Of a stretch of DNA of 64,000 nucleotides, positions 1 through 64,000 are shown piece by piece. Where the stretch lies: assembly GCA_035935655.1 (NCBI GenBank), contig DASYWW010000039.1, forward strand, positions 1-64,000, read 5' to 3'. The first letter of the stretch is position 1. Each line of letters opens with the position of its first letter. The position numbers were made by a program, and so were the translations under genes. Source of the DNA: Candidatus Bathyarchaeia archaeon (GTDB lineage Archaea > Thermoproteota > Bathyarchaeia > 40CM-2-53-6). The notes beneath the pieces were generated by a model. That model worked only from the letters and a program-made list of their open reading frames with translations, was not told where the DNA came from and ran no database searches.

Positions 1-11
1 ACCACGTTCTT

Positions 12-629
12 TTGATCCTTACGAGCATATCCATTAAGCCCATCCGACACGAAACGTCAAGCTCCAAGGCTCAACCCTTATGGGCGCCTTTAGAACTGAA
101 GTGGCGGAGCCATGTGGAGGAAGTTGCAATCGAATGGGGTATCAAAAGATGCTCTCGCGGAAGTTTGAAGATGTGTTCAATTGAAGATTTCAAACAGCTT
201 GAACTCGATGATGACCATAGAGTAACGGTGGAACAAGAACTAGAAGGCTGGCATGAATGGTACTTACCAGTCAAAAGTACAGTTCTTGACATTGGAGCCG
301 GCTGCGGCGAGACAGCGTTCTTTTACCTAAACCACGGCGCAAGAAAAGTCATTTGTGTAGAGTCCGATCCTAAGGCCGTAGAACTGCTCAAGAAAAACTT
401 TGGAAGTGACAGTCGAGTCGTCATCGTTGACGCGCATGTCGATTCGATCAAAATCGATATCGAAGGCTCCGAGCGTGATATGATACTTGAAACACACTTT
501 CCCTTCAGACTTAGGAAGATCAAAACGCTAATCCCTAACGTCGTCATTTGGAAATTGGAGGAGTATTGGGGAAACATTTTCACAAGAGCAATCAGGAAAA
601 CGCGAATATGGAGAGCGAAGATGGGGTGA
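12..629 (+). CDS. FkbM-like SAM-dependent methyltransferase
   Basis: The frame contains a class I SAM-binding motif I (VLDIGAGCGETAFFY) followed by an acidic end of strand 2 (VICVESDP), and later IKIDIEGSE, which resembles the D-x-E-G motif of FkbM-type methyltransferases. It is closely similar in layout and motif sequence to the protein at 23863-24525, so the two are paralogues. The listed start is a TTG almost at the window edge. The first 55 or so residues look poorly conserved, so an internal ATG at 168 is an alternative start. The substrate is unknown; family members methylate sugars, peptides or lipids. Compared with its paralogue, the region between motif II and the D-x-E-G segment is shortened. 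Confidence 0.7.
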   Translation: MILTSISIKPIRHETSSSKAQPLWAPLELKWRSHVEEVAIEWGIKRCSRGSLKMCSIEDFKQLELDDDHRVTVEQELEGWHEWYLPVKSTVLDIGAGCGETAFFYLNHGARKVICVESDPKAVELLKKNFGSDSRVVIVDAHVDSIKIDIEGSERDMILETHFPFRLRKIKTLIPNVVIWKLEEYWGNIFTRAIRKTRIWRAKMG

Positions 630-788
630 TTGATTTCCCACTCGCATTAAACCCTAGTCGTAGCTTTTAGCGAAGTCCTTCTTGCTGAGCCTACAGGCAT
701 GTGTTAAGCAACCGAGTCCTAGGTTTGGATTGGACCAATGGCGTAAGCCGAATTATCTTCCAGGGATTACTTTTATCCATCTCTGCTC

Positions 789-798
789 ATTTTATACG
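789..798 (+). promoter_or_regulatory. TATA-like box upstream of orc1/cdc6
   Basis: The stretch cattttatac lies 44-53 bases before the ATG at 842, the spacing expected for an archaeal promoter with a short leader. The 212 bases between the methyltransferase and this gene show no clear ORB-type origin repeats by eye. Confidence 0.4.
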
Positions 799-841
799 TT
801 CATCAGTATAGTTTGAGAGCTTTCAGGTGTAAGTATTCGTC

Positions 842-2068
842 ATGATCGAGAAAACCAGCATATCCGCCCCTTCCCAGATAGTACGGGACGCCCTCTCCAA
901 ACCCACCATCTTCAAAGACGAGGGTCCTCTTAGCCTCGAGTGGCTCCCATCCCGGCTACCCCACAGGGAAAACCAGCTACGATTCCTCGCCGAACTCTTC
1001 CGATCCGTTATTGACAAGCCCGGAACTACCAGTCCCAAAGTCCTCATAACCGGTGACATCGGAACCGGCAAAACAGTCCTTACGCAACGGTTCGGTACAG
1101 ACATACAGCACGCGGCCAAGACTCTCAAGCTCAACCTCCAATACATCCACGTGAACTGCCGCGAGTATCGAGGAAGCCTCTTCATGATCCTCAAAAAAGT
1201 CCTTCAGACATTCACTCCCCAGTTTCCCCAGCGAGGTTTCTCCAGCGAAGAACTTCTGCACATTCTCTTAGATCAGCTTGAGGACAAGAAGCTCCACATT
1301 ATCCTCACGCTCGACGAAGCGGACTCGCTGGTCAAAACAGAAGGCTCCACCAGCCTCTACAATCTTACGCGCATCCAAGAGGAGCGCCCTGGTCGACCGG
1401 TAAGATTGTCCCTCATAATCATCATGCGGGAACTCAGGAACCTTGAAGATCTCGACAGAAGCACTCAGAGCACTCTCCAGCGAAACGTCATTCGCCTCGA
1501 TCACTACACTACTCCACAGCTAGAGAAAATTCTTAGAGAAAGAGCAGAACTGGCGTTCAAAGAGGGAACAGTTCCCGAAGAAGTCCTGAATTTCGTGGCG
1601 GACATGGCGGCGCCTGGAGGCGACGCTCGCTACGCTATCGAGCTACTTTGGAGAGGTGGAAAGTACGCGGACACGGAAGGTGCTAGAGAGGTGAAGCCTG
1701 ATCATATCAGAGCCGCCGCAAACAGCGTATACCCTGTTCTCCGCACAGAATACTCCCAGCATCTCAACCTTCACGAGAAACTGATACTCTTAGCGCTAGC
1801 GCGAGTCTTGGAGAGAAATAATGCAACATATGCTACAATGGGCGATGTGGAGATAGCGTATCGTATGGCTTGCGAGGAAAACAAGGAAACATACCGGGCA
1901 CATACGCAAGTCTGGAAGTACGTTCAGAATCTGAACGCTACAGGCATTCTCTCCACCCAGCTCTCCACTACTGGTTTCAGAGGAAAGACAACCTTGCTTG
2001 GAATATCCTCGGCCCCTGCCTCTGCCATACGCCGATGGCTCGAGTCGACCCTCTCGATTAGAGCATAG
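842..2068 (+). CDS. cdc6: Orc1/Cdc6 replication initiator
   Basis: This is an AAA+ origin-recognition and helicase-loading ATPase of about the usual archaeal length (408 residues). Walker A is GDIGTGKT at residues 71-78. Walker B ends in DEAD at about 158-161 (IILTLDEAD). A sensor/arginine region and a C-terminal winged-helix domain (about residues 300-400) follow. The ATG start at 842 has a TATA-like box in front of it. A small winged-helix regulator begins two bases after its stop, so the two are probably co-transcribed. Archaeal initiators often sit beside their origin, but no obvious origin repeats are seen here. Confidence 0.93.
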   Translation: MIEKTSISAPSQIVRDALSKPTIFKDEGPLSLEWLPSRLPHRENQLRFLAELFRSVIDKPGTTSPKVLITGDIGTGKTVLTQRFGTDIQHAAKTLKLNLQYIHVNCREYRGSLFMILKKVLQTFTPQFPQRGFSSEELLHILLDQLEDKKLHIILTLDEADSLVKTEGSTSLYNLTRIQEERPGRPVRLSLIIIMRELRNLEDLDRSTQSTLQRNVIRLDHYTTPQLEKILRERAELAFKEGTVPEEVLNFVADMAAPGGDARYAIELLWRGGKYADTEGAREVKPDHIRAAANSVYPVLRTEYSQHLNLHEKLILLALARVLERNNATYATMGDVEIAYRMACEENKETYRAHTQVWKYVQNLNATGILSTQLSTTGFRGKTTLLGISSAPASAIRRWLESTLSIRA

Positions 2069-2070
2069 CC

Positions 2071-2382
2071 TTGGTCGGAGAAAAGAGGGCACCTCTAGAA
2101 AGGGTCCTTTCGAGCAGCGGTAGAATCCGAATACTAACTCTTCTTTCCGGAATCGAAGAGCTGCATCTGACGGAAATCGCGAAAAGAACGGAGCAGAGTT
2201 ACAGCGCCGCCGAACGGCATCTAGACGACCTGTCAAAAGCCGGGATAGTAGAAGAGAGAGATTACGGGCGCGTCAGAATGTTCAAGCTGAATCTCGCCAA
2301 TGATCATGCGAAGCTCTTGCAAAATCTGATCTTGAAGTGGAATCAGAACCAAGAATTTGCCCCTGCCCAGGCTCAAGCTTAA
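2071..2382 (+). CDS. ArsR-like winged-helix transcription regulator
   Basis: This 103-residue protein is a single winged helix-turn-helix domain. A helical N-terminus (RIRILTLLSG) is followed by the recognition-helix region (LTEIAKRTEQSYSAAERHLDDL) and a wing (GIVEERDYGRVRMFKLN). It begins with TTG two bases after the orc1/cdc6 stop, which indicates co-expression. The archaeal ArsR-like family usually acts as local DNA-binding regulators. No metal-binding cysteines are present, so it is not a metal sensor. The target is unknown. Confidence 0.75.
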   Translation: MVGEKRAPLERVLSSSGRIRILTLLSGIEELHLTEIAKRTEQSYSAAERHLDDLSKAGIVEERDYGRVRMFKLNLANDHAKLLQNLILKWNQNQEFAPAQAQA

Positions 2383-2430
2383 ACCAGTCACAAATCATCA
2401 TTAGATCATCTCTTCGAGGTTAATTGACGT

Positions 2431-2601
2431 TTGGAAAAGTGTAACGAATGCGGACGTGTAACATCACAGAACAAGAAGTGTGAGTACTGCGGCAAGACCT
2501 TTTGTGAAGATCATATGCCCAAGCATCAAGCCTGGGAGCACCGTCACGAGGGCCTTGCCGATGACGCCTCTAGCCTCTGGAAGAGAACCGAGAGACCCTA
2601 G
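2431..2601 (+). CDS. AN1-type zinc finger small protein
   Basis: This is a 56-residue frame starting with TTG at 2431. Its cysteines and histidines fit the AN1 finger: CNEC near the start, CEYC nine residues later, then FCEDHMPKHQAWEHRH. In AN1 domains these bind two zinc ions. Archaeal AN1 proteins of this size are stand-alone and of unknown function; eukaryotic relatives bind ubiquitin-pathway or stress proteins. It lies between the winged-helix regulator and the DEAD-box helicase on the same strand, with its own short upstream spacer. The zinc-ligand pattern makes chance coding unlikely. Confidence 0.78.
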   Translation: MEKCNECGRVTSQNKKCEYCGKTFCEDHMPKHQAWEHRHEGLADDASSLWKRTERP

Positions 2602-2691
2602 GTAAGATGACGGGTTATGCGCTTCGTTGATACAGATTCTCGGGACTGGAAGGTCTTTATGGGGCGGCCAGACTTGCTGTTAGAACAATAG

Positions 2692-3954
2692 TTGGCTCAA
2701 CAGTTCGAAGCCCTAGGTTTCCAGCCCCGGCTTCTTCAGGGAATCAAGGATATGGGTTTCGAAGAAATGTTCCCAATTCAAGCGGAAGCTATCGCGCCTA
2801 TTCTCCAGGGAAGGGACATCATTGGACAGGCACACACAGGCTCGGGAAAGACGCTTGCTTATGCCCTTCCTATACTGCAGAGGATTGACAATCATGCTCA
2901 CGGACTCCAAGCACTCGTACTAGTCCCGACCCGCGAACTAGCCGTCCAAGTCGCAGGAGAGTTCGAACGCCTTGCACGACATCTTCCAATTAGAACTGTT
3001 CCAGTCTACGGCGGCCAGAGCATAGGGGTTCAAATCGACAAGTTAGAAAGGCCTACGACTAAAGTTATTGTCGCCACTCCGGGCAGACTCCTCGACCACC
3101 TAGAAAGAAGAACAGTTGACCTAGACAGGGTCCGATTTGTGGTGCTTGACGAAGCTGACAGAATGTTGGACATGGGATTCATCGACGATGTCAGGCAGAT
3201 ACTTGAAAGAGTCCCGGGCCCCCGTCAAACAACCCTGTTCTCAGCCACAATGCCTGACGAAATCATTCGGCTCGCCCATCACTACATGAAAAATCCCCTG
3301 AGAATATTCGTCGACAGCGACGAGATCTCTGTTGAATCTGTCGCGCAAAAATATGTCTGGGCTGAAGAGAATGAAAAGTTCCCAGCTCTGTGTTCCCTCA
3401 TAGAGGCAGAACACGTAAACAAAGGGCTGATCTTTTGCTCCACCAAGATTCGAGCGGGAAGATTAGCTCAAGCCCTTAGGGTCGAAGGGTACAATGCGCT
3501 GGCGATTCATGGAGACCTTACGCAGGGTCAACGGGACAGAGCGATCCAAGGTTTCCGCAACGGATCAATCGCCCTCCTAGTTGCCACCGACGTGGCGGCA
3601 AGGGGCCTCGACATTACGAACGTCAGCCACGTGATCAACTTCGACTTACCCGAAGAACCTCTCACATATTTCCATAGAATCGGCAGAACTGCTCGAGCGG
3701 GAAGTGCCGGGATCGCTGTCTCCCTCGTGAGCCGAAGCGATGACTCCATTTTTGAGAGAATAAGACGAACAACCTCCTCGAACATTCAGGAGATGATTAG
3801 ATTGACTTCTCCTGGCCGAAGATCGTTCCCCACGCTCTTCCTTCCTCCTCGACCATATGGCCCGAGACGAGGTGGAGAGAGACATCAGCGAGGCCGAGGT
3901 AGACGTCCTGCGCGTCGTCCGCCGAGATTCCAACGACACAGACGCCGATATTAG
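2692..3954 (+). CDS. DEAD-box ATP-dependent RNA helicase
   Basis: All core helicase motifs are present in order: the Q-motif region (FPIQAEAI), Walker A AHTGSGKT at residues 47-54, PTRELA at 80-84, TPGR, DEAD at 153-156, SAT at 184-186, then ARGLDI and HRIGRTARAG in the second RecA domain. The C-terminus (about residues 385-420) is basic and rich in Arg-Gly and Arg-Arg, as in RNA-binding tails of cold-shock and ribosome-assembly helicases such as CshA/DeaD. The start is TTG, with a TATA-like gtctttatg about 31-39 bases upstream. Likely role: unwinding structured RNA during ribosome assembly or mRNA turnover. Confidence 0.92.
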   Translation: MAQQFEALGFQPRLLQGIKDMGFEEMFPIQAEAIAPILQGRDIIGQAHTGSGKTLAYALPILQRIDNHAHGLQALVLVPTRELAVQVAGEFERLARHLPIRTVPVYGGQSIGVQIDKLERPTTKVIVATPGRLLDHLERRTVDLDRVRFVVLDEADRMLDMGFIDDVRQILERVPGPRQTTLFSATMPDEIIRLAHHYMKNPLRIFVDSDEISVESVAQKYVWAEENEKFPALCSLIEAEHVNKGLIFCSTKIRAGRLAQALRVEGYNALAIHGDLTQGQRDRAIQGFRNGSIALLVATDVAARGLDITNVSHVINFDLPEEPLTYFHRIGRTARAGSAGIAVSLVSRSDDSIFERIRRTTSSNIQEMIRLTSPGRRSFPTLFLPPRPYGPRRGGERHQRGRGRRPARRPPRFQRHRRRY

Positions 3955-4053
3955 AGCGCTTGACCGGTTTTCCTCTCCAAGGAGATGGCAAGAGTGAGAG
4001 ATCCGTGCTTCTCGCCCTCGCTTGTCTACGAAAACTTGTTCAGCAGCCAGCCA

Positions 4054-4062
4054 CTTTTATTA
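4054..4062 (+). promoter_or_regulatory. TATA-like box before secreted protein gene
   Basis: The stretch cttttatta lies 49-57 bases before the TTG start at 4111. A purine-rich ribosome-binding stretch (aagggggtgg) lies just before the start. Confidence 0.4.
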
Positions 4063-4110
4063 AAGAGAAACCGGGCCTCACCATTCACAGTATCATAAGG
4101 GGGTGGCAAA

Positions 4111-4656
4111 TTGAATAGAACAGAAGGAGCGGTAGTGAGTGTGCTTCTGATCGCGATCTTCATGGGGACCGTCTCGGTGGAGGCAGTTGTACCAACTTCT
4201 CCGTCGCCGACTCCGACCTCGCAAGTGACCAGCATAGACATCAGTCTCCTGAACGTTGGTTCTGGTCTGACTTTCCAGCCGGGTACTGGTGAGATAGTTA
4301 CCACTGGGATTGGCGTGACAAGCGGTTTCTCTGGTGGTTCCATTAATGCGACGGCCGCGTTCGCGTTCTCCCCAGTCAAAGGATTCACAACGGTGAACGC
4401 AGTTCTCGTTACGATTGTCTACTTTGGCGGAACTGGTGGCTACAATGCCTTAGCAGTCCAACTGAACGGACAAGCCCCTGTTAATCTTCCAGCGACAACT
4501 GTGCAAAACACTCTTGTCGGAGCTTTGCGAAACCAGGACCTACGCGCGGGTGCAAACACAATCAGCGTTGGCATCGTTTTGAACGGTTCGAGCGTTACCG
4601 GAAGCACATTTGTCCACCAAGTTCGGCTAACAGTGCAATACACCTTCGTGGCTTAG
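4111..4656 (+). CDS. secreted or surface-anchored hypothetical protein
   Basis: The 181-residue product begins with a short charged head (MNRTEG), a hydrophobic segment of about 20 residues and then a Pro/Ser/Thr stretch (PTSPSPTPTS). This looks like a signal peptide or membrane anchor plus linker, with some resemblance to pilin-type leaders. The rest is rich in Gly, Thr, Val and Ser with no cysteines and an alternating pattern typical of extracellular beta-sandwiches. The TTG start is supported by aagggggtgg upstream and by the TATA-like box. No family is recognised, and there are no functional neighbours. Confidence 0.6.
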   Translation: MNRTEGAVVSVLLIAIFMGTVSVEAVVPTSPSPTPTSQVTSIDISLLNVGSGLTFQPGTGEIVTTGIGVTSGFSGGSINATAAFAFSPVKGFTTVNAVLVTIVYFGGTGGYNALAVQLNGQAPVNLPATTVQNTLVGALRNQDLRAGANTISVGIVLNGSSVTGSTFVHQVRLTVQYTFVA

Positions 4657-4753
4657 TAACCAATCCGACCCGATTCGACTTTCCCCTTTTTCATTTTCGC
4701 GAGCTCAACGAGAGTTGCCGTTTCATCTCTGGGAGTTTGTGCTAGTACACGAG

Positions 4754-4763
4754 CTTTTAATAG
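4754..4763 (+). promoter_or_regulatory. TATA-like box before the DHS-like gene
   Basis: The stretch cttttaatag lies 42-51 bases before the ATG at 4805 and supports that start. Confidence 0.45.
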
Positions 4764-4804
4764 AAACAGGTAGACGCATTATCCAATCAAGTTAGAAGGA
4801 TAAA

Positions 4805-5941
4805 ATGAAGATCAACAAGAATTCTGACCCTCACGAAAAAATATCTGCGTCAGCTTCATCCTCTCGTATTCAATACTCCCCACGCGGCGACGCATTCAAA
4901 CATCCCGTGCAGCATTTTGACGTAGCCAAAGTTCACACAGTAAGTGAAGCTCTGGAAGCGTTCAATGCTACATCATTCCAGAGCAGGATGCTCGGTAGGT
5001 GTTACAAGATCTGGCTTCATATGCTCAGCGATCCCGATCGCCCTCTAATCTTCTTCGGTCTGTCGGGCGCAATGATCGCTGGAGGTATGAGGCGACTCCT
5101 CCGGGACCTCATCGCCTTTCACGCAATCGACGTCCTCGTATCCACAGGCGCCAATCTCAGTCACGACCTATACGAGTCGCTTGGAGGACGCCACTACATG
5201 GCCCAACATCACATTGACGATCCGACGCTTAGGAGCATGAGAATAGACAGAGTGTACGATACGTATGCCGACGATGTCATGTTCACAAAGGCCGACGAGT
5301 TTGTCGAGAAATTCTCCGAAAGCCTTGAGCCCCGGGGATATTCTAGCAGAGAGTTCTTTCAGCTAATGGGACAACGAATCAACGACGAATACGGCATTCT
5401 CGCCACCGCCGCAAGGGAACATCTTCCAATCTTCTGCCCAGCACTAGCCGACAGTTCAATTGGGATGGCATTAACAGTGTATAGGAACGAGCAGCTCGAC
5501 CAAGGTCGACCTCCAATGGTCTACGATCCGATGCTGGACAATCTTGAGATCATGAGCCTCAAGAGGCGTTGGCAGAAATCGGGGGTGATTTTCATCGGGG
5601 GCGGGACTCCGAAGAACTACATTCAGCAGGTCGTTCCAATGGCAGAGATCGCGGGCATGCCTGTTCCCCCGCATAGCTATGCAATCCAGGTTACGACCGA
5701 CGATCCTAAATTCGGTGGTTTGTCCGGCTGCGAACTCCCTGAGAGTCAATCGTGGGGAAAGCTTGACCCGAAGGCCGAGCAGTGCACCGTGCATGTTGAT
5801 GCTACGATTGGGCTACCGTTGCTGTTCACAGGTGTAATGGAGCATTATGAAGAATGGAAGGGTAGAGGTCGGTTGAATCACAATTGGGGAGAGTCTCTAC
5901 AGGCTCCTGAGGTCCGAAAGACGCGGAAAGTTTCGCCTTAG
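4805..5941 (+). CDS. deoxyhypusine synthase family protein (divergent paralogue)
   Basis: The fold signatures of the deoxyhypusine synthase family are present: STGANLSHDLYESLGG (NAD-binding region), IFIGGGTPKNY and a C-terminal QSWGKLDP with the conserved lysine at residue 319, followed by VHVDATIGLPLL. The lysine corresponds to the covalent catalytic lysine of deoxyhypusine synthase. It is longer (378 versus 304 residues) and clearly diverged from the copy at 37259-38173, which sits beside aIF5A. Family members of this kind may act on free polyamines (homospermidine-like or agmatine chemistry) rather than on aIF5A; that is an inference. Its stop overlaps the stop of the convergent inositol-phosphate synthase. 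Confidence 0.82.
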   Translation: MKINKNSDPHEKISASASSSRIQYSPRGDAFKHPVQHFDVAKVHTVSEALEAFNATSFQSRMLGRCYKIWLHMLSDPDRPLIFFGLSGAMIAGGMRRLLRDLIAFHAIDVLVSTGANLSHDLYESLGGRHYMAQHHIDDPTLRSMRIDRVYDTYADDVMFTKADEFVEKFSESLEPRGYSSREFFQLMGQRINDEYGILATAAREHLPIFCPALADSSIGMALTVYRNEQLDQGRPPMVYDPMLDNLEIMSLKRRWQKSGVIFIGGGTPKNYIQQVVPMAEIAGMPVPPHSYAIQVTTDDPKFGGLSGCELPESQSWGKLDPKAEQCTVHVDATIGLPLLFTGVMEHYEEWKGRGRLNHNWGESLQAPEVRKTRKVSP

Positions 5942-7023
5942 CGCTCTCTTTTTCCCTGGATGTACTCTTCCACCCATTGGGACGCCTGGCCATCAGGGAT
6001 CTTGACTGGTGGATACTTGAAACAGTAGGAAGAGATGCTGGTGAGTGCGCCTCCAACTCCTCGGTCCAGACCGATCTTAACCGCTCGGATCACATCTGCA
6101 ACAACTCCAGCGCTGTTGGGTGAGTCTTCCACTGAAAGTTTGAGATCAATCTGGAGTGGAATGTTGCCCCATTTTCTTCCTTTCAGATAGATGTAACAGA
6201 TCTTCTTGTTCTTGAGAGAAGGAACATAGTCCGACGGGCCTATTCTTGTCGGAACATCATACGGAATGAGACTTGCAACTGCTGTTGTCTTGCTGATGCG
6301 TTTTGAATGAAGCCTTTCCTCGACAGTCATGTTAAGAAAGTCAGTATCGCCACCGAGGTTCAGTTGATAACTCTCATCCACTCTCACGCCACGCTTCAGG
6401 AAAAGGTCTACGAGCGCCCTGTGAACAATTGTCGCTCCGACCTGGCTTTTGATATCATCCCCGGCAATCGGTAGTTTTCTGTCTTCGAACTTTCTCGACC
6501 AGCCATCGTTTGACGCGATGAATTCGGGGATGCAGTTCACGAAACCACAACCCGAGTCCAGTGCTTGCTGTGCGTAGAACCTGGCTCCTTTTTCACTGCC
6601 TACAGGTAGATAGTTGACGAGGATTTCAGCGCCAGAGTCCTTCAACTCGGCTGCCACGTCGACAGGTTTGGTCCTATTCTTGTTGTAGACGTGGAACGGC
6701 TCTCGCATATGAGGCGCCACTCCGTCTAGAATCGGGCCCGCTTTGACGGTGACATCCATATCTGGGACGTCACTAATTTTCGGCGCACAGTTCGGGTCTG
6801 TAAAAATTGCTTTGCTGAGATCGTTTCCGATTTTTTTCCTGTTGACCTCGAAGGCCGCTACGAACGTGATATCTTGTACTTCGTAGTCTCCGAACTTTGG
6901 ATGCATGAGACCGGTGGTGAGGTTGTCTTCTTTGGGCGGGTTTTTCCGGTAGTATTGAATCCCTTGAATTAGTGCACTGGCGCAATTTCCAACGCCTGCC
7001 AGTGCTACCTTGATCTTCCCCAT
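5938..7023 (-). CDS. ino1: myo-inositol-1-phosphate synthase
   Basis: This enzyme converts glucose-6-phosphate to L-myo-inositol-1-phosphate with NAD, feeding archaeal phosphatidylinositol-type lipids or inositol solutes. An N-terminal Rossmann loop (VALAGVGNCASAL), the region VNYLPVGSE and the core GDDIKSQVGAT with NLGGDTDFLN match the archaeal/actinobacterial family. The frame opens at 7068, but a TATA-like box covers 7067-7075 and residue 16 (MGKIKVALAG) is the natural start, so 7023 is preferred. The gene is convergent with the DHS-like gene; their stops share TTAG at 5938-5941. Confidence 0.9.
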   Translation of the reverse strand: MGKIKVALAGVGNCASALIQGIQYYRKNPPKEDNLTTGLMHPKFGDYEVQDITFVAAFEVNRKKIGNDLSKAIFTDPNCAPKISDVPDMDVTVKAGPILDGVAPHMREPFHVYNKNRTKPVDVAAELKDSGAEILVNYLPVGSEKGARFYAQQALDSGCGFVNCIPEFIASNDGWSRKFEDRKLPIAGDDIKSQVGATIVHRALVDLFLKRGVRVDESYQLNLGGDTDFLNMTVEERLHSKRISKTTAVASLIPYDVPTRIGPSDYVPSLKNKKICYIYLKGRKWGNIPLQIDLKLSVEDSPNSAGVVADVIRAVKIGLDRGVGGALTSISSYCFKYPPVKIPDGQASQWVEEYIQGKRER

Positions 7024-7066
7024 CTGCGAACTTTCCCAGGCTTCGGGGTGCCTACGATAGTCCCGC

Positions 7067-7075
7067 ATTATAAGG
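7067..7075 (-). promoter_or_regulatory. TATA-like box for inositol-phosphate synthase
   Basis: On the minus strand this reads CCTTATAAT, 44-52 bases before the ATG at 7023. It overlaps the upstream in-frame ATG at 7068, so that codon would lie at or before the transcript start and cannot be the usual initiator. Confidence 0.5.
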
Positions 7076-7101
7076 CTAGGAATAGCGAGGCTTTCGACCC
7101 C

Positions 7102-10100
7102 TCATTCGGAGTCTTCGTACTCGGTTAGAACGGCTTGTTGTTCGACTTCCGAGGGTTTTGCATTCTTCGCCTTTTCCCATTCATCAGCTTTGATGAGTCC
7201 TCCAGCCTGTTCTTTGATCTTCTTCGCCAGTGATGGACCAATGGTTCGAATGCTCATCAATTGCTCAAGGCTCCTTTCCTTGATATCCTCAATCGTTTTC
7301 AGTCCAGCATCGTGAAGCATGCGCGCTCGGACTCGTCCCACCCCTTCAAGCGTGGTCAGTTTGACCAACTCCGGCCGAACACCCTTTGCAAGTCTTACTT
7401 TGAGCATTTCTAGAGGAGCAAGCAAATCTTTGTGTCCAAAAAGACGCCCTAGTTCTTGGGTGGCGAGGATCAGCCATTCGGACCCCTGCACAAGTCTGAG
7501 AAGATCGCCTGGTTCAACTTTCCTCGTCTCAAGTATTTGGTCCTCTGTCCGCTCATCAATCCAATCGGAGAGGACTTGAGCGGCCTTTAGCTCTCCGAGA
7601 AATTCCTCGTAGGCAACAGGGTCCTCGAACTGAGTTGGTATGGGATAGGTGAATTCGTCGCTTCTCTGCTCCGCTAACAAACTCAGCTTGTCGACTTCGC
7701 CTCCTCGAGGACGAGGTCGCGGGGAAAGGTCAGGGGTCTTGGAAATTAGGTGCAATATGCTTAGGTCAGTCATCTTCTTTGCTCGGTTGTACAGGCCATC
7801 TCGTAGTATCACCGCGGACATTGGATCTATGTAGAGCTCGGAGACTCGCTTGCCGAACTTTGTAGCGGAAAGGTCCTTGCCTTCCATTAGCACCATCTCT
7901 TCCTTGAAGAGAAACCTGAGAATATCGCCGATCTTGGTCTTGATCAGACGCGGCCCGTACTGGTGGGCGTAGAATGTTCTCGCAAAAAAGCTGTACAATC
8001 CTTCCTCGGAATGCGCGTAGCCGGCAGCTATGGTCGATAGTACATGCGGGCGCAGAACCCGTTCTGCTGCCAGTTTGGACCAGAGCTTCTCAGGCTGAGC
8101 AAGGACATAGTTCTCCATCAACCATTCAGACTCGTCCGGATTGCGAGCAATCAGCAATGCCTCGCCGAACTTGTCGTACCTAGGCCTCCCCGCTCGTCCA
8201 CAGTTGTGAACGATGAAGTTTGACGCGAGGTAAGTTTCGGTTTCGTTTACGGAAAGATTATAGACTTTTCTTGGGCCACGGAGCTTCCTAAGAACGGCGC
8301 TCCTTACTTTCACCCAAGAATACGGTAGTCTATTTTCCCTTGTTCGATACTTGTCCAAGCCGTGATAGTTGCTGTATTCTATCTTGGGGATCTTCTTGAT
8401 GGATTTTGCCAGATCTCTGAACTTTTGAATATCAGATATCCTTCGGACAGTGACCCTATAAACCGGGTTAGGAAACATGGTTGGTTTGTTGTTCAACATG
8501 ACTCGATGAACGCGCGCGTCTTTTACGACTGAGCTCAGGATTCCAAGCCTGAGCAAGAGATCGTGAAGACCCCAGGCGAACCGGTCGCTTCCCGTCGCGA
8601 TAACGATCGCCCTAACCATGGTAGTTATTCCTCTTGAGTACTTGGTTTCAGAGTAGGAACCATCCCCGTCGAAGACGCCTGCGAGGAACGCGCCTATCAA
8701 GCGCCGCGGGAATCGTAACAGAAAGTCAGGAATGAAAATGTCCAAGGATTTATTCCTGAACGGAATCCCAAACTGGGAGATCATTGGACCGAGTAGATTT
8801 GATCCAATTTCAACCGTGAGCTGCTCGTCGCCTCTGCTAGTGATTCGAGGATGACAGCCTAGTTTTTGAAAGACCGAATTGGCTTTTTCGATGATTCCGC
8901 GGTTCTTGTTGAAAACACGGATATGGAAGTACGTCCCTCTGTTGCTTCGAGATTTCTTTATGTGCCCGTCAGAAGCTATGATCCCAACTAGCCACATGAA
9001 GTCTTCGTCGATTGTATCGGGTATCCGTATTGGCTTGCCCCATTTGGATTTGACGAGACGAATTTGCAATGCGAGTTCGGTCTCGCTGAGTCCCAAATGT
9101 CCGCCCAACGCTACGACTCTGGATAAAGGCGGATTTCGTCTCCCCGAGGTGTAGCCCTTGAAGGTCTTGAGGCTTACTCCGAGATGTCGAGAGACATCCT
9201 TGTATTTTGCGGGAATGGCATTCCTATTGAAGAAGCCGATCCGTTGTGCAACGTATGTTATTTTCTTCGGCAGAAAGTCTAACCAGTACACATCACGCTC
9301 TGAAGTTGGGACCTCCCTCGCATATGCCATGTAGTCTCCCGTTCTGATGGATTTTATGGGGACCCACATCGGAGCGCCGTCTTTCCCTCTGGTTAGAACT
9401 GGATGTCCCGGAGTTGCAGTCAAGGTTCTTCCGATTACAGTGCTGACCTCAACAAGTTCGTCCGCCTCTCGTTCAAAGTATCCGGCGATAGGCTTGCCTA
9501 GGAGCCCGTGAGGGTTCGACAAGGATAGCACGCGGTCGCTAATTCTCTTCTTCACGATACGACCGATTGGAATTACCGATCCGTCACCCAAGGTTACAGG
9601 CACTTCTGCAGGGAGACAGAATTGCTTGTACTCTAGCACACTTATCGGATATCTACCATAGCCGGCCTCGTACCGCTCGTAGCTGCTGATGACAACAGCC
9701 CTAGCAGGGAGGTTAACACCTGCGGAGTTGTGAACTATGAATGAGCCAACATAACTGCTGTGGCCTTTGACCTCTAGGTTGTGAACTGTGCCTTGGTAGA
9801 GCTCTTGCTCGACCTTTTTGATCGGCATGTAATAGTAGTTCGAGTCGAGATACCCTCTATTGAATTCACGATTTCCTTCAAACCGGTCCGATTTGACTCT
9901 CAAGATCTTTGCCATGAAACGGGTTAGCTGTTTTCCGGAAACAGAAACCGTGTAGAGGTCGTGCCGGTGAGTAATTGCTAGGCCTTGTTCGGACCCGATC
10001 CCGACTCTCTTGCTCATCCTGATCGTCGACATGTACCCGAGTTTGACGAGCACCGCGAACAGTTGCTTGGCCAGACCCCTCGACACGGTTGAATATCTAG

Positions 10101-11952
10101 CCGTTCTTGCTCCAGATCTCGTGATGTCACCGTCTCCACGCCACATTCCTCTAACGAAATGGGCGAGTTGGTTGTTTGGAAGGTACATGAATTGATGTGG
10201 AATCCTTTTCTCAGCGGCTCCCTGCCCACATAATGCTCGAAGGGAATCTGCAAGCTGCTTAGAACATGCCCTAACGACCCTTCTGTGTCTTTCACCATCA
10301 ATAACGCCGGGCCTCAAACCGATTGCTTTGAACCAGCCCGCGACCATTGTGGTCAGCTCTGACTCTTTCGTGCTTAGGGCAAACATCACTTGCCCTTGTC
10401 TTCCTGTGTAACCCTCGGCGAGAAACAGTCCTAACACTTCGAGCGTCTGAGGGGTTAGTTCTAAACGGTCAATTTTCAGTCTTGACCAATGTTTTCCAAC
10501 GACGCCAGACTGGTTCGCCAAGGGGCCCTGCTCCGCCAGGTCAATATAGTGAATATCGCGCTCTTCTTTGATTCTCGGGAATAATACGAGATCGCCAACG
10601 ATCAGGTTCTTTGCGACGGTCCAATCGGGCCTGGAATAAGTCCACCAATGACGAATTGTGCCACGAGTTCGCGTTGAATGCCTTGTGCGAATCACTCGGA
10701 GCACATTGTGCTCTGGGGTCATTCTCATCGGGAGCTGGAACCAAGGTGTGAGTTTTACAAGAGGACCGTCATACCATCTCGAAGTTGGTGTGACGACGTC
10801 TTCGAATAGGTTGCCATGAGTCAACACTCTGTCGCCGCTGGAGAGTCTCTCTATTGGAACAGGAGCGGGATTTCCAAAGATCTCCTCACCTGCGGGGAGA
10901 CAAAGTGTTGGGGTTGCTGCCAGGACCTTGATTCTGCCTTCCCGAAACGCATCTTCCACTATTCCGCGATGAATTCCTGCTAATCCTGCATGGTGAAAAC
11001 CGGCGCCTGCCCCAACCTGTGCAGCGAGGGCCTCGCTTAACCGAGTCTTCTCTCCTGTCGAGAGTATTCGCTCGGCAATGGTATTCAGAGCTCTCTCTTC
11101 GGGCTTTGACAATCGGCTTTTCACGGCTACCGAAGCTTTCCGTCCCATCTCGACTGCAGATCGCCTTGTCTCGGTGAAGATTAGCGCCTGGCCGCCAGTG
11201 CTCACTACGTCGAGCGCGATGTCCAGGCTTGGGGTCTTGGTCCCACTTACGATCGCGCGGCTTGCACCATCGCGGAACTGCACTTGATTATCGTGATAGA
11301 TTCCCTCTCTCAGAGGGACAGGACGCCAGTCGGTGGTTACGGATCCCGCTTTCAGCCAGGATCCTACTTCTTCGGCATTCCTAACTGTTGCACTAAGCGC
11401 TAAGACTTGGATGTTGGGATTGATCTCTGTCAATCGGGTGAGAACCACCTCGAGGGTTGGACCCCTTTGTTGTTCGGTCAGGAGATGAACCTCGTCCGCG
11501 ACTACTAGTGTAAGTTCGCTCATCCAGGGAGCTTTGTGCCTCAGGAGAGAGTCTGCTTTTTCATTAGTACAGAGGATAATGTCGTATCTTCCGAGCCAAG
11601 GGTCCGAGCTGTCATAGTCGCCTGTGGATATCCCAGCTCTAACATGGTCCCCGCTGGGCTTCTTGATTGTTGAGTAGCGCTGGAATTCCTTGAATTTCTC
11701 GCTAGCCAACGCACGTAACGGAGCCAGATAGATTGCTTTCCCACGGTGCTCGAGGACATGTTGTAAGATGCAGAGCTCCGCAACTAGGGTTTTCCCGCTG
11801 GCAGTGGGGCTCGCTAAGACCAAGTTCTTCCCATCCAGGACCCCCGCTTCGATGGCATGCTGTTGGGGCGGGTAAAGCTCGTCGAGACCTTCCTTAGATA
11901 ATAGTTCGATTACTTGCTTGTCGATGGGGAGGTCTCTAATCTTCACCTGCAT
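7102..11952 (-). CDS. hel308: Hel308-type DNA helicase with two inteins
   Basis: The open frame is 1616 residues, about 752 of them host protein, the normal Hel308 length. Hel308 is a 3'-5' superfamily 2 helicase acting at stalled forks. Host motifs: Walker A ASPTASGKT (47-55), DEVH (153-156), SAT (187-189), and after splicing ATPTL+SAGVNLPAR (motif V) and EYKQF+CGRAGRPRYD (motif VI). The C-terminus has helix-hairpin-helix segments (TLEGVGRVRARMLHDAG and SIRTIGPSLAKKIKEQ). It follows MCM by 22 bases on the same strand and is probably co-transcribed. The protein must splice twice to be active because both inteins interrupt catalytic motifs. Confidence 0.96.
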   Translation of the reverse strand: MQVKIRDLPIDKQVIELLSKEGLDELYPPQQHAIEAGVLDGKNLVLASPTASGKTLVAELCILQHVLEHRGKAIYLAPLRALASEKFKEFQRYSTIKKPSGDHVRAGISTGDYDSSDPWLGRYDIILCTNEKADSLLRHKAPWMSELTLVVADEVHLLTEQQRGPTLEVVLTRLTEINPNIQVLALSATVRNAEEVGSWLKAGSVTTDWRPVPLREGIYHDNQVQFRDGASRAIVSGTKTPSLDIALDVVSTGGQALIFTETRRSAVEMGRKASVAVKSRLSKPEERALNTIAERILSTGEKTRLSEALAAQVGAGAGFHHAGLAGIHRGIVEDAFREGRIKVLAATPTLCLPAGEEIFGNPAPVPIERLSSGDRVLTHGNLFEDVVTPTSRWYDGPLVKLTPWFQLPMRMTPEHNVLRVIRTRHSTRTRGTIRHWWTYSRPDWTVAKNLIVGDLVLFPRIKEERDIHYIDLAEQGPLANQSGVVGKHWSRLKIDRLELTPQTLEVLGLFLAEGYTGRQGQVMFALSTKESELTTMVAGWFKAIGLRPGVIDGERHRRVVRACSKQLADSLRALCGQGAAEKRIPHQFMYLPNNQLAHFVRGMWRGDGDITRSGARTARYSTVSRGLAKQLFAVLVKLGYMSTIRMSKRVGIGSEQGLAITHRHDLYTVSVSGKQLTRFMAKILRVKSDRFEGNREFNRGYLDSNYYYMPIKKVEQELYQGTVHNLEVKGHSSYVGSFIVHNSAGVNLPARAVVISSYERYEAGYGRYPISVLEYKQFCLPAEVPVTLGDGSVIPIGRIVKKRISDRVLSLSNPHGLLGKPIAGYFEREADELVEVSTVIGRTLTATPGHPVLTRGKDGAPMWVPIKSIRTGDYMAYAREVPTSERDVYWLDFLPKKITYVAQRIGFFNRNAIPAKYKDVSRHLGVSLKTFKGYTSGRRNPPLSRVVALGGHLGLSETELALQIRLVKSKWGKPIRIPDTIDEDFMWLVGIIASDGHIKKSRSNRGTYFHIRVFNKNRGIIEKANSVFQKLGCHPRITSRGDEQLTVEIGSNLLGPMISQFGIPFRNKSLDIFIPDFLLRFPRRLIGAFLAGVFDGDGSYSETKYSRGITTMVRAIVIATGSDRFAWGLHDLLLRLGILSSVVKDARVHRVMLNNKPTMFPNPVYRVTVRRISDIQKFRDLAKSIKKIPKIEYSNYHGLDKYRTRENRLPYSWVKVRSAVLRKLRGPRKVYNLSVNETETYLASNFIVHNCGRAGRPRYDKFGEALLIARNPDESEWLMENYVLAQPEKLWSKLAAERVLRPHVLSTIAAGYAHSEEGLYSFFARTFYAHQYGPRLIKTKIGDILRFLFKEEMVLMEGKDLSATKFGKRVSELYIDPMSAVILRDGLYNRAKKMTDLSILHLISKTPDLSPRPRPRGGEVDKLSLLAEQRSDEFTYPIPTQFEDPVAYEEFLGELKAAQVLSDWIDERTEDQILETRKVEPGDLLRLVQGSEWLILATQELGRLFGHKDLLAPLEMLKVRLAKGVRPELVKLTTLEGVGRVRARMLHDAGLKTIEDIKERSLEQLMSIRTIGPSLAKKIKEQAGGLIKADEWEKAKNAKPSEVEQQAVLTEYEDSE
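8203..9618 (-). mobile_element. Hel308 intein b (motif VI site), LAGLIDADG type
   Basis: Residues 779-1250 of the precursor (472 aa). Block A starts at Cys779 (CLPAEVPVTLGDGS). Block B contains TATPGHPVL with the conserved His. Homing endonuclease blocks are MWLVGIIASDGHI and LIGAFLAGVFDGDGSY, both with acidic residues intact. The end is VYNLSVNETETYLASNFIVHN, with penultimate His, terminal Asn1250 and +1 Cys1251. Insertion is between EYKQF and CGRAGRP. All residues needed for splicing and for cleavage are visible, so it appears active. Confidence 0.95.
9727..10902 (-). mobile_element. Hel308 intein a (motif V site), LAGLIDADG type
   Basis: Residues 351-742 of the precursor (392 aa). Block A starts at Cys351 (CLPAGEEIFGN). 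Block B contains MTPEHNVLRV. Endonuclease blocks are LEVLGLFLAEGYTG and FVRGMWRGDGDI. The end is VKGHSSYVGSFIVHN with terminal Asn742 and +1 Ser743. Insertion splits ATPTL from SAGVNLPAR, the helicase motif where uninserted homologues read straight through. A serine instead of cysteine or threonine at +1 is allowed for class 1 inteins. Confidence 0.95.
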
Positions 11953-11974
11953 TGGCAGCTCCCTAGAATGGGTT

Positions 11975-14900
11975 CTAGCCTGAAGTTCGCTTTAGTTTTC
12001 CTTCCTTGGGTGAATAGATCATTCCTTCCTTAATCAACTGTCCCACGAATCGCCGTGCTTCTCCATCGGTAACCTTTTCCCGCTCGACTATCGCGGCGCT
12101 GAGAATTTTCTCATCTACGGTCCCCGTTTCCCGTTCGAGTTCAGCCACAATCGCCATTACCCTTCCCAAGGAGTCTCGAACTGTCGCTGGCTTACCAGTC
12201 ATTATTGTGTCGATGTCGATCTTGCCGGTTTTCACGTCCACCCCGACATCGTAGAGGGCGTAGCTCATGATCTTGACTGCGCTCTTCGCATCTTCAACGG
12301 TTACTTCTTCCCTGAGGAAAGCGCGGGCCCTGGCCTCAGAAATCCGGACCAGGCCCTCAAGCTGTCTAGGAGTTATCGCAACAGCCGCCTCTTTGCCAGT
12401 GGTGTTGCGCATCTTCAAATAGAAATCCTGCAACTCTTTCACGGCTTCCGGAGTTAGAACTGGAACTATTCTCTTCGCGTAGCTGATGTATTTTCGCAGA
12501 AATTCAGGTGGAAAAGGCGCCTCTTCAGGTGTGTGTTTCGTCTTGTGCAGCGAGAGAATGTGCTCTGACATTCGGGAATCATTTTCGGGCTCAGGCAGAT
12601 CCTTTACTAGAAAGATCAGGTCAAATCGGGAAAGGATTGTCACTGGTAGGTTGATGTTTTCGTTAATGTTCTTATGAGGCTCATACCGCCCGAGAGCCGG
12701 GTTGGCGGCGGCTAGAACCGATGCCCTAGCGTTCAATGTGGCCACTATGCCCCCCTTAGCAACACTAACGGTCTGCTGTTCAAGAGCCTCGTGAATTGCA
12801 ACACGATCATCAGGCCGCATCTTGTCCAGCTCATCAATACAGTTGTGAGTGAGGATGCCTTCAGTGACAAAGTGTTCCCCTAGAGGAACGCGAAGATCAT
12901 AGACGTAGCCCGTGTAGAATTCCGACTTGACGGTTCGGATTGCTTCGAGGGCATAGTCGTCTCCAGCGAGCGCGAGGAGTCGTTCTTGAGAAGACGGATC
13001 CAGCCAGGGATCTAGTCGACGGATGAGCCGTTGCAGAGGAGCTTTGTAGGGTTGACGCTTGCCGCTACGGTATGAATGGAATGCACTCCAATCACCGGAG
13101 CGGAGAAGTTCGCCGGGGACTGGCCGCAAGCCCGAAAGCGCCAGACGAAGGGGTGATGCGGGAACTGCCTCGTGTCGAGCTGAAATTCGCGTTCGCTGAG
13201 GAGGAATGACTTTCGCTTTCTCCGAGTACGGGCTTATTCGCTCCATCAACCGCTTCACATCAGCCCTGGACGTAATCTGTACGCTCATTACGCCTTGCAG
13301 ATTCCTTATGCGAGCGTATACGTCGAAGCGCCGGAGCGCCCAAAGCAAGCGTCGGTTTGATGCAAGATCATTGGAGAGAAGAAGATCGAAGGAGACCACT
13401 GAGTATTGCCGATTCTTCTTTACACTAAAGCAACCATCAGCATCAACAGCTCCAGCTAGGAATCCGGCAAGCGCCGCATCATCGAGATGAAGAAGGTCTC
13501 GGAGTCCGTTCCGCGTCAACCACTCGAACAAGTATACGAAGAGGTTAGAATGTGAGACGAGAACCTGGCATTCCGAGCTTTTGGCAAACTTTGTCGTCAT
13601 GGCTCGGCGTAGATACATCTTCCATGGGTGGTCCGAGACTTGGCTCATTGCTCTATGGAGTCGTCTGATGTAATTGGGGTGGGTTGATGATTGGGTGATT
13701 CTCAAGGCGGAGTGCTTGGCATTGGATTGCACATGTCCGTCTCCGTAGGCGAACCCTATGATGTATGCAAGATCCGCCGTGAGTGTGGCGATCTTGAGAC
13801 GTTCTGTGTTCTTCTTTCTTCCGAAGGCAAACGGTCGTTGTACCCAGGAGTTGTATATACCTGTGTCTTTCAAGATCGCCTTGAATTGCCCTACTTTTAG
13901 CGCTCCGCGGCCATTGAGTGCATCACGTCTGAGGCCGTAGTAACTGTTGATTGCTCGTAAGGAGTGATGCTTGACCTCTAAGAGCTGGCGAATCTCCATT
14001 TTCTCTCTGGGAGTCGGTTGAATGATCCAGTTTTCCGGAACAATGTCGAGGATCCTAACCGGAGTCCGTGAGGAGGGTAGCTTCTTGAGGGCGACGATCT
14101 TGTCGCCAGGACCGAAGTTACCTATGGGCTTCCACTCTAGCGTCTTTCCGTCGAGAACTGGATGAGTTGGCGTCAAGCGGAGTTCCATTCCAGACTCCAT
14201 GCTCACACGGAGAAGCTGGCCACTGTACCATCTGCGTGCAACTAGCGTTGCGGTTGCCTGCCTTGTCGCAAGTTTGACAAGGTCGAGATTTGCAACAGGC
14301 TGAAGCAAAAGGGACAATTCTAATTCATGACCTCCTGACAGCGCCCGCTCAAAGCGCTCCTCGTCGAAGAGATCAGCCACCCTCTTCTGGGCTCCACCGA
14401 CAAAGACTTCGCTATCCGGATGAAGGCATGCAATTCCTTTGTCGGCGAGCACCAAGGCACCTGCTTCCAAGACCATTCCCCCGGTTTTCTCGCGAAGAAC
14501 GGCCGCGGTGAGGCCTGCAGCCGTGGTTCCCCTGCCTGAAGTGTAAAGGCCTCGAGGAGCGATTCTTGACACATACTGGAGAAGTTGACTTTTCGCGGTG
14601 TTGTGAGAGATCATTCCGTTCGCGATAAACTGGTGGCTCTTGGGAACCTCAATATCATAGACATCGGCAGGCTCTCTATAGTACACGGCCGCAACTCGTT
14701 CACTGTGTTGCCTTCCAAAACGCTTCAGTCTCGCAGCTCTCTCCCTAAGGTGCGCCAGACGAGTCTGTTTCTTGGTTGACGCAAAACCGATCTTGTCGGC
14801 AAATTTTAGAATGCTTCTTCCTCTTCTGATCAGAAGCGCGTTTTCTATTATTCGTGAGTGTATTCCGAATCGTAGGAGAAGAATTTGGACGTCTCTAAGA

Positions 14901-16726
14901 AGCTCGATGTCTTTTGCTTTGAGGCCGATCGCCCCGCATCCTCTCTTGCTGGAGAAGACTGTTCCGTCTGCCTCGTATAGCCACCTCAGGAACGACGATA
15001 CCACCTTGTTTCCAGATCTGAGAATGAAACATGGCACGCGCTTGTCTTTCAGGATGGCCAGATTGTACGCAACATCTTGACTGTTAATTACTCCTTCTGA
15101 TAGCTCGACGTTGCGATTTGGCCCCTTTCGAAGACTAACCGTTGGACTGATTCCAAAGAGATTGAAGGACATATCGCAAAGTGGCTTTAGAGTGTCCTTT
15201 TCGCCCTCAGCGACCGTAAACCCTACTCTATACCGCTGCACCCACCCATCGCCAAGCAGATACCCCACGAACGCGGCAAGTTCAGATGTCACCTTCTTTG
15301 GAAGTCGGCCACGAAATCTAGGACCTAATCCGTAAGCGAGCGGCCGCCATCCAGTGTTGACAAAGCCTGTAATATAACACGGGAATCCAGAAACGACTGC
15401 GACTCTGTCGCCAACTTTGAACTCATCCAACCTCTTCCAGCGTCGAAATTGAAGACGATCGACCACCTCGACCGAAAGCAAGGGGTGATTGTGTGTGCCT
15501 CGAATGCTCTTTCCGGTCTCAGTGACGATCTCCATCGTGGGTTGACTACGGTAGATGTGAAATCGATTTGCGAGATCTTTCTCCGCTCTTCCGCGACCTG
15601 TCAGAACTGCGATTTTCAATTCTTCAAGGTGACGGCGGCCAAAGTCTTCGATTTTCGCGATCGTCCCGTCGCCTAGGACAACTCGCTCGTCGCCGATAAG
15701 GCATCCTGGATCTCCGATGAGTAACGTGTTCAAGTCTCCCCTGATACTTACTCCGTCGGGGAGATGCTTGGAGACGCCTCCGAAGAGTAGGTAGAGTATT
15801 CCTTCTTTGATCTCCCCGTAGCCGTAGATGGATGGCGCGAGGCTCATGATGAGCTTGCGGTGAACGAATGGGTCTTTGGATGCTTCTAGAATCTTCTTCT
15901 CATCATCACGGGTGATCTCGACAACTTCTGTCTCTTTGCCTACTACATCAACAAAGTTTGCCTCGAGGTATAGGTTGAAGGTTCTTAGGCGACCCTTTTC
16001 TCCCACGTACTGTTTCTCGGCTCTTACGATGGATGTGACGGCCACGCGGTCTCCGGGACGAGCTGAGTCGACAATGTCGTCTTCTAATCTGACATCGAGA
16101 TATCGTGGCAGCTGTCCAGGGGGAAGGTCCTCTGGGCGTTCCTGGACTCGGGCTTCCTGGGTGTTCTTGAACTTGCATTGCTCCTCCAACAGTTCCCATG
16201 CGGTCTTCTGTTTGCAACTTGGACACGTTGGACCGGGTCCTCGCATTAAGTCCCCGCTCTGTTCTTCCTGAACGATTTCGAGGCACTTTCTGCACCGGAA
16301 TACGGCCTTGAGGATCATCGGCCGAACTTGTGTGGTCCTAACTACGATCCCCTCTACAAGGGCGAGTTTTTTCATGTCCTCGGCCCCAATCTTTCGGAGA
16401 GCTCTCTTCTCTGGGAGGCGGCGGAACCGAGCGAATATTCGACCAGCATGTTCTGCGTACTCAGGGTCCTCCACGCGCATCTGGGCTGTAGCGGCCGAGC
16501 TTGCGTAACCTATGTAGTCGTCCGGTCGCTCCGTGACGCTACGAGCTAGGGCCGGATCAAAAGCGATGAGATCATCAAAGTCGATTACGAGAGAGATACC
16601 GTTGTTTACTGCGACCTGAGCAAGCCGTTTTCGGTACTTGGATCCAACCTGGTCCGCTAGAAATGAACGGAAAAAGTCTTGGAAAACGTCCTCAGGACGA
16701 GAGGTCTGGGGATTAACGAGCGTCAA
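11975..16726 (-). CDS. mcm: MCM replicative helicase with two inteins
   Basis: The open frame is 1583 residues, of which about 686 are host MCM, the normal archaeal size. The N-terminal domain has a zinc site (CRKC and CPSC near residues 145-171). The AAA+ core is split twice. Walker A GDPG+TAKS is interrupted after residue 341 and Walker B ADKGIA+CIDELDKM after residue 766. SRFD (arginine finger) and a C-terminal winged helix (about residues 1510-1583) follow. It begins with TTG overlapping the GINS stop (TTGA) and ends 22 bases before Hel308, so GINS, MCM and Hel308 form one unit. MCM unwinds DNA at the fork in complex with GINS. Confidence 0.97.
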   Translation of the reverse strand: MTLVNPQTSRPEDVFQDFFRSFLADQVGSKYRKRLAQVAVNNGISLVIDFDDLIAFDPALARSVTERPDDYIGYASSAATAQMRVEDPEYAEHAGRIFARFRRLPEKRALRKIGAEDMKKLALVEGIVVRTTQVRPMILKAVFRCRKCLEIVQEEQSGDLMRGPGPTCPSCKQKTAWELLEEQCKFKNTQEARVQERPEDLPPGQLPRYLDVRLEDDIVDSARPGDRVAVTSIVRAEKQYVGEKGRLRTFNLYLEANFVDVVGKETEVVEITRDDEKKILEASKDPFVHRKLIMSLAPSIYGYGEIKEGILYLLFGGVSKHLPDGVSIRGDLNTLLIGDPGCLIGDERVVLGDGTIAKIEDFGRRHLEELKIAVLTGRGRAEKDLANRFHIYRSQPTMEIVTETGKSIRGTHNHPLLSVEVVDRLQFRRWKRLDEFKVGDRVAVVSGFPCYITGFVNTGWRPLAYGLGPRFRGRLPKKVTSELAAFVGYLLGDGWVQRYRVGFTVAEGEKDTLKPLCDMSFNLFGISPTVSLRKGPNRNVELSEGVINSQDVAYNLAILKDKRVPCFILRSGNKVVSSFLRWLYEADGTVFSSKRGCGAIGLKAKDIELLRDVQILLLRFGIHSRIIENALLIRRGRSILKFADKIGFASTKKQTRLAHLRERAARLKRFGRQHSERVAAVYYREPADVYDIEVPKSHQFIANGMISHNTAKSQLLQYVSRIAPRGLYTSGRGTTAAGLTAAVLREKTGGMVLEAGALVLADKGIACLHPDSEVFVGGAQKRVADLFDEERFERALSGGHELELSLLLQPVANLDLVKLATRQATATLVARRWYSGQLLRVSMESGMELRLTPTHPVLDGKTLEWKPIGNFGPGDKIVALKKLPSSRTPVRILDIVPENWIIQPTPREKMEIRQLLEVKHHSLRAINSYYGLRRDALNGRGALKVGQFKAILKDTGIYNSWVQRPFAFGRKKNTERLKIATLTADLAYIIGFAYGDGHVQSNAKHSALRITQSSTHPNYIRRLHRAMSQVSDHPWKMYLRRAMTTKFAKSSECQVLVSHSNLFVYLFEWLTRNGLRDLLHLDDAALAGFLAGAVDADGCFSVKKNRQYSVVSFDLLLSNDLASNRRLLWALRRFDVYARIRNLQGVMSVQITSRADVKRLMERISPYSEKAKVIPPQRTRISARHEAVPASPLRLALSGLRPVPGELLRSGDWSAFHSYRSGKRQPYKAPLQRLIRRLDPWLDPSSQERLLALAGDDYALEAIRTVKSEFYTGYVYDLRVPLGEHFVTEGILTHNCIDELDKMRPDDRVAIHEALEQQTVSVAKGGIVATLNARASVLAAANPALGRYEPHKNINENINLPVTILSRFDLIFLVKDLPEPENDSRMSEHILSLHKTKHTPEEAPFPPEFLRKYISYAKRIVPVLTPEAVKELQDFYLKMRNTTGKEAAVAITPRQLEGLVRISEARARAFLREEVTVEDAKSAVKIMSYALYDVGVDVKTGKIDIDTIMTGKPATVRDSLGRVMAIVAELERETGTVDEKILSAAIVEREKVTDGEARRFVGQLIKEGMIYSPKEGKLKRTSG
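12842..14428 (-). mobile_element. MCM intein b (Walker B site), LAGLIDADG type
   Basis: Residues 767-1295 of the precursor (529 aa), the largest of the four. Block A begins at Cys767 (CLHPDSEVFVGG), block B has RLTPTHPVLDG, and endonuclease blocks are LAYIIGFAYGDGHV and LAGFLAGAVDADGCF. The end is VPLGEHFVTEGILTHN with terminal Asn1295 and +1 Cys1296. It lies between ADKGIA and CIDELDKM. Splicing and endonuclease residues all appear intact. Confidence 0.95.
14600..15703 (-). mobile_element. MCM intein a (Walker A site), LAGLIDADG type
   Basis: Residues 342-709 of the precursor (368 aa). Block A begins at Cys342 (CLIGDERVVLGDGT), block B has GTHNHPLLSVE, and endonuclease blocks are LAAFVGYLLGDGWVQ and FLRWLYEADGTVF. 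The end is VPKSHQFIANGMISHN with terminal Asn709 and +1 Thr710. It splits the ATP-binding loop GDPG/TAKS exactly inside the P-loop. Confidence 0.95.
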
Positions 16727-17286
16727 TTGGTGCTCTCACGGCCAAGAATGTCCTTCTTCCATGACTCCACGTTCTCGCGCACCTTCTCGTACAGTGCTTG
16801 TTCTTCGACCGTCAGATTCGCTGTGACGTCGGTGGTTTGTTCTCCGGACGCTCCGAGAGAAGCGATTTTCTTCACTCGAATATTGACAATGTCCCTGGAG
16901 AGCGCTAGTGCTTTGTCCAGATCGCGGGCCTTGGTTCTGTCTTTCGCTTCAAGGCCCTTTAACTCCTTGATAAGACGGCGGAGCTGAAAGTAGAACGACC
17001 GAGGCAGTTTCGGGATCTGCCTTGCGCCGGGCAGCGTTTCCTTGTAGTGAGTGGTCGATAGGGTGTTGAGGGTCAGCTGCTCCTCATCCTTGAAGCGGGC
17101 GTATCCCATCTGAACCAAGTGCTGAGCAGTCCACAGCGAAAGTTCGACCTCTTGCCCCATCCGATATGGGCCAAGGATCCTGTCCCCGATCCGAGTTTCG
17201 GGAAACTCGCGGAGAAGCGTAATTCGCGAAGGCGAGTTTTCAAACTCTGTATCTACAATCTCTACGATTGACGGTTCCTTCTCCAG
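16723..17286 (-). CDS. GINS complex subunit (Gins23-like), probable CTG start
   Basis: GINS links MCM to the rest of the replisome. The segment VELSLWTAQHLVQMGYARF followed by a long helical region is typical of archaeal GINS. The first ATG of the frame is at 17160, but the frame stays open to 17304 and the upstream codons read IVEIVDTEFENSPSRITLL, then EFPETRIGDRILGPYRMGQEVE. This is the beta-rich small domain that precedes this point in Gins23-type proteins. No ATG, GTG or TTG exists between the upstream TGA (17305-17307) and 17160. A CTG at 17284-17286, preceded by gggggcgag, is the best start and gives 187 residues. Its stop overlaps the MCM start. Confidence 0.82.
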   Translation of the reverse strand: MEKEPSIVEIVDTEFENSPSRITLLREFPETRIGDRILGPYRMGQEVELSLWTAQHLVQMGYARFKDEEQLTLNTLSTTHYKETLPGARQIPKLPRSFYFQLRRLIKELKGLEAKDRTKARDLDKALALSRDIVNIRVKKIASLGASGEQTTDVTANLTVEEQALYEKVRENVESWKKDILGRESTN

Positions 17287-17437
17287 TTTACTCGCCCCCG
17301 GGAATCACCAAGACGAAAGTGAGCCCCATAAAACCAATTCTAAACAGAAAACCAAATTGATCACACGATATTTGCTCAGAGAGGTGGATGAAACAGTTCT
17401 ATATGGCTGGGAGCACCAACATGTGTGTTGGATCTGA

Positions 17438-18436
17438 TTGGAAGCCGCTCTTTGGACTGAGAAGTACAGGCCGAAAAACCTGGACGACATCATGGACCAG
17501 GAAGAAATAGTTTCGCGGCTCAAGGATTTTGTCAAAAGGGGAACTATGCCCCACTGCTTGTTCGCGGGTCCGCCCGGGACGGGTAAGACTACAGCTGGAT
17601 TGTGTCTCGCTCATGATCTGTTCGGGGAGCGATTCCAGGACGCGTTCAAGGAGCTTAATGCGAGTGATGAACGGGGAATAGATGTCGTGCGGACTACTGT
17701 GAAAGAGTTCGCGCGAATGGCTTCACTTACAACTGTTCCTTTCAAGATTCTTGTCCTGGATGAGGCGGACAATATGACCAGCGACGCTCAGGGAGCGCTT
17801 CGGCGGACGATGGAGAATTACACTAACACTTGTCGTTTCATTCTCTGCTGCAACTATTCGGGCAGAATAATCGAGCCAATCCAATCAAGATGTGCACTGT
17901 TCCGATTTACACCATTACCCGAGGAAAAGGTCGTAGAATCTCTCCATCGAATCGCAAAGAATGAGAACTTGAAGACCACTGACGGGGGTCTGAAAACTAT
18001 TGTTGAAGTAGCCGAAGGAGACCTTCGAAAAGCCATCAACATTCTCCAAGCTGCCTCCTCTATGTCGAAGGGGATCTCCGAAGAGACCGTCTACCAAGTT
18101 GTGGGGAGAGCTAGGCCCTCTGACGTCCACGAGATGCTGAATCATGCCTTGAAGGGCGACTTTCTCAAGGCGCGGGATGAGCTTCGAACCCTTCTCGTCA
18201 AGTACGGGTTGTCGGGATCCGACATTGTTCGCCAGATTCACTCTGAAGTCTTCCGCCTCCCTATTCCTGAGAAGACAAGGATCAGCTTGATCGAGGCGAT
18301 CGGGGACACGGACTTCCGGCTGGTACAAGGAGGAGATGAAGAAGTCCAGCTCAGTGCTCTGCTGGCCCATCTAGCTGCTCAAGCATCGGTTCATAGAAGT
18401 GTTCGAGAGGAACATGTCACAGCCCTGGACCGTTAG
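17438..18436 (+). CDS. rfcS: replication factor C small subunit
   Basis: This is the clamp-loader ATPase that opens PCNA. Walker A GPPGTGKT is at residues 44-51, Walker B LVLDEAD at 105-111 and the SRC arginine-finger motif at 150-152, with the C-terminal collar domain after about residue 230. At 332 residues it has normal length. An in-frame TGA immediately precedes the TTG at 17438, so the start is certain. RFC-large follows with overlapping ends, and the operon is divergent from GINS-MCM-Hel308. Confidence 0.96.
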   Translation: MEAALWTEKYRPKNLDDIMDQEEIVSRLKDFVKRGTMPHCLFAGPPGTGKTTAGLCLAHDLFGERFQDAFKELNASDERGIDVVRTTVKEFARMASLTTVPFKILVLDEADNMTSDAQGALRRTMENYTNTCRFILCCNYSGRIIEPIQSRCALFRFTPLPEEKVVESLHRIAKNENLKTTDGGLKTIVEVAEGDLRKAINILQAASSMSKGISEETVYQVVGRARPSDVHEMLNHALKGDFLKARDELRTLLVKYGLSGSDIVRQIHSEVFRLPIPEKTRISLIEAIGDTDFRLVQGGDEEVQLSALLAHLAAQASVHRSVREEHVTALDR

Positions 18437-19649
18437 ATACAGACCACAGACAACTCGAGAGATAGCAGGCAACAAGCCTGCACTAGAGAAGATTCGACAG
18501 TGGCTTGACTCCTGGTCAAATGGCAACCCATCCAAGGCCGCAGTTCTTCTGTACGGCCCTGCCGGGGTGGGAAAGACAACAGTTGCCGAGGCTATTGCTC
18601 GAGAGAGAGGATGGGACCTTGTAGAGATCAATGCCTCGGACAAGCGAGGTGGCGACATTCTATCGAGAATCGCTGGGCTCGCATCAACCCAATCTTCTCT
18701 GACCAGCAAGGGAAGACTCATACTACTGGATGAGGTAGACGGCATAAACCTCAGGACCGACTCGGGCGCGATCATTGCGATTCTCCGGGTAATCAAAGAC
18801 TCCCAGTTTCCGATCGTTCTAACAGCCAATGACCCTTGGGATCCGAAGATCAGGCCACTGCGGGACGCATGCCTGCTCATCGAGCTGAAAAGACTAGGAT
18901 TGCGCGAAGGAATCCCATTGTTAAGGGGCATCCTCGCGAAAGAAGGAGTGAATGCGGAAGAGCAGGCACTCAGGTCCATCATGGAACGGGACCGAGGCGA
19001 TATGAGATCGGCAATAACCGACATTCAGATTCTGACTGGACCTAAAGAGAGCCTAACCTTAGAAGATACGGCGCTGCTGTCAACTCGAGACAGAACAGAG
19101 TCCATATTCGAAGTTCTGAGGATCATCTTCAACAGCAGAACCGTCGCCGAGGCGCGACGAGCATTGGACAGGTCGGATGTCGACCATGAAATGCTCTTTC
19201 AGTGGATACTGGAAAACACTCCAGGCCAAATTCCGAAACCTCGCGAACTCGAAGCGGCCATGTCAGCACTTGCGGAGGCTGATCTCTACTACGCGCGAAT
19301 CAGAAAGACACAGTCCTGGCACCTACTATCTTACGCTCTCGATCTCATGACCGCAGGTGTGGCCGTCGCGAAGGAGACGAGCCCGGTTGGCTGGGTCTCG
19401 ATGAAATTCCCGCAGCGAATTAGCTCGATGTCACGCAGTCGCCGAACAAGAGAGCTTCGAAAGGGGATTGGAGCGTTGATAGGTTACAAATCCCACTTAT
19501 CAAGTCGAAGGGGAACCAAACTCTACTTGCCTATGATCCGGTTCATCCGCGAGCATGATCCTGAAAAGTATGACAGGATTGCAGAATGGCTTGATGCGAA
19601 AGAACCGCTGGACGAGATTCTCTCTCTGGAACCTGAGACAGCCGCCTAG
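18414..19649 (+). CDS. rfcL: replication factor C large subunit
   Basis: Walker A GPAGVGKT (residues 48-55) and Walker B ILLDEVD (103-109) mark the AAA+ domain, and DKRGGD matches the archaeal large-subunit signature. Length from MSQPWTVRYRP is 411 residues. A GTG at 18399 is also in frame, but gagagg sits just before the ATG at 18414, which is preferred. The gene overlaps rfcS by 23 bases. The usual C-terminal PCNA-binding tail is not obvious; the protein ends in an acidic segment. Its TAG stop overlaps the stop of the convergent small membrane protein (CTAG, 19646-19649). Confidence 0.95.
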   Translation: MSQPWTVRYRPQTTREIAGNKPALEKIRQWLDSWSNGNPSKAAVLLYGPAGVGKTTVAEAIARERGWDLVEINASDKRGGDILSRIAGLASTQSSLTSKGRLILLDEVDGINLRTDSGAIIAILRVIKDSQFPIVLTANDPWDPKIRPLRDACLLIELKRLGLREGIPLLRGILAKEGVNAEEQALRSIMERDRGDMRSAITDIQILTGPKESLTLEDTALLSTRDRTESIFEVLRIIFNSRTVAEARRALDRSDVDHEMLFQWILENTPGQIPKPRELEAAMSALAEADLYYARIRKTQSWHLLSYALDLMTAGVAVAKETSPVGWVSMKFPQRISSMSRSRRTRELRKGIGALIGYKSHLSSRRGTKLYLPMIRFIREHDPEKYDRIAEWLDAKEPLDEILSLEPETAA

Positions 19650-19837
19650 CGGTTACGCATTACAAGAGCACCGCCAACGATCGCGATAATTGTTGAGATG
19701 ACCTCAGCAACCAAAAGCTGTTGGAGCGCTTGAGCAGTGATAGTGGCTCCAGCTCCCATGGCGGTCGTGGCAGCAATTGCGCCCATGCAACCTGTGAATA
19801 GAAGGAGCATTCCTACTGTAAGAAAAGCTTCCTTCAA
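19646..19837 (-). CDS. small two-helix membrane protein
   Basis: The 63-residue product consists of two hydrophobic helices (residues about 6-28 and 42-60) separated by a short Gln-rich linker and ends MRNR. The TTG start has ggtggtag just upstream and a TATA-like box (19873-19882) at the right distance, so the gene is likely real. The two helices joined by a short polar loop and the Ala/Gly/Thr-rich composition loosely resemble a c-ring-like or pilin-like hairpin, but no family is recognised. It overlaps the rfcL stop. Confidence 0.6.
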   Translation of the reverse strand: MKEAFLTVGMLLLFTGCMGAIAATTAMGAGATITAQALQQLLVAEVISTIIAIVGGALVMRNR

Positions 19838-19872
19838 GCCCTACCACCTTCTATGCTCTAGCGGTTCGAAGC

Positions 19873-19882
19873 GAAATAAAAG
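19873..19882 (-). promoter_or_regulatory. TATA-like box for the small membrane protein
   Basis: On the minus strand this reads TTTTATTTCG, preceded by AC, 36-45 bases before the TTG start at 19837. Confidence 0.4.
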
Positions 19883-19910
19883 TTTACTCTATTGTCGAAT
19901 AGTGATCGTC

Positions 19911-21248
19911 CTATTCCTTCAACGCTAGGTTGACGAGTTCGCGCGTCACGCCGAGATACGTCCTGTAATCGAGTGCGTCCTTGATCTCCTGGGTCTTCAG
20001 CCTCTTGGAGATGAATTTGTCTTCGAGCAAGAGCTTCGAGAATGAAATCTTATTGTCGAGGGCTCTTATCGACATCTTCCTTATCCTCTCGTGAGCCTCT
20101 TGTCTCGGCACCCCTATAGCCACGAGCAAATTCACAATTCTCTCCGCAAGCAACGAGCCTTGTGATAGCTCCAAGTTTCTTTCCATATTTTCTGGAAGCA
20201 CTTCCAAACCATCCAAGACATGTGTTACAAGCCGAAGCATTTCGTCGGTAAGAATAAAGGACATTGGGAAGATGAAGCGCTCGCTGGCAGAGTTGGATAT
20301 GTCTCGCTCGTGCCAGAGAGGAATATTCTCTAGAGCCGGTATGACTAGCCCTCGCATTAACTTGGCCATGCTGGAGACCCTTTCGCTGAGCTCAGGATTC
20401 CTTTTCGATGGTAGAGCCGAGCTTCCAACCTGCTTCTCTCGCTCAAACGGTTCCATTACCTCCGAGATTTCGCTTCTCTGAAGATTCCGGACCTCCGTTG
20501 CGAACTTGTCTAGACTCGACCCTAGCAGAGAGAGATAACAAATGGTCTCCGCGTGTAAATCTCTCTGGACGACTTGCGTGACGAGGCCTGCTGGTTTGAG
20601 CCCCAACCTGCTCAACGCTCTCTCCTGAATCTTCAGCGCGTTTTTCCCAAGCCCAGCCCCATTTCCAACTATTCCGAGAATCTTCCCTACGAGAACTCGT
20701 TCTTCGACCTGGTTCAGTCTCTGCTGGTATCTTCGGACTTCCTCTAACCAGACCGCGAACTTGAGACCTAGAGTGATGACTCCGGCGTGGCGCCCGTGAG
20801 TCCGACCAACCATCAAGAGCGATCTGTGCTTACGAACCCTCGAAGCAAGGATCTCCTCGAGTCCATTGAGTCGTTTCTCTAGAACGGAGAATGCTTCCTT
20901 GAACTGGAGCGCCGTTGCAGTATCTTCAATATCGTAACTAGTTAACCCATAATGAACGTATTTACGTCCCTCACCGGTGCATGCTTCCGAGAGCGCCACG
21001 ACCATTGCCATTAGATCGTGCCGAATTTCCTTCTCAATACCCTTGACATGATCCAAAGTCACTATCTTCGTATTTGCGTTTCGTCTGATTTCCTCTGCCG
21101 CTTCCTTTGGAATATTACCGACAAATGCTTGCGCCTCCGCAACCGCCGCTTCTACATCCAGCCATCGTTGGAGCTTGTTTTCTTCCTCGAAGATTCTCCT
21201 CATCTCTGGACTGCCATAACGGCCCGTGTCAATTGGAAGTATCGGCAA
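19911..21248 (-). CDS. purB: adenylosuccinate lyase
   Basis: This enzyme catalyses two fumarate-releasing steps of purine synthesis (SAICAR to AICAR, and adenylosuccinate to AMP). The fumarase-superfamily signature GSSALPSKRNP lies at residues 275-285 with its catalytic serine loop, and GRTHGRHA at 148-155 carries the catalytic histidine. Length 445 residues is typical. It starts with TTG (MPILPIDTGRYG). The gene is divergent from the asparagine-synthase-like gene; an AT-rich stretch at 21281-21290 may serve both directions. Confidence 0.95.
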   Translation of the reverse strand: MPILPIDTGRYGSPEMRRIFEEENKLQRWLDVEAAVAEAQAFVGNIPKEAAEEIRRNANTKIVTLDHVKGIEKEIRHDLMAMVVALSEACTGEGRKYVHYGLTSYDIEDTATALQFKEAFSVLEKRLNGLEEILASRVRKHRSLLMVGRTHGRHAGVITLGLKFAVWLEEVRRYQQRLNQVEERVLVGKILGIVGNGAGLGKNALKIQERALSRLGLKPAGLVTQVVQRDLHAETICYLSLLGSSLDKFATEVRNLQRSEISEVMEPFEREKQVGSSALPSKRNPELSERVSSMAKLMRGLVIPALENIPLWHERDISNSASERFIFPMSFILTDEMLRLVTHVLDGLEVLPENMERNLELSQGSLLAERIVNLLVAIGVPRQEAHERIRKMSIRALDNKISFSKLLLEDKFISKRLKTQEIKDALDYRTYLGVTRELVNLALKE

Positions 21249-21280
21249 TGTTACCGACCGAGCAAGGAAACAACTAGCCC

Positions 21281-21290
21281 ATCATATTAA
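21281..21290. promoter_or_regulatory. shared AT-rich promoter between purB and the asnB-like gene
   Basis: The stretch atcatattaa lies 30-39 bases before the ATG at 21320 on the plus strand and 33-42 bases before the purB TTG on the minus strand. It is the only TATA-like sequence in this 71-base divergent gap. Confidence 0.35.
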
Positions 21291-21319
21291 ACAAACTCCG
21301 AAGAAAAACAGAGGAACAA

Positions 21320-22666
21320 ATGACTGGTATCTGCGGCCTAATAGGCAGGGAATCGGCCGACCTCGAATCGAAAACGAAGATCATTCTTCCCCTAATGCGG
21401 AATCGTGGATCAGAATCTCAAACTTTCTCGCAAAGCGTCGCGAGCGGTGAAAGAATCGTGCTTGGGGTCTGCGATTACAATGGTCCGCGTTCATTTGACC
21501 ATCAGGCGGTGCCGTTAGCCCTCGACGGCGTTTTGTTCAGTGATGACGGAAGAACAGACAAAGGCGGTCCGGCGGGTCCCGGCCGTCTCATCCAGACACC
21601 CGGAGCTTTCGCTTTCCTAACCTCGCTCAAGGATCAACTCATCGCGGGGAGGGACATCATTGGACAGAAGCCTCTCTATTTTGGAACTACTAAAGAAGGT
21701 ACCACTGCCTTTGCCAGCCTGAAATCTCCTCTCATCTCGATCGGAATTCGAGAACCCGAGCCCGTTCCTCCAGGCAAAGTAATTCGAGCAGCCGCGGGAA
21801 GGTACGAGACGATCGTTGACCACTCGCTCAAACAGCCAAAGGAGGAAGCGAAAAGTGAGTCTGACGCGACTCTAGCTCTGGACGGACTCCTCACGGAAGC
21901 CGTCGGTAGAGTTGTACCACGAGGCTCGGGAATCGCGTTCTCTGGGGGACTTGACAGCGCTCTCGTTGCCTACATCGCGAAAAGTAAGGGTCTGGAGCCA
22001 ACGCTGGTGTCGGTGGGACTGAAAGGACAGCAAGAACTAGCCCACGCGGAGAGAACCGCGAAGAGTTTTGGACTTCATGTCAACATAGGGGAATTCTCGA
22101 GTTCAGAGATTCTTGACTCGTTGCCGGAGGTCGTCGATATCACCGAGACCACTGACCCAACTATCGTGGGGATCTCGGTTCCCATCTATTTTGCCTGTCA
22201 GAGAATGCGCGAGATGGGCTTGAGCTACATCGCAGCCGGTCAGCTCAGTGATGAGTTATTCGGCGGTTACGGAAAGTTCGAAGACATCGCCTTGCGAGAC
22301 GGGATGGAGAATCTTGGAAGGGAAATGTTCGACAGCGTTGTTTCCGCTTCTGTCAAAGACTTTGACCCCGGAGACAAGCTGGCTGTGTCAGCCGGTCTCG
22401 AACTTTGCTGCCCCTTTGCATATCTTCCCCTTGTCGAGTACGCCTTGAGGCTGCCTGCCTCATTGCGGGTTAACCTGGTCGACGGGAAAGTGATTCGGAA
22501 ATATGTTCTGAGAAGAGTTGCCGCTCGCCTAAGACTTCCTGATACCGTGGTTGATCGACCCAAGAAGGCTGTTCAGTATTCAAGCGGGGTCCAGAAGGTT
22601 TTGTTAAAAGAAGCAAAACGTCGAGGAATAAGCCTCGGCAAGATGCTGGAATCCTTCACGAGATAG
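21320..22666 (+). CDS. asparagine synthase (glutamine-hydrolysing) family protein, short glutaminase domain
   Basis: The C-terminal half is an ATP-pyrophosphatase domain with the PPi loop SGGLDS at residues 208-213, the SDELFGGYGKF element and the basic PKKAVQYSSG motif of asparagine synthetases. The N-terminal part resembles a class II glutamine amidotransferase (CGLIG; DIIGQKPLYFG) but is short, with MRNRGSES in place of the usual HRGPD motif. The presumed nucleophile is Cys5 (MTGICGLIG), not Cys2 as normal. A gagg ribosome-binding stretch supports the ATG at 21320. It may be a diverged amidotransferase that uses ammonia or another substrate. Confidence 0.85.
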   Translation: MTGICGLIGRESADLESKTKIILPLMRNRGSESQTFSQSVASGERIVLGVCDYNGPRSFDHQAVPLALDGVLFSDDGRTDKGGPAGPGRLIQTPGAFAFLTSLKDQLIAGRDIIGQKPLYFGTTKEGTTAFASLKSPLISIGIREPEPVPPGKVIRAAAGRYETIVDHSLKQPKEEAKSESDATLALDGLLTEAVGRVVPRGSGIAFSGGLDSALVAYIAKSKGLEPTLVSVGLKGQQELAHAERTAKSFGLHVNIGEFSSSEILDSLPEVVDITETTDPTIVGISVPIYFACQRMREMGLSYIAAGQLSDELFGGYGKFEDIALRDGMENLGREMFDSVVSASVKDFDPGDKLAVSAGLELCCPFAYLPLVEYALRLPASLRVNLVDGKVIRKYVLRRVAARLRLPDTVVDRPKKAVQYSSGVQKVLLKEAKRRGISLGKMLESFTR

Positions 22667-22714
22667 TGTGGAAGACTTATCCGATAGAGGACGCTCGTTC
22701 GCGAAGAATAGAAA

Positions 22715-23260
22715 ATGGCTAAGACAGACAACCCCAGAGTCAGACATCCAAGGTCATTGCTAGCTGGTGGACTGGGCGTGTTCGGCAGCCTTCTCGCCAT
22801 AGGCTGGGCCCTATTCGGCTACAACCTCCCAAGCGCTATCAATCTCGCATCGAGCCAACCGGACAACTTGATGCTTGCCCAATTCGGCGTGGCCTTCGTC
22901 GTGTTAATCGGCAGCGGTCTGATGCTAGTCAGGTACACACGGTTGGGCGGAGCAATCAATATTCTAGGAGGCTTGGCAACCTTCGCCATCGGCGTACTTT
23001 ACGCTAGAACCGTGGAACAGGCCGCAAGAGCTGCAAGCCTGCAGGCTATTCCCCTCCGCTTTTCCCAGCTCTACACTGCACCCTTAGTCATACCCGTCGA
23101 CCGCTTAGTGTCAACACTTCTAGTTGCTCCCGTCTTCCCGATAGCAACCCTTTTGGTTGTCAGTGGGCTCGGATCCCTCGCGACCTATCGCATGCATAGG
23201 CCGCACCATATCGGACCCGAAGCCAAACAGGCAGTTACGGTTCCTGCAAGCAATAAATAG
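22715..23260 (+). CDS. membrane protein of unknown function (about 4 helices)
   Basis: The 181-residue protein has a basic N-terminus, then hydrophobic segments at about residues 15-35, 48-70, 75-95 and 125-160. A loop near residues 96-125 contains the sequence YTAPLVIPVDRL. It ends in a hydrophilic tail. No family is recognised. It starts with ATG 48 bases after the asnB-like stop on the same strand, and the rhodanese gene follows 31 bases later, so the three may be transcribed together. Confidence 0.7.
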   Translation: MAKTDNPRVRHPRSLLAGGLGVFGSLLAIGWALFGYNLPSAINLASSQPDNLMLAQFGVAFVVLIGSGLMLVRYTRLGGAINILGGLATFAIGVLYARTVEQAARAASLQAIPLRFSQLYTAPLVIPVDRLVSTLLVAPVFPIATLLVVSGLGSLATYRMHRPHHIGPEAKQAVTVPASNK

Positions 23261-23291
23261 AAAAACTCCCCCACTCCGTGCTGATACTAAC

Positions 23292-23750
23292 ATGTCAGAT
23301 CGCAGAAACAAATCCCTCTTTCAAACCGATTCTAAAGTTCTCGCAACACCACCAGCGGACACTGGAGTCGCCCACAACCACTTCCTCTCCAAATTGTCCT
23401 TCGAAACCGACCCCTCAGACGTCTACCACGACATCATCAACAAGGTCTCCGGAATAATTGTCGTGGACGCAAGGACACCAGAAACGTACGCCAGAGGACA
23501 TGTTCCAGGAGCTATCAACCTACCCCACCGAACAATCAATTCTACAACGACCGCCTCTCTGCCACAGGACAAGCTCATAGTGACCTATTGTGACGGGGTA
23601 TTCTGCAACGCTTCCACCAAAGCCGCCGCGAAGCTCACGGCTCTCGGCTTCAAGGTGAAGGAAATGCTCGACGGAATGGAAGGCTGGCGAAAAGAAGGCT
23701 ATCCTATTGAAGAAACTGTAATGCAAGTAATCGCCCCAGCGTCCCAGTAG
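23292..23750 (+). CDS. rhodanese-like sulfurtransferase
   Basis: A single rhodanese domain of 152 residues. IIVVDARTPETYARGHVPGAINLPH is the conserved N-terminal half, and the active-site loop is TYCDGVFCNAS with the presumed catalytic cysteine at residue 100. The ATG at 23292 is preferred over upstream in-frame codons that lie within the preceding membrane-protein gene. The domain carries persulfide sulfur or serves as a regulatory thiol domain. A second cysteine (105) in the loop is unusual but occurs in relatives. Confidence 0.85.
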   Translation: MSDRRNKSLFQTDSKVLATPPADTGVAHNHFLSKLSFETDPSDVYHDIINKVSGIIVVDARTPETYARGHVPGAINLPHRTINSTTTASLPQDKLIVTYCDGVFCNASTKAAAKLTALGFKVKEMLDGMEGWRKEGYPIEETVMQVIAPASQ

Positions 23751-23862
23751 GACCCGTCATCAGCAGTCTTCAGAATACGACCAAGTCATATGTCGAAATG
23801 GGTTGTCAGAAAGTCTGGGGCCTAAAAGAGGGCAGTGAAAGCCCAGTCTTACTGACCTGAAA

Positions 23863-24525
23863 ATGATTCCTCCGACCGGGGTCAAACTTTCAAGGTCTCG
23901 GGGGCCTTTGATAGCAGTCCCGGGCAGGGTCATGCTTCCTCACCAGTATCTCAAGAAACTACTGGTGACTTGGAACTGGGTTCTGACACGACACGATAAT
24001 GAAAGTTACAATCTGAGGATCGGAAAATTCTCCATCAAGATCACCCCTTACTTCTTCAACGTCATATACGGTGAATGGCTTGACTGGAAAAGATACTATC
24101 TGCCGTTCAGCCTCAAAGGCAAAACAATTCTTGACGTAGGCGCGGGGTGCGGTGAGACAGCTCTGTTCTACTTCCTTCGCGGAGCGAAAAGGGTCGTATG
24201 CGTTGAACCTGACCGACACCTCTCGGAGATCATCAAGGAGAACATTCATACCAATGCCTGGAACGCTGAGGTTCTCAACCGACAGTTCGACCTCGACCTC
24301 TTCGACATACAATTCGATTTCATGAAGATGGATTGCGAGGGTTGCGAAACCAAACTGTTCAATGCTACCTTACTGCCCCCTTGCGTCATCGAGGTTCACG
24401 ATGAGCAGGTTCTAGCCGCTTTGAAAGCGGTGTTCAACCTTTCGTTAGGAGCTGGGAGCCTACAGTATCTCATCGGCGTATCGCAGAGACGCAAACGACA
24501 AGTCAACGACGAGAGCGCGATGTGA
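23863..24525 (+). CDS. FkbM-like SAM-dependent methyltransferase
   Basis: Motif I is TILDVGAGCGETALFYF and the strand 2 acidic region is VVCVEPDRH, almost the same as in the gene at 12-629. FMKMDCEGCE matches the D-x-E-G motif of FkbM methyltransferases. The 220-residue product has a basic N-terminal extension and an Arg-rich C-terminus. The start is ATG, following a 112-base gap after the rhodanese gene. The substrate is unknown. The shared sequence with the first gene suggests duplication within this genome. Confidence 0.75.
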   Translation: MIPPTGVKLSRSRGPLIAVPGRVMLPHQYLKKLLVTWNWVLTRHDNESYNLRIGKFSIKITPYFFNVIYGEWLDWKRYYLPFSLKGKTILDVGAGCGETALFYFLRGAKRVVCVEPDRHLSEIIKENIHTNAWNAEVLNRQFDLDLFDIQFDFMKMDCEGCETKLFNATLLPPCVIEVHDEQVLAALKAVFNLSLGAGSLQYLIGVSQRRKRQVNDESAM

Positions 24526-24674
24526 TTTTACATTCCTCCAGAATTCGTCGTGAGAATTAGTCCAAAGTGTTTTGAAGGGGAAGACGTGGAATCGTCTCCT
24601 CAGACGGTGGGAATTGGGTTGACCATCCTGAGACCGGTCGATAGAATCTTGCCTAATCCGCACTCAACCTCTTT

Positions 24675-24683
24675 CCTTTATAG
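24675..24683 (+). promoter_or_regulatory. TATA-like box for the tRNA gene
   Basis: The stretch cctttatag is 37-45 bases upstream of the mature tRNA 5' end at 24720. The rest of the 194-base gap after the methyltransferase shows nothing recognisable. Confidence 0.4.
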
Positions 24684-24719
24684 AAAGAGACAAAGCCTAT
24701 TGACTATCGTAGAAGCCGA

Positions 24720-24862
24720 GGGGCCGTCGTCTAGCTTGGTCAAGGGGATTGACCCCGCCCAGAGGATACCAGAGTCCAATCGTGGACGGTGACCCTGGGG
24801 CGCTGGCGACTCCGAGAAATCGGGGCCAGAGGTCGTGGGTTCAAATCCCACCGGCCCCACCA
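24720..24862 (+). tRNA. intron-containing tRNA gene, anticodon not resolved, encoded CCA
   Basis: The 5' end ggggccg pairs perfectly with cggcccc at 24852-24858, followed by A and an encoded CCA (24860-24862). The T arm is complete: gtggg, loop ttcaaat, cccac (24835-24851). The D-arm 5' side gtctagcttggtc is also present. The gene body is 140 bases, about 64 more than a mature tRNA, so it must contain one or more introns in the D or anticodon region. ctggc (24803-24807) and gccag (24825-24829) could form an anticodon stem but enclose 17 bases without a suitable U33. A gtccaa at 24774-24779 would give anticodon CCA (Trp), but its stem is imperfect. Identity is therefore left open. Confidence 0.7.
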
Positions 24863-25001
24863 TCGACCATACTTTCCTCCGCAATCAGAAAAGTCCGCGA
24901 AAAAAAAATCGAGAAGCATCACTCGAATCGTCAAGTCCGAGTGCCCTTTTATAACGAAAGCCAACCGTCCACTTTTCTAAGAATATCGGATAGAGTTCAT
25001 T

Positions 25002-26837
25002 TTGCATGTGCCAAGGCCGAGCCTTAGAAGACGCATTATCTCATCCTCGGCCGGAGAAAAGACCACCCTCTTTACACAGATTCTTCTAATCGCGATAGCG
25101 ATCGTGGCAATCGGTCTGCTAATTGTCGAAACAATCGTCAACGGTGCCGCCAACTCGATCATGTCCAACAATTTGACCCCCAGCATTCCCTATTTCGCGT
25201 TTCGAACCTTGACGCGGATGTCTGTTGCTTACGGATTCGCGCTCGCCTTTGCGTTGGCCTTCGGCATTACCACGGCGATGAGCCACCGCGCCTCCCACGT
25301 GTTACTCCCACTTCTAGACATATTCCAATCAGTCCCAGTTCTCGGGGTTCTGCCCGTTGTCTTTCTCTTGATTCTAGGAAGTGGAAGCGGGCTTACTCCT
25401 CCCGAATTCAACCAAGAAATCGCCTCGATAATTCTGATTTTCACAGCAATGGCTTGGGCACCGACGTTCGGAGTCATCGCTGGAATAAACGCTATTCCCA
25501 ACGACCTCAAGGAAGCTGCCCACGCCTACGGCATGCACGGAACTCGATATCTACGCCAGATCGTTCTTCCAGCAGTATTCCCGGAGCTGGTCTGGAGTAG
25601 TATACTTGCATGGGGTGGGGGATGGTACTTGATACCCATAGAGGAACATGTATCGTTCGGTTCTACGAGTGTCGATCTGCCCGGGATAGGGAAGTACATC
25701 TCTGTGGCGGCAGCCACGTCCGACCTAGGCTCAGCGCTTTTCGGCCTAATTGTCCTAGTTGGGATAATTTTCGCCATTGATCGATTGGTCTGGAAGCCCC
25801 TTGGAACTAGGGCTGAGAAATACAAATACGAAACGATAGCCGCACCCAGAACAACAGCGACAAGACAGAACTCTGTAGCAGTAGGCGTGAGAAAATACGA
25901 AGACCGTCTAGTTTCGCCTGTACTCTCGTTCTTCAAGTCAGAGAGATCCTACACGGCTAGAGTTCTGGAGTTGACCCGTTTGCGACGCATACGCCACATA
26001 ACCGAGCGACTGAGATTTCCGGAACGAATCAGCAGGATACCGTTATGGGGCAGACTGCTCAGCTATGGGATATTCATCGGACTCGTTCTTTTGGGCCTCA
26101 TTGTTACGATAATGTCACGATCCCAATCGATTGCCAACGGCATTTCCCTCCTTGCAACTGACGTGACAGCCCTCGAACTGATCGTTCTTACCCTTCTATC
26201 AGTCTCTAGACTCGTCACAGCATATGCCATTGCCCTTTCATGGACTCTGGCAGCAGGCATACTGATAGCGAGAAGCCAAAGGTTATCCAGATTGCTCGTG
26301 CCGGTCTTTGATATTGGACAGTCTATTCCTGCAACAGCCTTGTTTCCTATCGTCGTGATACTTCTCGTTAACCCTTTCAAGAGCTCCCCCTACCTGGGTT
26401 TCACCCTCAACCTTGCATCAGTGCTCTTGATCCTAACCGGCATGCAGTGGTATCTGCTGTTCAATATCGTCGGAGCAGTGAATAGCGTTCCTAACGACCT
26501 CTTGGAGGCGGCTGCGGCCTACAGGATTCGAGGAGGGCGTTTCGTCAAGGAGATTCTAATTCCCGCCTCATTTCCCGCAATACTCATCGGGAGCATACAG
26601 GCATGGGGCGGAGGCTGGAACGCGCTCATAGTCTCCGAGTACATCGGATCTGACGCCAATGTTCCTGGGCTAGGTTCATTTCTGGTTAAGGCCACGCTAT
26701 CAACAAAGGACCCAGTACTTGCCCCCCTTGAGATCTACGCAGCCCTATTGGTCATGACGGCAACGGTCTTGATTATCAACCGGCTGGTTTGGCGGCGATT
26801 GCTGCGAAAGGCTGACAGATACAAGTTTGAGGGATAA
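25002..26837 (+). CDS. ABC transporter permease, duplicated (NitT/TauT or anion type)
   Basis: The 611-residue protein contains two homologous permease domains. Each has the cytoplasmic coupling loop: IPNDLKEAAHAYGMHGTRYLRQIVLPAVFPE in the first and VPNDLLEAAAAYRIRGGRFVKEILIPASFPA in the second. About ten to twelve membrane helices are expected. A hydrophilic linker (about residues 265-340) joins the halves. This matches the duplicated-permease type of anion transporter (COG4986-like, from memory). The start is TTG or a GTG two codons later. The ATPase gene follows immediately. No substrate-binding protein is encoded nearby, so the substrate cannot be named. Confidence 0.9.
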   Translation: MHVPRPSLRRRIISSSAGEKTTLFTQILLIAIAIVAIGLLIVETIVNGAANSIMSNNLTPSIPYFAFRTLTRMSVAYGFALAFALAFGITTAMSHRASHVLLPLLDIFQSVPVLGVLPVVFLLILGSGSGLTPPEFNQEIASIILIFTAMAWAPTFGVIAGINAIPNDLKEAAHAYGMHGTRYLRQIVLPAVFPELVWSSILAWGGGWYLIPIEEHVSFGSTSVDLPGIGKYISVAAATSDLGSALFGLIVLVGIIFAIDRLVWKPLGTRAEKYKYETIAAPRTTATRQNSVAVGVRKYEDRLVSPVLSFFKSERSYTARVLELTRLRRIRHITERLRFPERISRIPLWGRLLSYGIFIGLVLLGLIVTIMSRSQSIANGISLLATDVTALELIVLTLLSVSRLVTAYAIALSWTLAAGILIARSQRLSRLLVPVFDIGQSIPATALFPIVVILLVNPFKSSPYLGFTLNLASVLLILTGMQWYLLFNIVGAVNSVPNDLLEAAAAYRIRGGRFVKEILIPASFPAILIGSIQAWGGGWNALIVSEYIGSDANVPGLGSFLVKATLSTKDPVLAPLEIYAALLVMTATVLIINRLVWRRLLRKADRYKFEG

Positions 26838-26838
26838 C

Positions 26839-27603
26839 TTGTTGAGCCAAGCAACAGGGCCGATACTCCAAGTCAAGGAAATTGCAAAGATCTATCCCGG
26901 TGAGGGTAAGAGCACAACCGTGCTCGACCATATTTCATTCGACGTCTACAAAGAGTTCCTCTGCATAGTCGGACCTTCTGGGTGTGGAAAGAGTACACTT
27001 CTGCGAATAATCGACGGACTTGACAAACCGACAAGCGGCCAAGTTCTCTTTCATGGCCAACCGATCACAAGTCCAAGCCCGAAGATAGGTGTAATCTTCC
27101 AAACATTCGCCCTCATACCGTGGAAGACTGTGCTTGGAAACGTCTTGATGGCGATTTCATCAGAATCAATTCACAAGGAGGAGCAGTTGAAGATCGCCCA
27201 GAAATATATTCAGGATGTCGGGTTGGAAGGATTCGAATCGTCCTATCCGAAGGAGCTCTCTGGGGGTATGAAGCAACGAGTTGGAATAGCCCGGGCCCTC
27301 GCACTCCAGCCGGAGGTGTTGTTGATGGATGAGCCGTTCTCAAGTCTCGATGCCCTGACAGCGGAGAACTTGCGACGTGAAGTCTTGGACATCTGGAGAG
27401 ACCCGGCCTATCCGACTGGTTCGGTGATTATGGTCACCCATAACGTGCAGGAGGCCGTTGAGATGGCTGATAGGGTGATCGTATTGAGTGCACGGCCAGC
27501 GAAGATAGTTGATGATGTTAAGATCGATCTTGAGCGTCCGAGGAGTCCTCGGGACCCGGTACTCTATGACCTTGCGGACCGAATAATTTCGAAGATCAGT
27601 TAG
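26839..27603 (+). CDS. ABC transporter ATP-binding protein (NitT/TauT type)
   Basis: Walker A is GPSGCGKST, the Q-loop is FQTFALIPWKT, the signature is LSGGMKQR and Walker B is LLMDEPFSSLD with the H-loop TH. The QTFALIPWKTV segment is typical of SsuB/TauB/NrtC-like importers. The frame opens at 26827 inside the permease gene, but gaggga lies just before tandem TTG codons at 26839 and 26842, so a start there is likely. It energises the duplicated permease. Relatives often carry a C-terminal AAA-associated domain, which here is encoded separately on the opposite strand directly downstream. Confidence 0.93.
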   Translation: MLSQATGPILQVKEIAKIYPGEGKSTTVLDHISFDVYKEFLCIVGPSGCGKSTLLRIIDGLDKPTSGQVLFHGQPITSPSPKIGVIFQTFALIPWKTVLGNVLMAISSESIHKEEQLKIAQKYIQDVGLEGFESSYPKELSGGMKQRVGIARALALQPEVLLMDEPFSSLDALTAENLRREVLDIWRDPAYPTGSVIMVTHNVQEAVEMADRVIVLSARPAKIVDDVKIDLERPRSPRDPVLYDLADRIISKIS

Positions 27604-28127
27604 TGGCTGTGGGTCTTCGGCAGCAATCTTTCCGATTGTCCATCGTAGCCGAACAAGCCTGTGAAGACTCCCCAGCTGATGATTATGCTGATCAACGTTG
27701 GTATGTCGAGAGTGGGTCCATACTTGGAGCTGATGAAACGGGCGAGCGTGAAGCGGGTGACTTGTCCCTGTTCTTTGAGCAGTTTTGCGATGTCGGAGAA
27801 GGGCTCAAGGGTTTCCAAGCGCTGATGAACGAGCTTCTTTCGTTCAGCTATCCTGCTGTTGAGCGCTTTTGTGCCCAGCTCTGTCAACGATATCTCACCC
27901 TCCTTGACGGTGACGAGACCGAGGTACTCGGCTGTGTCGATGATGGGCAGTAGCTCGTCAAGGTCGATGCGAAGGTCGATGGTAAGAGTTGCGATGTCAG
28001 CCTTTCCATTGTACGCTTTCAAAAGATCTAATAAACCGAAGACGCGATTCACGCCGGCGGTAGGAAGCATTCTAGTAACAGGAATCGTTTGGAATCGATC
28101 GGGGTTAAAGAACTTTGGATAAGCCAC
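27600..28127 (-). CDS. stand-alone AAA-associated C-terminal domain protein
   Basis: The 175-residue sequence matches the layout of the AAA-associated domain otherwise fused to nitrate/sulfonate-type ABC ATPases. It has VFGLLDLLKAYNGKADIATL, then LDELLPIIDTAEYLGLVTVKEGEISLTELG (a winged-helix-like unit), a basic helix IAERKKLVHQRL and a C-terminal helical part. It is convergent with the ATPase, and the two stops overlap (TTAG at 27600-27603). It is probably a regulatory subunit of the importer, perhaps sensing ligand or ATP state; this is an inference from context. Confidence 0.8.
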   Translation of the reverse strand: MAYPKFFNPDRFQTIPVTRMLPTAGVNRVFGLLDLLKAYNGKADIATLTIDLRIDLDELLPIIDTAEYLGLVTVKEGEISLTELGTKALNSRIAERKKLVHQRLETLEPFSDIAKLLKEQGQVTRFTLARFISSKYGPTLDIPTLISIIISWGVFTGLFGYDGQSERLLPKTHSH

Positions 28128-28142
28128 TCGCTCGTCTGCCTA

Positions 28143-29036
28143 TCAGCTGAGAAGTTTCGATAATGTCTTGATCGATTCTACCTGGTTTGCCACATTTACT
28201 TTTCCGTCTGGGCTAGGCACGGCAACAAGGTAAGTAACTCCGAGCTGTTCGAGACCCGAGAGTATTTTCTTGTTTTGAGCCTGGTTTCCAGATAGCATTA
28301 TGCGTCTCTCGCCCTGGGGGGATTTGTACTCGGACTGCTCAGCCTTTGTGTTTATGCCGATTCGAACGCAGATCGCTTTGGTTTTCGCTTCTGGAGAGAC
28401 CTTCCCGAAGTCTGCGACGAGTTTTGCGAATTGATCGAGGGGTTGGGCGTTGGGATGCCAGGCATCACCGAGGGTTGCGGCTCGTTTCATTGCGGCTTTG
28501 CTAGTTCCACCAATCCACATCGTAAGACGCTTCTGAATCGGGTGAGGCTCGAAGACGGCATCGTTGAATTCGATCCCCAGAATACGGCTCTTGAAACTTG
28601 TCTCTCCCTTCCAGAGCGCTCTTATCAGTCGAATCGACGCGTCAAGCCTCCTGCCTCGGTTGTGGAAGTCTGATCCTAGATGGACGAATTCTTTCTCGTT
28701 CCATCCGGCACTCGTTGCCAGCACGAGTCTTCCGCCGCTGAGGTTGTCAATAGTAGCGAGTTGTTTGGCAATGACAACAGGATTTCGGATCGCCATGACG
28801 AGTGATGATATTCCCAGCCTTGCACGGTTGGTAATCCCTGCAAGATAGGATATTGTAGTTATACTGTCGAATATTTTCTCGTAGGGAGTCCCGCTGTTTG
28901 TTGGCATCAGGATATGGTCGGTGGTCCAGAGAGAGTCACAGCCGGCGCGTTCGGCCTCCGAGGCTACTGTACGGAGAGCTTCGGGCGACGATGATTCGCC
29001 GTAGTTCGGGACACCCACGCCGAATTTCATATTCAC
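28143..29036 (-). CDS. F420-dependent LLM-class oxidoreductase
   Basis: A TIM-barrel luciferase-like monooxygenase of 297 residues: MKFGVGVPNYGE at the start, SLWTTDHILMP, ARLGISSLVMAIRNPVVIAKQLATID, LSGGRLVLATSAGWNEKEF and MWIGGTSKAAMKRAATLGDAWHPN. These are hallmarks of the F420-binding family (Mer and FGD relatives). It starts with GTG at 29036 or ATG at 29030. The substrate is unknown. Presence of the family implies coenzyme F420 in the organism. It lies 15 bases upstream of the AAA-associated gene on the same strand, so the two could be co-transcribed. Confidence 0.88.
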   Translation of the reverse strand: MNMKFGVGVPNYGESSSPEALRTVASEAERAGCDSLWTTDHILMPTNSGTPYEKIFDSITTISYLAGITNRARLGISSLVMAIRNPVVIAKQLATIDNLSGGRLVLATSAGWNEKEFVHLGSDFHNRGRRLDASIRLIRALWKGETSFKSRILGIEFNDAVFEPHPIQKRLTMWIGGTSKAAMKRAATLGDAWHPNAQPLDQFAKLVADFGKVSPEAKTKAICVRIGINTKAEQSEYKSPQGERRIMLSGNQAQNKKILSGLEQLGVTYLVAVPSPDGKVNVANQVESIKTLSKLLS

Positions 29037-29156
29037 CGCATTGTGCCTCTGGTTGATAACGTTCTTCGGATTCGCCAGCTTGGACCCTAGTTGGATCCAA
29101 GTGGCGCTGGTTCAACATTTTTATCGCCCATATTGACGAACGAACGCTTCCCAAGC

Positions 29157-30101
29157 TTGTTTGCAGTGGAAACGCTAGACCTCTCGAAGAGGTACGGGAA
29201 GACTGACGCCCTCCGTGGCCTAAACTTTACGGTCAGCGAGGGCGAGATAATGGTAATTCTAGGCCCGAACGGCTCCGGCAAGACCACCCTCCTGATGATC
29301 CTCTGCACGATTCTCAAGCCGACATCAGGCACTGCCAAAGTTGTGGGGATTGATGTCGTGGAAGAGGGGACCAAGGTCCGAGAGGTTATGGGAATAGCGT
29401 TCCAGGAAGCACGGGGGTTCTGGCGTCACAAACCTTCCTCGATCCTGCGCTTCCATGCGTCCATGTTCGATATCGACCCAGCGAAACGTCAAGACTTGAT
29501 CGAGCGGACGATGAAGGACCTGGAGCTTTGGGAGTCACGCGACAAGATGTTCATGCATCTATCTGGTGGTCAAGCGAAACGGCTAGAGACCGCCAAAGTT
29601 CTCATTCAAAAACCCAAACTGGCGATTTTTGATGAGCCCACGAGCCAAGTGGATCTGCGTGGTAAGAGGAAGATCTGGGACAAGATCCGCGAGCTGAGAG
29701 ACCAAGGCTCCACGATCATCGTGGCCACGAACGAGGTGCGAGAGGCAGAGTACCTTGCGGACAGAGTCACGATACTGCACCAGGGCCAAAGGGTGGTATG
29801 CGACACGATTCCGAAGCTGAAAGACGCAATCGCTGGCGGAGATATTGTCGAAGTCGACTTTGAGGACCCTGTTTCTGGGAAACTCGTTGACGACCTCAAC
29901 GGGCTCGGCGGCGACGTGTCCCTTTCATCTGAAGGTAATCAACTGCGGGCGAAGGTCTCGAAAGCAGAAGATTGGGTTCCGAAGATGACATCCGCCAGCT
30001 ATGTCGCGGGTGCTAAGATCGCTTCGATCCGGATAACGGAACCTTCCTTAGACGATGTGTTCCTACACTTTACGGGCAAAGCCTTGGCGGACCAGCCATG
30101 A
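29157..30101 (+). CDS. ABC exporter ATP-binding protein (DrrA-like)
   Basis: Walker A is GPNGSGKTT, the signature LSGGQAKRLE and Walker B KLAIFDEPTSQVD, followed by a C-terminal domain of about 100 residues ending in RITEPSLDDVFLHFTG, which is typical of DrrA/NatA-type ATPases. The frame opens at 29091, but the conserved start is FAVETLDLSKRYG; TTG at 29157 or GTG at 29166 is the likely initiator. Two ABC-2 permease genes follow with overlapping ends, forming an exporter for a drug, lipid or polysaccharide. Confidence 0.92.
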   Translation: MFAVETLDLSKRYGKTDALRGLNFTVSEGEIMVILGPNGSGKTTLLMILCTILKPTSGTAKVVGIDVVEEGTKVREVMGIAFQEARGFWRHKPSSILRFHASMFDIDPAKRQDLIERTMKDLELWESRDKMFMHLSGGQAKRLETAKVLIQKPKLAIFDEPTSQVDLRGKRKIWDKIRELRDQGSTIIVATNEVREAEYLADRVTILHQGQRVVCDTIPKLKDAIAGGDIVEVDFEDPVSGKLVDDLNGLGGDVSLSSEGNQLRAKVSKAEDWVPKMTSASYVAGAKIASIRITEPSLDDVFLHFTGKALADQP

Positions 30102-30862
30102 ACCGCGTGTTGACACTCGCAGCATACAACGTCAGGATTCTGTTATCGGAGAGAACCTGGTTCGTACTAGCTTGGGCCCTGTTCGGATTGCAGATTGCTG
30201 TGTATGGATCTTTGATGTCAAAGCTGGTATCGACCGCCGTCCCGAACTATCTCTTCTTCTATGCGATAGGACTAATGGTCATTACAGTATTCGATTCAGG
30301 AGCTGATGTGGGCCGACACTTCGTCGAGCACGCTCACGAAGGAGAACTACCATACTTTCTCTCGCTGCCAGTCTCACGTGGAGGATTCCTGGCAGCCCAG
30401 GCTATCTATGGGGTCGCGAATACGATGATCAAGGTTCTGCCACCTCTGCTCGGTGTCCTATGGTTTGTCGGCGACTTGACAATTCAGGGGGCAGTGTTCG
30501 CGCTGATTTCGATGTTTCTCCTCGGGCTAGGAATCACTGGAATAATGGTGTCAATGTCGTTCATCGCATTCAAGTCCGTAGACATCTACAGCGCATTCCT
30601 CGCCGGGCTATCAGCATTGATCGTCCGGTTCAGCACGGTTTTCTACCCGCTCATCTTCATGCCCAATTTCTACTCACCGATCTCGGTATTCAGCCCCTTG
30701 ACCTACGGAGCAGACCTGACAAGATGGGTCCTGGGCTTCGATCCCGAGTTCCTCATCAATCCCGTTCTCGCCGCAGCGGTTGTCACAGGAGTTGCGGTCG
30801 GAACTCTATCGCTGAGCGCGAGAATAGTCGACAAGGTCATAGAGGGAGTGAAGGCGGCCTGA
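30098..30862 (+). CDS. ABC-2 type permease, first subunit
   Basis: The 254-residue protein has about six hydrophobic helices and the ABC-2 features (LPVSRGGFLAAQAIYG; FSPLTYGADLTRWVLG near the end). The ATG overlaps the ATPase stop (ATGA), showing translational coupling. It pairs with the next gene as a heterodimeric permease. Confidence 0.88.
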   Translation: MNRVLTLAAYNVRILLSERTWFVLAWALFGLQIAVYGSLMSKLVSTAVPNYLFFYAIGLMVITVFDSGADVGRHFVEHAHEGELPYFLSLPVSRGGFLAAQAIYGVANTMIKVLPPLLGVLWFVGDLTIQGAVFALISMFLLGLGITGIMVSMSFIAFKSVDIYSAFLAGLSALIVRFSTVFYPLIFMPNFYSPISVFSPLTYGADLTRWVLGFDPEFLINPVLAAAVVTGVAVGTLSLSARIVDKVIEGVKAA

Positions 30863-31671
30863 GTCAACTCTCTAGGCTCGTGCGTATCGCACGGACAGAC
30901 TTCTCGTATTTCTTCCGCACGAAATGGTTGATGGCTGTCCTGATAAGCCTAAGCCTTTCCGACATGCTTGTCGTTGGCCTTGTGTATGGAAGAGTGATTC
31001 CTTCCAAGGTTGCAGGCGTTTCGTATTTTCAGTTCCTGGTCCCTGGGATCGTTGTGGTCGGCTTGTTTTCTGCGGCAACTGACACGGGCCGACGAATCTG
31101 GCTCGCCCTCCGAGAGGGAGTCGTGCAATACTATCTAACGCTACCAATACGGACAAGAGGCCTCGTAGGAGCCTACATCATTTCTGGCGGCCTCGGCGGA
31201 ATAGTATACTCGGGCGCGCTACTGGTCATCGCGTATCTTGCGCTCACACTCCTTGGAGCCAGCTCAATTCCCATTCAGGGAATATTGTACGCCCTCGTAC
31301 TCATTCCCTTCCTGTTCGTTCTCTCGACAGGAATCGCTGGTCTAGCCGCTTTCTTCGCAAGCATATCCCGAAGAGGGGAGATCTACTGGGTCTACGCTCA
31401 GGCCCTCCAAGTATCGATGGTCACGCTCAGCACCATATTCTATCCCGCAACAACCATAGCCAAGTATCTCCCAGCACCTGTTGCAACGATAGCGGAATAC
31501 AACCCTCTTAGCCTCGCTGCGGGCGTTCTCCGAAACTCGGCCTTCGCTGGAAATCCTCTCGACAGCGTCGCGCTAACAAATCTGATTGCGAGTTCGCTTC
31601 CGCTCGCAATAATCGGAGCCCTCGCATATTGGGCCATTCTCAGAAACATAAGACTCAAGGGAAAACCCTGA
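30859..31671 (+). CDS. ABC-2 type permease, second subunit (CTG or GTG start)
   Basis: It has about six helices, with YYLTLPIRTRGLVGAYIISGG and YNPLSLAAGVLRNSAF matching the ABC-2 pattern of the previous gene. The frame has no ATG or TTG near the natural N-terminus. A CTG at 30859 overlaps the upstream stop as CTGA, the same geometry as the ATGA overlap one gene earlier, and gives LSQLSRLVRIARTDF. The alternative is GTG at 30880 (263 residues). The end is certain; the start is not. Confidence 0.83.
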   Translation: MSQLSRLVRIARTDFSYFFRTKWLMAVLISLSLSDMLVVGLVYGRVIPSKVAGVSYFQFLVPGIVVVGLFSAATDTGRRIWLALREGVVQYYLTLPIRTRGLVGAYIISGGLGGIVYSGALLVIAYLALTLLGASSIPIQGILYALVLIPFLFVLSTGIAGLAAFFASISRRGEIYWVYAQALQVSMVTLSTIFYPATTIAKYLPAPVATIAEYNPLSLAAGVLRNSAFAGNPLDSVALTNLIASSLPLAIIGALAYWAILRNIRLKGKP

Positions 31672-31732
31672 AAGTGGCCGAAACAGCGCGTCGAAAAACC
31701 ATCAAGCGGTTCAGTCAGAACCTTCTCTCACG

Positions 31733-32624
31733 GTGACGAGTCACATATTGCTTGACGTTCTGAACGATGCTTTCGGCAGCTTTGCCAACGTGCCACGGAC
31801 AATGGCGGTCCTTTCGTCAGAGCGATTCGACCCGGATGGATGCTTCATTGCAGAGGAGAACGGAGCGCCAATCGGATGCGTGGCTGCCACAAGACTTCCC
31901 CGAGACAAGTGGTTTGTGATAAGATACCTAAGCATCAGACCCGCAATGCTCCAGACAAAGGTCGGAGAGAGTCTCCTCGAAAAAGCAATCAAGTACGTGG
32001 AATCAAAAAGGACCAGAATTCCTGAGAGCGACTACTCCGGCGATACAGCCCTACGTTGAGATTTACAAGAAGTTTGGGTTCAAGCCGCTTAGAAGAGATT
32101 TTCGGATAAGCTGGCAGGTAGATGATATCCCAGAAGCTGCGAACTCTAGGCTTGAAATGGAGGAGGTCTCAGACGAGACCATGGATACCGCTAGCAGTTT
32201 GCTTTTCCAGGCGTCGAGTCCCTACTGGGACTGGCGGACGGAGGAGGAAAGCGGCAAGCTCGCTGTTTCCGAATCATTCAAGGAGGAAAGCTCGCACGGA
32301 GCCAAATGGATTCTCGCTAGACTAAACAAAGAACCGGTAGGGTTAGTAGGAATTATCCCTGACTACTATGAACCGAGAATAGCTTGGTTCCGAGGAGCGT
32401 TTGTCCTCCCAGAGCATCGGGGAAAGAGAATCGGCTCCACTCTGATGTCTGAGACCGCCAAACGGGCGAAGAACTTGGGCCAAAGAAAGATGATTGTCTA
32501 CACCTTCTCCTACTTAGACAGTCTGGCGCCGGGAGCCCTACTCTACCTAAAGACTGGAGGCAAAATAGAGGCCGAGTATCTACAGTTTGCTAGAATGTGG
32601 GTTCCGTCCAATTCAGGAAAGTAA
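31733..32624 (+). pseudogene. frameshifted tandem-GNAT acetyltransferase
   Basis: The first frame (31733-32059) encodes a GNAT half (FIAEENGAPIGCVAATRLPRD; RYLSIRPAMLQTKVGESLL) and stops after YVESKRTRIPESDYSG. From about 32025 the next frame continues the expected sequence, RATTPAIQPYVEIYKKFGFKP, the usual end of a GNAT domain. It then carries a second GNAT domain to 32624 (RGAFVLPEHRGKRIGSTLMSE). Together they form one double-GNAT protein broken by a single one-base insertion or two-base loss near 32015-32025. It is either a recent inactivation or a sequencing error. The second half has its own ATG at 32157 and could be made separately. Confidence 0.8.
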
Positions 32625-32676
32625 TGCATAACCCGAATATAGCATACCGAACATTCTCTCCAGTGAGTAAGGTCTC

Positions 32677-34020
32677 TTGGCGTCACTGGAACCGTGGGAC
32701 GTGACCATCATTGGCGGGGGAATACTCGGGACCTCAGTTTCCTACTGGCTAGCGAACCAGTACGAGGGCCGAATCGCAGTTATCGAGAAAGAACAACAGG
32801 TAGCAGTTCACACTTCCAAGAGGAATACTGGCGTCGTCCACCGTCCATTCTACTTGGACCCCATCAAACGCCGAGTCTTTGCACGATCATCGCAAGCAGC
32901 CTACGGAATGTGGAAATCATACGCGAAAGAACGAGGCCTGCCCTGGCTACCGGTGACGACACTGGAAGTTGCGACGCGAGAGGATGATCTAAAACGGGTG
33001 GAGAAGTACTATCACTGGGGCGTGGAGAATGGGATGGGAGAGGACGAGCTGGAAGTTCTCACCGCAAAGGAAGTGCGAAGGCTCGAGCCACACGTAAAAG
33101 GGCACGGGGCAATATGGTCGAAGACGGACACCTCAGTCGACTACCCCTCGTTCACACGCTCCCTACGCGGAGACGCGGAACGCGAAGGAGTCAAATTCAT
33201 TCTCGGCTTCGAGGTCAAATCGATCAAAGTAACCAAGAATTTCTTGGAAATCCAGCCGAAACACGGCGGAGAAGCGATTCGAACCCGGTTCCTCGTAAAT
33301 TGCGCGGGAGGAAACTCAGTGCGCATAGCTCACATGCTAGGCCTTGGAAGAGAATATGCCGACCTCAACTTCCGGGGAGAATACTGGGAAGTTGGACAAG
33401 AATGGTCATACCTAGCTTCTAGAAATATCTACACTGTAGCACAGCATCCAGAATTGCCATTTCTTGATCCACACTGGATATGTCGTGCTGATGGTCGTCG
33501 AGAGATCGGGCCCAACGCTGTCCCGGTCGCGGGACCATACACTTACACAGGTTTTTTCAAAAACCCGATACAAGCGTTGCAGAAGATCCTCGAACCTCCC
33601 ATGGTGAATAAGGCAGCTCTTCTTTTCAACAAAGATTTCCTGACCTTAGCGGGAGAGGAATGGAAATCATCCATTTTCAAGTCAGAAATGGCACGAAGAG
33701 CCCAAGAGTTCATTCCGGAACTCAAACTAGATTACTTGACGAGACCGGGAATTGCAGGCGTACGCGCGCAAGTGATAGATCGGCATGGGAACTTCATCAA
33801 GGAAGCTATCGAAATCATGGGTCCGTTTTCATATCACATTACAAACTATAACTCACCTGGCGCAACAGGGTCGCCTGCCTACGCTGCCTGGCTCGTTCAG
33901 AAACTCGGGTCCCTCGGCCTTTTGGATCTTAGGAGGAGGACCTCAACATTGCCCAAGGGACCCTGGAAATATGACTCAGTAATCAGTATGGTGAGCGATG
34001 CGCCGAGAATAATCGCCTAG
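32677..34020 (+). CDS. FAD-dependent oxidoreductase, LhgO-like (L-2-hydroxyglutarate oxidase family)
   Basis: The N-terminal FAD-binding motif is VTIIGGGILGTSVSYWL followed by an acidic strand end (IAVIEKE). SKRNTGVVHRPFYLDPIKRR matches the hydroxyglutarate oxidase type, where the family reads SxxNSGVxHxGxYY. EIGPNAVPV and the C-terminal TNYNSPGATGSPAYA also fit. The length is 447 residues with a TTG start at 32677. The probable reaction is oxidation of a 2-hydroxy acid to the 2-oxo acid; the exact substrate is uncertain. It stands alone. Confidence 0.85.
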   Translation: MASLEPWDVTIIGGGILGTSVSYWLANQYEGRIAVIEKEQQVAVHTSKRNTGVVHRPFYLDPIKRRVFARSSQAAYGMWKSYAKERGLPWLPVTTLEVATREDDLKRVEKYYHWGVENGMGEDELEVLTAKEVRRLEPHVKGHGAIWSKTDTSVDYPSFTRSLRGDAEREGVKFILGFEVKSIKVTKNFLEIQPKHGGEAIRTRFLVNCAGGNSVRIAHMLGLGREYADLNFRGEYWEVGQEWSYLASRNIYTVAQHPELPFLDPHWICRADGRREIGPNAVPVAGPYTYTGFFKNPIQALQKILEPPMVNKAALLFNKDFLTLAGEEWKSSIFKSEMARRAQEFIPELKLDYLTRPGIAGVRAQVIDRHGNFIKEAIEIMGPFSYHITNYNSPGATGSPAYAAWLVQKLGSLGLLDLRRRTSTLPKGPWKYDSVISMVSDAPRIIA

Positions 34021-34056
34021 GACGTCGAACTCATGATTGGAGGAGACGGTGCTCAA

Positions 34057-34794
34057 TCATGGAATGGAGTATCTGAAATTCTTCCAGATGCCAGTGGCGC
34101 CCTGCCCGTGCACCGACATACTTCCCTTCTCCGGGTCGACCGGCTTGAGTGTGAAGAGTCCCCAGCCCACCATGATATCTTTGGGAGCGACTGGAAGGCT
34201 CTCCGTCTTGAAGAACGTCTTACCATCAACAATCCATTCCGCCCGCTTCTTCTCCGCGTCGATTCTGACAGTGTAGTGGTGCATCATTTCGGGCTTCGTT
34301 CGGACTCCTGAAAACGGTGCCTCAATAACGTATGTGAACGCCGTCTTCTCATCTGTAACGCCAGGGATCAGGAGTCGCTCATAGATTGCTCCTATTTTTT
34401 TCCCGGTCGTGATGAAGTCAAATATCATGCCCGTCGAGAAATCCATGAGTATAAGGCCTGCGAACGCATCCTGTAGATCATCGGCGTTGCTTCTGTAGGT
34501 TTCGGCTCCCATATCAGCTTCGAAAACAGTTACCTGATCACGCGATACAGGAAAGGTTCTGGTGGACCCGTATAGTTGTTTGGGATCGTCAAACATGTGG
34601 ATCGTGTCGTGTTTCCGCGTGAATGGATCTACTGTTAGAGCTAGACCACCATTTCGGGACGAAGTTCTAGCCTTGGGTTCTTCCCATGTCCAGTTCTCCC
34701 CGTTTCCCATGGGAAAGCTGAGGATCTTCCATTTCGAAGGGTCAACGTGCCCCTTCGACATGTCATCGTAAATGGTTGTTTCTGTCTTCAACAA
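34057..34794 (-). CDS. conserved hypothetical protein, probable beta-sandwich (DUF6081-like)
   Basis: The 245-residue protein has no signal peptide or membrane segment. It is rich in beta-strand patterns with aromatic residues (WTWEEPKARTSSRNGGLALTV; HYTVRIDAEKKRAEWIVDGK), like concanavalin-type sandwiches. The layout recalls DUF6081-type proteins, but this is from memory and not certain. It starts with TTG at 34794. The function is unknown. Confidence 0.7.
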   Translation of the reverse strand: MLKTETTIYDDMSKGHVDPSKWKILSFPMGNGENWTWEEPKARTSSRNGGLALTVDPFTRKHDTIHMFDDPKQLYGSTRTFPVSRDQVTVFEADMGAETYRSNADDLQDAFAGLILMDFSTGMIFDFITTGKKIGAIYERLLIPGVTDEKTAFTYVIEAPFSGVRTKPEMMHHYTVRIDAEKKRAEWIVDGKTFFKTESLPVAPKDIMVGWGLFTLKPVDPEKGSMSVHGQGATGIWKNFRYSIP

Positions 34795-34871
34795 GGCTTT
34801 CTCATTCGCATGTGGGACCGGTTACCGGATTTAATTGTTCTGAAAGTGCTTCACGTCCAGTAAAAGTCAAA

Positions 34872-35297
34872 TCATTCTGGGGGAGCGTCGCCTTTGGGTT
34901 CCCAGAGTTCAATCCGGTTCCCTTCAGGGTCGATGATCCATCCGAACTTGCCATAGTCATATTCTTCCCGCTTCTCATCGACCTCTACGCCTTCCCCCTT
35001 CAGCTGATCCAATAATCTGTCGAGATCCCTAACTCGGAAGTTGATCATGAAAGGAGCCGCACTCGGATCAAAATACTTCGTATCATGTGGGAAGATTGAC
35101 CAAACAGTGTAGCCAATTTGTTTGGCATCGTCTTTCTCTCACCATTGAAACATGGTCGTGCTAGACTCTTTGCTTTCCAGTTTGATCCCCAGATGACTCG
35201 TGTACCATGCCATTAGTTTTCCTGGGTCTTTGGCTTTGAAGAATACGCCTCCGATGCCTGTGACCCTGGTTGCATCAGACGAGTAGTCTTTTTGATG
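34872..35297 (-). pseudogene. VOC/glyoxalase-like gene with an in-frame TGA and no start codon
   Basis: The minus strand encodes a typical VOC domain: TRVTGIGGVFFKAKDPGKLM and WYTSHLGIKL, then MFQW, a TGA at 35139-35141, and EKDDAKQIGYTVWSIFPHDTKYF, ending GWIIDPEGNRIELWEPKGD. Homologues usually have arginine at the TGA position, so a CGA to TGA change would explain the stop. Upstream the frame is open only to a TAA near 35316 and contains no ATG, GTG or TTG before the first conserved residues. Both faults point to a dead gene. Confidence 0.8.
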
Positions 35298-35315
35298 TCG
35301 CTTACTGAAGGCGAT

Positions 35316-35843
35316 TTACCTCACAGATTGGCCTCGTGATATTTTGGAACGAGATAATACCTTCCTTTTCAGCTCTGTTCCGCACACTCTACACGCCTTC
35401 TCGGGTCCCCTGGATCTTCGATGACAGGCGGGGCAATACATTATCCAGTCAAACTTGTGAGCGATTCCGAAATTGGCCAGTGATCCATAGTTGAGACGAA
35501 GATGCTCGGCCATATTCTGCACTGCATAGTCATCGCTAACTATCGTGGGGTCCTGCCCGTCTTGTTTCAGGTCGAGAGCGAGGGCGACAACCTCTCGGTC
35601 GGCTTGGGAAACATGGCCTTTCTCACCTGCTTTTGCGCTGATCGCCTCCACGGATTCCATGGCCCGAGGAGATGGGAATCTGAGGATCACCTTGCCCTTC
35701 TCCTTGTTCACATGAAATCGCAGCTGTGTTATCGTCCCTCTCAACAGCTCGTCCTCTACAGCGGGGACCGTGTACACTTCTCCTCGTCGGGTTGGGTTGA
35801 AGCCCATGATGAATGCTGACGTGTCTAGGACGAGCACCTTCAA
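35316..35843 (-). CDS. nob1: Nob1-like ribosome maturation endonuclease (PIN + zinc ribbon)
   Basis: A PIN nuclease domain starts with VLVLDTSAFI (Asp7), with further acidic residues at E30/E32, D82 and D104/D105 (IVSDDYAVQNMA). A C-terminal zinc ribbon has Cys137, Cys140, Cys151 and Cys154 (YCPAC and CRVCG). This is the domain order of archaeal Nob1, which cuts the 3' end of 16S rRNA. Its ATG overlaps the end of the upstream NAD kinase by four bases, so the two genes are co-transcribed. Confidence 0.92.
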   Translation of the reverse strand: MKVLVLDTSAFIMGFNPTRRGEVYTVPAVEDELLRGTITQLRFHVNKEKGKVILRFPSPRAMESVEAISAKAGEKGHVSQADREVVALALDLKQDGQDPTIVSDDYAVQNMAEHLRLNYGSLANFGIAHKFDWIMYCPACHRRSRGPEKACRVCGTELKRKVLSRSKISRGQSVR

Positions 35844-36679
35844 CCGTTTTCCCTTTCGGAGGACAGTCTCCTGAGACTCCTCTGTAGGAATGAGTCGCCG
35901 AACCTGACGAAAAACGTGCTGTTGCCAGATTTTCTGAACGATAGCGATTGTCCGATTCTGATTTCCCTCTCAAGACGACCGTCAATGACAAGGTTGGCGC
36001 TTGGACCCGGTTCTGCCACCCGCAGTTGTACGCCTGCCTTCACTGGTACTACGATGGACCTGACTGGTTGGAGAGGGGCGATCAGAGTTAGCGATACACT
36101 ATCCATTGAGGTTTCGAGAACGGGTCCTCCTGCTGAGAATGAGTGGGCTGTCGAACCCGTTGGGGTGGAGACAATGATTCCGTCGGCGCGAGCTTGGAAA
36201 ACCTGTTTGCCTCGCAAAGCTAGGTTGAGGTTGAGCATTTTCGCGGGTAGGGTTGGAAGTAGGAGTGCCTCGTTGAGTGCTTCGCCCACAACTTGGTTCT
36301 TGTGAAGCACTAGGAGTTTCCATTGCTCCTCCAGTTCGTAAATGCCTTTCTCCCACTTGGTGAAAGCAGTGTCGAACTCGAATGGTTCGACTTCTGTGAG
36401 GTAGCCACGGCGACCCATGTTGACTGCGAGGATGTGCGTCTTGGGTTTTGACATCTCCTTAGCAGCCTTCAGTACGGTCCCGTCTCCTCCCAGCGTGACC
36501 AAGAGATCGATCCTCATTCGCCTGAGAGGTTTGCCTCCGGGAATCTTCGCTGCTCTTGCTAGTTCTTCGTCTGGGACTGATCTGAAGCCGTGCTGTTCGA
36601 TAATCCCGTGGATCTTCTTAGCTTCGTTGAGGATTTCCTTCGAGCCTTTCTTGGCTAGGATGCCGACCGCCTTGGGCAT
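35840..36679 (-). CDS. nadK: NAD kinase
   Basis: The enzyme phosphorylates NAD to NADP. The nucleotide loop LVTLGGDGTVLKA has GGDGT at residues 64-68. ALNEALLLP contains the conserved NE motif, and VSTPTGSTAHSFSAGGPV is the second signature. The 279-residue length fits archaeal NadK. The ATG start at 36679 is 125 bases from the divergent aIF5A gene. It overlaps nob1 by four bases. Confidence 0.94.
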   Translation of the reverse strand: MPKAVGILAKKGSKEILNEAKKIHGIIEQHGFRSVPDEELARAAKIPGGKPLRRMRIDLLVTLGGDGTVLKAAKEMSKPKTHILAVNMGRRGYLTEVEPFEFDTAFTKWEKGIYELEEQWKLLVLHKNQVVGEALNEALLLPTLPAKMLNLNLALRGKQVFQARADGIIVSTPTGSTAHSFSAGGPVLETSMDSVSLTLIAPLQPVRSIVVPVKAGVQLRVAEPGPSANLVIDGRLEREIRIGQSLSFRKSGNSTFFVRFGDSFLQRSLRRLSSERENG

Positions 36680-36757
36680 GACTATACAGATCGTAGAAAG
36701 CTGGAATGGACCAGTTGAAAAGAATTCTCTAGCAATGGCCTCCGAATCACGCGAAGT

Positions 36758-36764
36758 CTTTTAG
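36758..36764 (+). promoter_or_regulatory. TATA-like box before aIF5A
   Basis: The stretch cttttag lies 41-47 bases before the TTG start at 36805, in the divergent gap with nadK. Confidence 0.35.
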
Positions 36765-36804
36765 ATGGAAGTCCAAGCCGACGAGCTTCTAGGACGCAGT
36801 TTCA

Positions 36805-37200
36805 TTGAGCAAGCCGGTCGAAGTTGGCAGTTTGAAGATTGGCCAGTACGTCATCATTGATGGCGAACCCTGCAGGATTGTAGAGTTCGAGAAATCCAAG
36901 CCTGGCAAGCACGGCTCTGCAAAGGCAAGGATCGTGGCGATAAGCGCGTTCACAGGCCAGAAGCGGAATCTCATCAGCCCCGTTGATGGGAAAGCCGAGG
37001 TCCCGCTCATAGACAAGCGAACGGGACAGGTTCTTTCTATCTCCGGAAATCTTCTCCAAGTGATGGATATGGAGAATTATCAGACATTCGAGACACCTAT
37101 GCCTGATGACGAGGACTTGAAGAAACAGATGGCTTCCGGAATTGAAGTCGAGTACTGGAGCGTCATGGGACGGAATATGGTCGTCCGCCGAAAGGGCTGA
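36805..37200 (+). CDS. eif5A: translation factor aIF5A
   Basis: This 131-residue protein is the archaeal EF-P/eIF5A homologue that helps ribosomes through difficult peptide bonds. The hypusine loop KPGKHGSAKAR places the modified lysine at residue 35. The C-terminal OB domain follows (LISPVDGKAEVPLID...). The start is TTG. A deoxyhypusine synthase gene begins 58 bases downstream on the same strand, linking substrate and modifying enzyme. Confidence 0.97.
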   Translation: MSKPVEVGSLKIGQYVIIDGEPCRIVEFEKSKPGKHGSAKARIVAISAFTGQKRNLISPVDGKAEVPLIDKRTGQVLSISGNLLQVMDMENYQTFETPMPDDEDLKKQMASGIEVEYWSVMGRNMVVRRKG

Positions 37201-37258
37201 GTAATCCATCACGAGTAAAGGTCCTGCAACAGTAAGACACCTGCGGCTGTGGCCCGGA

Positions 37259-38173
37259 ATGACGGCCGAGGCTCTCGTTCGAGAGATGAGCGCAACCGGG
37301 GTCCTGGGCGCGGGGCGAATCGGGGCGGCAGCTGATGTTGTCAACGGCATGTTCCGAGAGCCGGACTATACAAACGTCCTGACTCTCGCTGGCCCGATGG
37401 TTCCGTCAGGGTTTCGGCTGCTCATTGGAGATTTGATCGATCGAGGGTTTCTCGACGCGATCGTGACCACGGGGGCGAACTTGACCCATGATGTGATTGA
37501 GGCCCTTGGCCTACACCATTATCAGGGCACCTTCCAAGTTGACGACCGTCTCCTGATCAAGAAAGGGTATAGTCGGATCGCGGACATTTTTGTTAAAGAA
37601 GAATCATTCCAGATTCTAGACAAGACCGTCAGAAAACTTCTGGGAAAAATTCCAGCTGATCAGAGGCGAGGGGTGGCATTCTCGGACATCCTGAGAAAAA
37701 TCGGCCTCCTCTTGCGTGACAAAGATTCGATTCTATACAAAGCCGCGCGTAACAAGGTTAAGGTCTTCTCGCCAGGGCTTCTGGACTCGATCTTGGGTCT
37801 CAGCCTCTGGAGTTTCTCGCAAACCGGGTTGCTCCAGTTGAATCCGATGGCAGATGTGACAAATATGGTGGAGATGGCAATGACCTCGAAAAAGCTCGGA
37901 GTCCTGATTCTAGGAGGAGGATTGCCAAAACACCACACTCTCTTGGCCAGTGTTCTCCGAGAGGGAGTTGACGCGGCGGTTCAGATAACCGCGGACAGAC
38001 CAGAGCCGGGAGGATTAAGCGGTGCTCCACTGGCTGAGTCGATCAGCTGGAGGAAAATCCGGAAAGGAGGAAGGTTTGTCGACGTTTACGGTGATGCAAC
38101 TATCTGTTTCCCGTTGATAATCGCTGCTGTCCTTGGGAAGGTTAAGAAGCGCGTGAGAACGTTAAGAGAGTAG
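37259..38173 (+). CDS. dys: deoxyhypusine synthase
   Basis: It transfers a butylamine group (from spermidine in the classical reaction) to the aIF5A lysine. Motifs: VTTGANLTHDVIEALGLHHYQG, LILGGGLPKHH, ADRPEPGGLSGAPLAESISWRKI with the catalytic lysine at residue 266, and DATICFPLIIAAV. It starts with ATG between aIF5A and SRP54, and SRP54 begins two bases after its stop. Its position next to aIF5A marks it as the true modifying enzyme, in contrast to the paralogue at 4805-5941. Confidence 0.93.
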   Translation: MTAEALVREMSATGVLGAGRIGAAADVVNGMFREPDYTNVLTLAGPMVPSGFRLLIGDLIDRGFLDAIVTTGANLTHDVIEALGLHHYQGTFQVDDRLLIKKGYSRIADIFVKEESFQILDKTVRKLLGKIPADQRRGVAFSDILRKIGLLLRDKDSILYKAARNKVKVFSPGLLDSILGLSLWSFSQTGLLQLNPMADVTNMVEMAMTSKKLGVLILGGGLPKHHTLLASVLREGVDAAVQITADRPEPGGLSGAPLAESISWRKIRKGGRFVDVYGDATICFPLIIAAVLGKVKKRVRTLRE

Positions 38174-38175
38174 TC

Positions 38176-39498
38176 TTGGAAACAGTCAGCCGTTCTCTGA
38201 CGGACGCTGTCCGCAAGCTCCTGCGGATGCCGAACGTCGACGAGAAGGCGATCAAGGAGCTGGTGAAAGACCTCCAGAGAACGCTCTTGCAGGCTGACGT
38301 GAACGTCGAGCTTGTTCTCCAGCTGTCCAAGACAGTCGAAGATCGTTCGCTCAAGGAGAAACTTCCTCCAGGCATCACTCGACGGGAGCACGTTGTGAAG
38401 GTCCTATATGAAGAAATGACGAAGTTCGTCGGTCAAGACCCGGCCAAGGTCGAGGTCCAACCTGGAGTATTCCGCAAACTCATGCTCGTCGGAATTCAGG
38501 GTACCGGAAAGACTACTAGTTCGGTGAAACTGGCACGGTTCTTCCAAAAAAGAGGATTGAGAGTCGGCATCGTCGGCGCTGATACTTACCGTCCGGGCGC
38601 TCTGGATCAATTGGAACAATTAGCGGCAACAGTGGAGATTCCGGTCTATGGTGAGCCTGGCAACAAGAAGCCCGAGGAAATCGCAAAGCATGGTCTCGAC
38701 CACTATCGGAAGGAGAAGACTGACTTGGTGATTATCGATACCGCGGGACGGCACAGGAACGAGCGGGACTTGATGGACGAGATGAAGAGAATTGCTTCTG
38801 CTGTGAAGCCCGACGAGATCGTGTTGGCTATCGACGCGACTATTGGACAGCAGGCGATTACCCAAGCTCGGGCCTTCCACGAAGCAACTCCCGTCGGGTC
38901 GGTGCTTCTGACGAAGATGGATGGATCTGCGAAGGGAGGAGGAGCGCTCTCGGCCGTCGCCGGGACCGGCTCGAAGGTCAAATTCATCGGAACCGGAGAA
39001 CGAGTCGAGGACCTGGAGCAATTCGTTCCAACGGATTTTGTCGGGCGGCTCTTGGGAATGGGCGATTTGAACGCGCTTCTGGAGAAAGTGAAAGAGGCGG
39101 AGGTGCAGGTTCCAGAGGCGAAAGTCAAACAGTTCATGGAAGGTCGTTTTACGTTGAAGGACATGTATGATCAGATGGAGAACCTTCGCAAGATGGGACC
39201 ATTGAGAAAAGTGTTGCAGATGATTCCGGGTGGTGTGAGTCTTCCTGAGGAACAGTTGGGTGTCGCGGAGGAGAAGATGAAAGCGTGGAGAGTCATCATT
39301 CAGTCTATGACCAAGAAGGAGCTGGAGGAGCCTCGATTGGTCGACAGCTCTAGATCGAAGAGGATAGCGCGAGGTGCGGGTCGGCCAGAGCGCGAAGTGC
39401 GAGAGCTAGTTAACCAATATTTCACGATGCGGAAGATGATGAAGCAGATGAAGCGACGTGGGCCTATGATGAAAGGCATGCCATTCATGAAGAAGTAA
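38176..39498 (+). CDS. srp54: signal recognition particle protein SRP54
   Basis: A GTPase binding signal sequences and SRP RNA. An N-terminal helical bundle is followed by G1 (GIQGTGKTTSSVKLA; residues 106-120), DTYRPGALDQLEQL, DTAGRHRNERDL, TKMDGSAKGGGALS and a Met-rich M domain ending MMKQMKRRGPMMKGMPFMKK. Length 440 residues is normal. It has a TTG start two bases after deoxyhypusine synthase, so aIF5A, dys and srp54 likely form one translation-related operon. Confidence 0.97.
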   Translation: METVSRSLTDAVRKLLRMPNVDEKAIKELVKDLQRTLLQADVNVELVLQLSKTVEDRSLKEKLPPGITRREHVVKVLYEEMTKFVGQDPAKVEVQPGVFRKLMLVGIQGTGKTTSSVKLARFFQKRGLRVGIVGADTYRPGALDQLEQLAATVEIPVYGEPGNKKPEEIAKHGLDHYRKEKTDLVIIDTAGRHRNERDLMDEMKRIASAVKPDEIVLAIDATIGQQAITQARAFHEATPVGSVLLTKMDGSAKGGGALSAVAGTGSKVKFIGTGERVEDLEQFVPTDFVGRLLGMGDLNALLEKVKEAEVQVPEAKVKQFMEGRFTLKDMYDQMENLRKMGPLRKVLQMIPGGVSLPEEQLGVAEEKMKAWRVIIQSMTKKELEEPRLVDSSRSKRIARGAGRPEREVRELVNQYFTMRKMMKQMKRRGPMMKGMPFMKK

Positions 39499-39553
39499 GT
39501 GTCTCCAGATGAAACGCTTCCATTAACCGGTAAATCGAGGAAAAACGAAAACA

Positions 39554-39910
39554 TCAGGCCTTACGATGATCGTGCAGCTCGATCATGTTTCCCCAAGGGT
39601 CTGTAAGTGTACCTGAATTCTTCCCCTTCCGTTTGACGGAGTATACTTTCTTTTCCAATTGCTCCGCAGCACTTTCGAAGCTGAGGACGTGAAGGCTGAT
39701 CGGAGTATTGTTCCCGTCTCGGAGAACCAGCGGTGTAATTTTCGGGGTTTTGTATAGGGTTAGCTCTCCCAGCCTTGTGGCGATGACGCTCCATTCAGGC
39801 GAGTGCTCTTTGAGCTCGAATCCGAGCGTGTCACAGTATAGTTTGACCGCCTTGTCCATGTCTCCTACTTGAAGGATGATGTGTCCGATGTCACTGACGA
39901 GTTTTGGCAA
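39554..39910 (-). CDS. VOC/glyoxalase-fold small protein
   Basis: A single VOC domain of 118 residues: IGHIILQVGDMDKAVKLYCDTLGFEL, then VIATRLGELTLYKTP and the end GTLTDPWGNMIELHDHRK. Potential metal ligands are His10 and the late Glu/His. Such proteins act as lyases, dioxygenases or resistance proteins; no substrate is indicated. It is convergent with srp54 and 55 bases from it. Confidence 0.82.
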   Translation of the reverse strand: MPKLVSDIGHIILQVGDMDKAVKLYCDTLGFELKEHSPEWSVIATRLGELTLYKTPKITPLVLRDGNNTPISLHVLSFESAAEQLEKKVYSVKRKGKNSGTLTDPWGNMIELHDHRKA

Positions 39911-40069
39911 GTCTAATTCCTTACAGCTGGTGGACGAAAGGGCTTATTCTTTTCGCTCGACCCGAGCTTTGGTTTTCTCTGGCAGAAAGTAGACCCAGAG
40001 ATAAATGACCCTAAGGGACGGGCTAGAATGTCTGAACCGTACACCTGTGATCTTCCTCGAATAGCCAGA

Positions 40070-40360
40070 CTAGAGGACTCTGACGGCGACGTGGCAGGCC
40101 GGGCAGAACTGGTAGATGCTGTAGATCTCGGAGGAGTCCTTTCCCTCTTCAATGTCATGAACCATTATCGCAACCATTTCCTGCATGCAGGGAGAATGGT
40201 GCGAGTCATCCATCGGTGTAACCTCCACTTTTGCTCCTTCTGGCATGCTCTTCTCGAGCTGAACAACCAAGTCTTCCGACTTCTTGAGGGGAAACTCGTC
40301 GAAGGGAATGTGGGGAAAGCCGTTGAGCAACTGAGGGCCTTTCTTGACTGTCTTTTTCAA
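40070..40360 (-). CDS. small hypothetical protein with C-terminal CxxC
   Basis: A 96-residue soluble protein with a mid-section VQLEKSMPEGAKVEVTPMDDSHHSPCMQEMVAIMVHDI and a C-terminal FCPACHVAVRVL. The cysteines and paired histidines could bind metal. It starts with TTG (LKKTVKKGP). No family is recognised. It is on the same strand as the two flanking small genes. Confidence 0.5.
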   Translation of the reverse strand: MKKTVKKGPQLLNGFPHIPFDEFPLKKSEDLVVQLEKSMPEGAKVEVTPMDDSHHSPCMQEMVAIMVHDIEEGKDSSEIYSIYQFCPACHVAVRVL

Positions 40361-40536
40361 TCCATATCCCGAAATTCAATCTCTTCTGTAAGGTATCGAA
40401 TTTTAGCCTGTGAGAGACCAAGTTTAAGCCTTGAGTAACTCACGGAACGCGACGGGTCCAACTAAGGTCCTAGGCAGGGAAGACGAGCTTCTGAATAGGG
40501 GCCACATAGTGCGTTGAAAGCGCGCCTGTTTCAGGA

Positions 40537-40795
40537 AGTCTGCGGGGACTACCACTCTCGCGTCTCGAGGGTCGCTCGCTAGTACCCCCCTTTTTGATCG
40601 GAAGATTTCCTGTCTGGCAGTGATTCTGGGCGAGATGGGTGGTTTGGGGTGTGATTCGGGCTTGGATGGAAACCTGTTTGCTGGAGTTATCCGGATATTC
40701 CCGAACGATTTTCGGGGGAGAGTTTGGGGATGCATCAGACTCGAGATCAGGGCTGAAAATGGGCGATTTCTTGGGTCTCGTCGTGACTGGTAGCT
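40537..40795. repeat. dispersed non-coding element, copy A
   Basis: About 250 bases with clear similarity to 47941-48185. Shared blocks in the same order include ccactct.gcg.ctc.agggtcg.tcgct, cccccta/ccccccttttt, atttcctgtctgg, gattctgggcgag, ggcttggat, ttcc(c)gaacga.ttt and gatca.ggctga...aggcgatt. Overlapping frames differ between copies and contain stops in copy B, so it is probably not coding. It may be a non-coding RNA or a remnant of a non-autonomous repeat. The 357-base region 40440-40796 holds nothing else recognisable. Confidence 0.65.
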
Positions 40796-40997
40796 AGAAT
40801 CGACGCTTGAATTTACGAATCGGGTGCTGTTTTTCAATGGAAAACCAGTCTCCACCACAATGGTTGGGGCACGCTTTCTCGTCGAGCTGTAGCATCTCTC
40901 CCTCAGCATAGTTGAGCTGTCTTCTTCTCTCCTCGAAGGTCCGCTCAAATTTGACCGCGCATTTTACGCAGCGCAGTTCCAAAACAACTCTAGCCAT
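40794..40997 (-). CDS. small zinc-ribbon-like protein
   Basis: A 67-residue protein with LRCVKCAVKFERTFEERRRQ and, later, ACPNHCGGDWFSIEK. CxxC plus CPNHC gives four potential zinc ligands about 28 residues apart. The C-terminus is basic (RKFKRRF). It looks like a small nucleic-acid-binding ribbon. It starts with ATG at 40997. Confidence 0.6.
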   Translation of the reverse strand: MARVVLELRCVKCAVKFERTFEERRRQLNYAEGEMLQLDEKACPNHCGGDWFSIEKQHPIRKFKRRF

Positions 40998-41079
40998 CCA
41001 GTGGACCTTTTTCTGCTCCCCGAGCGAAGGTCAAGGGTAATTAAACCAGAAAGCCGCCCGACAGTAAAGCGACCCTACA

Positions 41080-42237
41080 GTGCTTCTCGAACCTCCTGAG
41101 GAACGATTGCGACTAGATCCGGAACTAGAACAACGTCTCCGTAAAACATACGGCCCGAGAACCGATAGAGTTCTCTCAGCGATGGCCGCGCCACCCTCAA
41201 AATACTATTTCCGAATAAACACTCTCAGAGCCGAACGGGACAATGTCATCCAATCAACGCTGTCCAAAGGTCTTCATGCAGAAGCTCACCCGGGGCTGGA
41301 TGACGCCGGGTTCCTTCATCCGCGACGATCGAAGATAGAAACCGACGGGAGTATTGTGGTGGCGGACAGGTTCGCCGCAGAGGCGGTCCAACTGGGGGCC
41401 CATCTCTATGCTCCGGGTGTGAAGAGATGTCATAGGCTGCGGCCCGGGATGAAAGTAACAGTGGTCGACGAGAACGGAACTCCGGTAGGTTCTGGCGTCT
41501 CTCATCAAAGTGAAACAAGCATCTTGACCTATCGGCAGGGTTTGGCCGTGGAGACCACTCGCAGTAGAACAGGCATGCCCAGTATAATCGACACACCATG
41601 GTACTCGAATGGGCAGATTCATCTCCAATCATTGCCGGCTATTCTGACAAGCCATGTCCTGGATCCGAAGCCTAGGGAGACAATAGTCGACCTCAACTGC
41701 GCGCCAGGTGGAAAGACAAGTCACATCTGCCAGCTGACTTCGAACCAAGCCAAAGTAATCGGTTTCGATCGCAATGAGCGGAAGATTCAGAAAGCAGGGG
41801 AACTCATGCGAAGGCTGGGTTGCGCCAACTACCAGCTCATTTCGCACGATTCAAGATACGTTCACCTAGATTACAACATCAAGGCCGACCGAGTATTAGT
41901 CGATCCACCCTGCACCGCTCTGGGAATAGTCCCGAAACTCGCAATCGAGACTAGAGCGAAGAACGTTGACAGCTCAGCAGAATATCAAAAACAGTTTCTA
42001 TCGGCTGCATCTCATCTCGTCAAGAAAGATGGAACAATCGTGTACAGCGTTTGCACAATTACCAAAGAAGAGTGCGAAGACGTTGCGGAGTTTGCACAGA
42101 AGGAATTGGGACTAGTGTTGGATCAGCAAGTTCCATTTTTGGCAGAAGCAGGGTTCGATTCGGATCAGCTCACACAAAGATTCAATCCTGACATTCACGA
42201 GACAGGATATTTCATGGCCCGATTCATCAAGAACTGA
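41080..42237 (+). CDS. NOL1/NOP2/Sun-family RNA m5C methyltransferase with PUA domain
   Basis: A 385-residue protein with an N-terminal NSUN-like segment, a PUA domain at about residues 90-165 (RFAAEAVQLGAHLYAPGV), and a SAM-binding domain starting DLNCAPGGKT (205-213). The two active-site cysteines are Cys278 in DPPCTALG and Cys325 in YSVCTI. An N-terminal or inserted PUA domain marks archaeal tRNA or rRNA m5C enzymes similar to NSUN6. The start is GTG. The DHH phosphoesterase gene follows after 7 bases. Confidence 0.92.
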   Translation: MLLEPPEERLRLDPELEQRLRKTYGPRTDRVLSAMAAPPSKYYFRINTLRAERDNVIQSTLSKGLHAEAHPGLDDAGFLHPRRSKIETDGSIVVADRFAAEAVQLGAHLYAPGVKRCHRLRPGMKVTVVDENGTPVGSGVSHQSETSILTYRQGLAVETTRSRTGMPSIIDTPWYSNGQIHLQSLPAILTSHVLDPKPRETIVDLNCAPGGKTSHICQLTSNQAKVIGFDRNERKIQKAGELMRRLGCANYQLISHDSRYVHLDYNIKADRVLVDPPCTALGIVPKLAIETRAKNVDSSAEYQKQFLSAASHLVKKDGTIVYSVCTITKEECEDVAEFAQKELGLVLDQQVPFLAEAGFDSDQLTQRFNPDIHETGYFMARFIKN

Positions 42238-42244
42238 GACAAGC

Positions 42245-43428
42245 GTGGAAGACCTTCCGGGTTTCCAGAAAAAGACACAGGCTGCTGTATCGGACATTCG
42301 GAAGTCCGGCATCCGAGAAGCTGTCGTTCTCCATCACGATGAAGCAGACGGACTCACCTCAGCAACACTGACCAAAATAGCCCTGACACAGCTCGGACTT
42401 GAGACGAGGCTAATCTGTCTCGACAAGTTATATCCAGAGGTCGTAAAAGACATCGAATCAGGCGCCAGACGCATCGTTGCCTACGTCGACTTGGCTCCGG
42501 CCATGTTGATTGGCTAATCAAAGCAAACAGTACTAGAAGTCTAATCCTAGTTCTCGACCACCACGATACTTCTCCAATTCAGGATCCAATGCTCTACAAT
42601 CTGAACCCTGAATTGTACGGTTTTTCGGGCGAGAAGGACGCCTCCTCCGCGACAGTGGCCTACCTGTTTTGCAAAGCTGTCGATCCCGGAACTTCCAACT
42701 ACGCCCACCTAGCAACCATCGGGTCTCTGGAACTACCCGGCGAAACGCAAGGACTCAACTTGATCGCAATGAAAGACGCGAAAGACGGGGGACTGATTCG
42801 TGATTCTGGCAAGGGGGACCTTAGGATCGAAGCGAAGGGGATGAATCTCACTAGAACGCGAGCCTCCAGTCTTCTCAACATCTTGGGCTCGGTTGGCTAC
42901 TACCGAAACGGACCCGCGGTTGGTGTCGGTGCCTGCCTAAGTGGCTTCGATGAACAAGCGATTGAGAGGGCCAAGGAGTTCGAGGAAGAACGAAAACAAG
43001 CTAATCGAAAAATGCTCGCGACAATAAAGAAGGATGGCCTCTCGCAGAAGAAAAGCATCCAATGGTTCCACGCCCATGAAAATTACAAAGGCATGGGAGG
43101 CAAAGTGGTCGGGAGTTTTTGCTCCTACTTACTATTCCAGCAAGGCGTCAACCCCGTCAAATACCTGATCGGCATGATGAGTATTCCACCAGACATTCCC
43201 GGTTGGGGAAAATTACCCTCATCCATGATCAAGGTCTCTGGAAGAGCTCCACGAATCCTCACTACATTGATCGAAAGAAGCAAGAAACCTCCTCTGTCAA
43301 GGATTCTTCCCGACTCATGTGCAAATATTGGTGGATTCGGTGACGGGCACTCCGTTGCAGCCTCAGGTGTCTTTCCTCTAGGGAAAGAGGAGTTGTTCTT
43401 GGAAGAGATAGATCGATTGGCTGTCTAG
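42245..43428 (+). pseudogene. DHH-family phosphoesterase (RecJ/Cdc45-like), frameshifted
   Basis: The first frame (42245-42517) encodes AVVLHHDEADGLTSATL, a DHH motif I equivalent, and stops after YVDLAPAMLIG. Reading one base earlier from 42508 gives DWLIKANSTRSLILVLDHHDTSP with the DHH motif and continues to 43428, ending FGDGHSVAASGVFPLGKEELF (the GGGH-like DHHA1 region). The whole would be one protein of about 394 residues with a single base missing in atgtt_gattgg. Archaeal relatives (GAN-like) join GINS and MCM or degrade single strands. Stops overlap with the convergent dehydrogenase (CTAG). It may be a sequence error. Confidence 0.85.
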
Positions 43429-45005
43429 GCGTCTTTGACTACGGTCTGAGCCTGTTCGTGCATGAATTCTAACAGATAGTATGGTCCGCCGACTCCCTTG
43501 CCTGTCGCACCACTGCCTTTCCAGCCGCCAAACGACTGAGAGCCTGGCCAGGCGCCTGTTGTTGCGCCGCCCTTTCTGTTTGAATATGTGACGCCGAAGT
43601 CGATGTTCTTGAAGAAGGTGTCAATCTCGGTCTGATCGTTGCTGAAGATTCCTGCTGTCAGGCCGAAGTCTGTGTCATTTGCTTTTTTCAACGCCTCATC
43701 CAGGCTCTTGACCTCGTCAACGACAACGAAAGGCAGGAAGAGTTCCTCTTTCACAAGACGATCGTTCGAGGGTAGGCCGGTGACGACTGTCGGTTTGACA
43801 TAGTAACCCTTAGACAGTTTCTTGTCGTCTGGTAGGCCACCTCCGGCAACGACTTTGCCGCCATCTTTCTTCGCGATTTCTAGGGAGCGCTGGTATTTCT
43901 TGACGCCTTTCTCATTGATAACGGGACCGACGAAAGTGTCCTTGTCTCTTGGGTCTCCGACTTTGAGGTTCTCTACCTTGTCCTTGAGGATTTTGAGAAA
44001 ATCGTTCTTGATACCTCTCTCCACGTAGACTCGAGAGGTGGCGCTGCACTTTTGGCCGCTGTATCCGAACGCTCCTCGGACGACGCCTTCCGCTGCTTTC
44101 TCAAGGTCTGCACTTGACGTGATTACGGCGGGATTCTTGCTCCCCATCTCAGCAATGAACGGTTTCGGATAGGGCTGCCTGTTAACGAAATCGCGGTAGA
44201 GTTTCATGCCGACATCTTTCGAGCCGGTGAAAGCTATGCCCGCAACATCGAGGTTCCCAGTGACCTCGTCGCCAAACGATTCGCCGGGACCCGTAAGATA
44301 ACTCAGTGCTCCAGGCGGCACTCCGGCTTTGATAAGTATCTCGTAGAGTTTGAGTCCAGACAATGGTGCAGCGCTAGTTGGATGAAACACAACTGTGTTG
44401 CCAGTGACAAGTGCAGATGCTACCATGCCTGCTGCTAACGCCAGTGGGAAATTGAATGGTGAAATGACCGCCCAAACTCCGTAAGGACGGAGAACGCTCT
44501 TCGATGTCTCTCCAGGGGCGCCGGGTTGCATAGGCTTCACGTATCCATCATCATGTTCCATCAAGTCAGCGTAATAGTCGAGCATGTCGATTGCCTCGCT
44601 CGCTTCCGCGACGGCCTCGTATCTGTTCTTGCCGACCTCGTATGTGATGAGGGCTGCAAGCTCGAATCGTTTCTCTTCCATTAGGTCTGCGGCTTTGCGG
44701 ATAATGGCAACTCGTTCTGTCCACGGTTTGCGGCTCCATTCCTCGAACGCATCCTTGGCCGCCTCGATTGCCTTTCGTGCGTGCTGTGCCTTTCCCTTCT
44801 GGAAGTACCCAAGAAGAATCTTGGTGTCTAGCGGGCTTCTAACGTCGAATTCTCCCTCTCCAGCGAGAACCTTTCTGCCGTTGATGAACATGGAACGATG
44901 TTTCCCAAAATCGGCCTCAACTTGTTTTAGTGCCGATTCATATTTCGGATGAATGCTCGGGTCAGCGAGCAATGTAACATAGGTCAGCTTTGTTTCCTGA
45001 CTCAA
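43425..45005 (-). CDS. 1-pyrroline-5-carboxylate dehydrogenase (aldehyde dehydrogenase family)
   Basis: It oxidises glutamate semialdehyde to glutamate in proline breakdown. WAVISPFNFPLALAAGM is the cofactor entry motif. The general base is Glu286 in IAEMGSKNP and the catalytic cysteine is Cys320 in GYSGQKCSATSR. Features FTGSKDVG and GGWKGSGATGKGVGGPYYLLEF match the RocA/PutA type. Length 526 residues. No proline dehydrogenase is encoded nearby. The ATG start is at 45005. Confidence 0.9.
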   Translation of the reverse strand: MSQETKLTYVTLLADPSIHPKYESALKQVEADFGKHRSMFINGRKVLAGEGEFDVRSPLDTKILLGYFQKGKAQHARKAIEAAKDAFEEWSRKPWTERVAIIRKAADLMEEKRFELAALITYEVGKNRYEAVAEASEAIDMLDYYADLMEHDDGYVKPMQPGAPGETSKSVLRPYGVWAVISPFNFPLALAAGMVASALVTGNTVVFHPTSAAPLSGLKLYEILIKAGVPPGALSYLTGPGESFGDEVTGNLDVAGIAFTGSKDVGMKLYRDFVNRQPYPKPFIAEMGSKNPAVITSSADLEKAAEGVVRGAFGYSGQKCSATSRVYVERGIKNDFLKILKDKVENLKVGDPRDKDTFVGPVINEKGVKKYQRSLEIAKKDGGKVVAGGGLPDDKKLSKGYYVKPTVVTGLPSNDRLVKEELFLPFVVVDEVKSLDEALKKANDTDFGLTAGIFSNDQTEIDTFFKNIDFGVTYSNRKGGATTGAWPGSQSFGGWKGSGATGKGVGGPYYLLEFMHEQAQTVVKDA

Positions 45006-45088
45006 GGTATTCTTAACTGTAGCTGATTACAGGCTGAAGATAAGACTAGGCTCAATGAGTGCCTAGAGTCTGAGAACTGGTTCGGAGG

Positions 45089-45550
45089 TTAGGTCTGTAC
45101 TGAACGAGACGCTGTCTTGTAGGTGATCGCCAAGAGCCCGCCGATTATCCCTAAAACTGACCCGACTCCTGTGAGGAAGTTGCCGGCAGCGAACAGCCCG
45201 ATTACGGAGAAGACCACGATGATAGTTCCCCAGGCGGAATATTGATGGGTTCGAAAACTCATCACTACCGCACTGACTAAGACGAGGATCCCAGAGACAA
45301 CGAGCAAGATGGCTGAAATTCGTGCGCTAGCTAGGGCGAATCCGAAATTAGTCGACCGAACGCTATTTCCTACGAAATTGTTGAAGGCGGCGCCCGAAGC
45401 GGTGTATTTGATGAGACCACTAGTAGACGCTTTTGCCACGCCACCGATGAAGGTCAATATTCCAGCGAGCAGAGAGATCCCGTACGCGGGAACTCGGTCC
45501 TGAGCTGACAATCTATTGATTCTCCGATAGGAAAATGTCCCGTTTGCCAA
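45089..45550 (-). CDS. membrane protein of unknown function (4 helices)
   Basis: The 153-residue protein has hydrophobic helices at about residues 22-42, 70-90, 97-115 and 120-145. A loop GLIKYTASGAAFNNFVGNSVRS lies between the first two. The C-terminus is short and polar. No family is recognised. It is followed downstream by the aldehyde dehydrogenase on the same strand. Confidence 0.6.
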   Translation of the reverse strand: MANGTFSYRRINRLSAQDRVPAYGISLLAGILTFIGGVAKASTSGLIKYTASGAAFNNFVGNSVRSTNFGFALASARISAILLVVSGILVLVSAVVMSFRTHQYSAWGTIIVVFSVIGLFAAGNFLTGVGSVLGIIGGLLAITYKTASRSVQT

Positions 45551-45582
45551 GAAATAAGCGTTGCCTGGGTTGTCTTTGCGGG

Positions 45583-45801
45583 CTAAGCTGCTATCTTTGC
45601 TCTGACTCTCTTGGACGGGCTGCGTGTTGTTCGCGATCGTCCGGGAGACGTGCCGGCGCGTCTGCTTCCATCTTTATCCATCCAATCTGGCACGATTACG
45701 GCTCTGATCAGTTCCTGCATGGTTACGCCTCGTTCTTTTGCCATCTTCCGGAGTTCCGCGTAGACCTGCGGGTCTAGGGACTGCATGAACTTGGTCGCCA
45801 T
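45583..45801 (-). CDS. ribbon-helix-helix-like small DNA-binding protein
   Basis: 72 residues. The N-terminal segment MATKFMQSLDPQVYAELRKMAKERGVTMQELIRAVI has the strand-helix-helix layout of CopG/Arc-type repressors. A strongly basic Arg/Ser-rich tail (SRRAGTSPGRSRTTRSPSKRVRAK) probably adds non-specific nucleic acid affinity. It starts with ATG at 45801. It is either an autoregulator or a chromatin-like factor. Confidence 0.65.
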   Translation of the reverse strand: MATKFMQSLDPQVYAELRKMAKERGVTMQELIRAVIVPDWMDKDGSRRAGTSPGRSRTTRSPSKRVRAKIAA

Positions 45802-45908
45802 CTTCTATTCTTCCGTTATACCTAACGCATCCGTAGGATATAATTGCACGCTTTTGACCAGGACAGAATCCTATTCGATCGTTCTATTTCCATTGATCAA
45901 CAGGCGGC

Positions 45909-46523
45909 TTACTGCTTTGCCACTGGCAATAGCTCGACCAGAGATCGTAAGGGAACTCCTTCAATACTCTCTTTTCCACTCTTGTTGGCTAGGACGACTA
46001 CTCCCACAGCTTTTGCCTTTACTCCAGTAAGTGTTTCGATAGCCGCCCTGATTGTCTCTCCCATCCGGAGTATCGTGTCGACGATCAGAACCTTCTTGCC
46101 CTCGACTCGAGAGAAGCTCGGGTTTACAGCGCCTGCGACTTTTTTCTCGCCGAGTCGCTGTGGGCGTACGGAAGCGATAGGTTTGTTCAACGATCTTGCG
46201 ACGATGAGGCCTAAGGCCATGCCACCGCTTTCGATGCCGGCTACAACTTCAGGCTCTTCCATCAATCCGGCATCGATCGCATCTCTGACCATGTCTGCCA
46301 TAGCTCGGCCAACGAGGGTTAGGCGTCGAACGCTGGATCCGATCGGGTTCCAGTTAACGTAGACATCATACGCCTCTTTCGTCTTGACTCCCTCTTTGCC
46401 GTGAAGTAGAAGCCACACTACCGTGTCTGCTTGAACCTTGAGCTCATCAGCTATTTCATACGTAGACATGCCGCGTTCCTTTAGCTCGCGGGCACTCTTC
46501 GAGAGCTCTTCCAGTGATCTCAC
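45909..46523 (-). CDS. gfcR: GfcR-type phosphoribosyltransferase-like transcription regulator
   Basis: Residues 1-60 are a helix-turn-helix (STYEIADELKVQADTVVWLLLHG). Residues 80-200 resemble an orotate phosphoribosyltransferase (VVAGIESGGMALGLIVARSLNKPIASVRPQ; VLIVDTILRMGETIRAAI). The PRPP loop, normally DDVxTTGxT, reads DTILRMGET, so binding rather than catalysis is likely. The archaeal GfcR family regulates sugar or nucleotide metabolism. It is divergent from nicotinate phosphoribosyltransferase across a 130-base gap. Confidence 0.83.
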   Translation of the reverse strand: MRSLEELSKSARELKERGMSTYEIADELKVQADTVVWLLLHGKEGVKTKEAYDVYVNWNPIGSSVRRLTLVGRAMADMVRDAIDAGLMEEPEVVAGIESGGMALGLIVARSLNKPIASVRPQRLGEKKVAGAVNPSFSRVEGKKVLIVDTILRMGETIRAAIETLTGVKAKAVGVVVLANKSGKESIEGVPLRSLVELLPVAKQ

Positions 46524-46653
46524 GTCTACCTGACCAGCATTATTGAGTGTCGCTGAGCCTAGTTATAACTTGTCAGATGTTTAATCTGGAGTGGCAAGAC
46601 GCTTGTCACCCTAACATTATAATTCGCTCAGAAGAACTCGACATTTGAACGGT

Positions 46654-47847
46654 ATGAGAAAATTCCAGGTGGCAACTGATGACGAGATCAAGAATGCGGA
46701 GACAACGGACGTTTACTTTACGCGGACAAAGGAGATTCTGGAAAGCGAGGGACTCTCCGAGCTTAGAGTAACTGCAGAAATCACGACGGGCTCTCTTCCA
46801 AGGAATTGGGAGTGGGGCATACTTGCTGGAGTGGAGGAAGCAGCCCATCTCTTGGAAGATGTACCCATCGATGTTCACTCTTTCCCGGAAGGAACCCTGT
46901 TTCATTCGAGTGATGTAGAAGGTGTACGAGAGCCCGTTATGTTGCTTGAAGGCCGATACTTGGATTTCTGTCTCTATGAGACTCCGTTACTCGGACTTCT
47001 CTGCCAAGCATCTGGGATAACGACCATGGCGGCCCGCGTGAGGAGAGCCGCTGGCAGGAAAACTCTTCTCTCCTTCGGAATTCGCAGAGCTCATCCAGCT
47101 CTCGCCCCGATGATCGATAGGTCATGCTACGTTGGCGGGTTCGATGAGGTCTCAAGCATTGTCGGCGCAAGGCTTCTTGGAAAGGACCCTGCTGGAACGA
47201 TGCCTCACTCGCTGATAATTGCCATCGGAGACCCGGTTAGGGCTTGGAAGAGCTTCAACAAACACATGCCGAAGAAGGTACCGAGAATAGCGCTGGTCGA
47301 CACGTATTACGACGAGAAAACGGAATCTATCCTGGCTGCGGAAGCTCTAGGTAAGGATCTCTACGGGGTCCGGTTGGATACGCCTAGCTCGAGAAGAGGC
47401 AATTTCGCTGAGATTGTTCGAGAGGTAAGATGGGAGCTGGACTCAAGGGGATTTGATCATGTGAAGATTTTTGTCTCGGGCGGACTCAATGATGAAACGG
47501 TCGCTGATCTATCCCTCGCTGGAGCTGACGGATTTGGAGTTGGAACCTCAGTCAGCAACGCACCTAGCATCGACTTCGCACTGGATATCGTGGAAGCTGA
47601 CGGGAAATCCGTGGCGAAAAGAGGCAAGTTGGGTGGGAAGAAAATGGTCTGGAGATGCGATGATTGTCTGATAGAGAAGGTAACAAGCGCGACTGCGACT
47701 GAGCCCGAATGTCCTAATTGCGGAGGGAAGACAGGCAGGTTGCCTGTGCCGCTTCTTTCGAACGGGCGATTATCGAAGACGCTTCCGTCTGCCGATAAGA
47801 TTCGCGAAAGAGTTCTTGGTCAGCTCATGCGTCTTAGCGCTTCCTAG
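46654..47847 (+). CDS. pncB: nicotinate phosphoribosyltransferase
   Basis: It forms nicotinate mononucleotide from nicotinate and PRPP in NAD salvage. Motifs include TTDVYFTRTKEIL at the start, SFGIRRAHPALAPMIDRSCYVGGFDEVS, VDTYYDEK, GVRLDTPSSRRGN and VSGGLNDETVADLSLAGADGFGVGTSVS. A zinc ribbon near the C-terminus (CDDC and CPNCGG) is typical of the archaeal form. The start is ATG at 46654 or TTG at 46645. NAD kinase elsewhere in the window acts in the same cofactor pathway. Confidence 0.93.
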   Translation: MRKFQVATDDEIKNAETTDVYFTRTKEILESEGLSELRVTAEITTGSLPRNWEWGILAGVEEAAHLLEDVPIDVHSFPEGTLFHSSDVEGVREPVMLLEGRYLDFCLYETPLLGLLCQASGITTMAARVRRAAGRKTLLSFGIRRAHPALAPMIDRSCYVGGFDEVSSIVGARLLGKDPAGTMPHSLIIAIGDPVRAWKSFNKHMPKKVPRIALVDTYYDEKTESILAAEALGKDLYGVRLDTPSSRRGNFAEIVREVRWELDSRGFDHVKIFVSGGLNDETVADLSLAGADGFGVGTSVSNAPSIDFALDIVEADGKSVAKRGKLGGKKMVWRCDDCLIEKVTSATATEPECPNCGGKTGRLPVPLLSNGRLSKTLPSADKIRERVLGQLMRLSAS

Positions 47848-47940
47848 AAGGATTCAAGGCCTGTCTCTCAATCATTCGGTGAAAAGGGCAAAACTTCGAG
47901 AATGCGACTGGACCTTCCTTTAGTGCGGATCAGATGATCG

Positions 47941-48185
47941 CTTTCCTGCGGGTCTCAGAGAGCCACTCTTGCGACTCAAGGGTCGGTCGCTACGACCCCC
48001 TATTTTCCAAAACCATTTCCTGTCTGGTTCTGATTCTGGGCGAGTCTGCCCGTTCAGGGCACAATTCTAGGCTTGGATAGGCTTGGAAAGTAGCGGACAA
48101 TTCCGAACGAATTTCCGACATTTGACCCGAGGCTTGCCAGAATCGCGATCACGGCTGATTTTAGGCGATTCTTGCTCCGATCCCT
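47941..48185. repeat. dispersed non-coding element, copy B
   Basis: Counterpart of 40537-40795, with the same ordered blocks, roughly 60-65 percent alike by eye. It fills most of the 365-base gap between pncB and the PLP enzyme gene. Frames across it are broken by stops. Best-conserved parts are atttcctgtctgg...gattctgggcgag and the 3' block from gatcacggctga to aggcgattcttg. No terminal inverted repeats or target duplications are seen. Confidence 0.65.
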
Positions 48186-48212
48186 AACTTTAACCCTCAA
48201 CCGATTAGGGAA

Positions 48213-49187
48213 ATGCTCGACGGATTCATGATCCACGGCCGTTTGCCAGCGTTAGAGGACATTGTCGCGGCCAGTAGGCGAATCGAAGGAGTAGCAACCA
48301 AGACTCCGCTGGTGGAGTCGCCATCGCTCTCGAAGAGATTCGGCCGCCTCGTCTACTTGAAGCTCGAATGCTTCCAGCCCATACGGGTCTTCAAGATTCG
48401 AGGGGCTTACAACAAGATCTCCCAACTGTCATCCAAGAACATCATCGCGGTTTCTTCCGGGAATCATGGAATGGCGGTAGCATACAGTTCTCGGCTCCTT
48501 GGAAAGAAATGTACCGTAATACTGCCCGAGACAGCGGTCCAGGAGAAAGTCAACACTATCATCGAGCACGGTGCCGAGGCAATCAAGTATGGAAAATACA
48601 CGACCGATCGTGATGCGAAGGCCAAGGAAATCGTCGGCAAGACCGGAGCGACACTCGTCCACCCATTCAACGACCCTGACATAATCGCTGGTCAAGGAAC
48701 CTGTGGGCTAGAGATAGCGAATCAACTTGTCGACTTCGACTCGGTAATAGTTCCAGTTGGAGGAGGAGGCCTCATCTCCGGCATATCCATCGCGATCAAA
48801 TCGCTGAGGCCAGAAGCGAGAGTCTACGGGGTCGAACCGGAGAACGCACCGAAACTCCAAGCAGCACTAAAGGCTGGCAAGATTGTCACTTTAGACTCGC
48901 CAAAATCAATCGCGGACGGGCTTATCCCATCAGCGATAGGAGAGCTAACCCTTGAAGCATGCAGGAAGCACGTCGACGGCGTTTACACTGTTTCAGACGA
49001 CGAGATCCTTGCAGCAATGAAGCTGTTAATTCGTGATGCCCACATTTTCCCAGAACCCTCTGGAGCCGCGCCCGCCGCTGTCCTCCTCGCTAATCGGGAT
49101 TTGGAGAAACTTGGTGAGAAAGTGGTGCTAGTAATATCGGGTGGCAACGTGTCATTGGATCTTCTTGCCAAGACGATTACTGGATGA
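48213..49187 (+). CDS. PLP-dependent threonine dehydratase / serine racemase family enzyme
   Basis: A fold-type II PLP enzyme of 324 residues. The PLP lysine is Lys61 in FKIRGAYNK. The substrate loop is SSGNHGMAVAYSS, the phosphate-binding glycine loop GGGGLISG, and the C-terminal SGGNVS. There is no C-terminal ACT regulatory domain, so it resembles the catabolic or racemase type rather than allosteric IlvA. The start is ATG at 48213 or at 48228 (MIHGRLPALEDI). Confidence 0.9.
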   Translation: MLDGFMIHGRLPALEDIVAASRRIEGVATKTPLVESPSLSKRFGRLVYLKLECFQPIRVFKIRGAYNKISQLSSKNIIAVSSGNHGMAVAYSSRLLGKKCTVILPETAVQEKVNTIIEHGAEAIKYGKYTTDRDAKAKEIVGKTGATLVHPFNDPDIIAGQGTCGLEIANQLVDFDSVIVPVGGGGLISGISIAIKSLRPEARVYGVEPENAPKLQAALKAGKIVTLDSPKSIADGLIPSAIGELTLEACRKHVDGVYTVSDDEILAAMKLLIRDAHIFPEPSGAAPAAVLLANRDLEKLGEKVVLVISGGNVSLDLLAKTITG

Positions 49188-49197
49188 CGATTAGAAT

Positions 49198-50211
49198 CTA
49201 GTATTCTTGCCTTTCTGTGGCGAGGTATTCTGCGGGGTTTACGATGTTCTTTGGCTTGAGGCCTCGAAGGAACCGTGTCACATTCTCAACCGCAAACCTC
49301 ACCGGCTTTCCAGTGGCTAATCCTGATGGCCCTGATACGTGAGGAGTCCCGATGAAGTTGGACAATTCGAAGAACGGATGGGTTGTCTTGAGGGATTCCT
49401 TTCCCTCGCGATACCACCATACATCGGTTGCGTATCGAAAATCTGGGTTGTTCTTCAGGTGCTCGTAGAGGGCGCTTTCATCCACAAGCTCTCCGCGCGC
49501 AATGTTCACGAGGATCGCATCTTTCTTCATCGTGGCAAGTTTGTCCGCGCCAATGATCTTAGTCGTGAACTTTGTCAGCGGGAGTGAGATTATGACTGCG
49601 TCGCTTTCTGCTAGGACTCTCAGGAGTCCCTTGTCTCCCTGAAACTGTCTCACGCCTTTCTCTCGAACCGGTTTTCTTGAGAACGCGAAGACCTTCATCT
49701 CGAACCCTTTACCGATTCGTGCAACGGTGGACCCTATCCCTCCGTATCCAAGAATGCCTAGTGTCCTTTCCGCCAAAATCGTTACTTGCTTCCCGCCTAG
49801 AGTTCGCCTCAAAGACCATTGCCCCGTCTTTACCGCGTTATGAAAGTCAACTATCCTCTTGGCAGCTGAAAGCAACAGAGACCAAGCATATTCAGCAACC
49901 TCGTCAGAATAGGCTCCAGCATTGCTGCTGACTATGACCCTCTTGTCAAGCTGGGAAAAGGGAATGTGGTTGACACCAGCGAGGATACTCTGGACAAATC
50001 GCAGATTCCGCATCGTCGACAAGTGTTCAGGGGATAGGAAACTGGGCCAGAAGAACACAAGAAGAACGTCTATTGACGGTAGCAGTTGGACTAGCGATGC
50101 CTCGTCGAGACCGGTCGAGCTGAAAACTCTCGCATATTTGGAAAGCGCCTGAATGCTAGTTTGGTTGACGACGTCGGTGGTAATCAATAGATTGGGCTTT
50201 GGCAAGGCCAC
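49198..50211 (-). CDS. D-2-hydroxyacid dehydrogenase (NAD-dependent)
   Basis: A Rossmann domain with LGILGYGGIGSTVARIGKGF and an acidic-free strand end (FAFSRKP, suggesting NADP or relaxed cofactor use). NIARGELVDESALYEHL carries the catalytic arginine and IGTPHVSG the catalytic histidine. The length is 337 residues. The family reduces 2-oxo acids; the substrate is not defined. It is convergent with the PLP enzyme, 10 bases apart. Confidence 0.9.
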   Translation of the reverse strand: MALPKPNLLITTDVVNQTSIQALSKYARVFSSTGLDEASLVQLLPSIDVLLVFFWPSFLSPEHLSTMRNLRFVQSILAGVNHIPFSQLDKRVIVSSNAGAYSDEVAEYAWSLLLSAAKRIVDFHNAVKTGQWSLRRTLGGKQVTILAERTLGILGYGGIGSTVARIGKGFEMKVFAFSRKPVREKGVRQFQGDKGLLRVLAESDAVIISLPLTKFTTKIIGADKLATMKKDAILVNIARGELVDESALYEHLKNNPDFRYATDVWWYREGKESLKTTHPFFELSNFIGTPHVSGPSGLATGKPVRFAVENVTRFLRGLKPKNIVNPAEYLATERQEY

Positions 50212-50310
50212 ATTCCCTGTGTGGTTCGAATACCTGCAAGTGGAGCTAGTTCAGCTTTAACCATAAGTGTTAGAGAAAATAGACCGCTCATAGAGAGTGA
50301 GACTCAAACC

Positions 50311-51120
50311 ATGGAACAGACCCCGGCGCTGGCAATCCTCGAGGATCTCGTTCCTAATGGAATCAGATTCGGAGCAAGTTATCTAGTTGAGTTCGGTCCA
50401 GACTCCCCATGGTACGAAACATCCCTTACCATAGCAGCGAGCGCTTTGAGAAACGGAGCGCGCACGGAATACCATACCTACATGCATCCACCCCACGAAG
50501 TTCGAGACTCCCTGACCAAACTCGGATTGAACGTGAGAGAACTGGAGCAGAAAGACCATCTCAGAATACTGGACACGTACGATGTGATGACCGGACTAGC
50601 TCACCCTGAAACTCCCGAGGGTATGCGGTCGAAGGGAAGGGAAGCTTACGAACATCAGTCCTTTGACCTCAATCACTGGAGCCGCAAAGTTGTCACTATC
50701 ATCCGAGAGGGAGTTGCTGAAGAAGAAAAGAGGTGGTTACACATTGATGACAACACCTCTGTGATGTGTCACTATACCGATGAGAAGTTGATTATTGACA
50801 TTTGGAGGACGAGGATCATTCCCTATGCAAAGATGCGGGGTCTCGCGATGTTTCATTCGTTGATGATGGGAATCGCTTCCGATTCTTTCTATAAACAGTT
50901 CGAATCGCTTTGCGACGGCATTATCGAATTCCGGACCGGTGACGAGGGAGGACAGGTCCAGCACTTTGTGAGGGTAAGAACCCTCCGCGGAATGGTTAGT
51001 GACAACAGATGGCGACGGCTTCAATTCCACAACGACGGCTCGATTACAATTGATCCAGATAGCAAGCCCAGGGAGCTCGGAATCGGAGGCTGGCTAAAAG
51101 GCCCCAAGAAAACGCGATAG
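50311..51120 (+). CDS. KaiC/RadA-superfamily protein lacking a P-loop
   Basis: A 269-residue protein whose pattern follows archaeal KaiC-like ATPases: YLVEFGPDSPWYETSLTIAASALRNGARTEYHTYMHPPHEV corresponds to the usual YLVEGxPGSGKT...E region. The Walker A lysine and glycines are replaced (GPDSPWYETS). Near the end DGIIEFRTGDEGGQVQHFVRVRTLRGM matches the KaiC C-terminal strand pattern. It is probably a non-catalytic regulatory paralogue. The frame opens at 50221, but the ATG at 50311 (MEQTPALAILEDL) fits the family start. Confidence 0.65.
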   Translation: MEQTPALAILEDLVPNGIRFGASYLVEFGPDSPWYETSLTIAASALRNGARTEYHTYMHPPHEVRDSLTKLGLNVRELEQKDHLRILDTYDVMTGLAHPETPEGMRSKGREAYEHQSFDLNHWSRKVVTIIREGVAEEEKRWLHIDDNTSVMCHYTDEKLIIDIWRTRIIPYAKMRGLAMFHSLMMGIASDSFYKQFESLCDGIIEFRTGDEGGQVQHFVRVRTLRGMVSDNRWRRLQFHNDGSITIDPDSKPRELGIGGWLKGPKKTR

Positions 51121-51540
51121 GTCGAGGATAAGGGCGGCGTAATTGTCTCGATGTGTCGACATTAGCCGTTCCTGAACCGTAGTTCTAGGCCAGTTTGGAA
51201 TTGCGATCTCACCCACGTCTAGTGTGAGACGATACCGCAAAGGATTGCCGGGCCGAGCCTTCGGTTTCTTCTCTGAGGGAGCGATAATCCATTTCATCAA
51301 CATGTCGATCGCGCCAACTCTAGGCTGCAAACCCGTTCGTCTGGAAAGAACTGGGGTTCAGGAACAGAAGAGGACTCGGGGCCGAATATGTTGTGCGTAA
51401 GCACTGAAAGGAACTCGTTTACATCTAACACGAGCGTCACAAGCTAATTTGGTTGTTTTGTTTCAATGACGTCAGATCATCAAATACTGACAGAAACGGT
51501 GCCTGCCCATGGTTGGAGCCAGATCCGTTGTGCTCGTTAA
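51121..51540. other. gap without a convincing gene
   Basis: About 420 bases between the KaiC-like gene and the RHS remnant. A minus-strand frame of 78 codons (51094-51330) overlaps the KaiC-like 3' end and has no recognisable feature. AT-rich tracts near 51450-51490 may be promoter remains. Confidence 0.4.
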
Positions 51541-52525
51541 GCCTGTTATGATGCCGTATCCGGGGAGGCGAACCAACAGACTCACCACTGTAATTCTGGT
51601 GACAGCTCTAATATTGTTGACACTTCTTGGGTCAATGGGTCCTTGGCTACAAACTGCACCTACACGAGGCCCGGCCAGGCCTCGTCAGTCAAACTGAAAA
51701 ATGGTGGTACGACGCTCATGTATCTTGCATACCAGTACAATAACACAGGTACCGTCGCCAGCGTCTCCGGCTGGTTGACAAACACTTCTAACGCACAGGT
51801 AACTGTTAGCGAGAAGTATGCCTACGATCCTCTCCAGAGGCTTGTAAACTCGAATGTTACATCCGGGCTAACCAAGACCCTTGCCTCGTTCCTATACGAT
51901 AGCGTCGGAAACAGGGCTCAACAGGTTCTAAACGGAATCGCGACTACCTACACATACAACGTGCTGAACAACGAGCTAACGAGTTCCCTTGCTTCCGGGG
52001 TCACGACCAGATACGCGTACGATAATAACGGCAATCTAGTTTCTAGAGTTACAGGCAACACGCAATGGGCCTTCTCCTGGAGTCCAACAGGGAACCTTGT
52101 CAGCGCGACCAACAATACCGTGACGAAGAGCTTGTATGCGTATGATGGGCTGGGACGCCGAGTCGAATCCATCGAGGGGGAAACACGCTGTTCTATGGTT
52201 ATATGGGCACGGAAACGCTTGCTGAGCTGCGAAGCGGGCTCGAGAACAACTACGTCTTTGCTGGAGGCTCCGAATAGCCCATTACGGCTCAAACCCGACC
52301 GGCTTCTATCACACTGATCCCCTAGGAAGCACCCGGATGGTCACCGACCAGAACAGGAATATTGTCTTCAGCGACAACTACCAGCCCTACGGACAGGACA
52401 ACTCCGCCACCGGATCAGAGACCTACAAGTTCACAGGCAAACCTGTAAGCGCGACGACAGGTTTGTACTATTACTACCACCGATGGTACGACTCGTCCAT
52501 GGGTCGGTCAACTTCACCTGACTGA
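51541..52525 (+). pseudogene. RHS/YD-repeat protein remnant
   Basis: Three frames together encode a tract of YD repeats and an RHS core. Frame one (to about 52178) has YAYDPLQRLVNSN, YDSVGNRAQQVLNG, YAYDNNGNLVSRVTG and YDGLGRRVESI. After a one-base loss in the ggggg run near 52180 the text continues NTLFYGYMGTETLAEL. After another near 52270 it continues RIAHYGSNPTGFYHTDPLGSTRMVTD and ends YYYHRWYDSSMGRSTSPD, close to the usual end of the RHS core. A separate frame at 51509-51697 has a signal-anchor-like helix. The toxin tip is absent. It is a decayed surface or polymorphic-toxin gene, perhaps acquired from bacteria. Confidence 0.82.
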
Positions 52526-52577
52526 CAAATGACAACTTGTTCGACGCACGGACCTCTTCCTCGATTGCAGTTACAGA

Positions 52578-54116
52578 TCAGGTCTTAGCTCTGGAAGCCC
52601 AGAGAAATTTTCGTTGCAGAGTCTTAGGATAGATGCTCTTCCAGTCGTATTCGGCTTTGTTCGCCCAGTTCTTGTAGACTCTTGGGTCAATGTAGTTTCT
52701 GAGAGAAGTGTTCAGGTTGTAATCGCGAGTCCGTTTCTGGAGGTCCACGTCGAGCTTTAGTTTTCTGATGCGTTCCTCCAGCCTCATCTTCTGTTTGTCC
52801 GTCTTGACCTCCCTTGTCTTCAGTTCATCCAGTCGTTGTTGCTTCTTGAGCAGGCTTCCTTCCCAAGTCTTCGGTGGTGTCCGTTTGTGGTTGCACCTGA
52901 TCGCCGCTTCGAGATTCGCAACCCGGGCATGGTGCAGTTTGACGTAGGGTGACTCTTGGGGCTTGAAGCTGTTGTGTCTTCGCAGGTAAGTTTGAACTGT
53001 CTCCGTTGCGTGGTGCGTCCTGAATACCTTCGCTGTTAGTCCCCTCACCGCCTTGTTGAGGAAACGGTTAACGTGTTGAGAAGTTACTCCGTCAAAAACG
53101 AGATCCTCTGGCCTCTTTCCCCGTGTGAATTCTTGGAGGTTCTTGCGAATTGGCGCGTTTGTACCATCGACTTTCAGGATTTTTTGCCATCGAACGCTGT
53201 CCTTTCCTAGGAAGTCGAATTCGATCCCATGAGGAAGGAATTTGAGGTGCTCGACTCTGAGGGTTGATGCGCCTACTGTGTCTGCCTCATCCTCATCCTT
53301 CTCGTCTCCGACCCTCATCGCTAGGTTGTCTATGAGATAGGCGACGCTTGCAAGCTTGCGCATCTTCAAGTCAGGTGACTGTAGATTCTTGTCGATGAAC
53401 TGTTGAACGTCTGGGAGACGGCGTTGCAGATTCCGGGCCGAATCATACTTGAGCTTATCTCGTTCTTGACGAAGATCAGAGATGTCACTTGGCCAGACGT
53501 ACTTGCGAACGTTGCTGAGCTTGTCTACCCAGTAAGCAATCCAGATGGACCCGTGATCATGAGCAATATCTTTCCAGTTGCCCGGTGGAGCCTCAGCATT
53601 CTCAGACAGGTTTAGAACAACGTCATCGGGGTTGATTCTCGGCTTCCAACGTCCCCTCATTGGATGGCTGCCTCTTCCCATGAAGAGACTGGGAGGCTCT
53701 ACCATCCAGTTAGCAATCTCAGTCTTAACCCCATCAATCTCCGCGAAACCATACTTTTCCTTCAACGACAAGCGAAGCTGCTTTCGCTGAGCTGCCGTTT
53801 TCTTCTTGTAGTCAAGATCCTGTTTCTGCAGCTCCTCCTTTGATTGATACTCGTAGACGGGGGTGAAGTCGATCTCGGAATACTTTGCATTTGCAAAGCT
53901 TGAGGGTAGAAGTTTGAGAAAGTCCGACAGAAAATTAGTCTGAAACACAGGGTCTTGGATGTAAGGCGTAGTTCTCTTCTTTCCCCAAGCATACGCTAAC
54001 TCCTCAGCCTCAGGAGAGAGTTGGACCAAAGTGCCGTGGACTCGTATGGAAAGCCGCCTCGGCTCATAGGCTGGGGGAAATGCCACGCCGTTGTGGCTCA
54101 ACTCCTTCCATGCCAT
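52578..54116 (-). CDS. DNA topoisomerase IB (eukaryote type)
   Basis: It relaxes supercoils by nicking one strand. The catalytic tyrosine lies in TSLRNYIDPRV (residue 483 counted from the GTG at 54140). The core has WWV/MVEPPSLFMGRGSHPMRGRWKPRI, LDKLSNVRKYVW-like contacts, the catalytic Lys/Arg region (MRVGDEKDEDEADTVGASTLR) and FRTHHATE with the histidine. A coiled linker (about residues 425-470) precedes the tyrosine. The ATG at 54116 has gagga ahead of it and is preferred over the GTG. Type IB of this form is characteristic of Nitrososphaeria-like TACK archaea. Confidence 0.94.
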   Translation of the reverse strand: MAWKELSHNGVAFPPAYEPRRLSIRVHGTLVQLSPEAEELAYAWGKKRTTPYIQDPVFQTNFLSDFLKLLPSSFANAKYSEIDFTPVYEYQSKEELQKQDLDYKKKTAAQRKQLRLSLKEKYGFAEIDGVKTEIANWMVEPPSLFMGRGSHPMRGRWKPRINPDDVVLNLSENAEAPPGNWKDIAHDHGSIWIAYWVDKLSNVRKYVWPSDISDLRQERDKLKYDSARNLQRRLPDVQQFIDKNLQSPDLKMRKLASVAYLIDNLAMRVGDEKDEDEADTVGASTLRVEHLKFLPHGIEFDFLGKDSVRWQKILKVDGTNAPIRKNLQEFTRGKRPEDLVFDGVTSQHVNRFLNKAVRGLTAKVFRTHHATETVQTYLRRHNSFKPQESPYVKLHHARVANLEAAIRCNHKRTPPKTWEGSLLKKQQRLDELKTREVKTDKQKMRLEERIRKLKLDVDLQKRTRDYNLNTSLRNYIDPRVYKNWANKAEYDWKSIYPKTLQRKFLWASRAKT

Positions 54117-54289
54117 AACAAGTTCCTCTATGCTGTTCACTCGTTACCAGTATGAATAGCTCGGGTCCGGTCTTCCATTCTCGATATCCGCACAAAGTTG
54201 TAGATGAGGATTTTTCTTAAAAACACTGTTAGAGATTACAAGAACCGGGATAGACTAAAGAAGGTCGGATGGATGAGGTATAGGCCAGA

Positions 54290-54916
54290 TTGAGCCGGCC
54301 AAAGGGCGCACCACTTCTTGGACCAGTAGGATTCCTCTTTGCAGCCCTAGGGTTTACAATGGCCGTTCTCGTCGCAAGACTATTCGTCGCCGTAGAGGCG
54401 AAGTGTACTCAGTCTTGTCCTGTTATCAGAGTTCAGGGATTTCACGTCCATCATCTCTACTATGGAGTTCTGTTGTTGCTGGCGTCGTCAACAATCATGG
54501 TCGTTGCAACAGATATCCGCACAAGATGGGACACAGCCCTAGTTTTCGGGGCGGGAATTGGTCTAGTAGCCGATGAAATAGGTCTCCTAATTCTCAAAGT
54601 GCAGTATTGGACGCTCCTCTCTTTGGCGACTCTAGGCTCTGTCGGGTTCGCGCTTTTTCTGGCGACCGTTTACAAGCTCTGGACTGTTGGCCGCAGAGAC
54701 TTTGGGTTGCTGGATCGATACCAGACTTTGAGCATTTTCGCTGTGGTCTTAGCTATGTTGGGCTTTCTATACTTCGGCAAGCCACTCAGAGCGATGTACG
54801 TGAACGCAGCCCTAGTTGCCTGGGTCTCGGCATCTGTTCTCTTGCTGACCTTTGGAAGAAAACACATTCAAGAAATCAGGCGCACACCCTTAAACCCCCT
54901 TCCGCCTTCTCCTTAG
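54290..54916 (+). CDS. integral membrane protein with HVHHLYYG motif
   Basis: The 208-residue protein has about six helices. FHVHHLYYGVLLLL and later GIGLVADEIGLLIL place clustered histidines and an Asp/Glu pair at membrane boundaries, a pattern seen in a family of uncharacterised archaeal membrane proteins that may bind metal. It starts with TTG. The stop is in the same frame as, and directly before, the helicase reading frame. Confidence 0.7.
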   Translation: MSRPKGAPLLGPVGFLFAALGFTMAVLVARLFVAVEAKCTQSCPVIRVQGFHVHHLYYGVLLLLASSTIMVVATDIRTRWDTALVFGAGIGLVADEIGLLILKVQYWTLLSLATLGSVGFALFLATVYKLWTVGRRDFGLLDRYQTLSIFAVVLAMLGFLYFGKPLRAMYVNAALVAWVSASVLLLTFGRKHIQEIRRTPLNPLPPSP

Positions 54917-54937
54917 ATTAGTAGGCGTAAGGGCAAA

Positions 54938-56503
54938 CTGCAAGTCACCGAGCCACTCGGTATCGAGGCAAGAGAATACCAAATTGCCATTGCAGAGTCC
55001 GCAGCAAAGGCAAACACTCTCGTTGTAATCCCGACTGGCTTAGGCAAGACCATTATCGCCTTACTCGTAGCTGTCAAGCGCCTTTTAGACCATCAAAACG
55101 GCAAAGTCCTCATCCTTGCCCCGACAAAACCACTAGTCCTCCAACATTCCGAGTATTTCAAACAACACTTCCCCGACAAGAAAGTCGTCTCATCAGTGCT
55201 TACCGGGGAGACTCCTCCATCCATGAGAGTCACCGACTTCGAGGGCTCCCAACTCATCTTTGCCACCCCTGAGGTAATCAGGAACGACGTCCTGAGCGAA
55301 CGGTACTCACTTGAGCCAGCATGTTTGATCGTCTTCGACGAAGCTCATCGATGCGTCCGCGACTATGCATACTCTGAGGTAGCTGAGAACTATAAGCGTC
55401 AGGCGTCAAGCCCATTGATACTCGGGCTGACCGCCTCTCCGAGCGCGAGAAAAGAGCGAGTCCAAGAGATCTGCGACAAGCTCGCCATCACGAATGTAGA
55501 GATGAGAACGGAAGACGACGAGGATGTGGCTCAGTACGTCAACGACGTTACCATCAACTGGGAGCGCGTTCCTCTCCCTGCGGCATACAAAGACATCAGC
55601 AAGATTCTTCGAGCGGCGATGGAGGAGAGGACGGACAAACTCAGAGCTATGCATCAATTGCCAACAGGTGTTCGCGCAAACAAGCGGATGCTACTGGAAC
55701 TGGGGGAGAAACTGCGAAAGAGCCTGAGAAGAGGCGGGTCCGGAGCCCTGTATGGAGCTGTCATTCTTCAGGCCCAGGCGATGTCGCTGAGTCATGCGAT
55801 CGACGTGCTAGAGACACAAGGCTTGCACAATCTCACGAGATACCTCGCGAAGCTTGAGACTGCTAGGAGCAAGTCGGGCAAGAGCCTCTCAAGAGACGCG
55901 AAGATTCTCGAAGCCAGACGGCTCGCATTCTCGATGGAAGAAAGAGAACATCCGAAACAGAAAAGGCTCCGCGAGCTGGTCGAGGCAGAGTTGAAACTGA
56001 ACAAGCATTCGAAGGTCATAGTTTTCACCCAGTACAGAGATACAGTCGAGACCCTTGTCGACAGACTGAACAAACTCGATGGCGTCTCGGCTGTCCGCTT
56101 CGTCGGTCAGGCAACCCGGGACGCGGATGATGTAGGCCTGAGCCAAGACCAGCAGACAAGTATTCTAGAGGACTTTCGACAAGGGCGCCACAATATTCTC
56201 GTAACGACAAGCATCGGCGAGGAAGGATTGCACGTCCCAGACGTCGACCATGTGATATTTTACGAAGCCGTTCCCTCCGAGATCCGTCTGATACAACGAA
56301 GAGGCAGGACGGGAAGGACTCGACACGGCAAGATGACTGTACTCATGTCGGAGGGAACAATCGACGAGGCTTACTACTGGACAAGCCAGAAGAGAGAACA
56401 ACAAATGCACCGCTTCCTACAAACAGTCAAGAAGAAAGGAGCGAGACCTCCGTCAAAAACAAAACGAACGCTAGACGACTGGTCAAGCTCCCAGAGTGGC
56501 TAG
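54938..56503 (+). CDS. Hef/FANCM-type helicase, helicase domains only, no standard start codon
   Basis: A superfamily 2 helicase: REYQIAIAESA (Q-motif-like), LVVIPTGLGKTIIALLVA (Walker A), LAPTKPLVLQHSEYF, ATPEVIRND, IVFDEAHRC (DEAH), LGLTASPSA, then VIVFTQYRDT, TSIGEEGLHVPDVDHVIFYE and RRGRTGR. Hef remodels forks. The conserved N-terminus lies upstream of the first GTG (55196) and the frame is open from the TAG at 54914-54916. Between them only ATT (54917) and CTG (54938) are plausible starts, and aaggg precedes CTG. The C-terminal ERCC4 nuclease of euryarchaeal Hef is absent. Confidence 0.88.
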   Translation: MQVTEPLGIEAREYQIAIAESAAKANTLVVIPTGLGKTIIALLVAVKRLLDHQNGKVLILAPTKPLVLQHSEYFKQHFPDKKVVSSVLTGETPPSMRVTDFEGSQLIFATPEVIRNDVLSERYSLEPACLIVFDEAHRCVRDYAYSEVAENYKRQASSPLILGLTASPSARKERVQEICDKLAITNVEMRTEDDEDVAQYVNDVTINWERVPLPAAYKDISKILRAAMEERTDKLRAMHQLPTGVRANKRMLLELGEKLRKSLRRGGSGALYGAVILQAQAMSLSHAIDVLETQGLHNLTRYLAKLETARSKSGKSLSRDAKILEARRLAFSMEEREHPKQKRLRELVEAELKLNKHSKVIVFTQYRDTVETLVDRLNKLDGVSAVRFVGQATRDADDVGLSQDQQTSILEDFRQGRHNILVTTSIGEEGLHVPDVDHVIFYEAVPSEIRLIQRRGRTGRTRHGKMTVLMSEGTIDEAYYWTSQKREQQMHRFLQTVKKKGARPPSKTKRTLDDWSSSQSG

Positions 56504-56518
56504 GACGACGTTTCGCAA

Positions 56519-57277
56519 TTGGCTTCTAGCGAAGCGATTCTGAGGAAAAAGAGATCCATAGCGCGGACCGTGTTGGGCGAGCTCAAGAAGAGCTTCGGCG
56601 CAAATCTCTTGGCGGTCGGCCTCATAGGATCCGTTGCTAGGGGAACGGCAGAGAAATTTTCCGACGTCGACCTTCTAATAATTCTTCAAAGGCTCAAAAC
56701 GACAGCCTACACCTACAAGATTGTAGACGACACCCATTGCAGTCTAAACTTCGAGACATGGAAAACCGCGATCTCGAAACTACGCGAGCCACACCCGGAG
56801 CTGCCGGAGACTCTTGGTGGCTTCACAAAGATTCTGGGTGTATATGATCCAGACGAATTGCTACCGCGGCTAGAGGATCAAGCTCGCAGGATCCCCAGCA
56901 ACGTGTTTCGGAAATCCGCAGAACTGGCCATGATATACTCTTTCGAGGACTTCTGCCGAGCCAAGAACGCATTCCTGAAGAAGGACGACATAGTCTTGAA
57001 AGATAACATCAGCAATGTGACGCATTCGGCAGCAAATGCCGTCGCGGCTCTGAACGAAACTGGTTTTGTTAGCGATCGAGAAATCTTCAAAGCTTACAAG
57101 AAATTCGGGAAACTGCACAAGAACTTCGCGACAATACGGACCCTAAGGTACGGCAACCCGCCTAGGCCTGAACTCTTCAGGACATTGATACGATTCTACG
57201 TTGGCCTCGTCGATTTCTGCAAACAAGAAGGAGTAGATTTCCCCGTAGAACGTGAAGTTCTAGAGAACCTAGCTTGA
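56519..57277 (+). CDS. MNT-type nucleotidyltransferase with helical C-terminal domain
   Basis: Pol-beta fold signature GLIGSVARGTAEKFSDVDLLI: Gly-Ser at residues 37-38 and metal-binding Asp49 and Asp51. The C-terminal half (about 140-252) is helical and may be a HEPN-like or substrate-binding domain fused to the enzyme. It starts with TTG 15 bases after the helicase stop, so it may be co-expressed. It could be a toxin-antitoxin-like or antibiotic-type adenylyltransferase; function not established. Confidence 0.78.
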   Translation: MASSEAILRKKRSIARTVLGELKKSFGANLLAVGLIGSVARGTAEKFSDVDLLIILQRLKTTAYTYKIVDDTHCSLNFETWKTAISKLREPHPELPETLGGFTKILGVYDPDELLPRLEDQARRIPSNVFRKSAELAMIYSFEDFCRAKNAFLKKDDIVLKDNISNVTHSAANAVAALNETGFVSDREIFKAYKKFGKLHKNFATIRTLRYGNPPRPELFRTLIRFYVGLVDFCKQEGVDFPVEREVLENLA

Positions 57278-57337
57278 ATCGACGACCTATTGGAGATCTG
57301 CGAAGAATAATAGACTGCTCTAGGGTCCTGCCTTACC

Positions 57338-58333
57338 GTGCTCTCGTTGGATGATTCATCCAAGCTCTGGTTTGAGCGTCTCTTCTCTCGTGCCGGTCTA
57401 CCATTTTGGGCCGGAGTGTTTCTGGTTGGATTTCTTCCGCCTCTTATCATGACTTCGTTAGGGTACTATGCTTACGGTGTAAAGACAGACTTTACTGGCG
57501 ATATTTTGCTCGGCGTTCCTCTCCTCCTAGTTAACATCGTTTACATTTTGTTAGCGTCCAGCTACATACGTCGCCGTGTCGAAGATCTTGAGCAATACGC
57601 GGTATCCATAGGAGCTGACAAATCACGTATCCAAACAAGCTATCTAAGCGACTTCCGGCCGGTCGCCGCGACTTGGGTGCTACTCCTGTCGACGAGCGTG
57701 TTGATTTTGGAACCCATATTCAACCCCGGATATTCATTGCTTCAAAACTTGCTGAGAGAGCTTCTCTACAGCTACACCCGCTTGCTCCAAGCGACTTTTC
57801 TCTGGGTCTTCTTATCATCTATGGTTGCGATCTACAAAATGGGAAGGCTCCCCATGCGTCTGAAGGTTTTCACCGATGACAGGACTTTGGGCCTGAAACC
57901 TTTCGCGAATACCTGTCTTCATCTGATAACGATCTATGTCGTCGCAATATTGCTGACATTCCCAATTTTTCTATATCCCAATTTCGCAGTCGAGCTAAGC
58001 CTGACCATATTCCTAGTTCCGGGCCTATTCTTCTTCCTCGTTCCACTTTTCGGTCTTCACAAGAAGATGAGCTCCGTAAAGGCTGAGAAGTCCGCCTTTG
58101 TCGGACGTCGGCACAACCGTGTCATGAGCGAGGTCGAGGCTGCGGGGGAGGCACCGTTGAGCGAAGGAATAGTGAATGAACTTCTAGCGATTGATGCTAT
58201 CAAACGTGAGGTGCACCAGATGCACGATTGGCCGTTTGACATCGGAACAGTTGCGCGTTTGACAGGAATACTCGGTGCACCCTTAGTCGCCACTGTGCTT
58301 GCTGCCTATCTCATACGTCTCTTTGGAGTCTAG
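57338..58333 (+). CDS. multi-helix membrane protein of unknown function
   Basis: 331 residues with hydrophobic segments at about residues 20-45, 55-75, 105-125, 135-165, 195-225 and 228-250, and a last helix at the C-terminus. A cytoplasmic region (about 250-310) contains NELLAIDAIKREVHQMHDWPFDIGTVARLTG. This segment is seen in some archaeal membrane proteins next to signalling domains. No family is recognised. Confidence 0.6.
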   Translation: MLSLDDSSKLWFERLFSRAGLPFWAGVFLVGFLPPLIMTSLGYYAYGVKTDFTGDILLGVPLLLVNIVYILLASSYIRRRVEDLEQYAVSIGADKSRIQTSYLSDFRPVAATWVLLLSTSVLILEPIFNPGYSLLQNLLRELLYSYTRLLQATFLWVFLSSMVAIYKMGRLPMRLKVFTDDRTLGLKPFANTCLHLITIYVVAILLTFPIFLYPNFAVELSLTIFLVPGLFFFLVPLFGLHKKMSSVKAEKSAFVGRRHNRVMSEVEAAGEAPLSEGIVNELLAIDAIKREVHQMHDWPFDIGTVARLTGILGAPLVATVLAAYLIRLFGV

Positions 58334-58407
58334 TCTCTAGACCTCTGCCGCGAATCGAATGAAAGCTACTAAATACCAAGCTGACCACATCTGACAAGAC
58401 TCCCAAG

Positions 58408-58983
58408 TTGATAGAAAAGAGAAGTCCCGGTTGGCTGCGCGTTCTGGAGATCGTTGCAGGCCTCTTAGTTCTAGCAGTCGCATTTTTCGTGCTGGCTGAC
58501 TCATCAGTTGCTCTTACTGTCCTTGCCTACACTTTGGGAATCGGGCTCGTCATTCTAGGTCTATCGCGAATTTTCGCTAGCGCTTACGGGCGATATTTTG
58601 CGCCCTGGTTTCGGGAGCTCAATGCCGGAGGGGGAATAATCGCCTTAATCCTCGGGTCCATTGCGATAATTGATCCGCAACTCGTAATCGGTTTCTTGAG
58701 TCTGCTCGTTGCAATCGCGTTACTAGTTGTAGGCGTCGTTGAGATTGTAGCAGCAGGTTTTGCTCGTCACCCTCCAATTTGGGTAAGAGGACTAATCGGA
58801 GTCGTAGGAGTCCTGACTGCGATTCTTTCCGTACTTGTCATACTCTACCCGACCTTAGGACAGCTGGCTTTGGCAATCATAATCGCGGTCGTACTAGTCG
58901 CAGTGGGGGTTCGAGACATCACTCACGGAATAACTGGACATCGGCCCGTCAGAATCGACCCTGGTGTCGTAACCAAAGTCTAA
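58408..58983 (+). CDS. HdeD/DUF308-like membrane protein
   Basis: 191 residues in three pairs of hydrophobic helices with repeated motifs (GIGLVILGLSRI, VAIALLVVGVVEIVAAGF, IIAVVLVAVGVRDITHGI). The I-G-x-x-x-I pattern in pairs is that of HdeD-type acid-resistance membrane proteins. It starts with TTG. Confidence 0.75.
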   Translation: MIEKRSPGWLRVLEIVAGLLVLAVAFFVLADSSVALTVLAYTLGIGLVILGLSRIFASAYGRYFAPWFRELNAGGGIIALILGSIAIIDPQLVIGFLSLLVAIALLVVGVVEIVAAGFARHPPIWVRGLIGVVGVLTAILSVLVILYPTLGQLALAIIIAVVLVAVGVRDITHGITGHRPVRIDPGVVTKV

Positions 58984-59047
58984 CCCTCTTCCGAATAGGA
59001 TAGACGCTGAGCAAGGTCCGTTCCAAGACTCGAATTGGCGTCCGCAA

Positions 59048-59260
59048 CTAGAGATGCGGAATTCGGATCTTGGGGATTCTTGCTCCTGACAAAGTCAAGA
59101 CTAGTCCCAAGAGGATGAGAAAGAGACCAGAGATCATGTACGCATTAGAGGAGATTGTTGCGCCATTGTACGCGACTCTTTCGTTGGCGATGTACAAGCT
59201 CTCAGCCGCGATTCCAAGCAGTAAGAATACAGCTCCGACGAGGACCATTAGTCTCCTCAT
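59048..59260 (-). CDS. small two-helix membrane protein
   Basis: From MRRLMVLVGAVF the product is 70 residues with two helices (about 4-24 and 40-62) and a basic end (RIPKIRIPHL). The frame continues upstream to 59404, but that part is polar and unlike a leader, so the ATG at 59260 is preferred. Confidence 0.55.
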   Translation of the reverse strand: MRRLMVLVGAVFLLLGIAAESLYIANERVAYNGATISSNAYMISGLFLILLGLVLTLSGARIPKIRIPHL

Positions 59261-59440
59261 TCTACGACCACGATTGAGAATAGGTGAAATGCCTCTTAAG
59301 CCCTGTTTAACCGAAGACGAGCCTCCGAGGAAATAGCTTCTACAGCTGTGACTCTCTAGGGCCGCAGTCCCGATTCGCTTATTAATCGAATTGTCAATAT
59401 TCATCTTGAAAGCGACAAGGCATTTGGCCCTCTCGCTCTC

Positions 59441-59461
59441 CCTGGGCTTTGCTTGCCCAGG
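59441..59461. terminator. 7-bp hairpin downstream of the Ldh2-like gene
   Basis: cctgggc, loop tttgctt, gcccagg: a perfect 7-bp stem in the 110-base gap after the dehydrogenase stop on the minus strand. No T-run follows on that strand, so it may instead stabilise the mRNA 3' end. Confidence 0.35.
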
Positions 59462-59513
59462 TTCTTGTCACCGTGGATTCTTGATTCAGATTATCCAGTA
59501 AACTAGGAGTACT

Positions 59514-60611
59514 TCATTGCCACGGGACGCCGATCTCTGTTCCCACTTGTCTCATGGATTGGACAACCTTCGGACTCAGTGGAATGCCTTCCCTCTGGAA
59601 CTTTTCCATTCGTGCGTAGCTCTTCTCGCCGTGAATGTAGATCCGTGATTGGCCTTCTGCTCTGGGCGAATCCTTCAACTCTCGAGCCAACCGGTCCATG
59701 TCTTTCTTGAAATCGTCCAAGGGTCGAAACGCGGCTGGGTCCAAAGCCATGAAGAAGTGACCGACATTCGGTTTTTCCTTGTTAACATCTACGCCGAGGC
59801 CGGTTGCTGCGCCGCTCAGGACCCCGCTCAGAACGTCCACCATAAGGGCTAGACCATACCCTTTGTGTCCCGAGTGCTCTTCTCCTTCGCCGCCTAACGG
59901 TAGGATTCCGCCGCCCAATCTCTTCGATAGAGCGTCGAGGACAGCATGCGAGTCGTCTGTTCCTCTTCCGGTTTTGTCCACCGCCCATCCTAGAGGCATC
60001 TTCTTTCCCATTCGATCGTAGACCTCGAGCTTCCCACGCGGCACCACTGACGTTGCCATGTCCAGCACGAATGCTCTCTCCTTCCCAGCGGGTGCGGTTA
60101 GACTGATCGGGTTTGTACCGAGGATGGCATTTCTCCCAAAAGTGGGTACCACAAGCGGAGCGGCGTTGGTCGTGCTCATTCCAATCAAATTGTGTTCCAG
60201 GGCCATTAGGCTATAGTAGCCTGCTATTCCGTAGTGGTGAGAGTTCCGGACAGAAACAATTCCGACCGCAGTTTCTTTGGCCTTCTTGATTGCCAATTCC
60301 ATTCCCTTGTGCCCAACCACCTGGCCCAAGCTCTGGCCCCCGTCAATCAGAGCGGTAGCCTTGGTCTCCTTCACGATCTTGCTTTGGTCTGTAGGTTTCG
60401 TCCAGCCATTCTTCAGATCCGAATAGTACCGAGGAAGGCGAGCGACTCCATGAGACTCGATCCCGCGCAGATCAGCTAGTACGAGCACATCAGTTGTTAT
60501 CTTGGCGTCCCGTGCCGGGACTCCCAACTTCATCCATACTTTGTTGCAGAAGTCCTTCAGCTTTGCTTCTGGTACGACTACTTGCTTCTGAACAGTGACC
60601 TGATCAACCAT
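59514..60611 (-). CDS. malate/L-lactate dehydrogenase family (Ldh2) oxidoreductase
   Basis: A non-Rossmann NAD(P)-dependent dehydrogenase of 365 residues. LADLRGIESHGVARLPRYY and VRNSHHYGIAGYYSLMAL carry catalytic His residues, then GTNPISLTAPAG and HKGYGLALMVDVLSGVLSGAATG. The family includes malate, lactate, ureidoglycolate and sulfolactate dehydrogenases; no context fixes the substrate. ATG at 60611; divergent from the nitroreductase. Confidence 0.9.
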   Translation of the reverse strand: MVDQVTVQKQVVVPEAKLKDFCNKVWMKLGVPARDAKITTDVLVLADLRGIESHGVARLPRYYSDLKNGWTKPTDQSKIVKETKATALIDGGQSLGQVVGHKGMELAIKKAKETAVGIVSVRNSHHYGIAGYYSLMALEHNLIGMSTTNAAPLVVPTFGRNAILGTNPISLTAPAGKERAFVLDMATSVVPRGKLEVYDRMGKKMPLGWAVDKTGRGTDDSHAVLDALSKRLGGGILPLGGEGEEHSGHKGYGLALMVDVLSGVLSGAATGLGVDVNKEKPNVGHFFMALDPAAFRPLDDFKKDMDRLARELKDSPRAEGQSRIYIHGEKSYARMEKFQREGIPLSPKVVQSMRQVGTEIGVPWQ

Positions 60612-60697
60612 GATTTTCCCTGCGCCCTCTGTGGAATGGAGCCTCCAAAGGGGACATTTTTTAACTTAGGCCTATTCTCAGACACATTCTGAGAGAA

Positions 60698-61219
60698 ATG
60701 GATACTCATCAGGCAATTCTGACTAAACTCGATATTAGACAATTCAGTTCGAAGAAGGTCCCCGCGGATGTGAAGTTGAAAGTACTCGAAGCTGCTAGAG
60801 CGACTCAGACAGGAATGAACAAGCAACACTTGAGATTCGTGATGGTTCAAAACAAAGAATTGATCAAGAAGCTGGGAGAGGATAGCACGAGTGGTCCCTG
60901 GGTCGCCGGGGCAGACTTTGCGGTCATTCTCTTGACAGACCCCAAACTGGGGTTCCACTTGATCGACACCGGACGAGCTGTACAGCAAATGCAGCTCTCT
61001 GCCTGGAACAGCGGGGTCCTCTCAGGAGTGTATACCGGAATTAAGGAAGAGGCAATGCGGAGAGATTTCGGATTCCCAACGGACCTCAAGCCCACTATGA
61101 TCGTAGGTTTTGGCTACCCAGTCAAGAAGATAGTTGGAAAGAAGAATCGCATGCCCATTTCGGAACTAGCTTTCCTCGATAAATTTGGCAACAAATTCGA
61201 CCCAAAGAAACTCAGCTAG
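60698..61219 (+). CDS. nitroreductase-family FMN protein
   Basis: 173 residues: RQFSSKKVPADVKLKVLEAARAT is the N-terminal FMN phosphate-binding segment. GRAVQQMQLSAWNSGVLSGVYTGI and TMIVGFGYPVKK complete the fold. The family uses FMN and NAD(P)H to reduce nitro or quinone compounds. It starts with ATG, 86 bases from the divergent dehydrogenase. Confidence 0.88.
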   Translation: MDTHQAILTKLDIRQFSSKKVPADVKLKVLEAARATQTGMNKQHLRFVMVQNKELIKKLGEDSTSGPWVAGADFAVILLTDPKLGFHLIDTGRAVQQMQLSAWNSGVLSGVYTGIKEEAMRRDFGFPTDLKPTMIVGFGYPVKKIVGKKNRMPISELAFLDKFGNKFDPKKLS

Positions 61220-61298
61220 AGCATTTGTCGACTTGGGGACTGCGAGGGCCTAGCATGGCCGATTATCTGTCGCTCGTCCCAATTAGGGGATAAACGGA

Positions 61299-61769
61299 TT
61301 GGACTTTACTGAGATACTAGCTAACGAATTGTGGGTTGGTGCGGCCCCAACGCTCGCGGATCTGGAAGAAATCAAGAAACGTGGTGGAGGCAAGGCGGTA
61401 ATTGTCGATCTTACGAGGAATCCGCGAGAGGAGGAATGGGCCAATAAACTAGGCTTGCAATATGAAGATCGGACTCCAAAGGTCGAGGAGACTTTCGCCC
61501 CGGTTCCTGTAAGTCAGCTTCGACTCGTCGCTCGGCTCATCGAGCAACACGTTCGAGGAGGACGGACCGTCTACCTTCATTGCAAGATGGGGCTCGGCCG
61601 AAGCCCGACATGCGCAGCGGCCTACCTCGTAAGTTGCGGAATCCCTCTAAGAGAAGCGAAGGAGCTCATATTGAGCAGACGTTCTGTTTGGAACGGCGAA
61701 GACGGCAACTATGCAAGCGGGCTGAACGACTTTGCCAAGATGCTGGAAATAACGAGACTCTCAGAATAG
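61299..61769 (+). CDS. dual-specificity-type protein phosphatase
   Basis: The cysteine phosphatase signature VYLHCKMGLGRSPT places the nucleophile at Cys95 and the phosphate-binding arginine at Arg101. RGGGKAVIVDLTR and the later SRRSVWNGEDG (Q/N-rich loop) fit archaeal DSPs. The length is 156 residues with a TTG start. It presumably removes phosphate from Ser/Thr/Tyr of target proteins. Confidence 0.88.
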   Translation: MDFTEILANELWVGAAPTLADLEEIKKRGGGKAVIVDLTRNPREEEWANKLGLQYEDRTPKVEETFAPVPVSQLRLVARLIEQHVRGGRTVYLHCKMGLGRSPTCAAAYLVSCGIPLREAKELILSRRSVWNGEDGNYASGLNDFAKMLEITRLSE

Positions 61770-61811
61770 CCTCTGATCCGAGCTATCTTGCTTCGTGGGA
61801 ATCGATTCTGA

Positions 61812-62174
61812 CTATTTCTTGAGAACTGAACTCTTGAGAACTGTTTTCACTAGTTCAGGCTCTTTCAGAAGATAGTAGGTTGCCCTTCTGGTTCTCAGGC
61901 TAATCTTGGCGATTCCCTCGATGACCAGCTTCAGGACCCTTGTGGGGTGCATTTCCAGATCGCTCCACTGCCATCCTTGATAAGAAGGGTTGTTTTGGCC
62001 TTCCTCTTCGCTCCTTGCAGCCAGCCATAGCGCCTTCCTATAATCTGGGTATTTCGCGAGGAATGCCTCCAGGTAATTCTCCTGTGGAGTCTTCGAAATG
62101 TTTGAAGGATCAATCGTGGCCTGAGATAGTATCGCGGTTCTTGAGGAATGTTGTGACGATGATGTTCTTGACAC
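61812..62174 (-). CDS. hypothetical protein, possibly 5'-truncated by a frameshift
   Basis: From about residue 20 the product looks like a real protein: ENYLEAFLAKYPDYRKALWLAARSEEEG, then LEMHPTRVLKLVIEGIAKISLRTRRATYYLL. Its first residues (SRTSSSQHSSRTAIL) look random. In another frame just upstream (about 62110-62220) the DNA reads FEGPPEEGEPRVKNIIVTTFLKNRD, which has a coding character. A one-base shift near 62110 could have joined them. No family is recognised. Confidence 0.5.
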   Translation of the reverse strand: MSRTSSSQHSSRTAILSQATIDPSNISKTPQENYLEAFLAKYPDYRKALWLAARSEEEGQNNPSYQGWQWSDLEMHPTRVLKLVIEGIAKISLRTRRATYYLLKEPELVKTVLKSSVLKK

Positions 62175-62465
62175 GAGGCTCGCCTTCTTCAGGAGGACCC
62201 TCGAAATACCTAATGGTTGTTTCAGGGATTTATTCGGCTCGTTTTGTCCAAAGCAAAAACTAGGTTACAAAAGGTCGCCTAGTTACAAAACTCGAGAATA
62301 TCGAGATTCGATACTTCATACTCCGTAAGCTATCCAATAGTAGCTGGTGAGTCGAAACGAGTGAAGGGAGAGCTTGTGCGACGAGCGAAGAAAAGATCGA
62401 ACGAGATCCCTGCCGGAGGTACCGATGACGCCTAAGCGGCAACCTGGTCAATAGAAAGAGCTAAG
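62175..62465. other. gap without a recognised gene
   Basis: The left part may belong to the frameshifted gene at 61812. The rest (62265-62465) has no frame of note. It contains short direct repeats (ggttacaaaaggtcgcc / agttacaaaactcg) and gatgac near the end but no full C/D or other RNA signature that I can support. Confidence 0.35.
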
Positions 62466-62873
62466 GTGGCATTCTATCAGAGTAATTGTCCACTTATGAC
62501 TCAAGGAGGCGTCAATAGACTGGTCCGACATCCACTATCTCCGTTCAAGAAGAGGGCATTCTTCGCGATCGTGATCCTAGGAGTCGTTATGGCTATTGGA
62601 ACGCTGGGAATGATGGGCCTGGAAGGGTGGGACATCGTGACCTCGTTCTATTTCATGTCCCTCCTAGCAACAGCCGAGGGCCCTGCACAGTCGCCGATGA
62701 CTGTTGGAGGCAAGATCTTCGCGTCCTTCATGGCTTTCGTCTCGATAGGAGCGGCAATATCCGCGATCACCTTTACGTTCGGACCGCTCTTCGGCTCGAT
62801 CTTGAAGGAAGGATTCGTGTACGTCGAGAAGGAGGAGGACAAACTAAAGACTAGACTTGAACGCAAGGGTTAA
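62466..62873 (+). CDS. two-helix pore-loop (K+ channel-like) membrane protein with altered filter
   Basis: 135 residues: a first helix (FFAIVILGVVMAIGTLGMMGL), a re-entrant region FYFMSLLATAEGPAQSPMTVGGKIFASFMAFVSIG and a second helix, followed by a charged tail (VEKEEDKLKTRLERKG). The arrangement and the TVGGKIFASFMAFVSIG end match the pore domain of two-helix ion channels, but the selectivity filter TVGYG is replaced by TAEGP. It may form a non-K+ pore or regulate another channel. It starts with GTG at 62466 or at a later ATG (62496). Confidence 0.7.
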   Translation: MAFYQSNCPLMTQGGVNRLVRHPLSPFKKRAFFAIVILGVVMAIGTLGMMGLEGWDIVTSFYFMSLLATAEGPAQSPMTVGGKIFASFMAFVSIGAAISAITFTFGPLFGSILKEGFVYVEKEEDKLKTRLERKG

Positions 62874-62914
62874 GCGCATTCCGCTTCTGACCAGTAGACC
62901 TAAGACTCGCGGGA

Positions 62915-64000
62915 TCATTCCAGGTAGATTGCCGGCCTGTACGGTTCCGACATCCTAGCCCGTCCCTTAGGGTCATTTATCTTTGGATCTCCCTCCTGCC
63001 AGACGTCGATCGCGCACTTGAATTCTCGCCGATAGAAATCCGCTGAATCAGCAAAGATACTATTCTCCGCAACGATACCATCTTCCAAGCGTGACCGTCG
63101 CATCTCGTTGGGCATCTGGTTTGCCTGTTGAATCGCTTTGCCAGCATAGTCTGCAGCCGCCTTTCCTAGAGATCGAAGCTGAGGATCTGCCATGACTTCC
63201 TTGATGAAGTCGCTTTGTCTCTTCTTCTCTTCTGCAGCCTTCAATGCTTTGAGGAGGACCTGCCACTTCCAATCAGTCGCCGTGTAGTATGCGATTCGCT
63301 TCGGGGTGATGCCTGTGGCCTTCAGAATCTCGCCCGTATCATCCAGCACATCTCTTATGAGTGCTTCCGCTCGTTCCGCCGAGGGATCCTTCTGATTCTC
63401 GTTTTCTTCAGGCCAGTCTGCCTGAACAACGAATCCCGTGTTTCCAATACGGCTCCACATCTCCTCCGCAGTATGCGGAGCTAGCGGGGCAAGCATTCTC
63501 GTTCTGGTCTCCAGAACCTTCCGTAGAACCCAGTCTCGATTGTCCGACCTCGACTTTTTTGGCCCCAGTCTTCTATTGTACCATGCAATATCGTTCTCAA
63601 GATGGTAGAGGATGACGTTGATTGTTTCTCTGACCCTCAGCCTATCCAGCGCATTCGTGGCCGCGTGAACTGCGTTGCTCAAGCGGCTGATCATCCACCG
63701 GTCTAGCGTGGAAGATCTCGATTTCCTAGCGGTTTTCTTCGATCCTAGTTTTCTCGACTGTCCTATCAGAGCTGCAAGTCTCTCTTGGAGAGATAGGGCA
63801 AGGGTTTCACTGAAGTCAGTGTCCTGGCCCAGTTCAGCCGTTACCATTACTCCCACACGGACTGGATCTGCTCCGAACTTGGCAATTCCCTGTCGGAGCG
63901 GGATAATGTTCTCGAGCGATTTCGACATCTTCGCGCCTTCCATCAGGACGAAACCGTTGGCGACAATTCCCTTCGGCCACTGTTTCTCAGGGAAGAGGGT
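62915..64000 (-). CDS. leuS: leucyl-tRNA synthetase, C-terminal part (runs off the window)
   Basis: The frame is open to the window edge and reads FPEKQWPKGIVANGFVLMEGAKMSKSLENIIPLRQGI. The KMSKS loop closes the class I catalytic core, followed by the anticodon-binding helical domain (APHTAEEMWSRIG) and the archaeal LeuRS C-terminal extension. About 362 residues are visible of a protein usually around 950. The catalytic HIGH part is beyond 64000. Confidence 0.93.
   Translation of the reverse strand, partial: TLFPEKQWPKGIVANGFVLMEGAKMSKSLENIIPLRQGIAKFGADPVRVGVMVTAELGQDTDFSETLALSLQERLAALIGQSRKLGSKKTARKSRSSTLDRWMISRLSNAVHAATNALDRLRVRETINVILYHLENDIAWYNRRLGPKKSRSDNRDWVLRKVLETRTRMLAPLAPHTAEEMWSRIGNTGFVVQADWPEENENQKDPSAERAEALIRDVLDDTGEILKATGITPKRIAYYTATDWKWQVLLKALKAAEEKKRQSDFIKEVMADPQLRSLGKAAADYAGKAIQQANQMPNEMRRSRLEDGIVAENSIFADSADFYRREFKCAIDVWQEGDPKINDPKGRARMSEPYRPAIYLE

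Follow-up and report, generated by a model that had tools for sequence, protein, structure and literature searches.

REP sequences and REPINs are short, extragenic and present in numbers from dozens to hundreds, with subtypes, tandem clusters and evidence of excision; their palindromic cores pair into hairpins and are linked to a Y1 (RAYT) transposase (PMC3116915). MITEs are small, non-coding, non-autonomous, multicopy and intergenic sequences, present or absent between relatives; terminal inverted repeats define them, and target-site duplications and a parent transposon usually go with these (PMC10969869). The enterobacterial RU-1, RU-2 and RU-3 repeats (ERIC-type) are 100-200-bp intergenic repeats described as small mobile sequences and likened to MITEs (PMC2759123).

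The element analyzed here is represented by two stretches, 40537-40795 (A) and 47941-48185 (B), of a window of 64,000 nucleotides from the genome of a soil Candidatus Bathyarchaeota (2.50 Mb, 65 contigs). The NAPRT-like gene beside B has 13 loci in named archaeal genomes, every one of them in a MAG of Bathyarchaeota or Crenarchaeota, for the most part from the soil BA_x and 13_1_40CM series. They are two copies of a dispersed repeat family of ~220 bp that behaves like REP, MITE and ERIC sequences yet lacks the terminal inverted repeats, palindromic core and Y1 transposase by which these are defined, and we have filed it as a novel variant of interspersed non-coding DNA repeats. As in REP and REPIN, its dispersed copies are extragenic (0 of 117 inside called genes, a statement that rests on simple homemade gene calls, with 68-82% of the DNA called coding), but it has no hairpin or palindromic core. 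The Y1 transposase (Y1_Tnp, PF01797) was found in none of the 21 genomes of the family, while the controls and three genomes of the order's other families were positive. With no hairpins and no Y1 transposase, mobilization of the IS200/RAYT kind was rejected. The likeness to MITEs lies in its being small, non-coding, multicopy, intergenic and present or absent between relatives, but the conservation is internal and 3' rather than terminal and symmetrical. Among the 25 inverted pairs listed, none of at least 20 nt had both arms in A or B, the ends of the consensus (CTCTTGCG and GGGCGATTT) are not complementary, and in the partial copies examined no gene, and hence no autonomous version of this kind, was found between the halves of the element. 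With the RU/ERIC repeats it shares the many intergenic copies across one family, but it carries three direct repeats at fixed spacing and no dyad. Iterons are ~20-bp direct repeats at fixed spacing that are bound by a replication initiator or a transposase and appear once per replicon or transposon end. Our element likewise has direct repeats set at fixed distances within a single DNA segment, but there are more than 50 such arrays per chromosome and no initiator was identified.

A dispersed family of intergenic repeats

Both stretches point the same way and can be aligned over their full length, and the near-identical runs atttcctgtctgg and gattctgggcgag singled out in the initial annotation are located at 40605-40634 in A and 48015-48044 in B. 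A blastn search of A against a 280-kb set from its own genome retrieved B at E=1.8e-16, far beyond chance. The annotation had described a paired element; the likeness of A and B holds, but they are not a pair, since the family has more than 50 copies in the genome. These are spread genome-wide, which rules out a local pairwise duplication. A alone gave 48 matches against the whole genome (best E=4e-43 excluding itself), and a profile built from 41 copies (R1) gave 61 at E<=0.01 (profile E-values being rough), of which ~52 are strong and several decayed. The idea of a miniature repeat family, also put forward in the annotation, is borne out by the 50 or more dispersed intergenic copies in this genome, and almost all genomes of the family contain dozens. 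A known transposon end and a coding family had been named beforehand as findings that would speak against the proposed element, and neither was found.

Anatomy of the unit

The unit falls into two length classes, 208-211 and 218-225 bp, and its information profile (92 copies, three species) has four conserved blocks. Their consensus sequences are CCACTCTTGCGTCGCGAG..TCGCTA.nACCCCCCTTTTT (block 1), ATTTCCTGTCTGGCAGTGATAATGGGCGAG...TTCAGGGC..AATCCGGGCTTGGATGG (block 2), TTCCCGAACGATTT (block 3) and CCAGATTCGAGATCAGGGCTGATAATGGGCGATTT (block 4). The two copies of the window are laid out as follows.

upstream from ~40526, plus strand: copy A, weakly conserved lead-in
40545..40775, plus strand: copy A, whole unit, 220-nt class (profile R1, rough E=1.5e-54, A itself being part of the profile)
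40551..40595, plus strand: copy A, block 1, ACCACTCTCGCGTCTCGAG...CGCTCGCTAGTACCCCCCTTTTT (information profile, 92 copies)
40605..40669, plus strand: copy A, block 2, with m1 (CTGTCTGGCAGTGATTCTGGGCGAG), kept in another genus, and m2 (TTTGGGGTGTGATTCGGGCTTGGATGG)
40697..40712, plus strand: copy A, block 3, ATTCCCGAACGATTTT (information profile)
40736..40769, plus strand: copy A, block 4 with m4, 3' end of the unit, CAGACTCGAGATCAGGGCTGAAAATGGGCGATTT; conservation stops just after
46645-47847: NAPRT-like gene, neighbor of copy B
47956..48175, plus strand: copy B, whole unit, 210-nt class (profile R1, rough E=4.1e-38, B itself being part of the profile)
47962..48006, plus strand: copy B, block 1
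48015..48081, plus strand: copy B, block 2 (m1 and m2)
48100..48114, plus strand: copy B, block 3, ATTCCGAACGAATTT
48138..48170, plus strand: copy B, block 4 with m4, 3' end of the unit
48213-49187: ilvA-like gene, neighbor of copy B

Three related direct repeats, m1, m2 and m4 (GGGC...TGGGCGA), lie in blocks 2 and 4. In each of them a GG(G)C word is followed by GGGC 11-13 bp later, and the three are kept across genera. The consensus sequences of genus g1 and of the genus of genome G027 are both 220 nt long and have m1, CAGGGC and m4 in common, while the remainder differs. In four genomes of two genera the distance from m1 to m4 is either 123-125 or 133-136 bp, with almost nothing intermediate. 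The two distances differ by roughly one turn of the helix, which hints at protein-DNA geometry; a single old 10-bp deletion could be the source of most of the split into two length classes. The 3' edge is sharp, with conservation stopping just past GGGCGATTT, and upstream the conservation fades into a weak lead-in (TCCGGG at -13, TTACTTTC near -28) that is present in part of the copies only. A divergent subtype (L040:7222-7561, L043:2935-3280, L161:2047-2088 and L162:2001-2028) shares the 3' block, has a body of the form GATCCC..GTG..TTCCCC..GGGATAaGCGTGGAA and is under-counted by the profile; these decayed or divergent copies belong to further subtypes.

Range of the element

Of the 21 genomes in the GTDB family, 20 carry the element by profile R1, each in 9-83 copies (lower bounds outside the window's own genome). 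The sole family genome without matches is 67% complete. None of the 230 other sampled genomes of the class carries the element by the same profile. A model made from the copies of G027 (genus g10, ~50 copies) recovered the same range within the order. A DNA search alone underestimates this range, as seen in five members of the genus that gave no DNA matches and 13-28 by profile. Three genomes labelled as the window's genus (G003, G002 and G007; L140, L141 and L142) have an NSUN protein only 52-54% identical to that of the window, comparable to the 55% of G027, which belongs to another genus; versions of the element are present in them with weaker scores. A viral or plasmid origin was also considered and set aside, since blastn of plasmid and phage records gave no match and neither did a single exact motif scan of the IMG/VR contigs. 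Literature searches turned up no description of the repeat; it is a previously undescribed repeat restricted to a single family of uncultured soil archaea.

Genomic placement and states of the sites

The orientation of the copies relative to the neighboring genes is unbiased, and a role as the promoter or terminator of a regulon was rejected for lack of bias toward gene ends or direction. Spacing along the contigs is random and the runs of orientation are not significant; neither regular spacing nor a bias with replication direction reached significance. The window also contains an inverted repeat of 66 nt (39978-40043 and 62938-63003, 23 kb apart, 89% complementary), by its position unrelated to the element.

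Many sites have the same neighbors on both sides in different species and contain one or two copies each. All the genomes are draft MAGs, in which contig ends, strain mixing or misassembly could create some of the single-site states; the main patterns recur across many genomes despite this. The context of site A (orf_up, a zinc-ribbon gene and the NSUN gene) is conserved in nine species. Six of them have a single copy (356-441 bp between the genes) and G012 has a double one (598 bp), while in G022 and G023 the site is empty, with 156-157 bp between the genes and the flanks joined cleanly. In the NSUN tree these two empty species are nested among filled ones, so that site A has undergone either loss or repeated gain. 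The empty sites could be deletions. The flanks of the empty and filled forms of site A are too diverged for a target-site repeat of 2-8 bp to be read. Site B is found in G005 with all four neighbors 81-98% alike. There is one copy at this site in L114, L115, L118 and L125 and two in L116; in L119 a 28-nt remnant of the 3' end is left, and L120 has no copy and a different sequence in its place.

Another shared place lies between a nusA-like KH gene and rpsL, within the gene order rpoA2-rpl30e-nusA-rpsL (L163:709-1935 and relatives). Here the element is in sense orientation in G005, G006 and G009 and antisense in the window's own genome, G012, G022, G023 and G004. Since conversion cannot invert a sequence, these flipped states need inversion or independent insertion. 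The adjacent gene product, uS12 (rpsL), contains an in-frame intein of ~500 aa in G004 (L178/L183), G021 (L179), G022 (L180/L184) and G025 (L181), with the junctions NSAVRK|CIAPNSQILLEDG ... HNFFANGFLTSN|CVRAQ and a match to the Pfam family Intein_splicing (PF14890, E=2.5e-9). The uS12 of the window genome, G005, G006, G009, G012 and G023 has no intein, and a limited search of the literature found no report of inteins in uS12.

Exchange of contents among shared sites

The four-fold sites of the neighbor genes are saturated between species of g1 (0.44-0.62), and the intergenic places that species with such saturated neutral DNA share include the interior of the nusA-rpsL operon. For the most part, copies at matching positions resemble each other no more than random copies do, and 37 of the 41 copies of the window's genome have their nearest relative within that genome. 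For example, the copies L010 and L016 are 0.91 identical to each other, and each is only 0.58-0.60 identical to its own positional counterpart in G005. Within G005, identity reaches 0.93-0.97 among four copies that occupy four loci. Their common tract starts at a conserved block (in tandem pairs, at the 3' block of the copy before), stops where block 4 ends and takes in no flank. Tracts bounded by conserved blocks and free of flanking sequence indicate that the copies overwrite each other through their conserved ends. The simplest reading of this overwriting is gene conversion; the alternative is precise replacement by reinsertion. In L042 the part between m1 and m4 has been lost, as expected of recombination between direct repeats.

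Origin and possible roles

We consider it probable that the family of A and B is an interspersed, non-autonomous DNA repeat of this soil Bathyarchaeia family, spread by insertion, homogenized, and provided with putative protein-binding blocks. The unit would have spread by inserting into intergenic DNA, and copies at separate sites would have been repeatedly overwritten by recombination via their conserved end blocks. Such overwriting may account both for the likeness of the copies within one genome and for the gain or removal of tandem second copies. From their conservation and spacing, we infer that the blocks, above all m1, m2 and m4, are candidate binding sites of a sequence-specific protein, which might be a host chromosomal protein or else the recombinase or transposase responsible for moving the element.

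That positions are conserved from species to species would be compatible, too, with an element that belongs to the host alone and has had no recent mobility. The copies might be chromosomal sites owned by the host (for nucleoid organization, segregation, replication or recombination, for example), that is, dozens of 220-bp arrays bound by a putative host protein, selected at fixed intergenic places and homogenized by gene conversion, with mobility only ancestral. Consistent with this are the family-wide presence in 9-83 copies, lost nowhere except in one incomplete genome, the block spacing kept across genera, the many positions common to several species and the absence of any link with the direction of neighboring genes. 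However, spacing along the contigs is random, runs of orientation are not significant, sites have been lost or flipped among related species and there is no candidate protein, and we regard this account as possible but rather unlikely. The same tentative standing applies to the idea of a family-specific system, in which 50 or more gene-converting sites per chromosome, each a fixed three-motif array, would serve a dedicated putative archaeal protein that organizes, segregates or recombines the chromosome.

Truncated and internally deleted copies do occur and gene conversion is evident, as would be expected if the copies were fossils left by a transposon that has died out, neutral today and alike through conversion only. 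This explanation is improbable, though, because the blocks and the total length are kept between genera, where conversion cannot act, while the rest differs; besides, neutral sites in this genus have reached saturation and retention within the family is near-universal.

As the initial annotation had noted, the frames are not preserved (no single frame is open in more than 7 of 44 copies), and a hidden protein was rejected on this ground; the 174-aa minus-strand ORF that covers copy A is not kept in other copies. The annotation had also suggested an unrecognized structured RNA, to be examined for compensatory changes. Rfam 15 at gathering cut-offs gave no match in the window. RNAalifold yielded a consensus energy near zero for 41 copies (-0.5 kcal/mol); within the window's own genus the plus strand gave no structure and the minus strand no more than four weak pairs. 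There were no compensatory pairs in these 41 copies, no covarying stacked helix was found in 92 copies, and the folding energy of single sequences equals that of shuffles (z ~0, both strands). With no covariation, an alifold energy near zero and a folding z of ~0, the structured-RNA idea fails. In the other genus alone there is a weak consensus fold (-9.5 versus -3.1 kcal/mol for shuffled columns), whose pairs, with few exceptions, are invariant or one-sided, and we place no weight on it. Multi-copy non-coding RNA genes with their own promoter and a largely unstructured product could draw on that fold, on the sharp 3' end at GGGCGATTT and on the weak lead-in at promoter-like distance upstream of CTCTTGCG, but the lead-in is confined to part of the copies and the lack of a covarying helix, of folding energy beyond that of shuffles and of an Rfam match makes them very improbable.

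Implications

The repeat is a ready genetic marker for its archaeal family. It also amounts to a natural experiment on how gene conversion works in archaea, with the same sites in many species and their contents exchanged. If a host protein binds the blocks, the arrays would point to a chromosome-level system new to science; if a recombinase binds them, they would point to a class of mobile elements without terminal inverted repeats.
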